Made by a program: the position numbers and the translations under genes. Positions 1-64,000 of a DNA stretch of 64,000 nucleotides are shown here, in pieces (position 1 is the stretch's first letter; the number at the start of each line of letters is the position of its first letter). The stretch is taken from the NCBI GenBank assembly GCA_022450045.1, contig JAKURD010000008.1, positions 50,564 to 114,563 of the forward strand, in the 5' to 3' direction. A model generated the notes under the pieces. It had not been told where the DNA came from and made no database searches. It saw only the letters and a list, made by a program, of their open reading frames with translations. This DNA comes from Gracilimonas sp. (GTDB taxonomy: Bacteria; Bacteroidota; Rhodothermia; Balneolales; Balneolaceae).

Positions 1-930
1 ATGAAACTATTAGATAACATCCCAACCCAAGAATGGGTAGATGCACGACAAGAATACCTGGGCGGAAGCGAAGTTGCTGCTGCACTTGGCAAGTCTCCCT
101 ACCAGACACCCTTTCAACTCTGGCTGCTGAAAACTGGACGCAGAGAGCCGCAAGGTTCTACGCCGATCACAGAGATGGGCCATATATTGGAGCCCGTCTG
201 CGCAGAGAAATTTACCGAAATGACCGGGCTGAAAGTCCGCAATATTTCCGAGCCTTATGAGCATCCGGAATACTCATTTCTGAGAGGAAACATCGACCGG
301 CAGATTGTAAGCTCGGAGAAGCATCCCGGACCGGGAATTTTGGAAATAAAGACCTCCTCATCGTTTCGTCTAAAAAATGAAGTTGATGCCTATCCACTCA
401 GTTGGGAGTATCAGATTCAACATTATCTCATGCTAACAGGCTACCAGTATGCGTACCTCCAAATCATGGAGAGAGATACGGGCGTATTCCACGACCCGAT
501 CTACATCGAGCGCAACGAAGAACTGATTGCCATCAACACCCAGAAAGTAATCGAATGGTGGGAAGATCATGTGATTGCCGATGTTCCACCGGATGCAATG
601 ACGGATGAAGATCTGCTCATTCTCTACCCGGACGCGAAAGAAGGAGAAACCGTAGAGGCCAATCCTCGTCTCTTTGCATACTACCAGCAGCTCCAGAAAG
701 TAAGAGATCGCCTTGATGAATATAAAACGCACAAGGAATCTTTGGAGCATCTGCTTAAGGAAGAGTTAGGCAATGCGGAGCATATGACCTTGGCTGGCCG
801 GAGGCTCTTAAGCTGGAAGAACTCTACCCAACGCCGGTTCAATACCACAACTTTCAAGAAAGAGTACCCGCAGCTCTACAAGGAGTTTCTTAAGGAATCC
901 ACAACCCGACGTTTTACCATTAATACTTAA
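1..930 (+). CDS. YqaJ-like phage-type recombination exonuclease
   Basis: Probable 5'-3' double-strand DNA exonuclease of the YqaJ / lambda-Exo group (PD-(D/E)XK fold), which resects ends to feed a single-strand annealing or binding partner. Visible motifs: GGSEVAAALG at residues 21-30, GHILEP at 60-65, the acidic GNID at 96-99, the catalytic ILEIK at 113-117 (E115, K117), and the QIQHY helix at 138-142, in the order expected for the family. The length of 309 aa is normal. The ATG is the first base of the window; the N-terminal text fits a complete protein, but an upstream start cannot be excluded. The next gene starts 11 bp downstream, so they are probably co-transcribed. Family assignment is firm; direct biochemical role is inferred from homologous phage recombination systems. 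Confidence 0.85.
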   Translation: MKLLDNIPTQEWVDARQEYLGGSEVAAALGKSPYQTPFQLWLLKTGRREPQGSTPITEMGHILEPVCAEKFTEMTGLKVRNISEPYEHPEYSFLRGNIDRQIVSSEKHPGPGILEIKTSSSFRLKNEVDAYPLSWEYQIQHYLMLTGYQYAYLQIMERDTGVFHDPIYIERNEELIAINTQKVIEWWEDHVIADVPPDAMTDEDLLILYPDAKEGETVEANPRLFAYYQQLQKVRDRLDEYKTHKESLEHLLKEELGNAEHMTLAGRRLLSWKNSTQRRFNTTTFKKEYPQLYKEFLKESTTRRFTINT

Positions 931-941
931 ACCCAAATAAC

Positions 942-1451
942 ATGGCACTTATCATAAAAGAAGAAAAAATCGAATACCCTCTTGCACCCGACGGCCTTCA
1001 AGATGCCCTCCTTGTGGACGTCGTAGATCTCGGCGAGCTGGACACTCCTTGGGGCCCTAAACACAAGCTTAGCCTGGTGTGGGAGCTCGAGGATACCGAC
1101 TCAGAGGGAAAGCACTTCATCGTTACTAAGCGATATACGTGGTCGCTCAACGAGAAATCCAATTTACGCAAGGATATCGAACGATGGCGCGGTTCTAAGT
1201 TCACCAAGGATGAGTTGGAAAACGGAGTAGATATGGAAGCTTTCATCGGGCTGAATGCTACCTTGTTTATCTCGCACAACGAGTCTGAGGAGCACGGCAA
1301 AACTTTCTCCAATATCGAAACCATTCTTCCCCGGAAGAAAAACAACAAGGTCGTCTTCTACGACCTCAAGCCTTCTGGGGATTATACCCGAGTAGTTGAA
1401 AGGGAAAATTATAAGGAACCGGAAGAGTATGCAGAGATGGTAAATAGCTGA
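942..1451 (+). CDS. Phage-type protein, possible ssDNA-binding partner
   Basis: A 169-aa acidic protein without signal peptide or membrane segment. It is rich in beta-forming stretches (KLSLVWELED, HFIVTKRYTWSL, ATLFISHNES) and contains the hydrophobic core FSNIETILP. This resembles small OB-fold-like proteins of phage recombination or replication modules (DUF669-like), but I see no diagnostic motif. Position is the best clue: it starts 11 bp after a YqaJ-type exonuclease, where an annealing protein or SSB is commonly encoded. A bidirectional hairpin terminator follows its stop codon. The function as ssDNA-binding protein is inference; the coding status is well supported by the long open frame and tight spacing. 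Confidence 0.6.
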   Translation: MALIIKEEKIEYPLAPDGLQDALLVDVVDLGELDTPWGPKHKLSLVWELEDTDSEGKHFIVTKRYTWSLNEKSNLRKDIERWRGSKFTKDELENGVDMEAFIGLNATLFISHNESEEHGKTFSNIETILPRKKNNKVVFYDLKPSGDYTRVVERENYKEPEEYAEMVNS

Positions 1452-1486
1452 TCAAAAAAACCAGCTAGCCTAGCAACGCAATAAAG

Positions 1487-1519
1487 AAGAAGGAGTTTAA
1501 TCTCCTTCTTTCTTTTCTA
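1487..1519. terminator. Bidirectional hairpin terminator between convergent genes
   Basis: Arms AAGAAGGAG (1487-1495) and CTCCTTCTT (1502-1510) around a 6-nt loop, followed by a T-rich tail. It overlaps the stop codon of the minus-strand XRE gene and lies 36 bp after the upstream plus-strand stop, so it can serve both. Confidence 0.7.
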
Positions 1520-1748
1520 GTTCTTTTTCGATGAGACTCACAATAGCAGATGCTTTCGTTTCAAGGGCAGGAGCTAACTTGAGGAATACATCCAATGATG
1601 GAAGTCTCTCTCTTCGTTCAGTTCGATCAATCATGCTTCTGCTCAATCCAGATTGGGCTGCCAACTCCTCCTGAGAGAATCCTTTCTCTTCCCGTAGTCT
1701 CCGAATGACTATAGAAGTCGCTTCCAATAACTCTGCATCGTATTTCAT
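1497..1748 (-). CDS. Small XRE-family HTH repressor
   Basis: A DNA-binding regulator of the Xre/Cro type. The helix-turn-helix is clear: LREEKGFSQEELAAQSGLS, followed by RSMIDRTERRERLPSLDVF, covering nearly the whole protein. There is no effector domain. A longer frame to 1790 exists, but it would run into the inverted repeat at 1779-1802. I therefore prefer the ATG at 1748, giving 83 aa starting MKYDAELLEAT. The gene is divergent from the lipoprotein at 1829, with the palindrome lying between them, which suggests autoregulation and control of the neighbour. Similar solitary XRE proteins occur in phage remnants and toxin-antitoxin-like pairs; no toxin is recognisable here. Confidence 0.85.
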   Translation of the reverse strand: MKYDAELLEATSIVIRRLREEKGFSQEELAAQSGLSRSMIDRTERRERLPSLDVFLKLAPALETKASAIVSLIEKELEKKEGD

Positions 1749-1778
1749 GAAAGAAAGATGCAGTGAAAACAAATTTGC

Positions 1779-1802
1779 ATTTGCTGTCAACTGTCAGCAA
1801 AT
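1779..1802. promoter_or_regulatory. Perfect inverted repeat, candidate XRE operator
   Basis: Arms ATTTGCTG (1779-1786) and CAGCAAAT (1795-1802) are perfectly complementary across an 8-nt spacer. A direct repeat CTGTCA (1785-1790 region and 1791-1796) is embedded. It sits in the divergent intergenic region 31 bp upstream of the XRE start and 27 bp upstream of the lipoprotein ATG, the expected place for a Cro-type operator. Binding is inferred. Confidence 0.55.
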
Positions 1803-1828
1803 TAAACATTAATCATACTTTACAAGCC

Positions 1829-3034
1829 ATGAAAAACAGATTCAGAAAAATATCCGTAACAATTACTACTTCTATCGTGTTGGTATTTACTGCCTGCACC
1901 CCTTCAAATGAAGACATAAAATCCTATTTGTCAGAGGAAAATTATGAACGTGTCTATGAATACGTTCATAAACAGCTTGAAAATCACTCTACTCAGAATA
2001 ATCCAGCTTTTGATTCAGGACTTAGCGGACTGATTTTTTCTAATACGTCATATAGCTCAGAAGCAATTAATCTCTTTACAAGCTCTGAGTTTCAAGTTCC
2101 AGATAAAGGGCATTTAGCAACTAATCTTTGGGGAAAAGCCATCGAAAAGAAAACAGATATTCCTGAAGGTTTACATTCCTTTATCTATAAAAACCACCAA
2201 GCATATGGAAGCAGTATAGAACCAAAAATTCAGAAATATTATCAGGCCGATTCCTTATTTCAACCGTTACTAATTGAAGAGATTCGTTCAATTAGCCTGT
2301 GGGATAAACCCGATTATATGAAACTTGATTGGCTTATATCTTTAACAGACCTCAGTAATCCACATGACTATGTTAAAGAGATTATTGCTTTAAAAAGTAA
2401 GGAATCAAATATTAATAAGGTTTTCAGTGACAGCTTAGAAGATAACCAACTCTGGATCAATGATTATTCTAGTCGAATTGATAGTTTAAATGCCATATTT
2501 CCATCAATTGAAAAAAGATACGAGGAACAATATCCTAAATACGATGATCTTAACTCAGCTGTTTTTCTTGTGAGTTCATTCATTGGAGATTTTCAGGATG
2601 GCGAAATTAATTACGAGGCATATGAAGCAACAATTTATAGTACTACTGGAGGTGAGGATCAAGTTTTCTTTACTGAATATGAAACCTTCATACTCTTGAC
2701 TACTGAAAAAAGCTTTTCAGGTCGAGGTAGATATCGTTTATCGTATTATTTGAAAGATGAAATTCCAGTTAGGCTAAAAGAAGATTATGGTGGTTTTAAA
2801 ACTACTATGAAAGTAGTTAAACACGTTGGTGAAAGAGAATTTGATGATCTTCTACATAGTAGTACTCAAGTATCTTCTATTAATTCTAAAATTGAGCTCT
2901 ATTCAAGATTATTAAATCATTTCCAGTCGGAGAAAGAACAAATAGAACTAGAGCGTACTGCCAGAATTAAAGAATTAAATGCAGAAATCGTATTACTTGA
3001 TAAAAGGCTCAAGGACTGGGCTAAAGATAACTAA
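1829..3034 (+). CDS. Lipoprotein of unknown function
   Basis: A 401-aa protein starting MKNRFRKISV, with a hydrophobic segment ending VFTAC, a plausible lipobox with C23 as lipidated residue. It is therefore probably a membrane-anchored periplasmic or outer-membrane lipoprotein. A frame opening at 1763 would put 22 non-signal residues in front, so I chose the ATG at 1829. The body matches no family I recognise; it is rich in Ser, Tyr, Asp and Glu. The last 45 residues form a likely coiled coil (HFQSEKEQIELERTARIKEL region). The codon usage is AT-rich compared with the flanking recombination genes, suggesting recent acquisition. It is divergent from the XRE gene and shares its palindrome. Confidence 0.7.
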   Translation: MKNRFRKISVTITTSIVLVFTACTPSNEDIKSYLSEENYERVYEYVHKQLENHSTQNNPAFDSGLSGLIFSNTSYSSEAINLFTSSEFQVPDKGHLATNLWGKAIEKKTDIPEGLHSFIYKNHQAYGSSIEPKIQKYYQADSLFQPLLIEEIRSISLWDKPDYMKLDWLISLTDLSNPHDYVKEIIALKSKESNINKVFSDSLEDNQLWINDYSSRIDSLNAIFPSIEKRYEEQYPKYDDLNSAVFLVSSFIGDFQDGEINYEAYEATIYSTTGGEDQVFFTEYETFILLTTEKSFSGRGRYRLSYYLKDEIPVRLKEDYGGFKTTMKVVKHVGEREFDDLLHSSTQVSSINSKIELYSRLLNHFQSEKEQIELERTARIKELNAEIVLLDKRLKDWAKDN

Positions 3035-3038
3035 CTCT

Positions 3039-3065
3039 AAAAGGGAAGCTTCGGCTTCTCTTTTT
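3039..3065 (+). terminator. Rho-independent terminator after lipoprotein gene
   Basis: Hairpin with stem GAAGC / GCTTC and a TTCG tetraloop, flanked by an A-run on the 5' side and TCTTTTT on the 3' side. It begins 5 bp after the stop codon of the lipoprotein gene. Confidence 0.8.
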
Positions 3066-3091
3066 ACACTTAATTTTAAATCATTTGGGGT

Positions 3092-3526
3092 ATGTTCAAA
3101 TTCAGAAAAAAAGATACTAAGGCAAAGAATGTCAGAAAGAGTAAGTTTTTTAAAAGCGCGAAAACTAAGGCAAAGGATTACCTTAATTCTCCTGACAAAA
3201 TTCACCGGCTAATTGATAAGGCCAAGAAAAAAGCAAACAGAAGAAACAGTCCTTTAAAAGAGTTTTGGGAATCGCTGATGACATGCTTCCGGCTGCTTAA
3301 AGCATATGCCAAAGGAACCTATCGGGAGATACCCTGGGAATCACTAGTATTAATTCTGGCTTCAGTTATTTACTTTGTCATGCCCATAGATTTGATACCA
3401 GATTTTATCGTTGGCATCGGGCTCTTAGACGACGCTTCCCTGTTGGCATGGGCAATGGCTTCTTTTGCTGTTGACATTGAGCGCTTCGTGCAGTGGGAGA
3501 AAGAAAATAAAACAGAATATGAATAA
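3092..3526 (+). CDS. DUF1232 (YkvA-type) membrane protein
   Basis: A 144-aa protein with a very basic N-terminal third (Lys/Arg-rich, residues 1-55) and a C-terminal DUF1232 core at about residues 85-125. That core has the hallmark YFVMPIDLIPDF followed by GLLDDASLLAWA, the pattern that defines the family. One or two membrane-embedded hydrophobic segments are visible (SLVLILASVIYFV and the DASLLAWAMASF region). The molecular function of DUF1232 proteins is not established. The stop codon overlaps the start of the next gene, so the two are translationally coupled. The basic N-terminal extension is longer than in typical family members. Confidence 0.85.
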   Translation: MFKFRKKDTKAKNVRKSKFFKSAKTKAKDYLNSPDKIHRLIDKAKKKANRRNSPLKEFWESLMTCFRLLKAYAKGTYREIPWESLVLILASVIYFVMPIDLIPDFIVGIGLLDDASLLAWAMASFAVDIERFVQWEKENKTEYE

Positions 3527-3920
3527 CATGGACGCCCTTCGAGAACAGTTAATGACATCATTAAGAGTCTTTCTCTTTTTGGATACTTACGCACCCCGGG
3601 ACCTTGATATGAACCAACCCATTTGCGAGATCAAGATGAATGAAGAAGAATGCCTCTACGAGGCTTTGGTAAATATTGCTATAAACCGGTGGCAAATCCA
3701 TCATGCTTATCACATTAAGCAGCCAGATATTACCCGCTTTAGCATCGCTGAACTAGCCGATCTTGCTCTCGCTTCTGAAAGGCTTGCTGGAAAAGAGTAC
3801 CAGCGCTTTGTAGATGATAAAATGGATGAAATCTCCGTGACGCTAAGAGAATATTTACAAGATTCCTTCCGTGAGCAAGGCGTGATTGAAGAAGCCGAAT
3901 ACTTGATGAATCTGAATTAA
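3519..3920 (+). CDS. Hypothetical protein coupled to DUF1232 gene
   Basis: A 133-aa acidic, mostly helical, soluble protein with no recognisable domain. The ATG at 3519 overlaps the stop of the DUF1232 gene; a second ATG at 3528 is also possible. Features: a helical N-terminus (DALREQLMTSLRVFLFL), a central ALVNIAINRWQIHHAYHIK segment and an acidic C-terminus ending EEAEYLMNLN. No cysteines suggest a metal site and no signal peptide is present. The overlap with a membrane protein suggests a common operon; the function is unknown. Confidence 0.65.
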   Translation: MNNMDALREQLMTSLRVFLFLDTYAPRDLDMNQPICEIKMNEEECLYEALVNIAINRWQIHHAYHIKQPDITRFSIAELADLALASERLAGKEYQRFVDDKMDEISVTLREYLQDSFREQGVIEEAEYLMNLN

Positions 3921-4131
3921 GAGGGAACCTGGCGTAAATGAGAGTCAGTGGTCAAGTGTCTTACTCTTTTAGATTAAAATGCTGTTTTTAAATTGGCAAA
4001 AATGTAGTCAATCTACGGTCTAAGTAACTGACAAAATCGCACAAATTGTTATACATCCAATTTTTGGCATGATTAATGCTAATCATTATCAACCAGCATT
4101 ATAGGAGTATGATGCTAGTGTAAACATAATG
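3921..4131. other. Intergenic stretch without recognisable gene
   Basis: Together with the terminator at 4132-4159 and about 107 bp behind it, this forms a 346-bp gap. I see no ORF with coding character and no RNA fold beyond weak short inverted repeats such as AGCAT...ATGCT near 4096-4115. The gap separates the DUF1232 pair from the TPR/HExxH gene. Confidence 0.5.
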
Positions 4132-4159
4132 AAGCCACCTCGAAAGGGGTGGCTTTTTT
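4132..4159 (+). terminator. Strong rho-independent terminator
   Basis: Arms AAGCCACC (4132-4139) and GGTGGCTT (4148-4155) with an 8-nt loop and a T-run. It lies 212 bp after the previous stop codon, so it ends a long 3' UTR or an unannotated small transcript from 3921-4131. Confidence 0.8.
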
Positions 4160-4266
4160 ATGCTCTGTTTCTACCACCATTAACAATGCAGTAAATTTCC
4201 TTCCGAATAACCATTATCTTACATAGGTTATTAACGAGCTGTTAATCCTGAATCTATATTTACTGA

Positions 4267-6225
4267 ATGGTTATCACCCATATTGTTGACGACTTTTTAT
4301 TTGAACTCTTCCCAGAAGCGGAAAATGATACCGAAAAGCTGACCTCTATTCTGAAGCGGTATTATACCTTGGGGCCTTTCGAGCCGGAAGTGGAACTCAA
4401 AGACTCAACTATCGAAGTCTCCATAGATGTGGATCGCATCAATGCGGATAAGGGCAAGTTTGATAAGCTGGTAAAGTATGCGGAATCCGGAAAGCTGGAT
4501 AAAGCCATTGAACTGGCAGATGAACTTATTGAAAACGCTCCAAACATCAGTGAATACCACCGGGTGCGTGGACAAGCCTACTCTGAAAAAGGAGACCAGG
4601 AAGAAGCTATCAATTCTTTGATTGATGCCCTCAAATGGAATCCTAAGAACGAGTGGGCATTGCTAATGATCGGTAACATCTATGCCCGATTCAAACAGGA
4701 CATGGAAACGGCTCTGAAGTATTTTGATAAGGTGTTGGAAGTGAAACCGGATGATTACCATGCTTTAAACAACATTGGAGTTCAGCTTTTTGAAACTGGT
4801 CGAAAAGAGGAAGCCTTGGAATACTTGAACAAGGCACTGGAAGCTAATCCTAAATACCCAAACACCTTGTTTGCTTTTGCTATGATTGCCTATCGGGAGA
4901 ATGATTACTCTAAGGCGTTTGAGTATAGCACCAAGTCACTTCGCAATCAGGATAAGAAAGACGAATTATACGATAACGCCGTTAAAATGGCGCTCTCCAG
5001 TGCAAAGGAATTAACCGGAGAGATAGATGGACTTGGTATCGCTGAAGAATACATGCAATCACTGTCTGATCGTTTTGATGTGGACATTAAGATGGAAGCA
5101 GATCCTGAAATTCCTACGGCTGCGACTATGCAATATGCGGAGGTATATCAGCGAAACCATCACTTAATAAAGTATAAGCCCAATCATCCGGCTGTTGCTC
5201 ATTTGGTGGTGCACGAACTTATGCATCTTGAGCTTCGGGAAGAAGCCAGAGTGGAGAATGTAAACAAACTGTTTACTACGACCGATTCTACTAAAGCTTC
5301 TTTCCGGCTGACATTCAAGAAAGATGCCGAACGACTGAAAAAGAAAGGCGTACCTGAATCCAATGTCCGGGGTTTTATGGATTCTATGGCTGACGGGCTG
5401 AACCGACAAGTATTCAACACGCCTATTGATGTGTTCATAGAAGACCGGATTTATAACCGTTTTGAAGAAATTAGATCATTCCAATTGCTTTCACTTCATG
5501 CCAATACTATGGAAGGAGCTGATGCAAACACCCGACCTGATATCATCAAGAATGCTCCCAATAAGGTCATTTCTGCTTCAACAACCTACGGTTTGGTTCA
5601 CGCCTTACAGCTGAAGGATTTGTTTGGTCTTGATCTTATTGGTGAATTCAAACCGAAACGCAAAGAAGTTGAAACGGCCACCAAGTTCTATGAAGAATAC
5701 CTGGAACACAAGGATGATAAGGAAGCCGGTATCGAATACGACCTGATTCAGTTTTGGGCTGAAGATCTGAACCTTGACCGGTATTTTAATCTCGTTGACG
5801 AGAAGAGCCAGAATAATTCAGCAGATTCGGTACTGGACAAGATAGAAAGTGATCCTTACGGATTGGATGAAGATGATCCTTCCAAAGACCGGAAAATGAA
5901 AACCTTCATAGAGAAGCATGGCGGGGATGATATAAACATGGCTGTGGCGATGTATATGGTTGGAGCTCTCCAGTATTTTGAAGGTATGGACAAGTCCAAA
6001 ATCAAAGAGATTGCCTTTGATATTGCCAAAGTGGGCACTGCCGGTATTGATCCCAAAAAAGATGGGTATCGAATTCCAAGTATTCCTGACAGTAATTTTT
6101 CTGGATATCAGACCTTAGCTTACTTTTATGTAAGTTGGACATTAGCTATACCAGAAATGGTTCCTAGCTTGGGGTTATCCTTTAAAGAGGAATATGAAGT
6201 CGCTTGCGAGTTCAACTCACTTTAA
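4267..6225 (+). CDS. TPR protein with HExxH zinc-peptidase-like domain
   Basis: A 652-aa soluble protein. Residues about 70-225 hold several tetratricopeptide repeats (RGQAYSEKGDQEEAINSLID, YARFKQDMETALKYFDKVLE, NNIGVQLFETGRKEEALEYL). A zincin motif HELMH with the flank AVAHLVVHELMHLELREEA lies at about residues 315-319. A later acidic segment, DVFIEDRIYNRFEE, about 75 residues on could supply a further metal ligand, but that is inference. There is no signal peptide, so it is probably cytoplasmic. It lies 118 bp upstream of the restriction-modification operon in the same orientation, with base composition nearer to the host genes than to that operon. I do not recognise an exact family; a regulatory or self-processing protease is possible. 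Confidence 0.7.
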   Translation: MVITHIVDDFLFELFPEAENDTEKLTSILKRYYTLGPFEPEVELKDSTIEVSIDVDRINADKGKFDKLVKYAESGKLDKAIELADELIENAPNISEYHRVRGQAYSEKGDQEEAINSLIDALKWNPKNEWALLMIGNIYARFKQDMETALKYFDKVLEVKPDDYHALNNIGVQLFETGRKEEALEYLNKALEANPKYPNTLFAFAMIAYRENDYSKAFEYSTKSLRNQDKKDELYDNAVKMALSSAKELTGEIDGLGIAEEYMQSLSDRFDVDIKMEADPEIPTAATMQYAEVYQRNHHLIKYKPNHPAVAHLVVHELMHLELREEARVENVNKLFTTTDSTKASFRLTFKKDAERLKKKGVPESNVRGFMDSMADGLNRQVFNTPIDVFIEDRIYNRFEEIRSFQLLSLHANTMEGADANTRPDIIKNAPNKVISASTTYGLVHALQLKDLFGLDLIGEFKPKRKEVETATKFYEEYLEHKDDKEAGIEYDLIQFWAEDLNLDRYFNLVDEKSQNNSADSVLDKIESDPYGLDEDDPSKDRKMKTFIEKHGGDDINMAVAMYMVGALQYFEGMDKSKIKEIAFDIAKVGTAGIDPKKDGYRIPSIPDSNFSGYQTLAYFYVSWTLAIPEMVPSLGLSFKEEYEVACEFNSL

Positions 6226-6233
6226 AAAAATTA

Positions 6234-6263
6234 TGTCATATAAAGGTGACATAGCGGTGTCAC
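6234..6263. promoter_or_regulatory. Candidate operator upstream of R-M operon
   Basis: Three half-sites of a TGTCA/TGACA motif: TGTCA at 6234-6238, then GTGACA (6246-6251) and TGTCAC (6258-6263) forming an inverted repeat with a 6-nt spacer. An AT-rich TATAAATG-type stretch follows at 6264-6271. It lies 80-110 bp upstream of the first methyltransferase start. This arrangement is typical of a dimer-binding regulator. No controller protein is encoded in the operon, so binding by one of the methyltransferases or an outside regulator is inference. Confidence 0.45.
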
Positions 6264-6343
6264 TATAAATGTATATTTTAAGTCGAAATTATTTAGAGCC
6301 AATTAAATAAAAAGTACTCTTAATCCAACAAATAATCCGATAA

Positions 6344-7684
6344 ATGGAATCTGGAATTCAAAAGAAAATTTTTAAGAATAGTTTAATTAAAGATGAAGAA
6401 AAGAGGTCAATATTAAATTACTATCTCGATCTAGAAAATAGAATTTCAATCAATTCTCGTGAAAATTCTGATCAAGGAACACCTGTGAATTTTCAATTAG
6501 CAAAAAAATTTCCAAGGCATAGATGGTATACATATAAGGAAGGGTTTTCTCCAGTATTTGTTAGCGACTTTATTAACCGATTTAGAAAGAGTGAGAGTGA
6601 TGTAATTTTTGATCCTTTTGGAGGAATCGGTACATCTGTATTAGAAGGAGCTATGAAGGGGTATAATTCTTATTCTAATGATATAAATGGGCTCAGTAAT
6701 TATATTGCGAATATTAAAACTGCCAATTATTCGGAAAAGGATTTATCTGATATAAAAAAAGCCTGTGATGAATTTATTAACAACGAACTCACAGAAAATG
6801 CTTCACCACCTGACCATGACACAGTATTAAATTATTTCGACCAAAAAGTGCTAGAAAACATTCTAAGCATTCAAGCATGGATTAATAATTTAGATTCTTC
6901 CAAAACAAGAAATCTATTTAATCTGTCACTAATTACAAACTTAGAGTACTTTTCATCTCATAGAAAAGATGGTAATGGAGTTAAAAGGAAATCCAATCAT
7001 GTCCCAATTACAAAATTATCAGATACCAAAGAAATATTAATTAAAAATATCGAACTATTTATTAAAGACATTGAATCAACGAAAATTTCGGGTAATGGGA
7101 ATATCTTAACCCAAAGTTCATTTGATAAATACGAGCTTCCAGAAAAAGCAGATTTAGTGATTACTTCACCACCCTACGCTAACTGTTTTGACTATAGCAA
7201 AGTATACTTAGTTGAGTTATGGTTTAGTGGGATTTTTAAAAATAAAATGGATCAGAAAATCTTTAGGGAGTCTTCAATTATCAGCCATGTTCACTACAAT
7301 TGGGATAAAAGACATGAGAATTTTGGCAATGAATTTGTAAATAGTGACATTTACAATTACTTAAGCAATAAAGACTTATGGGACAAAAAAATCCCTAAAA
7401 TGGTTACAGGGTATTTTTCAGATATGGGAAAGGTATTGACAGAAATGTCTCATAACCTAAATAAAGGTGCAACCGTTGGGATGGTAGTTGGAAATAGTGT
7501 TTATGCTGGGCTTCCTATTGCAACTGATTTACTAATTACAGAAATGGCAAAAGACGTTGGATATGAAGTAGAAGGTATTGAAGTTTATAGACAACTTAAT
7601 TCATCTCCTCAGCAAATGAAAAAACTCACTACAGAAGAGAAAAAATTCTTACGCGAAAGTTTAATAATATTAAAATGGAAATGA
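6344..7684 (+). CDS. SPPY-type DNA methyltransferase (first of pair)
   Basis: Amino-methyltransferase of a restriction-modification system, transferring methyl from S-adenosylmethionine to N4 of cytosine or N6 of adenine. The SAM-binding motif FDPFGGIGTS is at residues 89-98 and the catalytic TSPPYANCFDY at 274-284. The TSPPY form is most frequent among N4-cytosine enzymes, so the target base is uncertain. About 175 residues separate the two motifs, room for a target-recognition domain between them (alpha-like order). The gene is AT-rich with Lys/Asn/Ile-rich coding. Its last 10 bases overlap the second methyltransferase gene, starting a four-gene overlapping operon. Confidence 0.88.
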   Translation: MESGIQKKIFKNSLIKDEEKRSILNYYLDLENRISINSRENSDQGTPVNFQLAKKFPRHRWYTYKEGFSPVFVSDFINRFRKSESDVIFDPFGGIGTSVLEGAMKGYNSYSNDINGLSNYIANIKTANYSEKDLSDIKKACDEFINNELTENASPPDHDTVLNYFDQKVLENILSIQAWINNLDSSKTRNLFNLSLITNLEYFSSHRKDGNGVKRKSNHVPITKLSDTKEILIKNIELFIKDIESTKISGNGNILTQSSFDKYELPEKADLVITSPPYANCFDYSKVYLVELWFSGIFKNKMDQKIFRESSIISHVHYNWDKRHENFGNEFVNSDIYNYLSNKDLWDKKIPKMVTGYFSDMGKVLTEMSHNLNKGATVGMVVGNSVYAGLPIATDLLITEMAKDVGYEVEGIEVYRQLNSSPQQMKKLTTEEKKFLRESLIILKWK

Positions 7685-8976
7685 CAGAAGTATCAGTTGA
7701 TAATAATTCGTTAAGCGGTGGCTTTAATCCATATGAATTAAATTGGGATGAAACTGTAAGTTTTCCAAGCACAAGAAGTTTAATGGAATATGGCAATAAG
7801 ATTTACAATAGATATCCTGCCAGAAGTATATTTCTTGTACCAAGAGCAATTTTCTACCAAAATCATCTGAAGAATAAAAAGTTAAATATACTCGACCCTT
7901 ACATGGGATCAGGTACAACAGCTGTTGAGGCTAGCCAGTTTAAATTTAACATATTTGGTGTAGAAATGGATCCTTTTGCTAGGTTGATTTCTGAAGTCAG
8001 TATAATGAGATTCAACGATATAGAAAAAAATGAGCTACGTAAGCTACTAGAGAAAATCAAAAAAAATTGGAAAAATCATACAATAAATGATGATTTATAT
8101 CCTGACCTTAAAAATGTTGAATATTGGTTTGATGATAAGATTTTTAAAGACTTACTGAGGTTGAAATCGTATATATACGATACAATAACAAATGAAAACT
8201 ATTTGAAATTTTTCAAAGTTACTTTTGCTGATTGTATTAAACCGACCTCAAAGATGGAGAGACAATCTACCAAACCTTATATTTCTTCTAAGTATGAAAA
8301 GAAAATTAAACCTGTAATTGAATCTTTCGAGTACAGTTTTAAAAAACATTTGAAAGCCCTGAGTCAATATGAGGTTGATAATGAATATAACCCAAAGATA
8401 AATTGGATTGGAAATGATGCTTCATCATTTCAATCTGAGGAAACTATTGATGTAGCAATTACATCTCCTCCATACTTAAATGCATTTGATTATACTCAAA
8501 TTATCAAGGTGGCAAGTTCTTGGGTGGGAACTTTAACAAACCCAGATATTAAAGAGCTAAGGTCAATTCAAGTTGGTCATCACTATCGCAGGGAAGTTAA
8601 ATTTCATAATGAAGCAATTAATGCTTTTAAAACCTTTTATGATAAATTGTTATCCCTTGACAAAGATAAAACAAGATCAAGCCCTCAGAAATTAGCAGAT
8701 ACTTGCCTTGCATATTTCAATGATATTTATTCAAATCTAGAAAATGTTTATAGATCTTTAAAAAAGGGAGGAGAATATCATATGATTTTAGGTGATAATA
8801 CAATTAAAGGGATAGAGATTCCTACACATAAATTAATTGCAAATTTAGCCCAAAAAACTGGATTTGATTGGTTCGGTTATTACAAGTACCCTATTAAAGA
8901 TCATAGAACTTCAATCCCCCGTAATGGCAAAGGTGGGAAAATTAAATATGAATATATTATAAGCTTAAGAAAATGA
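7675..8976 (+). CDS. SPPY-type DNA methyltransferase (second of pair)
   Basis: A second amino-methyltransferase, 433 aa. The SAM-binding motif ILDPYMGSGTTAVEA is centred on D74-G80 and the catalytic TSPPYLNAFDY is at residues 263-273. The motif order is the same as in its upstream neighbour, but overall similarity outside the motifs is low, so this is not a recent duplication. Paired methyltransferases usually modify the two strands of an asymmetric site. The start ATG at 7675 (alternative at 7681) overlaps the end of the first methyltransferase. The stop TGA overlaps the ATG of the AAA+ gene (ATGA). No target-recognition domain can be assigned by eye. Confidence 0.88.
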   Translation: MEMTEVSVDNNSLSGGFNPYELNWDETVSFPSTRSLMEYGNKIYNRYPARSIFLVPRAIFYQNHLKNKKLNILDPYMGSGTTAVEASQFKFNIFGVEMDPFARLISEVSIMRFNDIEKNELRKLLEKIKKNWKNHTINDDLYPDLKNVEYWFDDKIFKDLLRLKSYIYDTITNENYLKFFKVTFADCIKPTSKMERQSTKPYISSKYEKKIKPVIESFEYSFKKHLKALSQYEVDNEYNPKINWIGNDASSFQSEETIDVAITSPPYLNAFDYTQIIKVASSWVGTLTNPDIKELRSIQVGHHYRREVKFHNEAINAFKTFYDKLLSLDKDKTRSSPQKLADTCLAYFNDIYSNLENVYRSLKKGGEYHMILGDNTIKGIEIPTHKLIANLAQKTGFDWFGYYKYPIKDHRTSIPRNGKGGKIKYEYIISLRK

Positions 8977-10892
8977 TTCAAGGATATCCTGATGTCTTAT
9001 TTGAAAAGTGGGTCGATTTCGTTGACAAAATTTTGAACTATGAAGGAGCAATTGATCCAAATTCAAGTTCTACTGATCAATTGAATACGATATTTGAAAG
9101 TTCGGGCTCAAATTACCCCACAAGAGCTAATGAATTTTATAAAATGGGTCTTTTAAGTAAACCATTAACAGGCTCTGATAGTGCTCTTGTTCCATTCCTT
9201 TCTAAAGAAATGATTCTATCACATCTAGGGGCATCTGCTTATCTAGTCTACAAAGCAAAGGGGAATTTGAACCCAACACTTTTTTTAAAAGCACATAGTG
9301 CATTATCCACTATTAGCCTATTGAAAGTAAGTGAGACATATAATGGCATTACATTTTCTCTCTTAAGTTTATTTAAATTTTTATTAGACCTTTTTCCTGT
9401 TGGAGACAATAGATATATACTTCACTTGAGATACCTTGCTGCTGCAATGTTTTGTGAGATTCAACATGATCCAGGAACTTTATATAATTCCTTCATAGAA
9501 AAGGAGAAGCCAACCTTACGAATAATACAAACAGGCGATAATGAAATTCTTGCTACTTTTGAATCATCAAATGACATAGCTAATGCAATAGAAACAGATG
9601 TTCCTTTCGATGGGATTATAAATGCTAGAAAATCTAATTATTTTATTGGGAATCATAATGCCTCAGAACTTAGAGGTTTTTATAGCAAGGCAATACATGA
9701 TTTTGACGAAGTTTTGGATAACTTTTATAAATATGAAATTGACAACCTGAATTCACCTGAAATTGTAAGTTTTTATGATAACAAAACGGACCCAATTGAA
9801 TTTTTAAACCACCTTTTTAGTCAAAATAAATTAGAAGCCAATTATGGAACTATGATTGAATCTTTAAAAAAAGCTTGTCTCGAAGCAACTGAGGTTTTAG
9901 ATATCTCTTCAAATGTTAGAGAAACAGAGAATACTGGAGTCCAAAAAAATATAATCTTCTTTGGCCCTCCCGGAACAGGAAAGTCTTATAAAGTTGATGA
10001 GATAACAAAAAATGTACCGGAGTCAAGAAAAAGAAGAGTGACTTTCCATCCAAGTTATGATTACACATCATTCGTAGGAGGTTACAAACCAATTTCAGAA
10101 AAAAATAATGATACTGGTGAAGAGGAAATTAAATACAAGTTCGCCCCTCAGACATTTACTAAGATTCTTGTAGATGCTTGGAATGATACGGAAGGCAAAG
10201 ATTACTACTTAATAATTGAAGAAATAAATAGAGGTAACTCAGCAGAAATTTTTGGTGACTTATTTCAGCTATTAGATAGAGACTCAAATTATGCGATATC
10301 ACCATCTGAAGATCTAAAAGAATTTCTATCTGGTGAGTTAAATGAAGTAGCAAAAGAAATTCTTAAAGATGGCAAACTGTATTTACCATCGAACTTATAT
10401 ATATATGCTACTATGAATACTTCTGATCAATCTTTGTACCCAATAGATAGTGCGTTTAAGAGAAGGTGGGATTGGGTTTATGTTCCAATTAATTATAGTG
10501 AAAATAATCCCGATGGTTCTCCTAATTTGTCCTATAACTATAAAGTTAGGTTAAATGAAGAAGAGTATTTTTCTTGGATTAGTTTCTTGAAAGAGGTGAA
10601 TAAGAAAATTATTGATAATCCCGGTTTAGGTATGGATAAGTGTGTGGGTAACTACTTCATTAAACCAAATAAAGAGTATATCCAATTAGATGATTTTGTA
10701 CATAAGGTTATTTTTTATTTATGGAATGATGTTTTCAAAGATGAGGAAGACACAATTTTTGACAACATTACTTATGAAGATTTTTTCCCTGTAAATAATG
10801 TTGGCCAGGTAAATGTGAAGGAAATTCTTTTAAACCTTGATATCGATATAATAAATATTACTGAGACTTTGAGTGATGAAAGTTCTAATTGA
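8973..10892 (+). CDS. McrB-like AAA+ restriction NTPase
   Basis: Motor subunit of the restriction module, 639 aa. The N-terminal half (1-320) is unassigned and probably contacts DNA. The AAA+ core begins with Walker A GPPGTGKS at 331-338. The McrB-type RRVTFHPSYDYTSFVGGYKP block follows, then Walker B LIIEEINRGN (E416, E417). The sensor region MNTSDQS is at 481-487 and a FKRRW arginine finger lies behind it. In E. coli McrB the corresponding signature is MNTAD and the enzyme uses GTP; here D485 is kept, but nucleotide preference cannot be told. It overlaps both neighbours. In LlaJI and BsuMI systems an equivalent protein drives a nuclease encoded next to it. Confidence 0.88.
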   Translation: MIQGYPDVLFEKWVDFVDKILNYEGAIDPNSSSTDQLNTIFESSGSNYPTRANEFYKMGLLSKPLTGSDSALVPFLSKEMILSHLGASAYLVYKAKGNLNPTLFLKAHSALSTISLLKVSETYNGITFSLLSLFKFLLDLFPVGDNRYILHLRYLAAAMFCEIQHDPGTLYNSFIEKEKPTLRIIQTGDNEILATFESSNDIANAIETDVPFDGIINARKSNYFIGNHNASELRGFYSKAIHDFDEVLDNFYKYEIDNLNSPEIVSFYDNKTDPIEFLNHLFSQNKLEANYGTMIESLKKACLEATEVLDISSNVRETENTGVQKNIIFFGPPGTGKSYKVDEITKNVPESRKRRVTFHPSYDYTSFVGGYKPISEKNNDTGEEEIKYKFAPQTFTKILVDAWNDTEGKDYYLIIEEINRGNSAEIFGDLFQLLDRDSNYAISPSEDLKEFLSGELNEVAKEILKDGKLYLPSNLYIYATMNTSDQSLYPIDSAFKRRWDWVYVPINYSENNPDGSPNLSYNYKVRLNEEEYFSWISFLKEVNKKIIDNPGLGMDKCVGNYFIKPNKEYIQLDDFVHKVIFYLWNDVFKDEEDTIFDNITYEDFFPVNNVGQVNVKEILLNLDIDIINITETLSDESSN

Positions 10893-12573
10893 AGGGCAAA
10901 ATTATGATCTAGATTTACTAAAAAGATTATTCAATAGTGACCGTGATCAATTTTATACTATCAACCAAAATGAGGGAAAAATAAGTACTGTTGGTTACTA
11001 CCATAATTTTGATTCGAATGAAATCATCTACATGTTACCAAAAGTATTTATGCGTGATGAAGAGATCACGGTTTTTGGTTTTAAAAAAGAGCATTTAGTT
11101 GAGGATTCCTTTTCTCCAAATATTAAAAAAGGAGATGAATACAATTGGGTACGTCACTTATCAATAATATTTTATAAAAGCTTATCCGAGTATAAAAAAA
11201 GAATTAAGGTTCAGAATATCATAAAAGAACAAGAAGTTCCAAATCTTAGGAGCAATCTTGGAAATAAGGAATTTAGTTACTTAGACTTACTACTAAGCTT
11301 TGTCAACTACTATAAAAAGAACAAGCTTCAAATAACTTTTATTAACAAAGAGAACAAGAATAGAAGACCTAATAAGGTTAATTGGGAGAAAACTGTTATG
11401 AACAGTAGACCTATTCTTACAAAGAATAAAGCTCCCATATACCAAACCGTTTATAGTAAAAGCAAAGAAATAAATAATGAAGAAGACTTATTTAGAGTAT
11501 ACTTTTCAATATTAAATTTTTTTGACAAGGAACATGCTTTAAATATCAATATCCCACCTTCGATAGAATATGTGCCTCATAGAAAATTTAAAAAGAAGAA
11601 AAACACATTATACAAACTCTTAAAAAAAATTAGATCAAACTATTTTTCTGATAGCTTAAAAAGAATGGTGAGGCTCTGTGAACTTTATTTTAGCATTGAG
11701 GAAAATGCCTCTGTCAAAAATAGAACTACTGAATTTATTATTGTTGATAACTACAATCTTGTGTTTGAAGACATGATAGATAAGCTTGTTGCAACTGGGG
11801 AAGATGAATTGCTAAATGAGTATCAAAATTCAATAATTCCTGAAATGAAAGTAAATAGAGATGGTAAAATAATTGACCATATCTACGACTATCAATCCTT
11901 AATTGATACAAGTAATATCTTCTATATTGGTGATTCCAAATACTATAAACCTGAGAATAAGGCTAGTACTATATCAAAATATAAACAGATTACTTACGCA
12001 AAGAACATTATCCAATACAACATTGATCTTTTCAACACTGAAGGATCTGCTCTTTTCAATACTCGTTATAGAGACAAAATTACCGAAGGGTATAATATTA
12101 CACCAAACTTTTTTATTTATGGGTTCATATCGGATTACCGCAATTATACTGATCCACAGATCTCTGAACGAGGAGAGCCAACTAATGCATTTCATTTTAA
12201 ATACCGCCTTTTCGACCGTGATACATTATTTATTCTCAAATACAGAATAAACTTTCTTTTTGTGATTAATGCATACGTTGAAATGAACAATCAACGACTA
12301 AGAATTTTTAGAAGAAATATTAAAGTAAAATTCAGGAAAAATTTTATTGACTATTTCAACGGACAGAGTGGTGGATTTGAGTACTCTTTTTATCGAAAAA
12401 AATTCGAATCATCAGAATCAGAAGATCTTGACAGTTTTATTAATCAAAATTTTAAAGTTTTAAATGGTAAATGTATCCTGACAAAGGATAATTTTCTCAT
12501 AATAGCAAAGCATTGTGAGGATAACTCATTGGATGGAATACTCGGCAGTTTTCAAAAATTTGAACTTTCTTAA
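10876..12573 (+). CDS. LlaJI-family restriction endonuclease subunit
   Basis: Nuclease partner of the McrB-like protein, 565 aa from the ATG at 10876 (a GTG at 10873 is directly upstream). An N-terminal block EIIYMLPKVF near residues 49-58 matches the signature region of the LlaJI endonuclease family as I remember it. The C-terminal half has a PD-(D/E)XK-like site: IIDHIYDY (D334) followed by YIGDSKYYK (D353, K355). The acidic residue before Lys is Asp-Ser-Lys rather than Glu-x-Lys. The gene overlaps the end of the AAA+ gene by 17 bp. It is the last gene of the AT-rich operon; 66 bp separate it from the convergent Y-family polymerase gene. Confidence 0.82.
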   Translation: MKVLIEGQNYDLDLLKRLFNSDRDQFYTINQNEGKISTVGYYHNFDSNEIIYMLPKVFMRDEEITVFGFKKEHLVEDSFSPNIKKGDEYNWVRHLSIIFYKSLSEYKKRIKVQNIIKEQEVPNLRSNLGNKEFSYLDLLLSFVNYYKKNKLQITFINKENKNRRPNKVNWEKTVMNSRPILTKNKAPIYQTVYSKSKEINNEEDLFRVYFSILNFFDKEHALNINIPPSIEYVPHRKFKKKKNTLYKLLKKIRSNYFSDSLKRMVRLCELYFSIEENASVKNRTTEFIIVDNYNLVFEDMIDKLVATGEDELLNEYQNSIIPEMKVNRDGKIIDHIYDYQSLIDTSNIFYIGDSKYYKPENKASTISKYKQITYAKNIIQYNIDLFNTEGSALFNTRYRDKITEGYNITPNFFIYGFISDYRNYTDPQISERGEPTNAFHFKYRLFDRDTLFILKYRINFLFVINAYVEMNNQRLRIFRRNIKVKFRKNFIDYFNGQSGGFEYSFYRKKFESSESEDLDSFINQNFKVLNGKCILTKDNFLIIAKHCEDNSLDGILGSFQKFELS

Positions 12574-12602
12574 CCTTCCTGATTTTTTTAAATACCAAAT
12601 TT

Positions 12603-12640
12603 TTATATCTCGAATGGCTTCCTATTTAAGTGATTTAAAT
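12603..12640 (-). pseudogene. Decayed fragment related to gene at 14655-15002
   Basis: A 17-base exact match (12605-12621) to 14704-14720 continues as a diverged match. Read on the minus strand the fragment gives KSLK-stop-EAIRD, against KSLKEEAIRD in the intact gene. This is a relic of a paralogue lying directly against the right end of the R-M operon. Confidence 0.6.
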
Positions 12641-13983
12641 CAATTATTCCTCTCCAAAAAATGTGTATTCCCCTCCACTCTTGTGAACGTATTTGCCTTT
12701 GTGATATACTGACGTCCAAACCGGTATTTAATCTCATCCACGGCCTTGGTTCTGGCCACTTTCTCCTGGTCATCCTGAAAGAATGCGTTGAGCTGTTGTG
12801 TCTTGTCGATCTCTTTGGTGCCAAGACAGATATTGCGTATTTCAATACCGTTCTCGCAGGCTTTTTTTATAGCCGGTTCTACTTTGTCCATTAGGGCTTG
12901 GTACACGTAGTCGTCTATATTTGTATGAGCCTGGGTTACAAATCGAAATCCTACTCCCGGTGAGTTTGGATCATTGTAGCCAAACATACCTGAGAAGGAG
13001 TTGGCCCGGATGCCATGAGCTCGCATCCGGTAACAAATCTGCTGGACGGCGATCGCATATTCTCCTTTTATACGTTCCAACTCTGTAGATCCCTCAGAGA
13101 ATGTATGCCCATAACTAAATCCTTGCTTAGGCTCGTAGTTTTCAGAGATCTCTTCCATCACGCGTCCTTGATCTTGTCCAGTAATGGTTTGGTAGAGCAT
13201 CTTTCCAAAATTGGCTCCGAATAGTCGCATGAATGTTTTCTCATTTCCACGCTGCGCTACGTCTCCAATAGTCTTGTAACCTTCTGCTAAAATATGCTCG
13301 TGTCGCTTTCGGCCCACGCCCCAGACTTCATCAAGTTCCAAGGGCCATACCTGATTCCGTTCATCGTCATCGTTTAGAATCAGGGTTCTGCCTTTAGGTT
13401 TATCCAGACTGCTGCAAAGCTTGGCGTAAGTTTTAGATCGGGCTATTCCCACGGCTCCCAATAAATGCGTGTCCTCGTATATTCTTTCCTGGAGGCGTTT
13501 GGCAAAGGCTTCGATCTCTTCTCTGGGTTTGTCCAACAGAAAATCCACTTCCATGAAATACTCATCCATGCTGTACCTCTCAATCACAGGAGCAAACTCT
13601 TTGAAGATGTAGTACACCTGCTCGGAGATGGCTTTGTAGGAATCATAATCCACCTGCTTCATGCAAACATGTGGACATAATTGCCAAGCTTCGTAAGCAC
13701 TCATTCCTGTTTTGATGCCAAATTTCCGGGCTTCATAGGAAGCCGTGGCTACAATGCCCTTTACTTGTCCGTTCTGTTTTCTCCAGCCTCCAACTATGAG
13801 CGGTAGCCCGTACATTTTATTCCATAGCTGTTCGATTTGAGCGTAAAAACAGGCGAAGTCGAAATGCAGATATAGTCTCGGCTTTCTGGAGGTATGCTGA
13901 TGCTCAGGATAAATGGTGTTGTAGAGGGTAATTCTGTGAACATCTTGCTCTGGCTGGTATGGATGGGACTTCTTTTTGGACAT
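12640..13983 (-). CDS. Y-family (UmuC/DinB-like) translesion DNA polymerase
   Basis: Error-prone polymerase for bypass of DNA lesions, 447 aa. Catalytic blocks: LHFDFACFYAQIEQ at the N-terminus (the first conserved Asp is kept, the second acidic position of the usual DxD is Ala), VGGWR and VATASYEARKFGIKTGM for the nucleotide-contact region, and YSMDEYFMEVDF with the SxDE pair. A helix-hairpin-helix-like VWGVGRKRHEHILAEGYKTIGDVAQ and a little-finger domain follow. It shares a 69-bp divergent promoter region with the gene at 14053, containing an inverted repeat that could be a damage-response operator. The end of the gene touches the decayed fragment beside the R-M operon. Confidence 0.88.
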   Translation of the reverse strand: MSKKKSHPYQPEQDVHRITLYNTIYPEHQHTSRKPRLYLHFDFACFYAQIEQLWNKMYGLPLIVGGWRKQNGQVKGIVATASYEARKFGIKTGMSAYEAWQLCPHVCMKQVDYDSYKAISEQVYYIFKEFAPVIERYSMDEYFMEVDFLLDKPREEIEAFAKRLQERIYEDTHLLGAVGIARSKTYAKLCSSLDKPKGRTLILNDDDERNQVWPLELDEVWGVGRKRHEHILAEGYKTIGDVAQRGNEKTFMRLFGANFGKMLYQTITGQDQGRVMEEISENYEPKQGFSYGHTFSEGSTELERIKGEYAIAVQQICYRMRAHGIRANSFSGMFGYNDPNSPGVGFRFVTQAHTNIDDYVYQALMDKVEPAIKKACENGIEIRNICLGTKEIDKTQQLNAFFQDDQEKVARTKAVDEIKYRFGRQYITKANTFTRVEGNTHFLERNN

Positions 13984-13992
13984 ATATTTTCT

Positions 13993-14026
13993 CTTATACT
14001 TGATATGTAAAATATATGTGTATAAG
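13993..14026. promoter_or_regulatory. Inverted repeat in divergent polymerase promoter
   Basis: Arms CTTATAC (13993-13999) and GTATAAG (14020-14026) with a 20-nt AT-rich spacer lie between the divergently read polymerase and its neighbour. The position suggests a shared LexA-type or other dimeric operator. Binding is inferred, and the arms also resemble -10 elements. Confidence 0.4.
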
Positions 14027-14052
14027 TTACTCTGACCAAAAAATTCTTGGTC

Positions 14053-14658
14053 ATGAACAAATTCCCTTTAGTAGAAATGTTGGCGTTTTTCTCTCGGTAT
14101 AAGCCGGTCCCTCATCCCGACTGGAGATTGCCGTATCGCAGGGATGTGAAGCAGGTGCGATCGTGTTTTACCAAAACTCAGGGAGGAGTCACTCGTTCTT
14201 ACTATAAGCTGGAAACCAAACAGGGAGAACTGATAACCTTGGTATTCAATGAACAGGACCTGCTCTGGTCATTGGATAAATCTGAAGGGTTTGAAGATCA
14301 AGCCATCGACCGGGTGCTGGTATTAATGGAGCGACACAAACACAAGTCTTCAAGAGCGCACCGCATTATCCCATACCGATTTGAATTACTTCCAGAGGAG
14401 CTAGCTAAATTAAAGTATGATGGTACAGAAAAGCCCCTTATCAAGCGTGTGCAACCGTACCGTTTTCTGCGAAGTAAAACACCGTACCAAGTAATTGCTA
14501 TTCCAACTCAGCACATGGAAAACACCATGATCACCAAAGAGCTGAACTATGTTATAGAAGCAGACAACGAACGCTTTTTTCATCTTGTGTACATACTTGA
14601 CAAGCTGGACTGGAGATTTATGCAGGAAGTGGATGAGGAGTTCTTTTTTGTGCGTTAG
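14053..14658 (+). CDS. Unknown protein divergent from Y-family polymerase
   Basis: A 201-aa soluble protein starting MNKFPLVEML at the ATG (a TTG at 14047 is less likely). It is basic, with several Arg/Lys-rich stretches (LPYRRDVKQVRSCF, MERHKHKSSRAHRIIPYRF, LIKRVQPYRFLRSK), compatible with nucleic-acid binding. I recognise no catalytic motif. Its divergent pairing with a translesion polymerase, and an SRAP-domain gene 350 bp beyond its end, suggests a role in the same DNA-damage response. This is context only. The stop codon overlaps by 4 bp the end of the convergent gene at 14655. Confidence 0.65.
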   Translation: MNKFPLVEMLAFFSRYKPVPHPDWRLPYRRDVKQVRSCFTKTQGGVTRSYYKLETKQGELITLVFNEQDLLWSLDKSEGFEDQAIDRVLVLMERHKHKSSRAHRIIPYRFELLPEELAKLKYDGTEKPLIKRVQPYRFLRSKTPYQVIAIPTQHMENTMITKELNYVIEADNERFFHLVYILDKLDWRFMQEVDEEFFFVR

Positions 14659-15002
14659 TTTTCCCTTGGCATATCTTGGAATTCATGCCAATACCATTCT
14701 TCCATATCTCGAATGGCTTCTTCCTTTAGTGACTTTGGGGCGATGTCTCCCCATTTAATCTCACCAATTAAATCATCATCTTCACCTAATTTTGCAAGAA
14801 ACTTTGGGAAATCGTTATGAACAATGAATCCCTGGTCTTCTTCCACTTTGAACTCGAATTTGGGTAAACTTGTATATGAATATTTTGCCTTATTTTTCCC
14901 TTTACCTGTTTTCATTTTCAATATGTTATATCCCATTGGAGATATCAACCAAAGGAAGGCTATAAATAACAAGGTCAGTATAAATGCTTCAATTCCAGTC
15001 AT
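14655..15002 (-). CDS. Small membrane-anchored hypothetical protein
   Basis: A 115-aa protein starting MTGIEAFILTL, with one N-terminal transmembrane helix (residues about 4-24) followed by a basic stretch and an acidic soluble domain ending RDMEEWYWHEFQDMPREN. The ATG at 15002 lies 5 bp after the stop of the SRAP gene, so the two are likely one operon; the longer frame to 15101 would overlap the SRAP coding region. No family recognised. A decayed copy of its C-terminal part is found at 12603-12640. Confidence 0.6.
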   Translation of the reverse strand: MTGIEAFILTLLFIAFLWLISPMGYNILKMKTGKGKNKAKYSYTSLPKFEFKVEEDQGFIVHNDFPKFLAKLGEDDDLIGEIKWGDIAPKSLKEEAIRDMEEWYWHEFQDMPREN

Positions 15003-15006
15003 GGCT

Positions 15007-15717
15007 TTATCCGAATAAATCAGCCTTTTCAATAAGCCCCGGCCCATTATTTTGCACTTTACCAACGGCCTTCGAAACAATATGCTCTTCAATACCATCA
15101 TCCGGATACGGCTCTAAAAACTCTTTCAAGTAGTTAGGGTCATCATTCTCAGGATTCAACCAGTCGTCAAATTCCTCCGGGTGTAGGATCACCGGCATCC
15201 GATCATGGATATCTTCCATTACTTTATTGGGAGATGTTGTGATGATAGAATAAGAGAAGTCAGCATCTTTATCCTCCGGGGCCAGATCGTTGTAGATCCC
15301 GGCAAAACCCATGAGCTTGCCTTGTGTTGGGTAAATGTAGTGAGGGGTTTTATTTCCTTTGCTGCCGGTCCACTCATAAAATCCGTTAGCTGGTACAATA
15401 CATCGTTTATGCTGAAACGGTCCTTTCCACATGCGGCTTTTCATCACTTTATCATCGCGGGTGTTAATGGGCAGAAACGGGCGATCTCCTTCTTTGGGTT
15501 TCCATCCCATAAAGCCCCAGTGCATGGGTTCCAGTATTCGTTTCCCTTCCTCATTAGTAAAAGCCACGGGCATGATATTAGTAGGAGCTACATTGTAGTT
15601 TGGACTAAAATAAAACTCCCCTTGTTTACCTGGGGCACGATATTTACCACTGTCAATACTATTCAGGAAATCATTGATTTCATCGAGCTCTTGGTATATT
15701 ACATATCTGCCACACAT
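15007..15717 (-). CDS. SRAP-domain protein (HMCES/YedK family)
   Basis: Covers and cross-links abasic sites in single-stranded DNA through its N-terminal cysteine. Evidence: MCGRYV with Cys2 as the catalytic residue after Met removal, NYNVAPTN, the active-site segment GFYEW, and ITTSPNKVMEDIHDRMPVIL with the conserved His. The 236-aa length and motif order are normal, so the enzyme looks intact. It is followed by a small membrane-protein gene and faces the unknown gene at 15789 divergently. Together with the Y-family polymerase nearby it forms a DNA-damage group within the accessory region. Confidence 0.95.
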   Translation of the reverse strand: MCGRYVIYQELDEINDFLNSIDSGKYRAPGKQGEFYFSPNYNVAPTNIMPVAFTNEEGKRILEPMHWGFMGWKPKEGDRPFLPINTRDDKVMKSRMWKGPFQHKRCIVPANGFYEWTGSKGNKTPHYIYPTQGKLMGFAGIYNDLAPEDKDADFSYSIITTSPNKVMEDIHDRMPVILHPEEFDDWLNPENDDPNYLKEFLEPYPDDGIEEHIVSKAVGKVQNNGPGLIEKADLFG

Positions 15718-15788
15718 TGCTTTATTCTTTTTGTTGGTTTTAGTAACTATAGGCTGAAAGTATGATTTCTTTGCGAGACTATTAATAC

Positions 15789-16058
15789 ATGCCGGGAAAA
15801 GATAAATTTGCCCATATCGAGCGTCACATGCAATTGGGGATGATACACCTGGAAAAGCCGAGGGTAATTTACTGGTACGGTTCAGGATTTGGGGATTATC
15901 ATATTGAGTGGATTGATCAACCAGCGGTTTGGGGAGGAACCGAAATTCTGCATGATATTGAACAAAAAATGCTGGAGTTACAGCGTGAAGGAACTAAAGA
16001 CTTTCCTTACCTGGATTATTTTGAGTATATGGACCAGAATAATCTGAATCCTATTTGA
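15789..16058 (+). CDS. Small hypothetical protein
   Basis: An 89-aa soluble protein with a compact sequence (KPRVIYWYGSGFGDYHIEWID then GTEILHDIEQKMLELQ) and no cysteine, signal or membrane segment. It has a good coding appearance and is divergent from the SRAP gene with 71 bp between them. No family recognised. It is the last gene before the tRNA. Confidence 0.55.
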   Translation: MPGKDKFAHIERHMQLGMIHLEKPRVIYWYGSGFGDYHIEWIDQPAVWGGTEILHDIEQKMLELQREGTKDFPYLDYFEYMDQNNLNPI

Positions 16059-16279
16059 AATCTTTTCCAAATTATGTCAGAATCTTTTTTATAATAAGTT
16101 GACAATTTACTCACATTTTGATTAGGTCATCAAAAAAAATAATTCTTATATTTGGAGTCTTCTCAAGAAATTCTCTTGGGCATTGACATATTGTCCGTAG
16201 GTTTCCTTTGAGTCCCTGAGTTCCCATCTAGTGGGTACGTTTGAGGGTACAAAATTAAGAAACCCACAAAAAACCACAT
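16059..16279. other. Gap upstream of tRNA-Arg
   Basis: AT-rich, with no gene I can support. A short direct repeat GGGTAC occurs twice within 16235-16250, about 30-45 bp before the tRNA. The minus strand has an open stretch of about 35 codons (residues like VPSNVPTRWELRDSKETYGQ) without recognisable homology. Confidence 0.35.
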
Positions 16280-16356
16280 GCACCCGTAGCTCAATTGGAT
16301 AGAGTACCTGACTACGAATCAGGCGGTTGGAGGTTCGAATCCCCCCGGGTGTACCA
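16280..16356 (+). tRNA. tRNA-Arg (anticodon ACG), CCA encoded
   Basis: Cloverleaf drawn by eye. The acceptor stem GCACCCG / CGGGTGT has a G-U closing pair. The anticodon stem CCTGA / TCAGG holds the loop CTACGAA, giving anticodon ACG, and the T-loop is TTCGAAT. The discriminator is A at 16353 and CCA follows at 16354-16356. The T-stem GGAGG / CCCCC contains one A-C mismatch. A strong terminator follows. ACG would be modified to ICG to read CGU, CGC and CGA. Confidence 0.95.
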
Positions 16357-16362
16357 CTATTT

Positions 16363-16397
16363 AAGCCTATGAATCACAATGATTTGTAGGCTTTTTT
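16363..16397 (+). terminator. tRNA-Arg terminator
   Basis: A 14-bp stem (AAGCCTA...TAGGCTT outside, two G-U pairs, AATCA...TGATT inside) with a CAA loop and a T-run, 7 bp after the tRNA CCA end. Confidence 0.85.
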
Positions 16398-16579
16398 ATT
16401 TCACTTAATTGCCGATATTTTCTTACCTCATTTCTAAATTTGGGTAACATTTTGTTAACAGAGTATTTGTCTTGTCTAAAGACTAATTATTAGTTAATGC
16501 TCTATACCAGTTAAGTGACTTAAAATAAAATTTATTCCAAAAATTAGATCTGTATTGAGAGTTCAATAGAGTAATTTTC

Positions 16580-16609
16580 CCTAAAAGATGGAAAAGCTTA
16601 GCTTTTAGG
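16580..16609. repeat. Hairpin in gap between tRNA and esterase gene
   Basis: Arms CCTAAAAG (16580-16587) and CTTTTAGG (16602-16609). The surrounding gap 16398-16675 is AT-rich and otherwise shows no gene or RNA I can support. Confidence 0.45.
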
Positions 16610-16675
16610 ATTGAATAGAAGAATGGATAGTCATCAATTAACTATTGCGTGGTTAGTATCCAACTAATTGAAGGA

Positions 16676-16724
16676 TGAATTTTTGAATAGGAACAGTAAC
16701 TAGTTGTTCCTATTTGAAAATTCA
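16676..16724 (-). terminator. Long hairpin terminator of peptidase/esterase operon
   Basis: Arms 16676-16695 and 16705-16724 pair at 18 of 20 positions (core AATAGGAACA / TGTTCCTATT). It overlaps the TGA stop of the esterase gene and ends the minus-strand operon. Confidence 0.7.
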
Positions 16725-18440
16725 GTTACCAATAACACGATATATCTCCCTAACCAATTCGGCATTCGTTATTGGACTCCAACCATGACCTTTCATCGGT
16801 CTTCCGTGAATAATCTCACCGTCATAATATGGATCAGAACGATTCTCCAAAAAATCTTCAAGTAGGTAAACCGCAAGTGGTAGAAAAAAATCATCCATCT
16901 CCGGATTATAAATCTTGATTTTACCTACAAGGTCTGGGCCAATCTCATCCCAATTTTCTTCCATATAGTGTCGAAGATCATAGCCATTCTCACGCATGTA
17001 TTGGGCTACTTCATGATCGATCTCTCCAGTTTCAAAATCCCAAACGCGTTTTGGATATCCATCTTCTCCTATCGGACCAAAAGCGGCATTCCAAATATCA
17101 AACTGAGCAGCAGATCTGCCTCTCGAACCCAAAGCCCTTGCCATTTGACTGAGTTGCCTTACTGAGGTTACCGGTTGCCCTTCGGGGGTTCGTTGCATCA
17201 TTCGTTCTGGGGCTCCATAAGCTGCATTAGGTACAACGAAAGCATTTTCATCTTCATATATATTAATAAGTTGGTAGCGTCTGAAATCAACTGGGTCAGG
17301 ATAGTATACCCATGCACCTCCAAAAAACTTAGGATGCTTTACCTGTAACGCCAGTGACATCCACCCCCCAGTAGACCCACCAGTTAAAGCACGCGATTCA
17401 GGCTCAGAAGTAATTCTAAACTTTTCTTCAACCCTCGGAATAAGTTCTTGCATAATGGCATCTCCATAGGGACCATTATTAACAGAATTTACACCATAAG
17501 AATCATCAAAGTAAGGGGTGGGGTGTTGAAAAGTGACGACAATCAATTCTGGAAAATTATCTGATATCCATGATTTATAAAACTCATAACCCGTCTCCTT
17601 TACACCACCCCCGTGATAGGGTCTAGGATTTTCTACATTAGAACGGTTTTCAACAAAAAGTGCATCAAAGCCTACCCCTTCGTTTTGAGTAGGTTCAGTT
17701 GTAAATCCAAAAGGAGGATCTAAAGAAAAGTGGTTTTGTAAGTAAATGACCGGGTACTCTTTATTTGGATTATCTTCATAATCTTTAGGCAAAAGTACCG
17801 TGGCCCCCAAATACATAGGGTGACCCCAAAATTTACTGAGCATCTCACTTTCGAACTTAATTCGTTTAACCCATTTCGTATCCTCAGGGATTTCTACAGG
17901 TGGAATAACATTCTCTAATACTAAATCAATTTCTTCAGATGAATTTGGATCAATATAGATTTTTTTGGGTGTACTGGTAAGATTGCCAGGAGTAAATGCC
18001 CAACGTTGTCCTTCCCATTGATCCATATTAGCCCAAATAGTGTGACCATCAGAACGTTCAAATTTTGTGTAAACATTGAGCAGCGCTTGAACATAGTATT
18101 CTCCGGCTGAAAGTTCACTAAGTGAATTGAGAGGATACCCTGTATTTTTCGCATCAATAACAGCAATATCGCCCAAACGATGATTTTCAACATCTCTTGA
18201 AAAAAAAGGCACTCGAGCCACTCTTCTTCTAGCTGAATAGTAGGCTGCAATACGTGGTTCTGAGGTTGAATCAGGACTAAGTGTCACAAACAATCGCCCT
18301 GTAAGACTTTCACTATTCAAACCATCAGAAATTGTGACTTTAAATACCAGATCATCTGACTTTTCTGTACATCCGGATCCAAGTAATAGAACAATTATCA
18401 AAAGGATACAATGATGATTATTTTTTAGGAAATTTTTCAT
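16722..18440 (-). CDS. Lipoprotein esterase of the alpha/beta-hydrolase (PF00756-like) type
   Basis: A 572-aa secreted hydrolase. The N-terminus MKNFLKNNHH plus a hydrophobic segment ends LLLGSGC, a clear lipobox with lipidation at about C24. The catalytic region is of the enterochelin-esterase/esterase-D type: YPVIYLQNH, then the nucleophile elbow TGGSTGGWMS (S356), with His near HGRPMKGHGWSP at the C-terminus. The TTG at 18461 would overlap the previous gene; I prefer the ATG at 18440. It is the last gene of the operon with SusC/SusD and an S9 peptidase, so it probably acts at the cell surface or in the periplasm on the imported substrate. The substrate is not determinable. Confidence 0.8.
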   Translation of the reverse strand: MKNFLKNNHHCILLIIVLLLGSGCTEKSDDLVFKVTISDGLNSESLTGRLFVTLSPDSTSEPRIAAYYSARRRVARVPFFSRDVENHRLGDIAVIDAKNTGYPLNSLSELSAGEYYVQALLNVYTKFERSDGHTIWANMDQWEGQRWAFTPGNLTSTPKKIYIDPNSSEEIDLVLENVIPPVEIPEDTKWVKRIKFESEMLSKFWGHPMYLGATVLLPKDYEDNPNKEYPVIYLQNHFSLDPPFGFTTEPTQNEGVGFDALFVENRSNVENPRPYHGGGVKETGYEFYKSWISDNFPELIVVTFQHPTPYFDDSYGVNSVNNGPYGDAIMQELIPRVEEKFRITSEPESRALTGGSTGGWMSLALQVKHPKFFGGAWVYYPDPVDFRRYQLINIYEDENAFVVPNAAYGAPERMMQRTPEGQPVTSVRQLSQMARALGSRGRSAAQFDIWNAAFGPIGEDGYPKRVWDFETGEIDHEVAQYMRENGYDLRHYMEENWDEIGPDLVGKIKIYNPEMDDFFLPLAVYLLEDFLENRSDPYYDGEIIHGRPMKGHGWSPITNAELVREIYRVIGN

Positions 18441-18457
18441 GGCTGACCTGATCCTTA

Positions 18458-20383
18458 TCAATTTGAAGGGTGCTTAATAACATTATCCTTTAAAAACTTA
18501 TCCAAAAATTTATGCATGTCTAAAAGCATTTGTCGCCGATTTTCCTTGGTTCTAACGTAGTAATGTTCGTTGGGATAGGCTTTATACTCAAATGTCTTGT
18601 AATGAGCCTCCAGCTCCTTTGCAAACTGTTCTGATTGGGGAGATGGAGGATATTTTCCAATTCCGTGCACTAAAAACACCGGTGTTTTCACCTGATCTAT
18701 TTCGTAAATAGCTGAAGCTTTTCTCCATATATTTTCGTTTTCTTCAAAAGTACCCAGTTCATAGTTACTCAGCTTGTAATGCCTGAGTTCGTTAGGTTTA
18801 TGATAAAAACTCACCCAATCGCCATATCCAGAAGCAGGAATAGACGCTTGAAAAAGATCTGGGGCAAAGGCTATGGCTGCCATACTCATGATTCCACCGT
18901 AACTTGTGCCATGAATACCCATTTTATCAGGATTAATATTAGGTAATTTTTTTAGGTATTCTACTCCGGCACGTACATCATCCATATCGCAGTGCCCCCA
19001 ACATTTTTGATTAGCCTTTTCAAAATTTTTACCGTAACCAGAACTACCTCGAATATTTGGTTGCATAACCACATAACCATTATTAACAAAATACTGCACG
19101 TGTTGCTCAAAAGTATCATTGTACTGTGAAGTCGGTCCTCCATGAATCCACATAATACCAGGATAGCTACCTGGTTCTTCAGGCTCATATAAATATGCGG
19201 AAATAGTTAATCCGTCGGTACTTTGGTACTTTATTTTTTTAGGCTTAACCAGTCTTTCAGAATAATTACCCGCTGGCATCGAATATGTTAATTGTTGAGT
19301 TGTCTCTCCTTTACTGTCTATTATAAAAAGATCTTTAGGTGTGGTAGGTGTAGTCAATGTAAAAGCAATTGTATTACCGCCGGGAGACCAAACAGGATCA
19401 GATACGACTCCCATTTCCGGATCAACAATTGTTGTCATATTACTACCTCTTACTATATTGAGCTTATGGGTACCATTATAGTTTGATGTGAATAATATAC
19501 TTGAACCATCTGGCGACCAAGAACCATTACTTTGGTCTGCTTGTTCTTGGTAAACCGGCCGCACATCTCCACCATTTAAAGGTTTTACCCAATAATTTAT
19601 CCAACCATTCCTATGAGAAGGAAAAAGTAGATTTTTTCCATCGGGAGAAACCTGAGCGAATCCAAATGTTCGGCCATATCCGTAATCAAAAAAATCTTTA
19701 TCCTGCTCTATTATAATAGAACCAGATGCATCCTTAGAATTAATGCTTATTATGTCATGATTTGTCCATTCATCATTTAGTTTGATATAAATGATTCGCT
19801 CCCCATCAGGCGTCCAAGAAGGATTAACCTCATAGAGATCATCATCAGTCATTTGATGAATTTGGCCGGATTCAACAGATACTTTCCAAATGTCATAATT
19901 ACCATATCTGTTTCCTGAAAATGCAATCCAATCACTATCAGGTGACCAGCTAAGTGCATTAAGACCAGATTGGCCCAGTTTGGTAAGTTGGTAACCTTTG
20001 CCTGATTCTAAAGAATGCAACCATACTTCGGGATTGCCGCCTTTGTCAGAGATATAAGCTATCAACTCTCCATTTGGGGAAATGTTAATGTGTTGTGAAC
20101 TTAAAAAGTGCCCGGCTTTACCTAATGTAATAGGTTTGATCTGCTGAATATACTTCTCATCTACATCCACAAGCGAAAGGCCATCGCCGCTCTTGAACAT
20201 TACTTGATCGCCATCCTTGGTCCATTGAACATCCCCAGAAACTTGAGAACTAATGGATAGTAACTGATCGATATCTAAATCAGTTTCTTGGGCTTTTACT
20301 AGACTTGAATTAAATAGGTTTAGTATAAAACCAACTGTTACAAATAATCCCCATCTAAACATTTTTATTTTATGGAAAGACAT
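18458..20383 (-). CDS. Secreted S9-family peptidase (prolyl oligopeptidase type)
   Basis: A 641-aa exported serine peptidase. The signal peptide runs over residues 1-31 ending VKAQ. A WD40/TolB-like beta-propeller follows, visible as repeated NGELIAYISDKGGNPEVW, DSDWIAFSGNRYGNYDIW and DGSSILFTSNYNGTHKL units. The C-terminal alpha/beta-hydrolase domain has IHGGPTSQY, the nucleophile HGTSYGGIMS (S494), PVFLVHGIG, and His in PNEHYYV. Peptidases of this family cut short peptides, often after Pro or Ala. It lies between SusD and the lipoprotein esterase with short spacings, so it probably digests peptides taken up through the SusC/SusD pair. Confidence 0.9.
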   Translation of the reverse strand: MSFHKIKMFRWGLFVTVGFILNLFNSSLVKAQETDLDIDQLLSISSQVSGDVQWTKDGDQVMFKSGDGLSLVDVDEKYIQQIKPITLGKAGHFLSSQHINISPNGELIAYISDKGGNPEVWLHSLESGKGYQLTKLGQSGLNALSWSPDSDWIAFSGNRYGNYDIWKVSVESGQIHQMTDDDLYEVNPSWTPDGERIIYIKLNDEWTNHDIISINSKDASGSIIIEQDKDFFDYGYGRTFGFAQVSPDGKNLLFPSHRNGWINYWVKPLNGGDVRPVYQEQADQSNGSWSPDGSSILFTSNYNGTHKLNIVRGSNMTTIVDPEMGVVSDPVWSPGGNTIAFTLTTPTTPKDLFIIDSKGETTQQLTYSMPAGNYSERLVKPKKIKYQSTDGLTISAYLYEPEEPGSYPGIMWIHGGPTSQYNDTFEQHVQYFVNNGYVVMQPNIRGSSGYGKNFEKANQKCWGHCDMDDVRAGVEYLKKLPNINPDKMGIHGTSYGGIMSMAAIAFAPDLFQASIPASGYGDWVSFYHKPNELRHYKLSNYELGTFEENENIWRKASAIYEIDQVKTPVFLVHGIGKYPPSPQSEQFAKELEAHYKTFEYKAYPNEHYYVRTKENRRQMLLDMHKFLDKFLKDNVIKHPSN

Positions 20384-20405
20384 AATTACACCTTATAAAT
20401 TTATT

Positions 20406-21770
20406 TTAATTATCAGAACAGTTTGCTGGTAATCCACGAGATAGACATTCGTCAAGTGGAATAGGAAAACGTTCGTGAACCACAGCATCGGGAATATCTA
20501 ATGGTATTCGATTTAGCAGATCGTAGCGCCTCAAATCCAACCATCTATGCCCTCCTTCCATATATAGCGAATAGCGTTTATTATATAGTAATTCATCCAA
20601 CATGTTATTCGCATCCAGATCATTTCTTTGTTCCAGTCCGCCGGATTCCTCTCTAATAAAATTAATATCGTCCGCAGCATCCGTATAATTTTCAAGGTTA
20701 TAATTGGCCTCTGCGCGTAGTAATATTAGCTCCTCATTTCTTATGATAGGGATCGAACTAGAAGGAGTACTGTATTGAATGAAACTAATATCTGATGTTA
20801 GACCAAGATGGCTTTTAACAGATGGCAGCTTTCGAAACTTTTGCTGATATCTATCATCAGGCTCTCCATCGATTTTATTTTGTACATCCGTTTCAAAGTC
20901 AGCTTGAGCTACATAATCTGGAGCATCACCCTGCGTTTTTGTAGAAAAGAAGTTACTTAGATCACCTGCGCTTGAGGAATGAGTGTGGTAAACCCCCAGG
21001 TCAAGAGAGCTATTTAAATCCAGAAATGAATCATCAAGGGCGGAAAGGACTCCAGGGTAATCTTCCTGATAGGTGTTTACTCGTGCTTGCAAAGCTCTGT
21101 TAAACTCCAAAAATGTAGGTGGAGTATCAAAGTTTTCAAATCCTGATGAAAGATTGAAACTAAAAGAATTTCCTGCACTTTGAAGATGGGTCATTGCTTC
21201 ATCCAACCAATCTTCAATTTGTGCTAAAACCAACTCTTTACCTATTATTGGTCCTGGTTCAGCCGTGGGATTATCGGCAATTTCAATTACAGCTCCATTT
21301 ATGTCGCGAGTGTTGATCACAAGTAGTAGGTCATAAGCTTGCATGGTTTTCGCATAACCTCGTATACCCTCCTTTTCGGCTTCGCTCATATCTTCCACTT
21401 GGTCAAGGGCGCTCAGTAATATTTTTGCATTCCTGAGATTCTGATACTGAGATACCCACCCGTTACCCCCCCACTGTCCGGGATCAAGAGGACCAATAAT
21501 TAACTCAGAAGTAGCTAAAGTAGATGCATCTAAGTCATACATCTCACGCCCTATAATTCCGGTCATATATAAATAGTTTTCAATCCCTTCCCTGCTTCCA
21601 ATTAATAGTCCAGTGGCTAGAGTATTGACCGAAACACGTGTTGGTGAATTGGTTAATTCCTCAAGACTTGGATTGTTATAATCTGGAACATCTTCAACAA
21701 GATTACAGCTCCCAAATAATAATGCAAAGAGGGTTACCAAAAATATTCCTTTTTGTTGATTAATTAACAT
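20406..21770 (-). CDS. SusD/RagB-family nutrient-binding lipoprotein
   Basis: Outer-membrane lipoprotein that acts as a lid on its SusC partner and binds the substrate. The signal ends ALLFGSC (lipidation at about C22). The typical SusD pattern is present: NLVEDVPDYNNPSLEELTNSP at the mature N-terminus, an ARVNTYQEDYP helix, and the C-terminal block PIIRNEELILLRAEANYNL followed by LYMEGGHRWLDLRRYD and RFPIPLDE. The length of 454 aa is normal. It lies 34 bp after the SusC gene and 22 bp before the S9 peptidase gene, giving a clear operon. Confidence 0.93.
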   Translation of the reverse strand: MLINQQKGIFLVTLFALLFGSCNLVEDVPDYNNPSLEELTNSPTRVSVNTLATGLLIGSREGIENYLYMTGIIGREMYDLDASTLATSELIIGPLDPGQWGGNGWVSQYQNLRNAKILLSALDQVEDMSEAEKEGIRGYAKTMQAYDLLLVINTRDINGAVIEIADNPTAEPGPIIGKELVLAQIEDWLDEAMTHLQSAGNSFSFNLSSGFENFDTPPTFLEFNRALQARVNTYQEDYPGVLSALDDSFLDLNSSLDLGVYHTHSSSAGDLSNFFSTKTQGDAPDYVAQADFETDVQNKIDGEPDDRYQQKFRKLPSVKSHLGLTSDISFIQYSTPSSSIPIIRNEELILLRAEANYNLENYTDAADDINFIREESGGLEQRNDLDANNMLDELLYNKRYSLYMEGGHRWLDLRRYDLLNRIPLDIPDAVVHERFPIPLDECLSRGLPANCSDN

Positions 21771-21804
21771 AATGTGCTCCTTTGGTTGTATTAAATATTC
21801 TTTT

Positions 21805-24800
21805 TTAAAGTCCTATATCAACAGAAAACCAGAAACTTCGGCTGGGTGGGAAGGGGGCAACATCAACATTACGACCAATCTGTTGATTACCAAAGTTACT
21901 AACCTCTGGATCAAGGCCACTATATTCTGTAAATGTTAATAAATCCCTACCTGTTACTTGTAATGTGACGTATCTGAACCCTGACCATAATTGTTGCAAG
22001 AAGTCAGGTTCTAAGTTATAAGTGAGGGATACCTCTCTTAATTTAAGGAAAGTGGCATCTTCAATGTATGGACTGGTATTAAATCCGAACTCAGATATCC
22101 TTGCTTGACCAGCTGTATTCCAATCGCTTGAGTTTTGAGCCAAGTCATACAATAATTTGGTCAGGTTTATAATTTCACTTCCCTCCTGCCAATCCCATAG
22201 AAAATATAGGTTGAATTGTTTCCATCCTAAATCATTCATTAGACTAACTCTAAAATCGGGGTTGGCATCACCAAGCTGAGTTAGCTCTCCACCTTCATTA
22301 GCCCATATTGAAGTTGCCGATTTTCCTTCCTCTACTCTAAACATACCCAATGAAGCACCAAAGCCGCCAGCTTGGAAACCTGGTACAGGAAGATCAACGA
22401 TCTCACTTCTATTTTTATAAAAACTGGTTCGTACCTGCCAGTTCACATCTTGAGTATTGATGGGGATGTATGTCAAACCAACCTCAACCCCTTGAACCTG
22501 AAGTTCTCCGCCATTGAAAAACTGGGTCTGAAAACCTTGGGAGGGGCTAAGTTCTCTTTCCAACAAAAGATTAGTGATATTTTGCTGATAAAGAGTAAAT
22601 TCAAGATTCGCTTTTTCATCAAATAATACCGCATCAAACCCTAACTCTATCTCCCGTTGACGTTCGGGCTCAATATTAGGGTCGCCAGCAATACCACCAA
22701 CTGTAAGCCCAGCATTCCCTTCAATATTTTGGGCCCCAGATAGTGGTGTAAATTTTTGCCCATAAAGCGGTTGATTACCACTATACCCCAATGCTGCCCT
22801 AAATTTAATTTCGTCAAGTAAACCAGGAACTGCATCAGCGAAACGATAGGAGGCAGAGGCCTTGGGATAGAAGAAAAGCTTGTCGGGATTTCCTGCATTA
22901 CTACTTTGGTCTGCACGTGCACCTACTGTTACTAACATACGTTCATCGAAGAGCTGCATTTCTTCTTGCAAATACAAACCAAGATCAATAACCTTAGTTC
23001 TTTGGTCATAAACATCAATCACTGTTGCTGCATCAGATTTTTGTTGGCCTGCAATAAGGTCTTGGCTCGTTATCCGTTCAACCTGTAGGTCTCGGTTTTG
23101 GTACTGAGCTCCTACCGAGGTTGTCATAATGAAATCTCTGGATTTTGGTTCAAAACTGTGAATAAGGTTAACTGATGAATTGATATTTAAGTTTGATGCA
23201 TTACCCTTTATAAGGGTTCCAGGCAAACCATCGTTGGGTTCATATTGTAGTATAGGTGGAGAAAATATCTCATTTTCTTGTTGAAACCGGTCTACTCCAA
23301 AATCAGCCACCATCTTCAAATTTGAGTTTGCGGTAGCAGTAATATTGTAAGTTAATTGGGCTGAACTGATAAATCGCCAAACATTTTCATCGTTGCTAAG
23401 ATAAGCAGCCGTTTGTAATGGATTACTGTTTATAAATGGATTATCAGGAAATACACCGTCATTAGCACTTAGATCAAAGAAGTTTGGTGTTTTTGGAAAC
23501 ACCATCCAAAAGCTAGTTCCGGTGTTATCATTGTTACTCAGGCCTCTACTTGCTATTGAGTGAACCAAGTTGGATGTGAAATCAATGTCGATTTTTTGTG
23601 ATATCTCTTGGTTTATATTCGCCCTAAATGACTGTTTTTGATAACCTGTATTTGCGATTATTCCTTTGTCATCCTTAACAAGAGCTGATATAAAATATTT
23701 GGTTCCTTCGTTTCCACCACTCAAACTAAATGTAGACTCTGTAGAGATATCATTTCTATTCGCTATTGCAGCCTCGTTATCATAAGTCTGTCCTTGTACA
23801 AAATGATCTGCAGCTACAGATCCAAAGGCATCAACAGCCTCTTGTTCACTATTGAACTTGCGTGACCCTATTGTATTTGAAAGATCAAAAACACCCAAAC
23901 GTTGCGAGAAATTTATCTGAGGTTTTCCTAAAGTCCCTCGTTTGGTCGTTATAACAATAACTCCATTACTGGCCCTGGAGCCATAAATAGCCGAGGCTGA
24001 TGCTCCTTTAAGTACTTCAATATTTTCAATGTCGTTTGGATTTATATCGGCCACACGATTTACCATATTATCCTGAGCAGGATCATTTCCCCCACCAGAC
24101 TGTTCAGTAATATTTCCCATTCCACCAGATACTGCTGCATTGCTAAGAATTACCCCATCAACAACATACAAGGGCTGTGCATCTGCATTAATTGAAGATA
24201 CACCTCTCAGATTTATCTGCATTCCTCCACCAGGTGCACCAGAGTTACTCTGAATATTAGCACCGGTAATTTTGCCTTGAAGACCTTGTTCTATAGATTG
24301 TGATGGTGTTCGATTTAAGTCTTCAGCATCCACACTCTCAACCGCATTGGCGAGATTCCTTCTTTTCACTGATGTAGCCACTCCAGTTACAACAACATTT
24401 TCCAGCCCCATAAGATCGGCTTCCATGTTGATATTCAGTGTCGTTGTTTGACCGTCTCGTACTACAATTTCTCTGAAAATACTTTTATATCCTAAATATG
24501 AGATTCTAATGTTGTAGGTACCGGCTTCTATATCCGTAATTTCGAAATTTCCCTCAACATCCGTTGTGGTACCACGCTGTAGTTCTACAATAAATATATT
24601 TGCTCCAAGTAGTTTTTCCCCGGTATCGCTATCTGTTACACTACCTCGAATATCTCCATCAATTATAACTTTGTTTAAATATGGTTCCTCAATTATTTCA
24701 CCCTTTTTTGCTATAACTACTTGCCCACTTGTAGATGCATAAATGTTAATTGTCCTATCTAAAGATGACAGCTCTTTCAAGGCATCTAATACAGAAATAT

Positions 24801-25107
24801 TTTCATTACTAAGAGTAAATTTTTTATCAGGTAAGTCATTCTTTTGATAGGCTAACCTAAGACCCCCTTTTTCAGAAATCATCAGTAATACTTTGGTAAA
24901 AGACTGATTAACAGCGTCAATGGAAATCCGCATTTGCATTTTATCTACTATGGAACCATTGCTTCCCATTGTGACATACGAATCACTTTTATTGATTGAA
25001 ACAAAATAGTTTCCCCGTTCTTGTCCATATGCTGAAAACAGCCCTCCTAAAAGAAACACTGAGATAACAACTATTTGATTTTTTAAACTGACCATAATCG
25101 ACTCCAT
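21805..25107 (-). CDS. SusC/RagA TonB-dependent receptor with STN domain
   Basis: Outer-membrane transporter, 1100 aa. Order: signal peptide ending AYGQE; an STN (secretin/TonB short N-terminal) domain at about residues 50-130 (LRLAYQKNDLPDKKFTLSN); a CarboxypepD_reg-like beta-sandwich (GSVTDSDTGEKLLGANIFI); the plug with the SusC signature PLYVVDGVILSNAAV and SAIYGSRASNGVIVITTKRG; then a 22-strand barrel ending WFSVDIGL. The STN domain is the one that signals to FecR-type anti-sigma factors. FecR and ECF sigma genes lie directly upstream, so the system probably senses its own substrate. Two ATGs (25107 and 25095) are possible starts. Confidence 0.95.
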   Translation of the reverse strand: MESIMVSLKNQIVVISVFLLGGLFSAYGQERGNYFVSINKSDSYVTMGSNGSIVDKMQMRISIDAVNQSFTKVLLMISEKGGLRLAYQKNDLPDKKFTLSNENISVLDALKELSSLDRTINIYASTSGQVVIAKKGEIIEEPYLNKVIIDGDIRGSVTDSDTGEKLLGANIFIVELQRGTTTDVEGNFEITDIEAGTYNIRISYLGYKSIFREIVVRDGQTTTLNINMEADLMGLENVVVTGVATSVKRRNLANAVESVDAEDLNRTPSQSIEQGLQGKITGANIQSNSGAPGGGMQINLRGVSSINADAQPLYVVDGVILSNAAVSGGMGNITEQSGGGNDPAQDNMVNRVADINPNDIENIEVLKGASASAIYGSRASNGVIVITTKRGTLGKPQINFSQRLGVFDLSNTIGSRKFNSEQEAVDAFGSVAADHFVQGQTYDNEAAIANRNDISTESTFSLSGGNEGTKYFISALVKDDKGIIANTGYQKQSFRANINQEISQKIDIDFTSNLVHSIASRGLSNNDNTGTSFWMVFPKTPNFFDLSANDGVFPDNPFINSNPLQTAAYLSNDENVWRFISSAQLTYNITATANSNLKMVADFGVDRFQQENEIFSPPILQYEPNDGLPGTLIKGNASNLNINSSVNLIHSFEPKSRDFIMTTSVGAQYQNRDLQVERITSQDLIAGQQKSDAATVIDVYDQRTKVIDLGLYLQEEMQLFDERMLVTVGARADQSSNAGNPDKLFFYPKASASYRFADAVPGLLDEIKFRAALGYSGNQPLYGQKFTPLSGAQNIEGNAGLTVGGIAGDPNIEPERQREIELGFDAVLFDEKANLEFTLYQQNITNLLLERELSPSQGFQTQFFNGGELQVQGVEVGLTYIPINTQDVNWQVRTSFYKNRSEIVDLPVPGFQAGGFGASLGMFRVEEGKSATSIWANEGGELTQLGDANPDFRVSLMNDLGWKQFNLYFLWDWQEGSEIINLTKLLYDLAQNSSDWNTAGQARISEFGFNTSPYIEDATFLKLREVSLTYNLEPDFLQQLWSGFRYVTLQVTGRDLLTFTEYSGLDPEVSNFGNQQIGRNVDVAPFPPSRSFWFSVDIGL

Positions 25108-25117
25108 ATTTTATGTT

Positions 25118-26167
25118 TTAATCGTAGATAGTTATAGTGCTTTCATTGCGTTTATACTCTACACCTAACGCAAGACTGATAGCATCCAAAATTTCTTCTA
25201 AAGGTTGTGATGAACTGAATTCTGCAGTTAGATTTTTCTTATCCAAATCTTCAGATTTCAAAATAATCTCTACTGGATACCAGCGTTCCAATCTATCCGT
25301 GATTCTAGAAAGATTTAATTCTTCAAAATGAATTAAACCTTCCTTCCATTTTAGATAGTTTTCGGATTGGATATCATTTATAATTTCATATTTGGCAAGT
25401 TGCTCGTCCGTTTGTAATAGACTCCCCTCTTTCAATATTATGTCATCAATTTGCTCTCGCTTACCTTTTTCTACACCAACAATTCCCTCAGTAACCAACA
25501 CCTCAAGCAAACTCTCATCTAATAGAGCCATAACGTTGAATTGAGTGCCTAATACCTTTGTTATTGAGTTTTCTGTATAAACCCAAAAGGGTTTTTTCTT
25601 ATTACTATCTACTGAAAAATATGCTTCACCCTCTAATTGTATTTCTCTGGTTGTTTCATTGAATCCCGACAAAACTTTTAATTTCGATTTAGGGGCTAAC
25701 AATACATCAGAACCGTCAATAAGTTGTAAGTTTAAGGTTTCGCCAACCCCTGTCGTATAAATTATACTTTCCGATAGAACCTCTTGTTGAATTGGATATA
25801 AGAAAATACCTGTAAATACTGCCGCTAAAAGAAACACAGCTGCTGCTGCATATTTAGAATATTTTCCAAACTGATAAATTAACCCTGATCTTTCTTTCTT
25901 TTCCTTAATCGTATGCTGGGTCGTATTTGGCGATTCTTTCTCTTTGGATTCAATCTTAGCCCATGTGTCTAACCAAATGCTATTTATATCTACCTTTTTT
26001 AATGACTTTGGATTAGAATCAGCAATCCATACTTTTTGGAATAGCCTAAAAACTTTTTGGTTATCCTCTGATTTATTTTTCCACTCCTCAATAAGTTCTT
26101 TATCTATAGAAGAAGCTTCCCCTGATAAATATTTTGCAAGAAGTTTCCAAATTTGATTTGTATTCAT
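25118..26167 (-). CDS. FecR-family anti-sigma factor
   Basis: Inner-membrane regulator, 349 aa from the ATG at 26167 (the TTG at 26188 is less likely). The N-terminal cytoplasmic part (WKLLAKYLSGEASSIDKELIEEW) would hold the sigma factor. A membrane helix is at about 95-120 (YAAAAVFLLAAVFTGIFLY). The periplasmic FecR domain follows (TGVGETLNLQLIDGSDVLL, then EGEAYFSV), and a C-terminal SusC-contacting part (LIHFEELNLSRITDRLERWY). It lies 10 bp before the STN-type SusC gene and after the ECF sigma gene, the standard order for a cell-surface signalling relay. Confidence 0.93.
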   Translation of the reverse strand: MNTNQIWKLLAKYLSGEASSIDKELIEEWKNKSEDNQKVFRLFQKVWIADSNPKSLKKVDINSIWLDTWAKIESKEKESPNTTQHTIKEKKERSGLIYQFGKYSKYAAAAVFLLAAVFTGIFLYPIQQEVLSESIIYTTGVGETLNLQLIDGSDVLLAPKSKLKVLSGFNETTREIQLEGEAYFSVDSNKKKPFWVYTENSITKVLGTQFNVMALLDESLLEVLVTEGIVGVEKGKREQIDDIILKEGSLLQTDEQLAKYEIINDIQSENYLKWKEGLIHFEELNLSRITDRLERWYPVEIILKSEDLDKKNLTAEFSSSQPLEEILDAISLALGVEYKRNESTITIYD

Positions 26168-26245
26168 TAGTCGACTTAATGTTAGCAATTTCTATTCTGG
26201 ATCTGTTGCTAACACAACTGAAAGTCGTGACACCCCTAAAAAAAA

Positions 26246-26836
26246 TTAAATCCACTCCTTTAATTCATCTTTAAGAAACAGAAGTGCGTTTCCCATATGA
26301 TTTTCGACTGTCTTCTTAGTGATTCCTAATACATCACTTATTTCACTATGGGTGAGCCCTTCATTTCTGCTTAGCTCAAAAACTTCTCTTCTTTTATTCG
26401 GCATTTTATTAATAGCTATATTTATAACCTCTTGAAGCCTGATCTCACGATCGGAACTTTCCCAATCCATTTTCATTTGAGACCACTTAGGTTCTATAGC
26501 TTCTTCAGTTTTCCAATCTTCTACTATTTTTTTATGCTTAATGTGATTTAAACATTGATTTTTTACCGCCGAATAAAGATAAGATTTTACTGTTCCTGGA
26601 GGGTTCCATTCACCATTAAGTTCCCAGATATTAAGAAAAACTGATTGAGTGAGATCTTGAGCAATTGAGGCATTACCCACGTATTTATAAGCAAATTTGG
26701 CTAAACGTAAGAAGTACAAACGAAACATTCTTTCAAATTCGTTTGCATCTCTATCACTTATTCTAGAGGGTAATATTTCCTTTTTGTGACTTCCCACTTT
26801 GTAATTATTTAGGGTTTTATGAAGCAAACGTGTCAA
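26246..26836 (-). CDS. ECF RNA polymerase sigma factor with IS-derived N-terminus
   Basis: Sigma-70 family ECF subgroup, 196 aa. Region 2: RMFRLYFLRLAKFAYKYVGN, AQDLTQSVFLNIWELN. Region 4: KMPNKRREVFELSRNEGLTHS followed by the HTH SEISDVLGITKKTVENHM. It probably directs the SusC/SusD/peptidase operon together with FecR. The reading frame opens at a TTG (26836) inside the terminal repeat of a degenerate IS1595 element; the first 15 or so codons (LLHKTLNNYK) are IS end sequence. The true start may lie further in; the native promoter has probably been displaced by the insertion. Start position is therefore uncertain, gene identity is not. Confidence 0.88.
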   Translation of the reverse strand: MTRLLHKTLNNYKVGSHKKEILPSRISDRDANEFERMFRLYFLRLAKFAYKYVGNASIAQDLTQSVFLNIWELNGEWNPPGTVKSYLYSAVKNQCLNHIKHKKIVEDWKTEEAIEPKWSQMKMDWESSDREIRLQEVINIAINKMPNKRREVFELSRNEGLTHSEISDVLGITKKTVENHMGNALLFLKDELKEWI

Positions 26837-27129
26837 AGAGGGTCGTCTCTGAATCGTTTAAGCAATATGTGATATAAGTTATGATTGCGATGATTAAATC
26901 TAAATTCCGCTTTTTTCAGATACAGATAAAATTTGGTTTTAGAGACCCCATTGAACTGTGCAAGGCATCGCGGGCCAAAGTAAGACTCATCGACTTCTAC
27001 GGTTCCAGAAAACGGAGCTTCTTGCAGGCACCGCCAGGCAATTTTAACCCTCAGTTTATCAAAGATCAACGTAATCGGTCGCAAAGAAACCGAACTCAAC
27101 TGGGCGGTTTCTGTGGCGATTAAATCCAA
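26833..27129 (-). pseudogene. IS1595-type transposase remnant
   Basis: A 98-codon frame. The middle contains GTVEVDESYFGPR, the first catalytic Asp region of the ISXO2/IS1595 DDE transposases. The end contains LKKAEFRFNHRNHNLYHILL, the typical C-terminus. The central catalytic part between the two is missing, leaving about a third of a normal transposase. It reads in the same direction as the ECF gene and its end overlaps the TTG start of that gene by 4 bp. Confidence 0.75.
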
Positions 27130-27183
27130 CGCAAAGCATTTAATAAGATGCCTGAATGTGGACTCAGCCCCAAGACTTCGGGG

Positions 27184-27256
27184 GAACGTTTATAATAATT
27201 GTTGACCAGTGTATAGCAATATGTTACAAACAATCATAACATGCTATACTTCATAA
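27184..27256 (+). repeat. IS-end hairpin repeat, copy A
   Basis: A 73-bp sequence also found at 36959-37038 and in inverted orientation at 63925-64000. Internal inverted repeat GTATAGC...GCTATAC with inner ATGTTA...TAACAT can form a hairpin. This copy lies at the right end of the degenerate IS1595 element, so the repeat family probably derives from that IS end. Confidence 0.85.
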
Positions 27257-27303
27257 AATATTCTGCGTTCACCACCACTTCGCGCCCTGGCTGCCAGAGT
27301 CAG

Positions 27304-27471
27304 CTAAGACTTGTTCGGCATGATCAAAAACTCGCGTTTCCATTTTAAGATTTGAATGGGATGGACTTCAAAACGGATGGCCAACTCGGCCAGGCTTTGG
27401 CGTTCCTTAATGGCTTCAATGGCTACAGTAGCTTTAAATGTAGCGGAGAATTTTCATCGTGTTTGTTTCAG
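27304..27471 (-). pseudogene. IS3-family OrfA remnant
   Basis: Reading the minus strand gives KQTR[21 protein letters not shown], then [20 protein letters not shown], the N-terminus of IS3/IS150-group OrfA with its helix-turn-helix. A nonsense codon replaces an expected Arg, the start codon is CTG, and the frame ends early at 27304. OrfB is absent. The rest of the gap 27472-27727 has no gene I can support. Confidence 0.75.
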
Positions 27472-27727
27472 TGGGTTGATCTGTTTTAGCTTTAATATAC
27501 AAAGTTAACCAATGGTCTTAATTTTGGGGAGTATTACACTGAAGCTACTAGATTGGTGTATGTGATGATTCCTTTATTGCATAGTTCTGTACAAAGTTAA
27601 TTTCTATTCACCGTAGTTAAAGTAAATTTGAAATTTGCTTGACTCGATTTCATAGACCATTTTTTTAGTTGAGATACTGGTCCACTCTATTTGTTATTAC
27701 TTCGCTCACTACAAGAACAGAATAAAT

Positions 27728-30088
27728 CTAATTCAATGTTGACGGGGGCTCTATCTTATAATCAGTTGGGGGCTCCTGTTCTAACAAATGTTTAACAAAA
27801 TAATCCCATCTTTTCTTGATAACATATGGTTCATTAAAAAACCCATGATTGCGATTGGGCAGAACCAATAAATCAAATTGCTTATTGTGTTTTATTAGTT
27901 CATCAATCAACAACAAATTAGCATTTGGATGTACATTATCATCTAATGTACCATACATAAGAAGTAAATCCCCTTCAAGTTCTGATGCTAATAGATGGTT
28001 TGCCTGACTATCATAATTATCTGAACCATCTGAACTTTCTTCTAATAAGCCCTGATATTTTTCGCCCCACGTATAATTATAACTTCTGTTGTCATGATTA
28101 CCAGCAGAAGAGACAGCTACTTTAAAAAAGTCGGGATATCTCAAAATAGCTCCAGTTGATGAAAACCCACCTCCTGAGTGACCAAATATTCCGACCTTGT
28201 CCAAATCTATTTGAGGAATATCTACACTAAGCTGTTTTATAGCGTGAATATGGTCGGCTATTCCGTTATCCCCCATGTTACCATACCAAAAGTCATGAAA
28301 TTTTTTAGATCTAAAAGGAGAGCCAAACGCGTCAACTTGTAAAACAATAAATCCCAGCTCTGCCAATGCTTGAGCGTTACCACTGGGAGAAACCGTAAAA
28401 TCTCTTAATCCAACTGATCCAATTTGTGGTCCGGGATATATATAATCAATTACTGGATAGTTTTTTGTACTGTCAAAATTCGACGGCTTATATACGTAAC
28501 CATACAAATCTGTTTGACCATCACGTGCTTTTACCCTTATTGACTGAGGGAAAGGCCAACCTTCCATCTGTAGGCGACTGATGTTAGTTTTCTCAAGAGT
28601 CAGCAAATCACTGCCATCGGGATTTCTCAATGTGACTATAGGCGCTTCTTCTCGTGTAGATGCATAGTCTATAAAATAATTTCCTGATGGAGCCATATTT
28701 ATATTATGATCAGTGTTCTCAGATGTTAATCTTTCAATCTGAGACCCATCAAACTTAGCTCGGTAAAATTGACGATAATAATAATTTAGGTTAGACTCTT
28801 TCCCCATAGCAGTAAAATAAATCCATTGAGCATTCTCGTCTATATGTTTAACATCCAATACAGACCATGAGCCATCAGTTATAGAATTTATAACCTGTCC
28901 ACTGTTCATGTCTATCAAATACAAATGTCCCCATCCAGATCGCTCAGAAAACCAGATAGCCTCACTACCATTTTTCAATACCTTCCAATTGGGTTGACCT
29001 CCCGACAACAAATTAAACTCAACAAAAGTTGAATTGGTTTCCGTTATAATATTACGTGTTTCACCAGTTGTCACGTCGGCTTCAAACAAAGAAAATTGAT
29101 TAAAGGTTCTGTCTCCTGATGTAAAATAAAAGTGCTCTTGGTTCTCTCCCCACTGTACATCTTTCCATTTATCATTTGCAACAATACCACAACATGAGGT
29201 ATTTACCATATCTTGTTCATCTTGTTTAACAGAAACCTGATCTCCAGTATGAATATCAAAAATATGTAACTCATATTTCGGAATAACCGAATCCCCCGGT
29301 AACGCATATTTATAACTGTGAAGTTCAGGCCGACCTTCTTTTGTTTCTAGCAGATGTAATTCTTTTACATTCCTTTCATCAAGCTTAAGAGTAGCAATTT
29401 TCTTAGAATCAGCCCCCCACATTAATATTGGTTTTTGCTTCGTATTATTTCTTCGATTAGTGATTTCGGAACAACATCCCTCAGGATTAACTGCATACCC
29501 AAAATCCTCTTCACCATCAGTACTTAGTTGTTTTTCTTCGCCGGTGGACTTATTCCTTACCCATAGATTTTCGTCTTTTGAATATGCCAGCCATTCTTCA
29601 TTTGGAGATAAAACTTCCTCCAGCAGGGGTTTCTCAATCTCAACTGGTCCCATCAGTTCCCCCGTCTTGCGTTTGTATGTCCATCTTTCATTTTCGTTCA
29701 GCCAAAAATGAAAGACTTCTGTACCTTCTTCAAATTTTAAATCTTGAAGAACTAATTTGTAATATACAAAAGAGCTATCGGTAGCCTCCGATAAATCCGC
29801 AGCTAAATCATGATGATTAAAAACCTGTTCTTTAGTTTGATTGATAGGATTTACTAACACATATTCAAACCCTTTTTCTATCCTGTTTTTGTACCAAAAC
29901 CGATCCTGTTCGTCATTTTCAATCCAGTTTATTGAACCCGGCAAATTAGTTATCAATTTTTCAGCATTCCACCCAATAAACGACTCTGCACGGGCATAAT
30001 CTGATTTTGTTACTTGGCCATTAGCTACATGTTGCAATCCAAGTAGTAAAGCTGCTAATATCAATAAAAAGGGAGTACGCTTTATCAT
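27728..30088 (-). CDS. Secreted S9-family peptidase (DPP-IV-like), second of a tandem pair
   Basis: A 786-aa exported serine peptidase of the dipeptidyl-peptidase IV branch. The signal peptide ends VANGQ. The N-terminal beta-propeller carries LSPNEEWLAYSKDENLWVRN and related repeats, plus a Cys-Cys pair in NPEGCCSE and NTSCCGI. Catalytic domain: KNYPVIDYIYPGPQIGSVG, nucleophile FGHSGGGFSSTG (S638), Asp in GTLDDNVHPNANL, and His in NRNHGFFNEPY. It follows a related gene by 29 bp; similarity along the whole length indicates duplication. It is the last gene of the second SusC/SusD operon and probably hydrolyses oligopeptides in the periplasm or at the surface. Confidence 0.92.
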   Translation of the reverse strand: MIKRTPFLLILAALLLGLQHVANGQVTKSDYARAESFIGWNAEKLITNLPGSINWIENDEQDRFWYKNRIEKGFEYVLVNPINQTKEQVFNHHDLAADLSEATDSSFVYYKLVLQDLKFEEGTEVFHFWLNENERWTYKRKTGELMGPVEIEKPLLEEVLSPNEEWLAYSKDENLWVRNKSTGEEKQLSTDGEEDFGYAVNPEGCCSEITNRRNNTKQKPILMWGADSKKIATLKLDERNVKELHLLETKEGRPELHSYKYALPGDSVIPKYELHIFDIHTGDQVSVKQDEQDMVNTSCCGIVANDKWKDVQWGENQEHFYFTSGDRTFNQFSLFEADVTTGETRNIITETNSTFVEFNLLSGGQPNWKVLKNGSEAIWFSERSGWGHLYLIDMNSGQVINSITDGSWSVLDVKHIDENAQWIYFTAMGKESNLNYYYRQFYRAKFDGSQIERLTSENTDHNINMAPSGNYFIDYASTREEAPIVTLRNPDGSDLLTLEKTNISRLQMEGWPFPQSIRVKARDGQTDLYGYVYKPSNFDSTKNYPVIDYIYPGPQIGSVGLRDFTVSPSGNAQALAELGFIVLQVDAFGSPFRSKKFHDFWYGNMGDNGIADHIHAIKQLSVDIPQIDLDKVGIFGHSGGGFSSTGAILRYPDFFKVAVSSAGNHDNRSYNYTWGEKYQGLLEESSDGSDNYDSQANHLLASELEGDLLLMYGTLDDNVHPNANLLLIDELIKHNKQFDLLVLPNRNHGFFNEPYVIKKRWDYFVKHLLEQEPPTDYKIEPPSTLN

Positions 30089-30117
30089 GTCAAAAATTTT
30101 TTTGTAAAATTAATTTT

Positions 30118-32484
30118 TTAGTTGTGTTCAGTTGGAATAGAAATTTGGTATTCATCAGGTGGCGAGACATTCAACAGGTGTTCTACAAAAAAGTCCCAAT
30201 GTTGACGAATGAAATATGGTTCATGTAAACCGTGACGGCGCTCAGGCGCAATGATCAAATCAAAATCTTTATTTGCCTTTATTAACTCATCAACTAACTG
30301 AATCGTCATCGCTGGATGGACATTATCATCCATATCTCCGTGAAACAAAAGCAACTCACCTTTTAAATTTTCTGCATAATTTTTATTAGCTGAGTTGTAA
30401 AAATTATCTTTTCCGGTCTGCATATTTTCCTTCAGAGTTCCTTGGTATTTCTCTGCCCAATAAATATTGTAACTCCTATTATCATGATTCCCTGCACCTG
30501 CTACACCAACATGGAAGGTATCTGGATAACGCAGTAGTGCATCTGTAGTTGCAAATCCTCCTCCGGAATGGCCATAAATGCCTACTCTCTCTAAGTCAAT
30601 ACCTCGGTAACGAGCAGCCAACTGCTTCAACGCTTTCACATGATCCGGCAATCCATTATCGATAAAATTACCATACCAAGTATCATGGAATGCCTTGGAC
30701 CTATGAGGTGTACCCATATGATCAAGCTCAAATACAATAAAGCCTAGTTGGGCCAACGCGAACGGCTCTCCACCTATATATGTTAGTTGTTCATTGGCGT
30801 AAGCATGACCTCCCCCTTTAAATTCCCAATTTCCGACACCTCCAAACTGAGGTCCCGGATATATATGATCAATAACCGGATATTCTTTTTTCGAATCATA
30901 ATTTGGAGGAAAATAGATAAGCCCATACAAGTCTGTAATGCCATCTCTAGCTTTTACAGTAAATATTTCAGGTGGGTTCCACCCAATATCTTTCAATGCA
31001 GTAGCATCTGCTTGCTCCAAGTCCATAATTATTTGCCCATTTTCTGAAAATCTCAGAACAGATTTCGGCGGACTACCGATGGTAGAATAGGTATCAACAA
31101 AAAATTGACCGTTAGTTGAAAAATATACTTTATGATTAGCAAACTCAGAAGTTAGCAATCTAAGGCCAGAGCCATCATAGTTTATACTATACAAATGCAC
31201 GTAATAAGGATTGTCTCCAGATTCTCTCCCACGTGCAGAAAAATAAACTTTCCGATTATCTTCATCTATAAATTTAATTGAACCAACAGCCCAACTTCCA
31301 TTCGTGACTTTATTTTTTAATTGACCTTCTGGCCCATATCGGTAAATATGTGCCCATCCGTCCCGTTCGGACCACCAAAAAATATCTTTCCCATCGTCAG
31401 TTACATACCAACTTTTTGGTTCCCGTTGTCCCAATTCTACATATGTTTGACTTGTATCTTTTACCAACTTGGTCAAATTTCCTGTTGATGCCTCAATCTT
31501 TGCTAAATGTGCACTTTTATTGGCGCGAGTTAACCAATCAACATATACAAACTGTGAACTCGAACTCCATGCTTGTCCTACAGCTTTTCCAGAATATGAT
31601 TCAGGACCTATAGATACCTGATTTGGTTTAGGTGTTAATTCAACCTGTATATTACTCTGTCCCCCAATATCAATTAGATGAACATACGGCTTGGGTACAA
31701 CAGAATCTCCGGGAAGAGGGTATGGCTGAGAATAGTGTTTGGGGCGTTGAGAAGTATGAGATATATAATGCATGTGTTCAACATTTCTCTCATCTACACG
31801 GTAGATAGCAATATATTCCGAATTTGGAGACCATTTAAGATTAGGTCGCCTCTCACGTTCGTCAATTATTGAACTTGGACTTGGATAAGATAGGCCGTAA
31901 CTGTAAAACTTTTCGCCGTCTTCGGTAAGTTGTATTTCCTTTCCAGTATTTCTATTACGGATATATAAATTGTAATCAGATATAAAAGCTTCCCATTTTC
32001 CATCCGGAGACTTGACACCATCACGAGAAAGAGTAGATGGAACTGGTCTTCTCTTAAGAGTATTAGTCCTAATATTATATTCCCAGTATTTTTGCTCACT
32101 CGTTCTGAATGATATTACTTCTTCATTTTCGAAACGAATATTTTCAAAAGGCAGCCCGCTATATTTATAATTAGTTCCAGTTAAAGCGGTATTTAACTGT
32201 GCAACTAATTTACTGTGATCAAAAGCTGAGGCAATACTGCGATCTCGAATATCAACTAACTTAAAATGATACCCCGCTGACGTATGATTACGATACCAAA
32301 ATGTATTATCGTCTATCCAGTGTGGATTAATGTTATCATTTATCACTAAATGGCGCGTATTCCAACTTAATAGACGCTCAGCCTTTGTGTAATCAGTTGT
32401 TGTAACTTGGGCTTGTAAAGAAAATGCTCCTGTCACCAAGTATAGAGATAACAGAAGCATGAGAATTGTTTTAAAATTTACCAT
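30118..32484 (-). CDS. Secreted S9-family peptidase (DPP-IV-like), first of a tandem pair
   Basis: A 788-aa paralogue of its downstream neighbour. The signal peptide ends AFSLQAQ. The start of the mature protein (VTTTDYTKAERLLSWNTRHL) aligns with VTKSDYARAESFIGWNAEKL of the other copy. Catalytic triad: YGHSGGGFATTDALL (S640), GDMDDNVHPAMT, and ERRHGLHEPYF. A Gly-rich insertion GGVGNWEFKGGGHAYANEQ near the active-site loop is absent from the other copy and may alter specificity. It lies 25 bp after the SusD gene, so transcription follows SusC - SusD - peptidase - peptidase. Confidence 0.92.
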   Translation of the reverse strand: MVNFKTILMLLLSLYLVTGAFSLQAQVTTTDYTKAERLLSWNTRHLVINDNINPHWIDDNTFWYRNHTSAGYHFKLVDIRDRSIASAFDHSKLVAQLNTALTGTNYKYSGLPFENIRFENEEVISFRTSEQKYWEYNIRTNTLKRRPVPSTLSRDGVKSPDGKWEAFISDYNLYIRNRNTGKEIQLTEDGEKFYSYGLSYPSPSSIIDERERRPNLKWSPNSEYIAIYRVDERNVEHMHYISHTSQRPKHYSQPYPLPGDSVVPKPYVHLIDIGGQSNIQVELTPKPNQVSIGPESYSGKAVGQAWSSSSQFVYVDWLTRANKSAHLAKIEASTGNLTKLVKDTSQTYVELGQREPKSWYVTDDGKDIFWWSERDGWAHIYRYGPEGQLKNKVTNGSWAVGSIKFIDEDNRKVYFSARGRESGDNPYYVHLYSINYDGSGLRLLTSEFANHKVYFSTNGQFFVDTYSTIGSPPKSVLRFSENGQIIMDLEQADATALKDIGWNPPEIFTVKARDGITDLYGLIYFPPNYDSKKEYPVIDHIYPGPQFGGVGNWEFKGGGHAYANEQLTYIGGEPFALAQLGFIVFELDHMGTPHRSKAFHDTWYGNFIDNGLPDHVKALKQLAARYRGIDLERVGIYGHSGGGFATTDALLRYPDTFHVGVAGAGNHDNRSYNIYWAEKYQGTLKENMQTGKDNFYNSANKNYAENLKGELLLFHGDMDDNVHPAMTIQLVDELIKANKDFDLIIAPERRHGLHEPYFIRQHWDFFVEHLLNVSPPDEYQISIPTEHN

Positions 32485-32509
32485 TATAAAAATCTACTTA
32501 TTGAAAAAG

Positions 32510-33787
32510 TTAACTCGTTCCTGGTACGTCTCTTGGAAAACTTATGTTGGAGTTAGCATTTACCTCATTAATAGAGATTGGCAACTTGACGGCTCTATTG
32601 GGCCCAAGTTTATCGAGAATCAAGTTAAATCGATTTAGATCATTCAGGCGATGTCCTTCTAAGAACATTTCCGCAAAGCGCTCATGCAAAATATAATCCA
32701 TAATTTCACTTTGATCAGTTGGCATGGTATGGGCTGTTAATCCAGCTGCTGTTCGGACTTCGTTTACGCGATTAAGAGCATTAATGTACTGTTCGGCTTC
32801 ATAATAAACTTCGGCTTCTATCAACCTCATTTCCTGCCAATGCGTTAATCTTATATCATCACCAAGACCCGTATATTTCATTTCACTGTAATGAGGAGTA
32901 CTCCCATCAACTCCAAATTCACCGTCTTCATATCTGATAGGAACTCTCGAATCTAATTCATTGGTATAAGGATCAATAAGAGAACCTCCATCAATATCAA
33001 CCTGATTCCACCAACCATTATATAACCCTCCAGCACGATTATTATCCCAGTGTGTTAATGCTACAATACTATTTTGCTGATTCCCTGTACTCACTGAATA
33101 ATTTGCTTCATGGATATAACCATCTGGAATATTTTGAGCATCAGTCAAGGCATCAGGATAATTTCCAGCCATTAAGTTTGCTCGTGCTCTACCAGCAGTT
33201 GCCAACCTTTCCCAATTTGTAAAACCTCCACTCTGAGCCAGTTGAATAGCTTCGCTTAACTGAGGTATAGCACGCTGCTCTATCAACTCAATATCTCTTA
33301 AAGCTTCACCACCCGCATCAGCAGGAGCCTCAGCGTATCCCATTGCAACGATTAGATTTGCAAAAGCTTTCACAATTTTTACTTGTACATAATATTCACT
33401 CGATTCTGCTTCATTACCAAGAACTTCTTCAATACGACGCTCTGCATCTTCCGCAGCCCAGCGCACAGACAAAAGTTCATCAAATGCAGCATCGCTACTT
33501 CCATTTGCTATTCCCGGCCTAACTTTACCAGTAGAAATTTGATCCCAATCATTCCAAGTACCTGTATGTTGATACTCGTCAGAAAGTAGGGCAGTAACTA
33601 ATATAAAGTCGTCTAATGACGTATAGAACTCTCCAAGGACACCATTCGCAACGGCTGGTATCGCTTCTTCTCTATTTAAGTCCTCATCCGCATAACTTTG
33701 TGGATCTTCCACTGTTAATAAATCGTCGCAAGAAGGAAGGACAATAAAACTTATCAATAAAACCGTAAGTATATTTCGAAATGACAT
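32510..33787 (-). CDS. SusD/RagB-family nutrient-binding lipoprotein
   Basis: A 425-aa outer-membrane lipoprotein. The signal ends FIVLPSC (lipidation at about C20), then DDLLTVEDPQSYADEDLN. SusD hallmarks: the TPR-like helices (RWAAEDAERRIEEVLGN, ATAGRARANLMAGNYPDAL), the block HWQEMRLIEAEVYYEAEQYI, and the C-terminal HERFAEMFLEGHRLNDLNRF with FPRDVPGTS at the end. It is only distantly related to the other SusD of this window. It is placed 34 bp after the SusC gene and before the tandem S9 peptidases. Confidence 0.92.
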   Translation of the reverse strand: MSFRNILTVLLISFIVLPSCDDLLTVEDPQSYADEDLNREEAIPAVANGVLGEFYTSLDDFILVTALLSDEYQHTGTWNDWDQISTGKVRPGIANGSSDAAFDELLSVRWAAEDAERRIEEVLGNEAESSEYYVQVKIVKAFANLIVAMGYAEAPADAGGEALRDIELIEQRAIPQLSEAIQLAQSGGFTNWERLATAGRARANLMAGNYPDALTDAQNIPDGYIHEANYSVSTGNQQNSIVALTHWDNNRAGGLYNGWWNQVDIDGGSLIDPYTNELDSRVPIRYEDGEFGVDGSTPHYSEMKYTGLGDDIRLTHWQEMRLIEAEVYYEAEQYINALNRVNEVRTAAGLTAHTMPTDQSEIMDYILHERFAEMFLEGHRLNDLNRFNLILDKLGPNRAVKLPISINEVNANSNISFPRDVPGTS

Positions 33788-33821
33788 AATTATCTCCTAT
33801 AAAATTTTTTTGATTCAGATG

Positions 33822-36728
33822 TTAAAATCGGGTGCTAATGGAAAGCATTACACTTCTTGGAGGTGGTACCGCAAGAAAACCAGACCCCTGAGCAAAGCTA
33901 GCACCTCCCAAATAATTAATTTGAGGATGTGTTGCATTTGAATTATCCCACCAATGGAGTTCATTTCCAGTTAAATTAATTGTTGTTCTTCCCAGACCTA
34001 ATCTTTCAACAGTTTTTTCCGGCAAATTATAAGAGAGAGAAATCTGTTGAATCTTTATGTGATCTCTTGAGTCAATAGCAGGAAAAGTACGGTAGTATTC
34101 ATACAACTTAGTACTTTCGGCCGTAGGTTGTTGATTTTCATCTAGAGTTGATAAATATTCATCCCCTGTTTGAAAATTATTTTGATATTGCCTGCTACCA
34201 TTTGTAAACACAGCGCCTAATTCGGAAGATACTTTTATACCTAATCTGAATTGTTTGTAATTGAATACATTTTCAATTGAACCTGTAAATGTAGGAAATG
34301 TTGGTCCTTGGTATACAAGCTCATTTGTCCGTTGCCAAGTCTCTGATTGAGAATCATAGGAAACTGGTTCATATTCCCAAACACCAGCGACCGGATAGCC
34401 TTCAACGACCCAACCAGTACCTCCACCGGTACCCGCTGATCCTGCAGGGAATCGTTCTACACCTCCAATATCTAATACCTCATTCTTTACTCCACTCAAT
34501 TTTAAGTTCGTATCCCAAGTGAAGTTGGAACTCTGAATCGGAATAAGATCAAGTGCAAGTTCCCATCCGATATTCTCAATTTCTCCAATATTTCTTAATT
34601 GAGCTTGAGCAAATCCTTCACTTGGAGGAAGAGCAATTGGCACAAGAGCATCGGTGGTTCTTTGTCTGAAATAAGTAAAATCAAAGTAAACACGATCCTC
34701 CCAAATTCCACCTTCAATACCAGTTTCAAACTCTGTACTTTTTTCTGGCTCCAAATCTGGATTACCAGGAGTTGATGGTATTACACCAGCTTCTTCACCA
34801 AGTACTGATTGCGGAGAAAACGTTCTAAACTGATCAAAAGCTCCTGGTGACTGCCCAGCCATTCCTAAAGCTGCTCTAACCTTAAAAGAACTAAATAAAT
34901 CAGGAAAGAAATCTTCTTCCGAAATCATATATGACACTTCTGCTTTTGGATACTCTTGCAATCCATAATTTGCACCAAAAGCACTGTTACCATCCAGTCT
35001 AAAACCAAGAGCCAAATGCAATTTATCATAAAATGATAATCTTGTTTGCGTATACACCCCCAACGTAACAACTTCTGTAAATTGTTCATTACCAAGTGTT
35101 TGGGCACCGCCTCCAACTGTGGTAACACCGGGTCCAGCAAATTCACGACCTGTGGCAAAAACCATTTGATCAAATTCCCAAAAACCTTGCCCTCCCCAAG
35201 AGAGTTCATTTTCAATATTCTCAGTAATTGAAAAACGATAATTGCCTAAATAATCAAAGGTCCAACTCTCAAAGCTACGGTGAAATAAATTTCTCTCTCC
35301 AGCAGGAACATATGTATAAGGTTCTCCATAGGGTAGGAAACGTTCACGCTGTTCTCCTACCGCATCAAGCCCTAAAACAAGACGTTGAGAAAAATTTTCT
35401 CTTGGATTATAGCGAATGTTAAGTCCTGTGGTAAAACGATTAGCATCTGTAAATGCCTCAATTTTCCGTATTACTTCAACAGGGGTCCAAGGTTCTCCAA
35501 AAGGGCGGTCTTCAGTTGCTACACGAGGGTTCCCTAGAATTGCATTACCTAATAAAGCATTCCAATTATTACCTGCTTGTTGTTCCTGAACCTTATTACG
35601 AGAATATCCGGTTGTTAGAGATATATTCCATTTATTATCAACTCTCCATCTTAAATTAGCTCGAAGGTTGCCTCTGCGCATCCAGTTGGGTTGTATAGAG
35701 CCCTCTTCACTTGAATAAGATCCAGAAATAAAATAGGAAAAATCACTGCCTCCTCCTTCAACACTTAAAGAATTTGTAGTCTTTATTCCATTTTCAATTA
35801 ATGTTTCATTCGCATCTTTTGCCTGAAATCCTCCGGGCCCTTCAAAATTTGGGAAAAGTTTCGTGGGAAAGTTTGCCCGATGTCTGTTAAAACCAACCGA
35901 AGTCCTTAGCGACCATTGAGGTTTACTGTTAAATTTCCCTTTGTTTGTAATTATTTGGATAACTCCGTTAGACGCATCTGACCCGTACAATGTAGCTGCC
36001 GCTGCGCCTTTAACAATCTCAACAGTTTGAATTTCATTAGGACTCAAATCTGACAGTCTATCAGTACCTTGGCCACCGCTAAATTCCTGACTAAACCTAG
36101 AACCACCTCCAGCCCACTCAGTTGCTCGTGTATCAACTCGTACCCCATCAATATAAACCGCTGGTCGTTGTCCAAGAGTAAAACTACTCGTACCTCTAAC
36201 TCGAAGATCATTCCCACCTCCAACAGTTCCACTGGTTTGAACTGAACGAAGCCCAGCTGCACGACCTTCTAAAATTTCATCGAAACTGTTAATTGAAGCA
36301 TTTTCTAGTAGGTCATTCGTATTGATACTTGTTATTGAGGTACCAATTTTCTCCCGGCTCACTTCACCTCCTGTACCTGTTACTACAAGTTCATCCATTC
36401 TTATAGTGGAGGAGGTCAACGAAAAGTTTACAGTTGCTACCTCACCGGCTTCAACTTCCACTTCTCGGGTTTGCGACCCAAAACCAAGAAATCTAGCAGT
36501 GACTTCTACTCTACCTACTGGAACAGAGGTTATACGATAATTGCCTTCTACATCAGTAGAAGCTCCTAAAACTTCCTCTCCAAAATCAATCACAACATTA
36601 ACACCTGGTAATACTTCTCCTTGGCTATCTGTAACTTTACCTTCTATAGTTCCCGTTTGCGCCCATATTACACCAGTAAAACAAAATGAAATTACTACTA
36701 ATAAAAAAAATTGTATCTGGTTTTTCAT
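33822..36728 (-). CDS. SusC/RagA-family TonB-dependent receptor
   Basis: A 968-aa outer-membrane transporter without an STN domain, so unlike the other SusC here it is not built for FecR signalling. Order: signal peptide ending GVIWAQ; CarboxypepD_reg beta-sandwich (GTIEGKVTDSQGEVLPGVNV); plug with LVVTGTGGEVSREKIGTSIT, RPAVYIDGVRVDTRATEW and AATLYGSDASNGVIQIITNKG; barrel ending SVMLSISTRF. It is the first gene of the operon with SusD and two S9 peptidases. The 230 bp upstream (36729-36958) are AT-rich and probably hold the promoter, but I cannot point to a convincing -7/-33 pair. Confidence 0.94.
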   Translation of the reverse strand: MKNQIQFFLLVVISFCFTGVIWAQTGTIEGKVTDSQGEVLPGVNVVIDFGEEVLGASTDVEGNYRITSVPVGRVEVTARFLGFGSQTREVEVEAGEVATVNFSLTSSTIRMDELVVTGTGGEVSREKIGTSITSINTNDLLENASINSFDEILEGRAAGLRSVQTSGTVGGGNDLRVRGTSSFTLGQRPAVYIDGVRVDTRATEWAGGGSRFSQEFSGGQGTDRLSDLSPNEIQTVEIVKGAAAATLYGSDASNGVIQIITNKGKFNSKPQWSLRTSVGFNRHRANFPTKLFPNFEGPGGFQAKDANETLIENGIKTTNSLSVEGGGSDFSYFISGSYSSEEGSIQPNWMRRGNLRANLRWRVDNKWNISLTTGYSRNKVQEQQAGNNWNALLGNAILGNPRVATEDRPFGEPWTPVEVIRKIEAFTDANRFTTGLNIRYNPRENFSQRLVLGLDAVGEQRERFLPYGEPYTYVPAGERNLFHRSFESWTFDYLGNYRFSITENIENELSWGGQGFWEFDQMVFATGREFAGPGVTTVGGGAQTLGNEQFTEVVTLGVYTQTRLSFYDKLHLALGFRLDGNSAFGANYGLQEYPKAEVSYMISEEDFFPDLFSSFKVRAALGMAGQSPGAFDQFRTFSPQSVLGEEAGVIPSTPGNPDLEPEKSTEFETGIEGGIWEDRVYFDFTYFRQRTTDALVPIALPPSEGFAQAQLRNIGEIENIGWELALDLIPIQSSNFTWDTNLKLSGVKNEVLDIGGVERFPAGSAGTGGGTGWVVEGYPVAGVWEYEPVSYDSQSETWQRTNELVYQGPTFPTFTGSIENVFNYKQFRLGIKVSSELGAVFTNGSRQYQNNFQTGDEYLSTLDENQQPTAESTKLYEYYRTFPAIDSRDHIKIQQISLSYNLPEKTVERLGLGRTTINLTGNELHWWDNSNATHPQINYLGGASFAQGSGFLAVPPPRSVMLSISTRF

Positions 36729-36958
36729 CTAAATCTCCGTTTTTATTGCCCTTCTATTTTTGAATGATAACTCACTATAATTGCCTTCCTGAATAGCCTA
36801 CTAAAAATGAACGCTTATCGCAACTTATAGGAATTTGACTGAGATTAAGTAATTAAGTAGTTAATATGGTTATATATGTGAACCCCATAATTATTCTCTA
36901 TTATTTTAAAATTCGTAAAAAGTATTTGAAGGGGCAATAAAAAACCTACTAAATTGGA

Positions 36959-37038
36959 GAACGTTTATAATACTTGTTAACCAGTGTATAGCAATATGTT
37001 ACAAACAATCATAACATGCTATACTTCATAAGACCCTA
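36959..37038 (+). repeat. IS-end hairpin repeat, copy B
   Basis: Nearly identical to copy A over about 73 bp, then extending through CATAAGACCCTA as in copy C. It is solo, without any transposase, in the 514-bp gap between the SusC promoter and the sufE gene. This is consistent with a non-autonomous element (MITE) of the IS1595-type family. Confidence 0.85.
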
Positions 37039-37067
37039 TGGTATTGCCAAAAAATAATAAGGGCTGA

Positions 37068-37126
37068 TCAGAATTTCATTTGTACCCCGAAAAACCAAGA
37101 GTCGCTCCCTGATACGGGCGGCTCTA
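37068..37126 (-). pseudogene. Possible C-terminal remnant of an outer-membrane protein
   Basis: The minus strand reads IEPPVSGSDSWFFGVQMKF-stop, preceded within a few codons by an in-frame stop. The ending in aromatic and hydrophobic residues with a terminal Phe is the usual C-terminus of a beta-barrel protein. Weak evidence, based on about 19 residues. Confidence 0.35.
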
Positions 37127-37242
37127 TTATGAGCTATATCAGAAAATACCGGTTAGAGAAATTTTTTACTCATATCCACTTTTAATCTCCATTAAGCGTG
37201 GAATTAACCGAACTGTGTTCAGCCTTGAGCCTTACAATTAAA

Positions 37243-37671
37243 TTACGATAACGTTTCCTGGGATTTAAAGGCCATCGCATAGATCTTCATCTGTTTTATC
37301 ATGGATGCCAATCCATTTGCTCGCGTTGGTGACAAGTGTTTTGCCATTCCTATCTTATCTATAAATAATGGAGGGGTATTTATAATAACATCCGGTTCCC
37401 TGCCTGAATAAAATCGAACCATCAGTGAAACCAGTCCCTTTGTAATGGCTGCGTCACTATCTGCTTTAAAAATCACTTTACCATCCTTCATCTGTGCTAC
37501 TAACCAGACCTGACTTTGGCACCCCTTCACCAGATTCTCCTCTACTCTTTCACTATCGGAAATAGGCTCGAGTTTATCTCCCAATTTGATGATATACTTA
37601 TACCGTTCCTGCCAGTCCCCCAACAGTTCAAACTCTCTGACGATACGATTTTCGGTTTCCTTGATATCCAT
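37243..37671 (-). CDS. sufE: SufE-family Fe-S assembly sulfur acceptor
   Basis: Accepts persulfide sulfur from a cysteine desulfurase (SufS) and passes it to the SufBCD scaffold. A 142-aa protein with family hallmarks: REFELLGDWQERYKYIIKLG near the N-terminus, the active cysteine in VKGCQSQVWL (C51), DSDAAITKGLVSLMVRFYSG, and LSPTRANGLASMIKQMK. Length and motifs are normal. No other suf gene is nearby; it stands alone, 88 bp from the PAS protein gene and in the same orientation. Confidence 0.93.
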   Translation of the reverse strand: MDIKETENRIVREFELLGDWQERYKYIIKLGDKLEPISDSERVEENLVKGCQSQVWLVAQMKDGKVIFKADSDAAITKGLVSLMVRFYSGREPDVIINTPPLFIDKIGMAKHLSPTRANGLASMIKQMKIYAMAFKSQETLS

Positions 37672-37759
37672 TTTTATTTTAAATATACGGTTTCAGACCT
37701 TCTACATAAAGAAAAAGCCCGCACTTGGCGAGCTTTTCTTGGAATACTATGGAATAATC

Positions 37760-39025
37760 TTATTTCTCTACTTCCAGCTCGATCATTGCTACACTTTTAA
37801 CGCTTTCAACAATTTCACCATGGTCTCCATAATTCGGCTTGAACGATTGAATTACTGATATATAATCTCCTTCAGAAGTTTTGTATTTACAGCTTACACT
37901 GGATGACTTCCCTTCAAAGGCTTGTTCAAGTGCGGCCTCTACATCATTGAGGTCGTCAGCATGCACCACTTTTTTAACACCCTCATCTATAACCATATCG
38001 GGATTTAAACCCGTAATTCTTTGGAATGTGTCCGAAACAAATTTACATCCTATTTTTCCTTCTTTTGTTAACACAAAGCGAAGAGTGAATTCATCTTTTT
38101 TCCCGACAATATCCTGAAATTCATTCTTTTTCTTTTTCAGCGTTTCAATGATTCGATCTCGCAATGAAAGGTTATCAAAATGAATACGAATAATGGTCTC
38201 GTCATTACTCACAAAATAGTTGATATTTCCTTCAAGCTTAACCGTATCACCCCTTTTCTGCTTGAATTCCCATGGATACGGCTCATCATTGATCTTCTTA
38301 GCATCGAAATCAGCAAATAATACTTTCATTTCAGACTGGTCATCCTTAGAAACAAGATCCCAGATCTTAACAGTCTTCAGCTCATCGGCATCGTACTCCA
38401 AAAGATTCTTAAAAGAATTGTTAGATGAAATGATATTTCCTTGAACGTCCAGATCCACAAATGTTTTTTTGGATTCTTCAATCAAGTTATCGAAATCCAT
38501 ATTAGCATCGAAAACCAGCTTGCTCGATTCTTTCCTGTCTGTAATATCTCTTTGGTAAGAAACCCAATGCGTGATCTCACCATTTTTATTAGTTAAAGGA
38601 TGGATATCCCATTGATTAATAAACTCACTTCCGTCTTTTCGGTAATTAACAGTATGCCCAAAAAACGCTTGTCCCTCAATCAGCCTCTCCTTTAGCCGGT
38701 CAAGTACGTGGCGATCTGTTTTTTCACCTTGCAATATCCTTGGTGTTTTCCCTATTACCTCTTCTTTGGTATAACCGGTCATCTTCATAAAACCGTCATT
38801 CACATAAACAATCTTTGGGCCAGGCTTTTCAAGATCGAGCTCAGTAATGAGGATAGAATCATAATCATACTTTATAGCTTGCTCTACTAATGAAAGCTGT
38901 TTCCTAAGGTCTTGCCAGCGCCCATGCAACTCCTGATATAATTCTTCCAGTTTTGAAAACGAAGCTTCATCTTTGCTGCATTGTTTAAGCTGATCTATGA
39001 TCTTTTGGTCTAACTTCTGATCCAT
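37760..39025 (-). CDS. Triple-PAS sensor protein without output domain
   Basis: A 421-aa soluble protein starting at the ATG (39025; a TTG lies 9 bp upstream). A short coiled-coil N-terminus is followed by three PAS domains. The first (about 45-165) is complete and LOV-like: YVNDGFMKMTGYTKEEVIG, TPRILQGEKTDR, and the PAC part INQWDIHPLTNKNGE ... QRDITDRKES. The photoactive Cys of true LOV domains (NCRFLQ) is Pro here, so flavin photochemistry is unlikely. The second (about 185-290) and third (about 310-415) are more degenerate. No histidine kinase, GGDEF or HTH is attached, so it must act through a partner. Confidence 0.85.
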   Translation of the reverse strand: MDQKLDQKIIDQLKQCSKDEASFSKLEELYQELHGRWQDLRKQLSLVEQAIKYDYDSILITELDLEKPGPKIVYVNDGFMKMTGYTKEEVIGKTPRILQGEKTDRHVLDRLKERLIEGQAFFGHTVNYRKDGSEFINQWDIHPLTNKNGEITHWVSYQRDITDRKESSKLVFDANMDFDNLIEESKKTFVDLDVQGNIISSNNSFKNLLEYDADELKTVKIWDLVSKDDQSEMKVLFADFDAKKINDEPYPWEFKQKRGDTVKLEGNINYFVSNDETIIRIHFDNLSLRDRIIETLKKKKNEFQDIVGKKDEFTLRFVLTKEGKIGCKFVSDTFQRITGLNPDMVIDEGVKKVVHADDLNDVEAALEQAFEGKSSSVSCKYKTSEGDYISVIQSFKPNYGDHGEIVESVKSVAMIELEVEK

Positions 39026-39138
39026 GTTATTCAATTATGAGAGATACTTATAGGATTTTGTGAGAATCTAAAACTCTGTATCGGGAAACATCATTCCATT
39101 TTTTTGGAATTAATTTATAATCATACTATCATTTTAGT

Positions 39139-39948
39139 ATGAATGATTTACTCCAGAGAATACTGTTGATGTTTTTAATCGCTTTAACTATAAGCAATTG
39201 TTCCATATTCAAAAATACAGCAAGTATTTCCAAACCTGAAATGGTTTTTGTAGAAGGCGATACTTTTTTAATGGGAGATGTTATCAACCGTTCCAATTCG
39301 GATGCCCTCCCTATTCACAAAGTTAACGTTCAAGATTTCTATATCGGAAAATATGAGATCACTTTTGAACAATACGATGAATTCGCCAAAGCTACTGGCC
39401 GGGAATTACCTAATGACAGAGGCTATGGCCGTGGCCGGCGTGCAGTTGTTTATATCAACTGGCATGATGCGCAGGCTTATTGCAACTACTGGGGGTGGCG
39501 GCTTCCCACAGAAAGCGAGTGGGAATTTGCTGCCCGCTCAGGAGGGAAAATAACACGCTATTCCGGAACAAATAACCCTGACTCCCTGGAATTATATGCT
39601 ATCACACCGAACTCAAATATCAATTTTTCCTATCTCGTGGGCAGCAGAAAACCCAATGAACTTGGCCTTTATGATATGAGTGGAAACGTACTTGAAATGA
39701 TTGATTCTTTTTATCAAAATTATTCTGCTTCCGACAGTATTTATAACTTAGAAGAAAGTGCTCTTAGAATTATAAGGGGTGGAAGTTTCGATGAGGAAGT
39801 TGAAACAAATCAGACTTTTTGGCGGATAGGGACTTATGATCTGATGATACACAATGACGTTGGTTTCAGGTGTGCTGTTTCCCGGGAAGAAGTGAACGAG
39901 CAAGGTTTCTTAAATGGCTTTTTTAACTTTAATGAGAAAAAGCCCTAA
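39139..39948 (+). CDS. SUMF1/FGE-fold lipoprotein, catalytic cysteines absent
   Basis: A 269-aa protein with a lipobox-like ALTISNC near residue 21. The sulfatase-modifying-factor fold is clear: MVFVEGDTFLMGD, HKVNVQDFYIGKYEITFEQY, NWHDAQAYCNYWGWRLPTESEWEFAARSGG (in pieces), GLYDMSGNVLEMI, IRGGSFDEE, and GFRCAVSRE. The Cys pair that performs formylglycine formation in true FGE lies around the RGGSF region and is missing here. It is therefore more likely a structural or binding member, like the GldJ/GldK-type lipoproteins of gliding and secretion systems, than an enzyme. It is divergent from the PAS gene and ends at a bidirectional terminator. Confidence 0.82.
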   Translation: MNDLLQRILLMFLIALTISNCSIFKNTASISKPEMVFVEGDTFLMGDVINRSNSDALPIHKVNVQDFYIGKYEITFEQYDEFAKATGRELPNDRGYGRGRRAVVYINWHDAQAYCNYWGWRLPTESEWEFAARSGGKITRYSGTNNPDSLELYAITPNSNINFSYLVGSRKPNELGLYDMSGNVLEMIDSFYQNYSASDSIYNLEESALRIIRGGSFDEEVETNQTFWRIGTYDLMIHNDVGFRCAVSREEVNEQGFLNGFFNFNEKKP

Positions 39949-39953
39949 AAAAT

Positions 39954-39979
39954 AAAAAGGGGGCCGAAGCCCCCTTTTT
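39954..39979. terminator. Bidirectional terminator
   Basis: Perfect 11-bp stem AAAAAGGGGGC / GCCCCCTTTTT with a CGAA tetraloop, between the convergent SUMF1-like and acyl-CoA dehydrogenase genes. Confidence 0.95.
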
Positions 39980-39988
39980 CTCACTCAC

Positions 39989-41152
39989 TCATCGAAGTAG
40001 CAACTTAGCAATTGTGCTGAGCTGCATGTTCGTTGTACCCTCGTAGATCTTACCGATCTTAGAATCACGGTAATATTTTTCTACGGGATATTCTTTAACG
40101 TAACCATATCCCCCAAACAGATCCACAGCCTGAGAACTAACACTCTCAGCGACTTCAGAGGAATAAAATTTTGCCATAGCCGCTTCTTTCAGAAAATTCT
40201 GTCCGGCCATTTTCTTTCTTGCTGCGTTATAAACTAACAATCGGGCAGTTTCAATATCAGTGGCCATTCGTGCTAACTGAAATTGCACCCCCTGAAATTC
40301 AGAAATTGCTTTCCCAAACTGCTTGCGTTCCTGTACATAAGCAAGTGCGGCATCGAATGCTCCCTGAGCAATACCGATCATTTGGGCTCCAATTCCCACC
40401 CGGCCTTCATTTAGGGTCTCAATCGCAACTTTATATCCTTTTCCAACTTTGCCTACCACATTTTCTTTTGGAACGCGGCAGTTGTCTAATAAGATCTCAC
40501 AGGTTGAACTGGCGCGAATTCCCAGTTTATTTTCTTTTTTTGAGATCGAGAAGCCTTCCATACCTCGCTCAACCACAAAAGCAGTAATACCTTTATACCC
40601 TGCATCGGGATTTACATTCGCCATCACCAAAAAGATATCAGCCTCGTTTGCATTGGTAATCCATAGCTTGGCTCCATTCAGTATAAAATCGTCACCATCT
40701 TCGACAGCCGTGGCTTTGAGTGCAAAAGCATCACTTCCCGAACCGGCCTCTGATAAACAATATGCTCCTACTTTTTCGGTAGCCAGTTGCGGTAAATACT
40801 TATCTTTAAGATCATCGGAGGCAAAATTAACAAACGCATTATTTACGAGCGTGTTTTGTACATCCATGAATACCCCGGCAGAAGCATCAACCCGGGAAAT
40901 CTGCTCAATGGCTACGATGGACATCATAAAAGTACCCCCACCGCCCGAATACCGTTCCGGGATGTCAATCCCCATCAATCCCATTTCAAAGAATTCCCTG
41001 ATCAGATCCGGATCGAGTTTGGCCTTTTCGTCCATTTCTTCGACCAAAGGCTTTATAGAAGCCGCCGCAAAATCAGCAGCCGCCTCTTTCAGCATTTGTT
41101 CATCTTCGGTCAGCTGCGTTAAAGGTGGAATAAGTTGATCCGTTTGTTCCAT
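39989..41152 (-). CDS. Acyl-CoA dehydrogenase
   Basis: FAD enzyme that oxidises acyl-CoA to trans-2-enoyl-CoA in beta-oxidation or branched amino-acid breakdown. A 387-aa protein with the family signatures YCLSEAGSGSDAFALKATA (substrate/FAD loop), GRVGIGAQMIGIAQGAFDAAL, RKQFGKAISEFQGVQFQLA, and the C-terminal DLFGGYGYVKEYPVEKYYRD then KIYEGTTNMQLSTIA, with the catalytic Glu in YEGT. Chain-length specificity is not visible. The ATG at 41152 is preferred to the TTG before it. Its neighbour is the methylmalonyl-CoA mutase operon (divergent), compatible with odd-chain or branched-chain acyl-CoA use. Confidence 0.93.
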   Translation of the reverse strand: MEQTDQLIPPLTQLTEDEQMLKEAAADFAAASIKPLVEEMDEKAKLDPDLIREFFEMGLMGIDIPERYSGGGGTFMMSIVAIEQISRVDASAGVFMDVQNTLVNNAFVNFASDDLKDKYLPQLATEKVGAYCLSEAGSGSDAFALKATAVEDGDDFILNGAKLWITNANEADIFLVMANVNPDAGYKGITAFVVERGMEGFSISKKENKLGIRASSTCEILLDNCRVPKENVVGKVGKGYKVAIETLNEGRVGIGAQMIGIAQGAFDAALAYVQERKQFGKAISEFQGVQFQLARMATDIETARLLVYNAARKKMAGQNFLKEAAMAKFYSSEVAESVSSQAVDLFGGYGYVKEYPVEKYYRDSKIGKIYEGTTNMQLSTIAKLLLR

Positions 41153-41316
41153 CAAAAAAGTGAGTGAGTTTTATTTCTGTGAAAATGAAATTGAATATAC
41201 AAATTGTAAGCGCTTTTTTACTAATTAAAACGGTATTTTTTAGTCCCGGTTAGTAAAGAACTTCTGACCTCTTTATTTTGGCTGAAATATAAATTCAATA
41301 AACTTACAACCCAGTT

Positions 41317-42717
41317 TTGGAAAATTTGAATTTCAAAGACAAACTTAATTTTAATGAATTTCCTCCCATAAGTTTAGAAGAATGGGAAGAAGTGATTGAG
41401 TCTGACCTTAAAGGCAAAGACTACAAAGACGTGTTGCAATGGAGATCAGGTGAAGGGGTAAATGTTCTTCCTTTTTACCGAAAAGAACACCTGAAAGATC
41501 TTAAGCAAAACCTTGTTTCTGTTCGTACTTCCGCTTCCTGGGATATCATCGAACCAATAACAGATACTGATCCAGAAAAAGCCAACGAGCTCGCCCTGCA
41601 TACCCTCCGGAATGGATCTACGGGCTTATACTTTGATCTTCATTCGGATACTATTTCTTCAAAGGAAGATCTTGAATTGTTGCTGAGGGATATAAAGATC
41701 GAATTCATCACCCTTAAGTTTGGGCCTGCATTATCTAATCCAGGCATTGTTCAGTGGCTGCACACCATTTGTGATGACCGGGATATCCTGAACGGCAAAC
41801 TTAATATTTACTTTTCCTTTGATCCGTTCTCATCAGCTATCCGATCCGGTAAACTGCTTGATTTGGATAACATTCAAAAAATATGGTCCAAAACCGGAGA
41901 CCTGTTTAGTTTTATGGTTACAGATTCTTCGGTATATGCCAATTCAGGTGCCACCATCGTTCAGCAGATCGCTTTTGCATTGGCCGCTGGGAATGAGTTT
42001 TTGGGGATGAATGAAAAAAATGCACAGAAACTATATTTCAACTTTGCTTCAGGTCCTACCTATTTCCCTGAGATCGCTAAGTTCAGGGCTTTCCATTTAA
42101 TGTGGGCACAGATTTTAAAGGAATATGGAATTCAAGAAGCTGACACTCCCGTTCATTCCGAAACTGCATATTGGAATAAATCTAAAACCGATGCCCATAA
42201 TAATATGCTTCGCGCTACCACCGAAGCCATGTCAGCAGCTTTGGCAGGCTGTAATGTGATAACCGTTCATCCGTACAATGCACACTTTGAAGAACCTTCC
42301 GGTTTTTCTTCCCGGATCGCACGAAATATTCAGCTTATCCTTCAGGAAGAAGCCTATCTCGATAAAGTAGCCGACCCTGGCGCAGGCTCCTACTACATTG
42401 AGGTTCTGACAAACAAGATTGCAGAAGAAAGCTGGAAATTATTTCAGGAAACAGAAGCAAAAGGCGGTTTTTATAAATGTCTGAAAGAAGGATTTATTCA
42501 AGATGAGATCACAAGATCCCGAAAAGAAAAAATATCAGCCTATAAAGAAAAAGAAAAGGTGTTGGTGGGGGTAAACAAGTATCAACCTGACGAAATTCAA
42601 CATTCAAAACCCACCATTCAAAATTTTGAATTTGAATTTTCAGACTTCTCTTTCATAAACATTCAGAATATCGAGCCGCTGAACATCGAAGCTGAACTTC
42701 AAAAAGGAGATGCGTAA
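41317..42717 (+). CDS. mutA: Methylmalonyl-CoA mutase small (beta) subunit
   Basis: A 466-aa partner of the B12 enzyme that interconverts methylmalonyl-CoA and succinyl-CoA. It shares the TIM-barrel fold of the large subunit ([64 protein letters not shown]) but lacks the C-terminal cobalamin domain and the active-site set, as usual for the short form in Bacteroidota. The frame opens at a TTG (41317); no ATG fits better. Its TAA stop overlaps the ATG of mutB (TAATG), so translation is coupled. Confidence 0.93.
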
Positions 42718-44897
42718 TGAAGAAAGATTTTTCAAACATTGACTTAAAGCTTGATAGTTCGAACAGTAACCTCTCCTCCCCGGAGGGGATTGATGGGAGG
42801 GTCAATGGTGCCAAGGATTCTGATATTTGGAATACTCCTGAACAAATTGAAGTCAGACCCCGGTTCTCTAAAAAGGACATCAAAAACCTGGAGCACCTGG
42901 ATTACGCCGCCGGCATCCCTCCTTACCTGCGCGGCCCTTATTCAACCATGTACGCCGTTCGTCCGTGGACCATCCGACAATATGCCGGGTTTTCTACCGC
43001 TGAAGAATCGAATGCGTTTTATCGACGAAATTTAGAAGCCGGGCAGAAAGGACTTTCAGTGGCCTTTGACCTTGCAACCCATCGAGGGTATGATTCTGAT
43101 CACCCACGCGTTTCCGGGGATGTCGGGAAAGCCGGTGTGGCCATCGATTCGGTTGAAGATATGAAGATCCTATTCGACCAGATTCCTCTTGATAAAATGT
43201 CGGTTTCCATGACCATGAATGGAGCCGTGATTCCTGTGATGGCTTTTTATATCGTGGCCGCAGAGGAACAAGGCGTTAAACCGGAAAGTTTAGCAGGCAC
43301 CATTCAAAATGATATTCTGAAGGAATTTATGGTGCGAAATACGTATATCTATCCGCCGGAGCCTTCTATGAAGATCATCGGGGATATTTTTGAATACACC
43401 TCTCAAAATATGCCGCGTTTCAACTCTATCTCGGTAAGCGGCTACCACATGCAGGAAGCAGGAGCCACTTGTGATCTTGAGCTTGCTTACACCCTCGCCG
43501 ACGGACTTGAATATCTGCGCAGGGGTATCAAAGCCGGAATGGATATTGATGAATTTGCCCCGCGTATTTCGTTTTTCTGGGGCATCGGGATGAACCATTT
43601 TATGGAGATCGCTAAGATGAGGGCCGCCCGGCTTCTTTGGGCTAAGATCGTAAAGTCCTTCAACCCTAAAAATGAAAAATCTCTTTCATTAAGAACGCAT
43701 AGCCAAACTTCGGGATGGAGCCTCACCGAACAGGACCCTTTTAACAATGTGGCGCGGACAACCATTGAGGCATTGGCTGCTGTGCTGGGCCACACACAGT
43801 CTCTGCACACGAATGCGCTCGATGAGGCCATTGCCCTCCCTACTGATTTTTCGGCACGCATAGCCCGAAATACACAACTGTTCTTACAGGAAGAAACCGG
43901 GATCACCAAAGCCGTGGATCCCTGGGCCGGCTCTTATTATGTGGAATACCTGACAGACAAAATTGCCCGCCGTGCCTGGACATTGATCGGGGAGGTAGAG
44001 GAATTGGGAGGCATGGCTAAAGCCATTGAAACCGGGCTTCCAAAAATGCGGATCGAGGAAGCCGCTGCCCGCAAACAAGCTCGTATCGATTCCGGTAAAG
44101 ACACCATCGTTGGTATCAACAAATATCAAACCGACGAAAAATCGGAGATTGATGTACTGGAAGTGGATAACGTGAAAGTGAGAAAATCACAGATCGAGCG
44201 CATCAAAAAAATGAAAGCTGACCGTAATGATGAAGCTGTTGAAAAGGCGTTGGAAAAGCTGACTAAATGTGCTGAATCGGGTGATGGAAATTTATTAGCT
44301 TTGGCTGTTGATGCCGCCCGCGAACGAGCCACGCTCGGAGAGATATCCGATGCCATGGAAAAATCGTTCGGGCGGTATAAAGCAACCATTAAATCCGTTT
44401 CAGGCGTGTATTCTTCCGAATTAAAAAATAACGAACACTTTAAAGCTGCGCTCAAACGTGCGGACGAATTCGCTGAACTTGATGGCCGCCGTCCAAGGAT
44501 CATGGTTGCCAAGATGGGGCAAGACGGACATGACCGCGGTGCCAAAGTGATTTCCACCAGTTTTGCCGATCTCGGTTTTGATGTGGACATCGGCCCGCTT
44601 TTCCAAACCCCGGATGAAGCTGCCCGACAGGCCGTAGAAAATGACGTGCATATTTTGGGTGTGTCCAGCCTGGCCGGTGGACATAAAACTCTTGTTCCCC
44701 AAGTTATTGAAAAGCTAAAAAAATATGGGCGGGAAGATATCATGGTGATAGCAGGGGGGGTTATTCCTCAACAGGATTATGATTTTTTGTATGATGCCGG
44801 AGTAACCGCAGTATTTGGCCCCGGTACCGTGATCCCAAAAGCTGCCAAAGAAATTTTAGACGTGTTGATCGAGAATTATTCTAATGGATTGGATTGA
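42717..44897 (+). CDS. mutB: Methylmalonyl-CoA mutase large (alpha) subunit
   Basis: Catalytic subunit, 726 aa. N-terminal TIM barrel binding the CoA ester ([20 protein letters not shown], the substrate loop, then [16 protein letters not shown] and [14 protein letters not shown]) and a C-terminal cobalamin domain with the base-off motif [14 protein letters not shown] (DxHxxG) and [15 protein letters not shown]. All motifs are intact. The linker near residues 17-32 ([15 protein letters not shown]) is encoded by a GC-rich, partly palindromic stretch (42770-42810) that looks inserted. The gene is followed by a 375-bp repeat-rich spacer and then meaB, with which it works. Confidence 0.97.
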
Positions 44898-44920
44898 TCG
44901 AAATTCTTCAGCTTTCTCCA

Positions 44921-45183
44921 CTCGCTCCAATGCAGAGCGTTGGAGCGAGAATAGTAATGGTTTTACATTTACCAATTTGACATCGGTGAATTCCGCTGGG
45001 ATAACCGTCCGCAGCAGCCACAGGATTCATCCGGTGGAAATAGACGGCCAAGATTACCAAGTCTCGATAGAGACGACCCACGCGCAACTAATCTTAGTGC
45101 CATCCCTTACAGGATTTTATTCTTGTTTCACTTTTATCCCCCGGCTGAAGCCGGGAGCTATGCTCTTCCGTCCCTATCGGGAC
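44921..45183. repeat. Cluster of four hairpins between mutB and meaB
   Basis: Perfect inverted repeats: CTCGCTCCAA / TTGGAGCGAG (44921-44949, 9-nt loop); GTCTC-GATA-GAGAC (45061-45074); CCCGGCT-GA-AGCCGGG (45140-45155); GTCCC-TATC-GGGAC (45170-45183). They fill most of the 375-bp gap 44898-45272. A 130-codon open frame covers this gap but is probably accidental. This could be a REP-like element array or a structured processing region in the operon mRNA. Confidence 0.7.
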
Positions 45184-45272
45184 TTATGCTTGCTAACTTT
45201 TTCAAGGTTAACAAGCAAACTCTATCAACTCCGAGTTCCTTATACCTTTGGAAACGTTAACAGGAGGTTGAT

Positions 45273-46268
45273 TTGAGCCGCAATCTTCCTACAGCAAAAG
45301 AATTTATTGAGGGTATCACTTCCGGGGACCGGATACTGCTTAGCCGTGCCATCACTCTGATCGAAAGTACGAAGCAAAAACATCAGGATCTGGCGCAGGA
45401 AATTATTGAAGGCTGCCTTCCCTATGCCGGGAATTCCATAAGAATCGGCATAACCGGAGTGCCCGGAGTCGGTAAAAGTACCTTCATAGAAGCTTTTGGA
45501 AATCATGTGATTAAGAAAGAAGATCGCACCCTGGCTGTTTTAGCGGTAGATCCCAGCAGCTCTAAAACCCGCGGCAGTATTCTGGGGGATAAAACCCGCA
45601 TGGAAACACTCTCCAACCACCCTAAAGCATACATCCGCCCTACCCCCACTTCAGGTTCGCTGGGAGGCGTAGCACGAAGTACAAGAGAAACCATTACCCT
45701 TTGCGAGGCAGCAGGATTCAATACGATCTTGATAGAAACGGTTGGGGTCGGTCAATCTGAAACCGCCGTTCATTCCATGGTTGATTTCTTCCTGTTGCTA
45801 ATGCTTGCCGGAGCGGGGGATGAATTGCAGGGCATTAAACGCGGTATCATGGAAATGGCTGATTCCATCGTTATCAACAAAGCGGATTCCGGCAATGAGG
45901 GTGCGGCCAAAAGAGCCTTGACCGAATATAAAAATGCACTCCATCTGTTTCCGCCTACCGAATCAGGATGGATCCCAAAAGTGGCCACATGCTCCGCTTT
46001 TCATAATAAAGGAATTGATGAGGTTTGGGGCATTATTGAAGAATATATGAGGCATACCAAAGCCAAAGGATATTTCGAGCAAAACAGGAAAGAACAAGCC
46101 AGTTATTGGCTGGACGAGAGTATAAATCAAGAGCTGCACCGAGCCTTTTATGGAGACCCTACATTAAAAAATAAGATGGGAAATTTCAGGCGAAAAGTTC
46201 AGGACGGAACAGTTTCATCCTACAAGGCCGCCCGTAATCTCATGCAGATCTTTTTGGATAATAAGTGA
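45273..46268 (+). CDS. meaB: MeaB GTPase chaperone of methylmalonyl-CoA mutase
   Basis: G3E-type P-loop GTPase that guards and reloads the B12 cofactor of methylmalonyl-CoA mutase. A 331-aa protein with Walker A GITGVPGVGKSTFIEAFG, AVDPSSSKTRGSILGDKTRM (switch region), ETVGVGQSE (G3), and the NKAD guanine motif. The C-terminal dimerisation arm is present. The frame starts with a TTG at 45273. Gene order mutA-mutB-meaB supports the assignment over the related ArgK name. Confidence 0.95.
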   Translation: MSRNLPTAKEFIEGITSGDRILLSRAITLIESTKQKHQDLAQEIIEGCLPYAGNSIRIGITGVPGVGKSTFIEAFGNHVIKKEDRTLAVLAVDPSSSKTRGSILGDKTRMETLSNHPKAYIRPTPTSGSLGGVARSTRETITLCEAAGFNTILIETVGVGQSETAVHSMVDFFLLLMLAGAGDELQGIKRGIMEMADSIVINKADSGNEGAAKRALTEYKNALHLFPPTESGWIPKVATCSAFHNKGIDEVWGIIEEYMRHTKAKGYFEQNRKEQASYWLDESINQELHRAFYGDPTLKNKMGNFRRKVQDGTVSSYKAARNLMQIFLDNK

Positions 46269-46307
46269 CTCTTTTTTTAGTTCAGCAACAAAACACATTT
46301 TTTATTT

Positions 46308-47291
46308 ATGAAATTACTTTTTCGCTATTTAACTGTATTCTTATTCGTTTCTATCATAATTACCGGATGCAGGAATGATTCTAATCCTGTTACCAAAACC
46401 AATGAACCCGAACCCGAGCCAAACACGGAATTTGAAGCAGTGGGAACAGACACAACCTTGGATTTTGCAACCTGGAATCTTGAGTGGTTTGGCGATACGG
46501 GAAGAGGACCAGATAATGAAGATCTTCAGTTTGAAAACATTCATTTTGTAATATCGGGGCTTGATATGGACATTTGGTCCGTACAGGAGGTCAACATCAG
46601 TTCACGCTTTAACAACCTTCTTACTGCTTTAAACGGTTATGAAGGAATGCTTGCAAACGATCCGGCAGTTCAAAGTGATTCTGCCTACTACGATGATTTC
46701 AATGACAATGAACAAAAGATTGGGCTTGTTTATAAATCCGATATTGTGACGATAGAAAATGCGCGCGTTATACTCACTGATTATGATTATGAATTTGCGG
46801 GTCGGCCTCCCGTTGAGGTTCAACTTACAGCCACTATTGGAGAGCAGTCGCAAGACCTTATCGTGGTATTACTTCACGCCAAATGCTGCACCGATAACGA
46901 GTCATATGAACGTAAAAAAACCGGATCTGAAGCCCTTAAATCTTATCTCGATCAAACATGGCCCAATGCACATGTGATGGTTATTGGAGATTTTAATGAT
47001 GGTGTGGATACTTCCATCTCTTCAGGTAAAGAATCTCCATATCAGAACTTTATTGACGATTCAATGAACTACATCTTTCCAACAAAAGAATTATCGGATT
47101 CCGGTGAATCGTCCACTGTTTTTTACCCGGATGTTATTGACCATCATTTAACATCTGATGAATTGTATGAATTATACGTAGAGAACTCCGCTATCTCTTT
47201 TCCCGCTGACGATTATGTAACAGATTATGGAGAATCTACCAGCGATCATTACCCAGTTTTATCCCGATATACCCTTAATTCTATACATTGA
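46308..47291 (+). CDS. Lipoprotein of the endonuclease/exonuclease/phosphatase fold
   Basis: A 327-aa exported protein. The lipobox is in SIIITGC (about C21), followed by a Pro/Glu-rich linker. The EEP (DNase I-like) fold is recognisable from DFATWNLEWFGDTG, WSVQEVN (metal-binding Glu), VVLLHAKCC, MVIGDFNDGVD, and TSDHYPV at the end, giving the catalytic Asn, Glu, Asp and His. Substrates in the family include nucleic acids, phosphoinositides and sphingomyelin. Being surface- or periplasm-anchored, it may be an extracellular nuclease for phosphate scavenging. It stands alone between meaB and the convergent cdaA gene. Confidence 0.85.
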   Translation: MKLLFRYLTVFLFVSIIITGCRNDSNPVTKTNEPEPEPNTEFEAVGTDTTLDFATWNLEWFGDTGRGPDNEDLQFENIHFVISGLDMDIWSVQEVNISSRFNNLLTALNGYEGMLANDPAVQSDSAYYDDFNDNEQKIGLVYKSDIVTIENARVILTDYDYEFAGRPPVEVQLTATIGEQSQDLIVVLLHAKCCTDNESYERKKTGSEALKSYLDQTWPNAHVMVIGDFNDGVDTSISSGKESPYQNFIDDSMNYIFPTKELSDSGESSTVFYPDVIDHHLTSDELYELYVENSAISFPADDYVTDYGESTSDHYPVLSRYTLNSIH

Positions 47292-47407
47292 GAGTACTTG
47301 ATCTGATAGATTGCCCACCTGATCAATGCTACGGAATCAGATTGCTGAAGCAGGATGCAAAAAAGAGTTGCCTGTCTAATCCTGCAATCGGGCGGTGTGA
47401 ACTTAGG

Positions 47408-48220
47408 TCAATTTAAATTCATATCAGCTTGACCACTGAATGCAACATCATCTTCAAACTTCTGATCACCGAACGACTCTTCCATTTCGGCACGTAGTTT
47501 CTGGATGGTCAAGCCACTGGTAAGGGCTCCGTTTCTGGCAATTGAGATGCGTCCTGTTTCTTCTGAAACAACGATCACAAATACATTATTGGACTCACTG
47601 ATACCTACCGCCGCACGGTGACGGGTGCCAAAGGAAGTGGATATATTTGGATTTTGTGAGATAGGCAGATAGCAGCTTGCAGCTACAATTCTGTTTCCGC
47701 GAATTACTACTGCTCCGTCATGAAGCGGGGTATCTTTCTGGAAAATCGTAATTAATAATTCACTTCTGATTTCTGCGTCAATATTCACCCCGGCATCCAC
47801 AAGATCCTGAAGCGAAGAAGTGCGGGCAAATACGATCAAAGCCCCGATTTTGTTCTTGGACATTTTCTTTACTGCTTCTATCACTTCATCAATGGTCTTA
47901 TCAGAATTTGAAGTGGAAAAAAATCGATCAAGGCTTGTGTTAGTTCCCAGTCGATATAAGAGCTTTCGGATCTCCGGCTGAAAAAGAATGATCAAAGCGA
48001 TGATCCCTACATCCAGTATCTGGCTTAAAATAGAGTTTATAGTTGTAAAGCCAAGCAAGCCGATCACAACATTGATGATCACAACAAACAAAATTCCCAG
48101 CGCCGCCTGAATGGCAAACGTACCTTTCACCCACCGGTACAGGTATACCAGAAAAAGTGCAATTATAAGGGTCTCGGCGAAATCTTTAATTCCGAATTCG
48201 AGAAAACCAATGGGAAACAA
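47408..48220 (-). CDS. cdaA: Membrane diadenylate cyclase (c-di-AMP synthase)
   Basis: Makes cyclic di-AMP from two ATP. A 270-aa protein with three N-terminal transmembrane helices (about 10-95; DFAETLIIALFLVYLYRWV, IQAALGILFVVIINVVIGLL, VGIIALIILFQPEIRK). The DAC domain follows, with DGAVVIRGNRIVAASCYLP (DGA motif) and FGTRHRAAVGISE (RHR motif). All catalytic residues are present. The gene follows folP by 11 bp; folP-cdaA is a common arrangement in Bacteroidota. No phosphodiesterase for c-di-AMP is in the window. Confidence 0.95.
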   Translation of the reverse strand: MFPIGFLEFGIKDFAETLIIALFLVYLYRWVKGTFAIQAALGILFVVIINVVIGLLGFTTINSILSQILDVGIIALIILFQPEIRKLLYRLGTNTSLDRFFSTSNSDKTIDEVIEAVKKMSKNKIGALIVFARTSSLQDLVDAGVNIDAEIRSELLITIFQKDTPLHDGAVVIRGNRIVAASCYLPISQNPNISTSFGTRHRAAVGISESNNVFVIVVSEETGRISIARNGALTSGLTIQKLRAEMEESFGDQKFEDDVAFSGQADMNLN

Positions 48221-48231
48221 AGCCGTCTGAG

Positions 48232-49068
48232 TTAAAATTGTTGAGATTGAACTGCGTTGAATATACGAATAGAATCGGAAGCTTCCTTCACATCATGCAC
48301 TCGTAATATTTTCGCTCCTTTTGTAAGCGCATGATAATGGAGTGCAACGGTCCCGGTAATTCGGTCTTCTGCAGGCCGGTTATTTAATATTTTACCTATC
48401 ATGGACTTTCGTGAAGCCCCGACCAATATAGGTAAACCAAATTTTTGGAATTTATCAAGATGGGCGATCAATTTTAGGTTATGCTGCAGCGTTTTTCCGA
48501 ATCCAATTCCGGGATCCAAAATGATCTTATCTACCCCGCCCTTTTTCAATTCAGCCAGCTTCTTTTTAAAAAAGCTCATTACATCCCTGATCACATCCTG
48601 ATATTCAGGATTCTTCTGCATGGTTTTTGGATCTCCCTGACTGTGCATCAAAATATAGATCGCATCAAATTCAGCGCAAAGATCAGCCAATCGGGGTTCT
48701 TTCTGCAAGCCGCTTACATCGTTGACAAATTTTACACCTGTCTCTAACGCTTTTTTAGCAACTACATATTTGGTAGTGTCAATTGAAAAGTCGGCTTTCT
48801 TAAAAACCGGGATCGCTTTCTCAAGCAGGGGAATCACCCGGTCTATCTCTTCTTGCTCAGAAACAGGATCAGCTCCGGGTCGTGTTGACTCTCCTCCCAC
48901 ATCAATGATCTCCGCCCCATTCTTGATCATGATATGAATCCGATCCATCGCCCTGTTTACATCCGTATAGCGACCTCCATCACTAAATGAATCAGGTGTA
49001 GCATTAATGATCCCCATTATTTTTGGGGATGAAAATGTACCAGGAGTGAAGTTTTTGTTAGGCAACAA
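48232..49068 (-). CDS. folP: Dihydropteroate synthase
   Basis: Condenses p-aminobenzoate with 6-hydroxymethyl-dihydropterin pyrophosphate in folate synthesis; target of sulfonamides. A 278-aa protein with signatures IMGIINATPDSFSDGGRYTD, DVGGESTRPGADPVSEQEE, SIDTTKYVVAKKAL, NDVSGL, ILDPGIGFGKTLQHN and GASRKSMIG. The active-site loops look intact. The ATG gives a short 16-residue leader before the family core. It is upstream of and co-transcribed with cdaA. Confidence 0.96.
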   Translation of the reverse strand: MLPNKNFTPGTFSSPKIMGIINATPDSFSDGGRYTDVNRAMDRIHIMIKNGAEIIDVGGESTRPGADPVSEQEEIDRVIPLLEKAIPVFKKADFSIDTTKYVVAKKALETGVKFVNDVSGLQKEPRLADLCAEFDAIYILMHSQGDPKTMQKNPEYQDVIRDVMSFFKKKLAELKKGGVDKIILDPGIGFGKTLQHNLKLIAHLDKFQKFGLPILVGASRKSMIGKILNNRPAEDRITGTVALHYHALTKGAKILRVHDVKEASDSIRIFNAVQSQQF

Positions 49069-49146
49069 AGAGGGGTCAGATGAAAATTAAACTACCCCAG
49101 GCTTCCCTTTTTTCGGGAGCTGAGTACTCAATTCAGAACATTTCTT

Positions 49147-49482
49147 TTACCAGGCTTCAACAAGCTCGTCGCGCTTATCTTCTTTTGCGGCCCATTCGTC
49201 TGCATTCGGAAGAGCGTCTTGGGTTTCGTTGATAATGCGGTCTTCCCACGATTCAGCCAAACGCTCGTTAAGGTCAATATAATCTTCCCATTTCTCGGGT
49301 ACTTCATCATCAGGATATATGGCCTCCACAGGACATTCAGATACACAGGCATCACAATCGATGCATTCCAGGGGATCGATAACCAAAAAATTTGGGCCTT
49401 CCCGAAACGCATCAACCGGACAGACGGCCGCGCAATTAGTATATTTACATTGAATGCAGGGTTCAGTTACAACGTAAGCCAT
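49147..49482 (-). CDS. fdxA: 7Fe (3Fe-4S/4Fe-4S) ferredoxin
   Basis: Small soluble electron carrier, 111 aa. The N-terminal cluster region PCIQCKYTNCAAVCPVDAF (C9, C17, C21) and the second CIDCDACVSECPVEAI are exactly the FdxA arrangement, in which one cluster is 3Fe-4S and the other 4Fe-4S. The C-terminal acidic tail (PEKWEDYIDLNERLAESW) is also typical. The redox partner is not visible. It lies 78 bp upstream of folP in the same orientation, so it may share transcription, although the gap is longer than within folP-cdaA. Confidence 0.95.
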   Translation of the reverse strand: MAYVVTEPCIQCKYTNCAAVCPVDAFREGPNFLVIDPLECIDCDACVSECPVEAIYPDDEVPEKWEDYIDLNERLAESWEDRIINETQDALPNADEWAAKEDKRDELVEAW

Positions 49483-49612
49483 GTTTGAAAATCAGTTATA
49501 AATAATGGTAATAAAGTGAATTTTAACAGGTTGGAATATCCCCTCACTTTGGGACAGATGCAATCTTAATAGCCGTATAGAAATGATTTTTTTTGATGCT
49601 GTTTTTTACTTT

Positions 49613-49855
49613 AACGTGAATTGGATATAAACACCATCTTTTGAGTACGTTGAATGGTCATTCCGCAGCGAATAGCCTGTGCGAAAACTCCATATTTATG
49701 AATGGACCCATTAATTTGTTAGGAAAAAACTTAGCCCTATTTTTTTAGCAGAATACTTTTCACACGGACTGGAATGCCCAAAATCCTATGGTTTGCAAGG
49801 TATCGAATACTCAATGAACGGCAGCCATTAGATTCCCGCCTTCACGGGAATGACC
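49613..49855 (-). repeat. MITE-like repeat, disrupted copy
   Basis: Read in reverse relative to 62682-62867: matching blocks are 49613-49683 (ACGTGA...ATAAA, ACGTTGA, GGTCATTCCGC) and 49771-49855 (AATGCCCAAAATCCTATGG, CCATTAGATTCCCG), with about 85 unrelated bases between. The repeat fills the middle of the 526-bp gap between fdxA and the phosphodiesterase gene. The rest of the gap (49483-49612 and 49856-50008) has no gene I can support. Confidence 0.7.
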
Positions 49856-50008
49856 TTTGGAGCGGTTAGTGGCTCGCGTCTATCATACCCCTAAACTTAC
49901 CGTCATTCCTGCGCAGGCAGAGATCTAAATGTTTCCATGAATTCAATAATTATCTTCAATAACACCATTAGATTCTCTCTGCCTTTGGGAACTTTGTAAT
50001 AACTTCTT

Positions 50009-51223
50009 TTAATTCAGCATTACAGATACACTGTCAATAGTGCCGTCGGTTGGAGCCGGGGTAATATTCAATAAATGAGCCATAAGTTCATACAAGTGTA
50101 TATTCTCGAAAGCTTTCATTTTATAACCGGACTTAAAGTCGGGGCCGTTTGCAATAAAAATTCCATGCATCTCTTTTTCCAGGTTATCGAAACCGTGGGT
50201 AGCTCCGGAAGGGTAGTCTTCTCTTTCATCAAAATATTCCTGGGAGTTGATGGTGTATCCTACATCTGCTACCAACAGCAAGTCCGGAACTCTTGGATTA
50301 TTCTTCAGGTGATACCGGTCCGGTATTTCATCTTTTCTATAAACCTTAAAATTCTCTTCATTCTGTTTAAGAGCACTGTACACTTCATCCAGCTTGCCGT
50401 CTTTTACATTTGCCATCAGCGCCGGACTGTATGCGATCACTTCCAGGTCATCGGGATCTATCATGTCATCCAGCACTACAATCCGGTCTCTGGAAAGATC
50501 GGCCATTCCGTGATCTGAAACGATCAGTGTATTGGTTTTCCCGGTTAATTGAGTTTCATCCATCCGCTCCATTAAATATCCTAATAGCCCATCCGCGCGT
50601 TCTATGGCCGAAATCACCTCTGGAGAGTCCACTCCATACCAATGTCCCTGACTATCTACGAAATGAAAATAAAGAGTCGCGAGATCTACTTGTTTTGGGT
50701 TGTCATAACTCAGCCATTTAACCACGGTATCAATCCGTGCTGAATCTCCTATAGACTGGTCATAGACTTTCCAGTGGGTTGGTCTCATGTCTTGAATCGG
50801 GGCCTCCGAACCAACCCAGAACATAGTTCCTGCTTTTTTGCCTTCCTTCTCTGCGGTATTCCAAATGGGTTCTCCTTCATACCAATCAGGATTTTCAACC
50901 GCTTCTCTATCTCTGATCGTGAAATGAGCATCCATTTCAGGGTCATACATGTTATTTCCGACAAAGCCATTATTCTCGGGATATAATCCTGTGGCAATGG
51001 CATAATGATTAGGGAAAGTCTTGGATGGAAAAATGGGGATCAGTCCTTCACTTATCACTCCGTTTTCAACGAGTTTATCAAAGTTCGGGGTATCGGTTTT
51101 GGAGAGGTAATCGTATCTGAACCCGTCGAAGGAGATCAATAAAAGTTTATCGGCATCAGGCCGATTCGTATTGCAGCCAATTGCTGTAAAAAGTATAAGT
51201 ATGTATAGTGATATTTTTTTCAT
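50009..51223 (-). CDS. NPP-type ectonucleotide pyrophosphatase/phosphodiesterase lipoprotein
   Basis: A 404-aa surface or periplasmic hydrolase of the alkaline-phosphatase superfamily. The lipobox is LFTAIGC (about C17). Two-zinc site: LLISFDGFRYDYL, the nucleophile Thr in FPSKTFPNHYAIATGLYPEN, NNMYDPEM, FHFVDSQGHWYG, and IVSDHGMADL, with His in ATHGFDNLEKEMHGIF. This is the set for cleaving nucleotide or phospholipid phosphodiesters. The exact substrate is open. It is separated from the upstream TonB receptor gene by a strong terminator, so it is probably its own transcription unit. Confidence 0.92.
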   Translation of the reverse strand: MKKISLYILILFTAIGCNTNRPDADKLLLISFDGFRYDYLSKTDTPNFDKLVENGVISEGLIPIFPSKTFPNHYAIATGLYPENNGFVGNNMYDPEMDAHFTIRDREAVENPDWYEGEPIWNTAEKEGKKAGTMFWVGSEAPIQDMRPTHWKVYDQSIGDSARIDTVVKWLSYDNPKQVDLATLYFHFVDSQGHWYGVDSPEVISAIERADGLLGYLMERMDETQLTGKTNTLIVSDHGMADLSRDRIVVLDDMIDPDDLEVIAYSPALMANVKDGKLDEVYSALKQNEENFKVYRKDEIPDRYHLKNNPRVPDLLLVADVGYTINSQEYFDEREDYPSGATHGFDNLEKEMHGIFIANGPDFKSGYKMKAFENIHLYELMAHLLNITPAPTDGTIDSVSVMLN

Positions 51224-51240
51224 AGTGGTCTTAAAATAAA

Positions 51241-51271
51241 AAAAGCAGCCTGCGTAAAACAGGCTGCTTTT
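51241..51271 (-). terminator. Terminator after TonB-receptor gene
   Basis: A 12-bp perfect stem AAAAGCAGCCTG / CAGGCTGCTTTT with a 7-nt loop. It lies 26 bp past the stop of the receptor gene and 18 bp before the start of the phosphodiesterase gene. Confidence 0.92.
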
Positions 51272-51296
51272 AAAGGTTTATAATTCCTTTAATGTA

Positions 51297-54023
51297 TTAG
51301 AATCCATATCTAAGTGAGGCATTCCAAGTTCTACCGAAGCCGAACCATACTGAGTTTCGTGTATCTATTCCATTCCATGTCTCTGAACCCTGACCGGCAT
51401 GAATATTAGAATTAGATTCTGCAATATAAATAGTATCGAATAGATTATTTACATTTACACGTAGTGATGCTTCATTTCCAAAAAGATCAAATCTAACAGT
51501 AGTCCCTAAATCAAGCAGTCCAAAAGATGGCAGTTTTAATGCTCCATCGTTATCTGGTTGCGTGAAATCTGAATCGGTAATTGAATAGTCTGCATATAAA
51601 TTATCTACGAAACGATAACCAGCATCTATGCTAATTTTTCCAATTCTGTAATCCGCTCCTATATTTGAAGTAAATTGTGCTGCATCTCCAACTTTAGCGC
51701 CCTTTGTATATAAAGTACCGGTTCCAATCTCATTTTGGTTATCATCAAATAAAGTGGATGAGAAATTTTTTGTATATCTCCAATCACCAACTGATAACAT
51801 ACCTGTCAATTTCAATCGTGCTATTGGTCTGTACTCTGTTTCAACTTCAATTCCTTGATGTAGTACATCAATGTCATCGAATTGAGCTGTTCCAAATGTT
51901 CCATCTCCGACATCAAACCCACGAGATTCAAAGCGGTTACCCCAGTTAGTAGAGTAAGCGTTTACGTTAACTTTTAAATCTCTGCCGATGTACCCATAAC
52001 CTATTTCAAAAGAAACGATTTGTTCGTTTTGTAAGTCAGGGTTTACATCGTTTGCAAAGTTAGGAAATACTGCATCGAATAATGGCTGACGAGAAATAAA
52101 ACCTGTATTAAAAAACACGTTCATTGTTTCATTCAAGTTATAATTTGCACCACCTTTAACATAACCACCACTTAAATTAACTTTGTCCGATAGCGGGTTG
52201 TTTGGTTGATCAAAAGTATCTTCTCTTTGGTAAGACTTATTAGAAAGCCCTCCTTGAAGAACAGCAGTAAATTTATCAGAGTCATCTGAGTATTCAACTA
52301 AACCATTAACACCTTGCCATCCAACATAACCGATATTGAAATAATCAATCTTCGGCCCTGCTAGTCCTGTATCTCTAAATGGAGATGCAGCTATTGTACT
52401 TTGAATAATTTGACCTGCAGAATTTTCATTTCCTGTGGAATAGTAAGCACCTAATCCCATAAGGTTGTTAAGTGCTCTGTAATGATATCCTGTGTAATCA
52501 CGAAGGTCAACTCCAATCGAAGCACGTAAGTTATCACTTTCGTATTCCAAGTTTGAAATTGCACCATACCAGTTGTGTGAGTTCATAGAGGCTCTACGAA
52601 TAAGAACTTCTCTATTAACATTATCATCACGGAATCCGTTAGAACCGATTAATAGTCCATCATAATTACCGTTACCAATATTACCTGTGTATCCATTTGT
52701 AGCGTTTCTTTGAGAAGCTACGACAGCGTCAAAGTCAATCGTCCCATCTGGATTTCTAAGTCCTCTACCGTCTTCTACATAATGTTCGTAAAGGTCTTTT
52801 CTGAATGGTAGAATATCTGTATCAGCGTTTCGGAAATATCCACCACGAGGGCCAGTTCCACCACCGCGGCCTGCTGAACCATATACAGAAGTGTTAAGTT
52901 CAAGGTTGTCAGAAATTTCCCAATCCCAATTAAATGTAGCTAATGGTTTATTGTAGAAGTTTCTTCTCATACTGAATTCTTCTCCGTTGTATGTTCCACC
53001 ATTAGTGTTCCATCTACGGTCAATACCGTCATCTCCAAAATATTGGTAATCCCTAATAGATACCCAAGCATCTCTTTGATTGTGCCACTGTCCAGCGCCT
53101 AAGATAGAAAGATTGAATTTGTGACTTGACCCAATTGGTTCATACCCAACTGCAGCAAAGTATGTCCAACCTTCACCAGAGGTGTTATATACATATCCGT
53201 TACCTGCCCATCTACTTAATAAGAATGAGCTAGCCCATCCTTTTTTGTTGAGGCCTGTAGAATAAGACAGAGCTGTTTTTACATATCCATCGTTACCTAC
53301 TGTCTGTGATACGTTACCACCTTGTGTTCGTTCTGCAGCTCGTGTAAAAATAGATACAGTACCACCCACTGAAGGAACTGCAAGTCTTGAAGCTCCGAGT
53401 CCTCTTTGAATTTGAATACCTGATGCTACGTCAGTTAAACCTTGCCAGTTAGACCAATAGACCCATCCGTTTTCCATATCATTAACTGGCTGTCCGTTAA
53501 TAAGAAATGATGTGTTACTTTGTGTAAATCCACGGAGCGAAATTCGAGAATCCCCGTAACCACCACCTTGCTTGGTTGCATAAACGCCTGGAGTTTTATT
53601 CATGACTTCAGGGAATTCCATGTTTCCGATTTTATTTGCGATATCAGCTGGTGTAATTGTTGTTACTGCAACGGGTGTTTCTCGTGTTCTAGCTATATCA
53701 ATAACTCCTGTTGATATTATTATTTCCCCAAGTACACTTGATTGAGGTTGCAATGATATTACCATTCCATCTTTAGCTAGAACGGTTTGCTGTTTATAAC
53801 CAACAAAAGAAACTACTAAGTAATCTCCATCTTCAACTTTTATAGTAAAATCACCATCAGGATTAGTACTAACTCCATTTTGGGTTCCTTCTATAACTAC
53901 CGTAGCAGCGGCAAGAGGTTCGCCAGTATTTCCATCTATTACCTTACCAGTAATAGCAGTCTGAGCAAATGCAGCCCCGGAAATACCAAAAATTAAAAAT
54001 ATAGTGGATAGATATTTAAGCAT
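51297..54023 (-). CDS. Orphan TonB-dependent receptor
   Basis: A 908-aa outer-membrane receptor starting MLKYLSTIFLIF, signal peptide ending AAFAQ. A CarboxypepD_reg-like domain (AITGKVIDGNTGEPLAAATV) precedes the plug (VAVTTITPADIANKIGN, QSNTSFLINGQPVNDMENGW, LGASRLAVPSVGGTVSIFT) and a barrel ending NASLRYGF. It lacks an adjacent SusD and the SusC-specific DGV..A pattern, so it belongs to the general TonB-receptor class. The ATG at 54023 is preferred to the longer frame to 54062. A terminator follows. The substrate is unknown. Confidence 0.9.
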   Translation of the reverse strand: MLKYLSTIFLIFGISGAAFAQTAITGKVIDGNTGEPLAAATVVIEGTQNGVSTNPDGDFTIKVEDGDYLVVSFVGYKQQTVLAKDGMVISLQPQSSVLGEIIISTGVIDIARTRETPVAVTTITPADIANKIGNMEFPEVMNKTPGVYATKQGGGYGDSRISLRGFTQSNTSFLINGQPVNDMENGWVYWSNWQGLTDVASGIQIQRGLGASRLAVPSVGGTVSIFTRAAERTQGGNVSQTVGNDGYVKTALSYSTGLNKKGWASSFLLSRWAGNGYVYNTSGEGWTYFAAVGYEPIGSSHKFNLSILGAGQWHNQRDAWVSIRDYQYFGDDGIDRRWNTNGGTYNGEEFSMRRNFYNKPLATFNWDWEISDNLELNTSVYGSAGRGGGTGPRGGYFRNADTDILPFRKDLYEHYVEDGRGLRNPDGTIDFDAVVASQRNATNGYTGNIGNGNYDGLLIGSNGFRDDNVNREVLIRRASMNSHNWYGAISNLEYESDNLRASIGVDLRDYTGYHYRALNNLMGLGAYYSTGNENSAGQIIQSTIAASPFRDTGLAGPKIDYFNIGYVGWQGVNGLVEYSDDSDKFTAVLQGGLSNKSYQREDTFDQPNNPLSDKVNLSGGYVKGGANYNLNETMNVFFNTGFISRQPLFDAVFPNFANDVNPDLQNEQIVSFEIGYGYIGRDLKVNVNAYSTNWGNRFESRGFDVGDGTFGTAQFDDIDVLHQGIEVETEYRPIARLKLTGMLSVGDWRYTKNFSSTLFDDNQNEIGTGTLYTKGAKVGDAAQFTSNIGADYRIGKISIDAGYRFVDNLYADYSITDSDFTQPDNDGALKLPSFGLLDLGTTVRFDLFGNEASLRVNVNNLFDTIYIAESNSNIHAGQGSETWNGIDTRNSVWFGFGRTWNASLRYGF

Positions 54024-54230
54024 GGTATTTATTTTTTGTTGTGAGGTTAATTTTGATAACACGTTTAAAAAATCATTCGTTAGACATCAAACTATGATTC
54101 GACTGAATATTTTATGCATCAGCCTGATCTAAGATTACTAACCTTTTTTCGGTTTTTTAAAGATAGCAATAAAGAATCCAAACCTCCCCGGGTATTCATC
54201 CTTTTAACACTATCTTAATATAGAGCTGTA

Positions 54231-54926
54231 TCAACCTGGCTGAGAGTCAATTACAGCTCTATAATAATGTACAATCGTCTCCTGGCTGATTTTCAAATAA
54301 AAGAGACAGACAATAATACTGAAAATCATCTGCAATTGGAAAACCCCGATCTTTTGATATTTTCGTGCTGAGGTTGTTACTGGTTTTGAAATAATAGAAA
54401 ATTGTGCATGATCTTTGAGTCTGCTAACGATTTCCTGATCTTCCATAACCATGAGTTTTTCATCAAATCCACCTGTTTTTTCAAACAATTCACGCTTCAC
54501 AAACAAGCTTTGATCTCCAAACCGAAACAGATCGATATCAAAGCGGGTGAACCATGAATAAAAATTCAGAATCTTATGGTCCTGATCAAACTTTAACCGG
54601 AAACAGCCGCACTGAGACCCTTCGTTCAATTCTCTTGAAATATCATTGACGAAGGTTTTTGGGGGACGGGTGTCAGAATGAAGGAAGTAGAATACATCGC
54701 CTTTCGCATGTTTGGCTCCAAAATTCATCTGGCCGGCTCTCCCCTTTTTCGGTGAGTTCAACACCTTGGCACCGGCACTTTCAGCCTCGGCTGTCGTTTG
54801 ATCCTTGCTGCCGCCATCCACCACAATAATCTCGGCTTTGTCAGAGGCCGTGTTCTCTTTAAGATAGGCTGTCAGCTTCCCAATATTCTTTTCTTCATTA
54901 TATGCGGGGATGATAATGCTGATCAT
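54231..54926 (-). CDS. Arsenosugar-cluster family 2 glycosyltransferase (TIGR04283-like)
   Basis: A 231-aa GT-A glycosyltransferase. SIIIPAYNEEKNIGKL and VVDGGSKDQTTAEA start the fold, KGRAGQMNFGAKHAKGD and FLHSDTRPP (DxD-like HSDT) form the active site, and a hydrophobic C-terminus (QLQMIFSIIVCLFYL) could touch the membrane. This pattern matches the TIGR04283 branch that travels with arsenosugar radical-SAM genes. The order here (GT - GT - radical SAM - AhpD-like) supports the cluster assignment. The first methionine of the longer frame is a TTG; the ATG at 54926 begins the family core. Confidence 0.88.
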   Translation of the reverse strand: MISIIIPAYNEEKNIGKLTAYLKENTASDKAEIIVVDGGSKDQTTAEAESAGAKVLNSPKKGRAGQMNFGAKHAKGDVFYFLHSDTRPPKTFVNDISRELNEGSQCGCFRLKFDQDHKILNFYSWFTRFDIDLFRFGDQSLFVKRELFEKTGGFDEKLMVMEDQEIVSRLKDHAQFSIISKPVTTSARKYQKIGVFQLQMIFSIIVCLFYLKISQETIVHYYRAVIDSQPG

Positions 54927-55235
54927 GAATACTTTTTTACTTAACAACTAATGTTGAAGTTTCTGAAGATAATTTTTCAGCAAATATATAATTGTGCTTT
55001 AGGCAATCCAACTAACGGATTACCCATCTGATGGATATGCGTAATCAAATCTCATAGTCCTAAAAACGGTCACACGAACTTGAAGCCGTCTGACTGATTG
55101 TTGGATTTTATCTTCCAGACTTGTCATGCACTCATGGTCAGGCTCCTAAGCCTAATTGATCGATCAGATGGGGTTTCCATCAGATTGAATTTGAGAATGT
55201 GTAATCTACCTCCCGGTCTGAACATGGACTTGACA

Positions 55236-55841
55236 CTACTCCGGCTCAAACTTATGCTTAACGAGTTCCCAATCTGCTTCTATATCTACGTCACGTAATT
55301 CTTGCAGCTTATAGTGTGTGGCTTTTTCCTCGTCGGCTTTTTTCAATGTTTGCTTTAATACAGCTCCCGTGCTCCAGCTTATATCCGTAAACAATTCCGG
55401 TATAAATTTGCTCATCCCCAACAGGTAATAGCCTCCGTCACCGGCCGGGCCAATTACTATATCATGATCTTTCAATCGGCTGAATGCTTCCCTGAGGATA
55501 TCAGTGGTTAGTTCAGCACAATCACTCCCAATAATTACAACCCTTTTCATGCCTTTTTCAAAAGATCTTCTGAATGCTTTGGACATCCTCTCCCCCAGCC
55601 CATCTCCTTCTTGAAGCTGCTTGCTGTAACTGCCCTCATTCCAAAGATCATCCTCCTCAATAAAACGGGAATAGCAGACTTCTTTTTTCACCTTGAGCGG
55701 CTGAACCTGATCAAAAGTATATCCCAATAATTTCCGGTAGATCTCCAAAGCTTTTTCATTACCTACCGATTTTGCTAATCTCGTTTTGACCTTACCGGCT
55801 TCTTCATTCTTTACAAAAATGATCAGTTTGTTTTGAAGCAT
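55236..55841 (-). CDS. Arsenosugar-cluster nucleotidyl/glycosyltransferase (TIGR04282-like)
   Basis: A 201-aa protein of the DUF2064 / CofC-like GT-A fold. KLIIFVKNEEAGKVKTRLA at the N-terminus, FRRSFEKGMKRVVIIGSDCAEL (metal-binding Asp), HDIVIGPAGDGGYYLLGMSK, and FTDISWSTGAVLKQTLKKAD are the family blocks. TIGR04282-type members pair with TIGR04283 glycosyltransferases. There is also an ATG at 55865, adding 8 residues; the inner ATG (55841) gives the normal start. A 309-bp non-coding stretch separates it from the previous GT gene. Confidence 0.88.
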   Translation of the reverse strand: MLQNKLIIFVKNEEAGKVKTRLAKSVGNEKALEIYRKLLGYTFDQVQPLKVKKEVCYSRFIEEDDLWNEGSYSKQLQEGDGLGERMSKAFRRSFEKGMKRVVIIGSDCAELTTDILREAFSRLKDHDIVIGPAGDGGYYLLGMSKFIPELFTDISWSTGAVLKQTLKKADEEKATHYKLQELRDVDIEADWELVKHKFEPE

Positions 55842-55926
55842 TTTTTGTTGATTTAAATACAACATTGGGAATTAAAAAAAGATTGTGAATAGTTCATGGT
55901 TTTCATGCTCAAACTTTGATCTCACC

Positions 55927-55951
55927 AACCTTTCCTTCACAAGGAAAGGTT
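55927..55951. repeat. Perfect hairpin upstream of TIGR04282-like gene
   Basis: AACCTTTCCTT / AAGGAAAGGTT around a CAC loop. There is no T-run on either side, so it is not a clear terminator. Confidence 0.65.
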
Positions 55952-55969
55952 TTCCGGGCCTAAATGACG

Positions 55970-56061
55970 TCCGTTCGAGATAAGAACTAAGTTAAAAGAG
56001 TAAAAATGAATGCTTGTGGTCATTCAACGTGTTCAACAGATGGTCTTTATATCAAACCCAT
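55970..56061 (+). repeat. MITE-like repeat, short copy
   Basis: Matches the two outer parts of the element at 62682-62867 (GTTCGAGATAAGAA at the left, CAACGTGTTCAACAGAT and GTCTTTATATC at the right) but lacks its ~92-bp middle. This is the simplest form of the family. It lies between the radical-SAM gene and the TIGR04282-like gene. Confidence 0.8.
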
Positions 56062-56110
56062 GTTAAGTAAAAACTTTGATGTTTATTAAAACTCCAATCT
56101 CTAACGGTGA

Positions 56111-56137
56111 GTTTTCTTCTTTGTTGAAGAAGAAAAC
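56111..56137. repeat. Hairpin downstream of arsS
   Basis: GTTTTCTTCTT / AAGAAGAAAAC with a 5-nt loop, 138 bp past the arsS stop. The 409-bp gap 55866-56274 otherwise contains only the two repeats already listed. Confidence 0.6.
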
Positions 56138-56274
56138 AAAAGAGGTCGGGCTGGTGGATATTGCAATCCATATTTCAGCAGACATAAAATACTTAGCGTA
56201 TGCGATACGCCCTTACTGAGCCTTGTTATTTTATTCACTTCAAGATTTAATGTTCTTAGTTCCTTGTTCGATGT

Positions 56275-57321
56275 TCAGGTGGTGGCCCCGCCACAACTGC
56301 TTCCGGCACCCGCCGTGCAACCGAAGCAATGCTGATTCACCAGGATCTGCCTGTTGTTTAAAGAATCCAGATCGAATTCCCTTATATGCTGCACACTATC
56401 TTCATGTATTTCCATCTCCAACATCTGATTGAAATCACAATCGAAGAGTCGGCCATCCCAGCCTACTGAGATCGTATTTCTGCACATGACCCCCGTTGCT
56501 GCTGCCGGATTAAAGGCTTCGATCAATTTCTCCATATACTCTTCCAGATTTCCCGACATCAACAGAAAATTCAGGAAGCGGCTGATCGGTAGATTAGTGA
56601 TGGTGTACAGATCGTTAAATTCAATACCATGTGTTCGGCTCAGTTCTTTTTTAAATTCCTGCTTTATCTCCTCCTGGTCTCCCGGTAAAAAAGCACCTAC
56701 AGGATTGTAAACCAGATTCAGCAATAATCCGGTATCCTCTTTTCCATATCCCAACTCATTCAACCGTTTTAGTGCTGTTATGGATTTGTCGTAGGTCCCC
56801 TTTCCCCGCTGCCGGTCGGTTCGGGATTTGCTATAAAACGGGAGGGAACACGTTACCTCAACTCCATGTTCTTTGAAGAACTCGGGCAGATCACTGAATT
56901 TGTTTGTAGTGAGAATGGTGAGATTAGACCTGACGATCACATGTTTCCCTAATTTTGAAACCTCTCCTACAAACCACCTGAAATGCGGGTTCATTTCCGG
57001 AGCACCTCCCGTCAAGTCCACGGTATTTATATCCGTATTTTTGAGGGCGTCCAGACAATACTGAAAGGTTTCCTTGGTCATGATCTCTGTACGATCCGGA
57101 CCGGCATCCACATGACAATGTTTGCAGGTCATATTGCACATGTACCCAACATTCATCTGAAAGATCTCAACGCCTGTGGGTTTTAGTGGGAAAAGGTTGA
57201 TCTCTTTAAGCTTGTCTTCAAACTTCGAAAGAGACCGAATTTTCTCATTATGGGAATTAATTAATTCGAGCTGGGTTACAGGATCTGACAGAGAATGCGC
57301 TTCGGCTTGTAAGCTTTTCAT
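56275..57321 (-). CDS. arsS: Arsenosugar biosynthesis radical SAM protein ArsS
   Basis: Radical S-adenosylmethionine enzyme placed in arsenosugar formation from methylated arsenic. A 348-aa protein with MNVGYMCNMTCKHCHVDAGP, i.e. CxxxCxxC at C62, C66 and C69, binding the 4Fe-4S cluster; DLTGGAPEMNPHFRW (GGE-like SAM site); and a Cys-rich tail HCFGCTAGAGSSCGG (C332, C335, C343). The tail is characteristic of the TIGR04167 family. The neighbouring AhpD-like gene and two glycosyltransferases are its usual companions. No arsM methyltransferase or ars transport gene is in the window. Confidence 0.93.
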   Translation of the reverse strand: MKSLQAEAHSLSDPVTQLELINSHNEKIRSLSKFEDKLKEINLFPLKPTGVEIFQMNVGYMCNMTCKHCHVDAGPDRTEIMTKETFQYCLDALKNTDINTVDLTGGAPEMNPHFRWFVGEVSKLGKHVIVRSNLTILTTNKFSDLPEFFKEHGVEVTCSLPFYSKSRTDRQRGKGTYDKSITALKRLNELGYGKEDTGLLLNLVYNPVGAFLPGDQEEIKQEFKKELSRTHGIEFNDLYTITNLPISRFLNFLLMSGNLEEYMEKLIEAFNPAAATGVMCRNTISVGWDGRLFDCDFNQMLEMEIHEDSVQHIREFDLDSLNNRQILVNQHCFGCTAGAGSSCGGATT

Positions 57322-57397
57322 AATACTAATGGCTAAGACTTCACAAAATGGAAGAGTGATAGGTGCTATTTAATGATACAAATGTTGTAATGGGTGA

Positions 57398-57733
57398 TCA
57401 CATTGAGAGCCCCTTCACTTTATTCATCATTTGTACTCCATGCACTAAGGAAGATCCTCCCCTGATTGCTGCTGAAACATGCACAGCTTCCATCATTTGT
57501 TCTTCACTTGCCCCGTTTTCAAGGCTTTCGGTGGTATAAGCATCTATACAATACGGGCATTGAACGGTATGTGCTACCGCCAATGCGATGAGGGCTTTCT
57601 CACGTTTTGTGAGGGCTCCTTCTTCAAACACTTCCCCATAATACTCAAAGAATTTATTCCCAAGCTTTTCCTGAAATTCGGTAATATCGCCAAACTTTTT
57701 CAGGTCTTTTGATTTATAATAAGAGTCATCCAT
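57398..57733 (-). CDS. Arsenosugar-associated AhpD/peroxidase-like protein
   Basis: A 111-aa carboxymuconolactone-decarboxylase-fold protein starting MDDSYYKSKDLKKFGDITEF. The redox motif is CPYCIDAYT (C59, C62) within LTKREKALIALAVAHTVQ. This matches the TIGR04169 family found beside ArsS; its catalytic role there is not established. The longer frame to 57811 would add 26 residues unlike the family. It is 76 bp upstream of arsS, in one transcription unit. Confidence 0.92.
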   Translation of the reverse strand: MDDSYYKSKDLKKFGDITEFQEKLGNKFFEYYGEVFEEGALTKREKALIALAVAHTVQCPYCIDAYTTESLENGASEEQMMEAVHVSAAIRGGSSLVHGVQMMNKVKGLSM

Positions 57734-57911
57734 ACTGACATTCCTTTTTTTAAATAATAGGTTTATAACTGACGTTTGCTTATATATTAATCTTACGTAA
57801 TAAATGATCAAGCAGATCTATCTCTCCAAGAACTCACTATTTTTTATAATATTGAAACAATTTCTTCCTATTTCACATTTAAGTGGATAGAACCTTAACA
57901 AATCATTCAAA

Positions 57912-58391
57912 ATGAATACAAGTAAATTACTTTCAGTACTGCTTATCATCACAGGATTTTTAATTCTCAGCCCAAATAAAGCCACGGCACAAGCCAACGG
58001 AAATGGCGGTAATTTAGGTATCGGTGTTATGCTGGGTGAACCTACCGGTATTTCTATAAAAGCCTGGAACAATAATCGAAATGCCTTTGCTTTTGGAGCG
58101 GCTTGGTCTTTCGGGCGTAACGACGCCATTCATCTTCATGGCGATTACCTTCTTCATTCATGGATCGATGGAGTTGAAGAAGGAGATCTCGCTTTTTATT
58201 ACGGAATTGGTGGACGATTGGTATTAAGTGATCCGGATGCCCGAATAGGAGTAAGAGTACCGCTTGGCTTAAACTATATCATTCCAAATTCAAAATTGGA
58301 TCTGTTTGTTGAAGCAGTGCCCATTTTAAACTTAGCACCGGATACCGACTTTGACGGAAACGGAGCTTTGGGTATTAGGTATTATTTCTAA
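57912..58391 (+). CDS. Small outer-membrane beta-barrel protein
   Basis: A 159-aa exported protein with signal peptide 1-27 ending TATAQ. The mature part alternates beta-strands (GNLGIGVMLGEPTGISIKAW, AFAFGAAWSFG, IGVRVPLGLNYII, FVEAVPILNLAP) and ends GIRYYF with terminal aromatic Phe, as in an 8-stranded outer-membrane barrel. Similarity to DUF3996-type proteins is likely; function unknown. It is convergent with the MBL-fold gene, and their 3' ends overlap by 17 bp. Confidence 0.8.
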   Translation: MNTSKLLSVLLIITGFLILSPNKATAQANGNGGNLGIGVMLGEPTGISIKAWNNNRNAFAFGAAWSFGRNDAIHLHGDYLLHSWIDGVEEGDLAFYYGIGGRLVLSDPDARIGVRVPLGLNYIIPNSKLDLFVEAVPILNLAPDTDFDGNGALGIRYYF

Positions 58392-59289
58392 TCTGTACTC
58401 CTTTAACACTCACCTTATCAGCTTTAGTGAGGGGCAGGCGTATGGTTTGTCCCTCCTTAGCTAAACTGATCTCTTCAAATTTTGAGCCGACATACGAGTG
58501 CACCTGGGCTTCAATCTCTGAAAGTGTTTCATCATCATTATCAGGGTCATGATGCGTAAGTGACAGCCGCTTTACCTTCTCTTGTGCAGCTATATCTATC
58601 ACATCTTCCCAGGCTGAATGTCCCCAGCCTATCTTAGCTTTATATTCCTCTCTTGAAAATTGTGCATCATGTATTAGAAGATCAGCACCATGAATGAAAG
58701 CCCTTAACTGTTCATCGAACTTATTCGAGACCTCCCTGCCATCCTGCATCAGCTCGTTATCCGGAGCAAAGATGATGCTCTTATCGCCCACACTAATCTT
58801 GTAAATAGCGGTGGGCACCGTATGAGTTGCCCACATATAATCTACTGTAAACCCTTCAAATAGTTTTTTCCCTGGCTGAAAAGATTCACAATCCAGATCA
58901 GCTTCCAGCATATCCATAGATACGGGGAAAAAAGTTTTGGACATATGTCCCTGCAGTATCTCGCTGCACCCAATACCACCTTGCGGAGGCATATAGATCC
59001 GAAACCAGCTTTGTGCGTCGTAGAAAGGCTTAAAGAATGGAAAGCCTTGTAAATGATCCCAGTGAGGGTGGGTGATGAATATCCGTCCCCGCAGGTGCTC
59101 TTCAGAATTTATAAGTGCATTACCTAAATTTCTAAACCCCGTTCCGCAATCAAATATAAGTAGTTCATCCAAACCCGAAACTTCGATCTGAACACACGTT
59201 GTGTTGCCGCCATAGTGCATATTTTCACTATTTGCGCATGGTGTAGAGCCTCTAACTCCCCAAAATGTTATGTTTATAGAATTACTCAC
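58375..59289 (-). CDS. MBL-fold metallohydrolase (ribonuclease Z/PqqB-like branch)
   Basis: A 304-aa metallo-beta-lactamase-fold hydrolase. MSNSINITFWGVRGSTPCAN and YGGNTTCVQIEVSG open the fold, and LLIFDCGTGFRNLGNAL precedes the metal motif FITHPHWDHLQG (HxHxDH). Further ligands lie in IIFAPDNELM and DLLIHDAQFSREE, and HSAWEDVIDIA and SLTHHDPDNDDETL follow. This subgroup acts on unknown phosphodiester substrates and often sits next to signalling genes. Metal ligands appear intact. It overlaps 17 bp tail-to-tail with the small barrel gene. Confidence 0.85.
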   Translation of the reverse strand: MSNSINITFWGVRGSTPCANSENMHYGGNTTCVQIEVSGLDELLIFDCGTGFRNLGNALINSEEHLRGRIFITHPHWDHLQGFPFFKPFYDAQSWFRIYMPPQGGIGCSEILQGHMSKTFFPVSMDMLEADLDCESFQPGKKLFEGFTVDYMWATHTVPTAIYKISVGDKSIIFAPDNELMQDGREVSNKFDEQLRAFIHGADLLIHDAQFSREEYKAKIGWGHSAWEDVIDIAAQEKVKRLSLTHHDPDNDDETLSEIEAQVHSYVGSKFEEISLAKEGQTIRLPLTKADKVSVKGVQIRNNT

Positions 59290-59452
59290 GCTTTAGTTTC
59301 TACATAATGTTATTTGCAACGCTCTTAATCAGATCCTTAAAACCCCAACGTTATTTATCGCAATCGATGAATTTTATTTCATTTTTTTTCTCTCGGAACA
59401 AAATGAGTTTAACATCACGATGTATTTACGAGCGTAAAAAAATTGAAGAATT

Positions 59453-61534
59453 TCATTCTTCTTCATCGCCAGCTTCACTGTCGCGCTTAAGCTGATCGAT
59501 CTCTTTTTTTAGTTCTATAATGCGATCTTGTTTCTCCTCGATCGATTTATCTGCTTTATCAATTTTTTCCTGAAGCTCATCTTTAAGCGCATTTCCACGG
59601 TTCGTCGGCTTAAAATATGTTTTTGCTTCTTCATACTGTATCATTTCACTTTCAAGTCTTGAAACCTCTTTTTTTAGCTTATCTCGCTCTTTCTGATACT
59701 TGATAATATCTTTCCTGGTATCAGGATCAATGCCCTGGTTTGCAAGTTTTTTCTCCAGGCCAAGATCGGAACCCAATGCACGATAGCGGTCATAGATTAC
59801 ATCACAAGCTTCGCGGTATTGTTTCCATATCTTGTTCTTCATTTTGATGGGAACATAACCGATGCCCTTAAACTCTTCCTGAAGCTTCTTTGCCTCCTGA
59901 ACGGCCAGCGCCGGATCGTCATGCTTGCCTAACTCATTGAGCTTTTCAAGAATTTCTTCCTTCCTGGCGAGATTTTCTTTCTGATCTTTTCGTTCTCCTT
60001 TGAACGCTTCGCGGCGGCGGTCATAGAATTCATCCATAGCTCCCTTGAACTGCTTCCAGATCTTGGAGGATTTTTTACGGGGAACGGGACCTATTTTCTT
60101 CCATTCCTTCATCAGGTTCTGCATAACCTGGTGTCCCCGGTCAAAGTTATCCGCGTCTTTCTCTGCCCTGGCCTTCTCGATCAATTCATGCTTTTTTTCG
60201 AGATTCTTCTCTTCTTGTTCACGGAGAACATCAATATTCTCAGATTTAATTTCATTGAACTTATCTGTGGCTGCCTTAAAAAGATCCCACATTTCGTTCT
60301 CATCTTTCTGAGGGAGGTTTCCGGTTTTCTTCCACGCTTTGTGCAACTTATTCACTTTACGAGCAGCTTTTGCAATATTTTCCTGATCTACCAAAGCCTC
60401 TGCTTCTTTGATCAGTTTTTTCTTCTTCTCAAGAGCTTTCTCGATCACCTGCCGATATTTCTCATCGAATTTGAAACGAGTTTCATTGAAGGTATCCTGC
60501 ACGGTATTGAACCGGTCCCACAGTCCCTGATTTTTTTCTGACGGCACACGGCCAATTTTTCTCCATTGAGAGATCAGCTTATTGAACTCATCCTCAAGTT
60601 CTTCAAAGGCCGGGCTATCTTCTTCAAGCTTTTTAACCAGCCCATCCATCTTATCGAGAAGCAGTAATTTCAATTCCAGGTTTTCTTCTTCCTGCTGAAG
60701 CTTTTTAACCAGTCGATCTACTTTATGATCCTCAAATTCATCCATTAATTCTTTAAATTGCTTCTCTAACGCTTCAGCTTCATTCTTAGGAAGTAATTTA
60801 ATGGATTCCCACTGCCCTTTGATCTTCCCTACTTCTTTGGTAGCCGACCATCTTTCTTCATTTATAATTTCAGAAAGTGATTTTAGCAGGTCCTTTTTCT
60901 TTGCTAAATTTTCTTCTTTCTTCCGGTTTTGCTCTTCATAATATTCTTTTTTCTTCTGTTCGAAGTTATCCCGCAATTCCTCAAACTCATCGATCAGTTT
61001 TTTGGCTTTGTCACTTGCTGATTCCGGTCCTTCCGTCACTTTTTGAGCAAGATTTGATAATTCTGTAGTAACGAAAGCCCAGTCGGTCTGAACTACCAAT
61101 TCCTTCGCACGTTCTACAACATCAGCATAAAAAGCTTCAGCATCTACCTGATCATTGGCTTCTCCACTTTCCTCTTCTTCTGAAGTGGGCTCTGAAGATT
61201 TCGTCTCAGAATCTTTCTCCGTTTCTGAAACTTCCGGCTCATCATTATTTTCCTCCGCCTTCTCAACAACTTCATCTGGATCTTCATCAGATCCGGATGT
61301 TTGTTCTTCAGCTTCAGGAATCTCTGCTTCCTCAGATGCAGCTTCCGTTTCTGTCGTTTCTTCCCCCTTCTCTTTTGAATCTTCATCAGATTGTGACTCA
61401 AATTCTTCAGCTTCGGGCTCTTCTTCTTTCACGGATTCAGCTTCCGTTTCTTCAGGAATAACGTCCTCAGATGAGTTTTCTACTTCTTCTTTCTCTTCAG
61501 AAGAATCGATCTTGTTTTGCTCCAGGTTCTCCAC
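59453..61534 (-). CDS. DUF349-repeat protein with acidic N-terminus
   Basis: A 693-aa protein. Residues 1-150 are extremely acidic (Glu/Ser/Asp-rich) and probably disordered. The rest is a chain of DUF349 repeats, each about 70 residues and marked by W..IG.VP-type strings (QWRKIGRVPSEKNQGLWDRF, AWKKTGNLPQKDENEMWDLF, EWKKIGPVPRKKSSKIWKQF, FKGIGYVPIKMKNKIWKQY), with long coiled-coil helices between them. The function of DUF349 proteins is not known to me. The length is normal for Bacteroidota. It is a single-gene unit followed by 163 bp and the MBL-fold gene. Confidence 0.9.
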   Translation of the reverse strand: MENLEQNKIDSSEEKEEVENSSEDVIPEETEAESVKEEEPEAEEFESQSDEDSKEKGEETTETEAASEEAEIPEAEEQTSGSDEDPDEVVEKAEENNDEPEVSETEKDSETKSSEPTSEEEESGEANDQVDAEAFYADVVERAKELVVQTDWAFVTTELSNLAQKVTEGPESASDKAKKLIDEFEELRDNFEQKKKEYYEEQNRKKEENLAKKKDLLKSLSEIINEERWSATKEVGKIKGQWESIKLLPKNEAEALEKQFKELMDEFEDHKVDRLVKKLQQEEENLELKLLLLDKMDGLVKKLEEDSPAFEELEDEFNKLISQWRKIGRVPSEKNQGLWDRFNTVQDTFNETRFKFDEKYRQVIEKALEKKKKLIKEAEALVDQENIAKAARKVNKLHKAWKKTGNLPQKDENEMWDLFKAATDKFNEIKSENIDVLREQEEKNLEKKHELIEKARAEKDADNFDRGHQVMQNLMKEWKKIGPVPRKKSSKIWKQFKGAMDEFYDRRREAFKGERKDQKENLARKEEILEKLNELGKHDDPALAVQEAKKLQEEFKGIGYVPIKMKNKIWKQYREACDVIYDRYRALGSDLGLEKKLANQGIDPDTRKDIIKYQKERDKLKKEVSRLESEMIQYEEAKTYFKPTNRGNALKDELQEKIDKADKSIEEKQDRIIELKKEIDQLKRDSEAGDEEE

Positions 61535-61821
61535 AGTAACCTTCCTTTCCTCGTAGTTCTTTATGATTTAACGGCTCGAAGCCTTCTTTGATAGATTAAT
61601 TAAGATAATATATCTGCTCAATCTTTGGCAATTTAAAGCAAAACGGCAGCAAAGTATTTCAGATCAAACAGATAAGCATCGCTGCCACTCTATAAAATTG
61701 AGGCCAAAGTATAAATTATGCCGTTAAGCGGAGTGAAATCCCAAAAGTTGTCAGCGTTTAGTAGTTAGTGTTAATCAAAAAACTACCTGCTGAGAGTTAA
61801 CGGCTATAAACTAAAGATCAA

Positions 61822-62640
61822 TCAGTCTTCCTTAATAAGATGAACATCCCGTTGAGGAAATGGCATTTCTATTCCTTCTTTATCTAACTCTTCTTTTATT
61901 TTCTCGAGATTATCCCAGAAAAACCCCCAATAATCTTCCGTTTTTGTCCAGGCGCGAGCGGAAAGGTCGAGCGAGCTGTCTCCTAAATTTGTCAATACCA
62001 CCATTGGCGCCGGATCTTTCAAAATTCGCTCATCTTCATTTAACACTCTTAACATAATTTTCCGAGCCTTTTTCATATCAGAGGTATATCCGATCCCAAC
62101 CGGAAATACTGCGCGCCGGGTTTCCTTAGCTGAATAGTTTGTGACTGGAGAATTCGCCAACTGTCCGTTTGGAATTACGATCAGCTGATTATTCGGAGTT
62201 TTAAGATGGGTATGCAGAATATCAATTTTTTCAACCGTCCCTGATTCACTTTCCCTTTCAATAAAATCACCAACTTTAAAGGGCTTAAAAAACAGGATCA
62301 ATACTCCACCTGCAAAATTTGCTAAACTTCCCTGCAAGGCTAAACCTACGGCCAAACCCGCAGCACCCAATACCGCAATAAAGGAGGTCATCTCAATACC
62401 CAGCATCCCAAGGGCGGAAATATACACCATCACTTTCAACAGGATTGAAACCAGGCTTTTCAGAAAGCTCTTAAGAGCAGTGTCCACGTTACTTTTATCA
62501 AGACCTTTCCCAACCCCTTTTGTGATCAGCTTTACTATCCAAAGACCTATGACCAATGTTGCTATAGCGGCCAGCAACTTTGGACCAAATGTAGTCACAA
62601 ACCCCATTAATTCATCTGAACTAATACTAAAATTTTCCAT
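61822..62640 (-). CDS. mscS: Small-conductance mechanosensitive channel
   Basis: A 272-aa inner-membrane channel that opens on osmotic down-shock. Three transmembrane helices: TFGPKLLAAIATLVIGLWIV, LKSFLKSLVSILLKVMVYI and the pore helix GAAGLAVGLALQGSLANFAGG. The beta domain follows with FKPFKVGDFIERESESGTVE and LIVIPNGQLANSPVTNYS. The length is normal for the short form. It stands between the DUF349 gene and CsbD, with a repeat element upstream. Confidence 0.93.
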   Translation of the reverse strand: MENFSISSDELMGFVTTFGPKLLAAIATLVIGLWIVKLITKGVGKGLDKSNVDTALKSFLKSLVSILLKVMVYISALGMLGIEMTSFIAVLGAAGLAVGLALQGSLANFAGGVLILFFKPFKVGDFIERESESGTVEKIDILHTHLKTPNNQLIVIPNGQLANSPVTNYSAKETRRAVFPVGIGYTSDMKKARKIMLRVLNEDERILKDPAPMVVLTNLGDSSLDLSARAWTKTEDYWGFFWDNLEKIKEELDKEGIEMPFPQRDVHLIKED

Positions 62641-62681
62641 GTACCTGTATCTCCAACTGGTTTAATTTTTACTTAAATAAT

Positions 62682-62867
62682 GTGAGTTCGAGGTAAGAAA
62701 TACGTCAAAAGGATAAAAATGGACGCTTGTGGCCATTACCGTAGAGACGGGAATCTAATGGTCGTCATTACTTCCGTATCGATTTTTGGTAAACCATAGG
62801 ATTTCGGGCATTCGCCGCGAAATGACCCCTCAACGTGTTCAACAGATTGTCTTTATCTCGAACTCAC
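62682..62867. repeat. MITE-like element with 15-bp terminal inverted repeats
   Basis: Ends GTGAGTTCGAGGTAA (62682-62696) and, in inverse, GTGAGTTCGAGATAA (62853-62867), 14 of 15 identical. It has two outer parts also seen at 55970-56061 and a central ~92-bp block also seen within 49613-49855. No coding frame. It fills most of the 317-bp gap between mscS and the csbD gene. Confidence 0.85.
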
Positions 62868-62910
62868 GTTAATAATATCATTTATATTTAACTTATTTTC
62901 CACCAATAAA

Positions 62911-62937
62911 AAAAGGAAGGGCTATACCCTTCCTTTT
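62911..62937 (-). terminator. Terminator of csbD-like gene
   Basis: Perfect 11-bp stem AAAAGGAAGGG / CCCTTCCTTTT with a CTATA loop and T/A runs, 20 bp after the csbD stop. Confidence 0.92.
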
Positions 62938-62957
62938 GCATTCTTGTAGTTAATAGA

Positions 62958-63143
62958 TCAAAGCTCGGCTAATTCTTTTTTGATCTCGTCTTTGGTCTTG
63001 CCGAGTTTTTTCTGAAGCCGGCCAAGCAGTTCATCTTCTTTGCCTTCGGTAAACTTCAAATCATCGTCGGTTAACTCTGAATATTTTTGTTTGAGTTTTC
63101 CTTTCGTTTCGTTCCATGTTCCTTTCAGTGTTAGATCATTCAT
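62958..63143 (-). CDS. CsbD-family stress protein
   Basis: A 61-aa hydrophilic, Lys/Glu-rich protein. [20 protein letters not shown] and [20 protein letters not shown] are the CsbD signature blocks. Members are induced in general stress; molecular role unknown. Length is normal. It is transcribed away from the dps-like gene in the same direction with a repeat-like 194-bp gap between them. Confidence 0.9.
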
Positions 63144-63337
63144 AATGTCTTTCCTTTTTTTATTCGTTACTTGTGACTCGTTATTCGAAAATCGATGTCT
63201 TCGCGAGGAGCATCAATGTTTGCTTTCAGCCTTTGTTGTCTTTCGACAACGCGATCTCCATAAATTACTTAAGATCTTTATATCGGGAGGTTGCTTCGTC
63301 TTTAAGCTTTGTGAATTTCTCGCAAAGACGATTCTTT
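63144..63337. repeat. Repeat-like gap between csbD and dps
   Basis: Contains CTTCGCGAGGAGC and, further on, GGAGGTTGCTTCGTC and CTCGCAAAGACG, text resembling palindromic repeats commonly scattered in Bacteroidota genomes (partly inverted copies of one another). No gene is supported here. Confidence 0.4.
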
Positions 63338-63841
63338 TCACTCTTCCAAGTGGCTTCTCAGCATCCATGCGGTTTTGGAATGAACCGTAAGCCGTTCTGT
63401 AAGCAGGTCGATCGTGGCTTCATCTTCAGCTTCGTTTGCCGGCTTCAAAGCCTCGCGTGCTGTTCGAATTACCTGCTCGTTTGCTTTAGCCAACCGCTTC
63501 ACCATTTCCATGGCTTTGGGCTGATCGGTGTCTTCTGTGATCGATGTTATTTCATTGAATTCTTTAAATGAGCCCGGTGCCCTGAATCCGATCGCACGAA
63601 TGCGTTCTGCAATTACATCAATGGCTTCCGCCAATTCGGTATATTGCTCTTCAAATTGTTCGTGCAACTGATGAAATAACTCACCGGTTACATTCCAGTG
63701 ATAATTGTGTGTTTTCAGATACAACAGATAAGAGTCTGCCAATACCTTTGACAACCCTTCTGATATTTTCTCTCTGTGTTCTTTGGAAATTCCAATATTT
63801 ACTTCCATTTTTTTTACTCCGTTTAGTGTTTCAGTACTCAT
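63338..63841 (-). CDS. dps: Dps-type DNA-protection ferritin
   Basis: Dodecameric ferritin-like protein that stores iron with hydrogen peroxide and shields DNA in starvation. A 167-aa protein with the ferroxidase ligands in LYLKTHNYHWNVTGELFHQLHEQFEEQYTEL (in pieces: HNYHWNV, FHQLHEQFE), ERIRAIGFRAPGSFKEF, and RTAREALKPANEAEDEATIDL. The ATG at 63841 is preferred to the TTG at 63847. Together with CsbD and MscS it forms a stress-related neighbourhood. Confidence 0.93.
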   Translation of the reverse strand: MSTETLNGVKKMEVNIGISKEHREKISEGLSKVLADSYLLYLKTHNYHWNVTGELFHQLHEQFEEQYTELAEAIDVIAERIRAIGFRAPGSFKEFNEITSITEDTDQPKAMEMVKRLAKANEQVIRTAREALKPANEAEDEATIDLLTERLTVHSKTAWMLRSHLEE

Positions 63842-63924
63842 AATCAAAAAACTTATTTTTCTGTGAACATTCTATTAACTAAACAAAAGTGAGCGCCTAC
63901 GGTTCCATTACCTAAGTAATTATT

Positions 63925-64000
63925 TAGGGTCTTATGAAGTATAGCATGTTATAATTGGTTGTAACATATTGCTATACAATGGTTAACAAGTATTATAAAC
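63925..64000 (-). repeat. IS-end hairpin repeat, copy C (cut by window edge)
   Basis: Inverted copy of the repeat at 27184 and 36959, differing from copy B at only a few bases, with the flank AATTATTTAGGGTCTTATGAAG also found at the left end of the IS1595 remnant (26803-26824). It runs off the window, so an intact IS or a solo repeat may continue. Confidence 0.85.

Follow-up and report, generated by a model that had tools for sequence, protein, structure and literature searches.

The window analysed here is a stretch of 64,000 nucleotides from Gracilimonas sp., and at positions 6344-12573 the ORF listing with translations gives four overlapping open reading frames on the + strand. M1 (6344..7684, 446 aa) and M2 (7675..8976, 433 aa) are SPPY amino-methyltransferase genes, R1 (8973-10892, 639 aa) encodes an McrB-like AAA+ protein, and R2 (10873-12573) encodes a McrC/LlaJI-type nuclease assigned from its family, a candidate active site and a structural model. 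The R2 frame comprises 566 aa counted from the GTG at 10873; its homologues begin MKILIEG, and the likelier start is therefore the ATG at 10876. The overlaps of 10, 4 and 17 bp (20 bp for the last with the GTG start) agree with those in the first-pass annotation of this DNA, and the four-gene pattern is far beyond chance. A promoter scan stayed below shuffled sequence (24 found vs a shuffled mean of 35.1), and the terminator scan is weak (4 found vs a shuffled mean of 2.4).

Motif I precedes TSPPY in both methyltransferases (near residue 90 and at 274-278, respectively, in M1), and M2 is a diverged paralogue of M1, with 25% identity across 357 aligned columns. PADLOC models of Type II methyltransferases align with both over nearly their full length (E 9e-74 for M1 and 6e-54 for M2), in accordance with the first-pass view of two SPPY enzymes. 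The Pfam N6_N4_Mtase search proposed there bears this out for M2 (43.1 bits, cut-off 26.7), whereas M1 falls just short with 24.3 bits. Identity as C5 or RNA methylases is contradicted by the Pfam and PADLOC family matches, and C5 matches are absent, which upholds the earlier distinction of these amino-methyltransferases from C5 enzymes; with SPPY motifs, N6_N4_Mtase and no C5 family match, the operon also falls outside LlaJI in the narrow sense, where both methylases are C5. Queried against PDB sequences, M1 and M2 returned only weak, irrelevant matches. Judged by family, the two enzymes would place methyl groups on exocyclic amino groups, at N4 of cytosine or N6 of adenine, and each probably serves one strand of an asymmetric site.

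M1 matches at E <= 1e-10 occur in 47 of 395 phylum genomes, own genome included, and R1/R2 homologues are absent beside SPPY methylases in 20 stretches taken from these genomes (19 from other genomes, one from its own) and in two IMG/VR loci, within the bases covered. L082 is a 110-kb IMG/VR contig (IMGVR_UViG_3300033067_001837) with paired homologues at 4941-7497 (M1 41% identical, M2 346 bits) and phage-type replication genes close by; R1/R2 were not found in the 14 kb examined around the pair. This phage-like lone pair is possibly a means of counter-restriction against systems like that of the window. L084 carries a further M1/M2-type pair downstream of an HNH protein, likewise without R1/R2. 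These lone pairs bear on how M1 and M2 divide their work, because they indicate that the pairing is not tied to the engine. Together with the paralogy of the two proteins, they would fit joint action on one strand or as a heterodimer, or action on two different sites instead of one enzyme per strand. We consider this possible but unlikely, since two methylases are known to serve a single asymmetric site in LlaJI (PMC1459862 and PMC12707154; these and all papers below are cited from partial texts).

The second half of R1 (9931..10892) is an McrB-like AAA+ domain with Walker A (GPPGTGKS), EEINRGN and MNTSD, the last of NxxD type; an alignment of 36 R1 homologues shows no variation in EEINRGN and MNTSD and a single variable position in GPPGTGKS. 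The first-pass reading of these motifs as McrB-like is matched by Pfam AAA_5 (E 2e-9), by solved McrB chains (E 8e-20 to 1e-17) and by the McrB model NF008457, whose score (E 1e-18) is yet far under the equivalog cut-off. The LlaJI/LlaI/BsuMI type has an McrB-like AAA subunit in which both Walker A and NxxD occur, as here. The N-terminal domain (8973..9930, approximately 320 residues) is the part for which we propose a site-reading role, based on LlaJI (excerpts of PMC1459862) and on co-variation in relatives. Modelling of R1 succeeded for the AAA part but was poor for the N-terminal part (pLDDT mostly <60), so that a DNA-binding fold is not recognisable there. Relatives of this domain were restricted to its own genome among 395 phylum genomes, with none in IMG/VR, plasmids, phages or the PDB, although pattern-based IMG/VR scans may overlook relatives: the M2 scan missed L082 despite its M2 homologue. 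Among the R1 matches listed, none extends before residue 256.

R2 by itself gave nothing relevant in Pfam, NCBIfam, PADLOC or PDB sequences, nor did a 33-row R2 profile run on the PDB sequences, and an IMG/VR scan with R2 gave no match. However, Pfam PF09563 (RE_LlaJI) is matched by 3 of the 31 R2-family members scanned (E <= 0.01), and the R2 of L044 exceeds its curated cut-off (31.3 vs 23.6 bits). Counted from the GTG at 10873, the residues invariant in 33 R2 homologues are D335, D354-S-K356, K371-Q372, Y375 and the LPK of the MLPKVF block; D335, D354-S-K356 and Q372 form a candidate active site (+ strand, codons near 11875, 11932-11940 and 11986). In an AlphaFold model built with 33 rows (mean pLDDT 78.3), D335 lies before strand 336-341, D354 and K356 are on strand 348-357, and Q372 is in helix 366-381, an order of elements expected for a PD-(D/E)XK core. 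Among 220 PDB matches with E <= 10, a single one has E <= 0.001, namely chain A of 9a5m (E 1e-11, probability 1.00, TM 0.42/0.49, 14% identity), a model of YdjA-YdiS, which we take to be the BsuMI subunits. This chain should be YdjA, because with 465 residues it is not the 343-aa McrB-like BsuMI subunit (PMC1459862, in part).

The matches to RE_LlaJI in relatives and to the YdjA-YdiS fold are the reason why filing the operon with LlaJI and BsuMI holds, and they agree with the LlaJI/McrB-type restriction engine assigned in the first pass. The accompanying claim of a LlaJI-type nuclease with a PD-(D/E)XK centre stands through family and fold and not through the window R2 alone. By itself this protein does fail to match LlaJI, which had been named as grounds for rejection, and the objection is lifted only by its relatives and its fold.

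An R1 scan of 84,980 genomes identified 49 related loci, mostly in Bacteroidota, to which the Pedobacter sp. plasmid pA27BH1 (R2 46.7% identical to the window R2) adds one. As in the window, an R2 homologue adjoins R1 in all 50; in L032 it is split, and in L037 the contig end truncates it. A methylase lies upstream of R1 in 45 of the 50 loci, and the sets vary: C5 + C5 in 11, DPPY + C5 in 10, one C5 seen in 21, Eco57I-type + C5 in one (L034) and D12 (N6-adenine type) only in two, namely two genes in L005 and one in L010, whose contig begins 482 bp upstream. No methylase was seen in two loci (L018 and L032), and the region is cut by contig ends in three (L015, L042 and L049). Amino-methylases are thus combined with C5 enzymes in 11 loci, and an SPPY pair was found in none of the 50. 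The typing is mostly motif-based; Pfam, run on 16 methylase candidates or neighbours, assigned six to C5, three to D12 and one each to N6_N4 and Eco57I. Among the 395 phylum genomes R2 occurs in six, including its own; two of the five others repeat L022 and L045, and two of the three new loci (the third is L162) carry DPPY + C5 or one C5. The SPPY + SPPY version with a LlaJI-type engine is unseen elsewhere among the sampled relatives. The first-pass annotation had gone further and taken the combination of this engine with amino-methylases as undescribed, which is not supported: the LlaI/BsuMI/LlaJI family, with its methylase pairs, is in print (PMC2614495, in part), and D12 methylases occur in two of the 50 loci.

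Some of these loci show other departures. In seven, an extra ORF of 221-288 aa separates the C5 methylase(s) from R1 (L026:5693-6358, L028:6629-7306, L036:6497-7198, L038:6523-7227, L043:6791-7522, L045:6160-6828 and L047:6688-7554), and the two that were scanned, those of L036 and L047, have no Pfam family. In Flavobacterium covae (L032:8906-10590), where no upstream methylase was seen, R2 is split over two ORFs. L018:7701-10679 holds R1/R2 with an N-terminal part of 80 aa and no methylase seen, and its R2 shares 89% identity with the L019 R2.

Sequence comparison of the relatives suggests that the methylases and the R1 N-terminal domain are swapped together, with the AAA motor and R2 constant. 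A quick R2 tree unites L002/L003, L005, L006 and L010 (SH-aLRT 100). Nine pairs among them differ in methylase set; their R2 proteins share 75-89% and their AAA parts 65-87% identity, yet their N-terminal domains gave no BLAST match at E 0.01; in the same-set pair L002/L003 these domains are 88% identical. Co-variation was assessed over 44 systems (946 pairs), after exclusion of 7 of 51 in which no methylase was seen, a contig edge intervened, R2 was cut or the N-terminal part was <60 aa, and with the domain limit set by rule at 25 residues before Walker A. N-terminal and methylase similarity correlate with a Pearson coefficient of 0.74, R2 and methylase similarity with 0.17 (Spearman 0.09), and R2 and AAA similarity with 0.93 (Spearman 0.91). 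The rank correlation for the N-terminal domain is modest (Spearman 0.29 vs 0.09 for R2), which counts against a cassette tie. A partial Mantel test relating the N-terminal domain to the methylases, with R2 controlled for, gave an r of 0.73, and none of 2000 permutations was as high. R2 is similar in 216 pairs: the N-terminal domains are dissimilar in 184 of these, with a methylase similarity of 0.15, and similar in 12, with a methylase similarity of 0.87. L006/L040 is the converse case (N-terminal domains 0.59 and methylases 0.79 of self score, R2 just 0.40). N-terminal domain and methylase set do not correspond one to one, since with a loose cut-off (E 1e-5) 28 of 48 N-terminal domains link as one group with several methylase sets inside; every locus with typed methylases in that group has a C5 enzyme.

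The limits of the exchanged segment can be followed at the DNA level. Homology restarts just 5' of Walker A in six of six different-cassette pairs, and a leader ending shortly before the first methylase is common to four of them (e.g., 255 bp at 91% in L005/L010 and 230 bp at 83% in L002/L005) and absent in L002/L006 and L003/L006. L018 and L160 occupy the same site (3.2 kb at 95%), and in L018 the methylases are missing, as is most of the N-terminal domain; here the cassette is lost or replaced as a unit. On the quick R2 tree, a minimum of 17 switches between methylase sets (11 when three classes are used) was counted over 45 labelled rows, with long branches, that of the window included, flagged. 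The haste of this tree and its long branches, the relatedness that Mantel tests leave behind and the rule-set domain limits would all allow the co-variation to reflect shared ancestry or loose BLAST scoring instead of functional exchange. We think this improbable in view of near-identical R2 proteins joined to unrelated N-terminal domains and other methylases, of the sharp DNA breakpoints, and of L006/L040, which share the N-terminal domain and the methylases with an R2 similarity of only 0.40.

Against the other 43 systems the window N-terminal domain reaches at best 0.06 of its self score, and the methylases reach 0.05. As this cassette is without a relative, its modularity is argued by analogy with the cassettes of the relatives, which it would resemble in behaviour. 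With this proviso, we favour, with fair though not high confidence, a plug-and-play organisation of LlaJI-type systems: methylase(s) and R1 N-terminal domain would form a recombining specificity cassette between the leader and AAA, and the constant motor and nuclease would accept C5, N6-adenine or SPPY chemistry. The window would be a member that has an SPPY pair and an N-terminal domain with no counterpart in the searches; phages would bear such a methylase pair without the nuclease. In limited open-licence literature no description was found of cassette exchange or of an SPPY pair with a LlaJI-type engine.

Comparison with known systems places the operon more closely. The LlaI methylase is an N6-adenine, FokI-like enzyme, and the BsuMI methylases are C5 enzymes. 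PMC2614495 unites LlaI, BsuMI and LlaJI in a single type II family that is related to McrBC and has pairs of methyltransferases. LlaJI, from the Lactococcus plasmid pNP40 and also from H. pylori, has like the window four genes in the order two methylases, an R1 with an McrB-like AAA part and a unique N-terminal half, and an R2 containing PD-(D/E)XK, and its R1 is the specificity subunit (PMC1459862). Its methylases are C5, whereas the self-marking enzymes of the window, as SPPY amino-methylases, would be of a different chemical class. N-terminal domains of B3, YTH and other kinds have been described (PMC7680126 and PMC12707154), and H. pylori LlaJI R1 reads DNA via a B3 domain (PMC7680126); for the window R1 the poor N-terminal model gives no assignable fold, and the searches found no homologue of the domain. 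LlaI (Lactococcus plasmid pTR2030) shares the McrBC relationship and the methylase pair and restricts unmodified DNA (PMC2614495 and PMC3874153). LlaI, with a 337-aa McrB homologue, and BsuMI (Bacillus subtilis), with one of 343 aa, each have three restriction genes (PMC1459862); the window has two and an R1 of 639 aa, and so departs from this form despite the resemblance of its R2 model to 9a5m chain A. PcaI (Pectobacterium) shares an McrB/McrC-like restriction pair with a methylase and acts on unmethylated DNA (PMC8989522), with a single Dcm-like C5 methylase in place of the SPPY pair. An association with methylases is noted across McrB branches, and a separate paper is announced (PMC11090510).

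McrBC of type IV shares the AAA+ motor, a GTPase in McrBC, with its NxxD motif, but has no methylase of its own and targets modified DNA, whereas the window has two overlapping methylase genes, as in the LlaJI/LlaI/BsuMI type. A modification-dependent R1/R2 that reads foreign modified DNA beside two unrelated methyltransferase genes would accord with the closeness of the R1 AAA part to McrB, with the frequency of McrB-like genes, present in 38 of 244 genomes of the class, and with the two loci in which no methylase was seen, yet it is very improbable given the gene overlaps within a single operon, the 45 of 50 loci with a methylase upstream of R1 (three more are cut by contig ends), the grouping of R2 with LlaJI/BsuMI and not McrC by profile and fold, and the shared site of L018 and methylase-bearing L160, which makes L018 look like a derivative. 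A plain type IV system is likewise rejected.

We are thus rather confident that the four genes form a type II-like R-M operon of the LlaJI/LlaI/BsuMI kind. By analogy with these systems, the R1 N-terminal domain would read sites left unmodified by M1 and M2, the R1 AAA+ ring, probably GTP-driven like McrB, would engage R2, and the PD-(D/E)XK centre of R2 would cut the DNA. M1, M2 and the N-terminal part of R1 would act as one exchangeable specificity cassette on a constant engine (R1 AAA and R2). Neither GTPase nor cleavage was seen with LlaJI in vitro, according to the available part of PMC1459862, which counts against this mechanism.

If the cassette proposal is true, a single recombination step can give a motor-driven restriction enzyme both a new recognition domain and a new protective chemistry. 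HsdS swapping in type I systems would be the counterpart of such an exchange in McrB-type type II systems. A specificity-setting domain is so far established only for LlaJI R1, and the natural pairs with nearly the same engine (L002/L005/L006/L010) let that role be tested directly; they also bear on how unmodified DNA sets off the AAA motor. The window itself adds less, a further chemistry in a family already known.

The operon was likely acquired, since R2 is present in its own genome alone among 244 of the class and absent from the other 243. Its GC content (0.28-0.32) fits acquisition, yet low values recur elsewhere in the window (0.33-0.36 at 1501-3500). Outside the system lie a TPR protein gene (4267..6225, + strand) and a Y-family (ImpB/MucB) polymerase gene (12640..13983, - strand), each with a 92% identical copy on contig C23 of the same assembly. 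Alignment of that region (L147, G000:C23:121000-140000) with window positions 4193-14652 shows the flank copies, at 92% protein identity, bracketing other R-M-like cargo: an Eco57I-type methylase, a T5orf172/ResIII helicase protein, an S8 protease (subtilase) and an IS1595-type zinc ribbon. Duplicate flanks with differing cargo are possibly the mark of a defence hotspot or of a co-binned relative; with a stated assembly contamination of 3.15%, C23 may derive from such a relative. Upstream of the operon, window positions 1-930 hold a YqaJ-like viral recombinase gene, which gives the region a mobile-element flavour.
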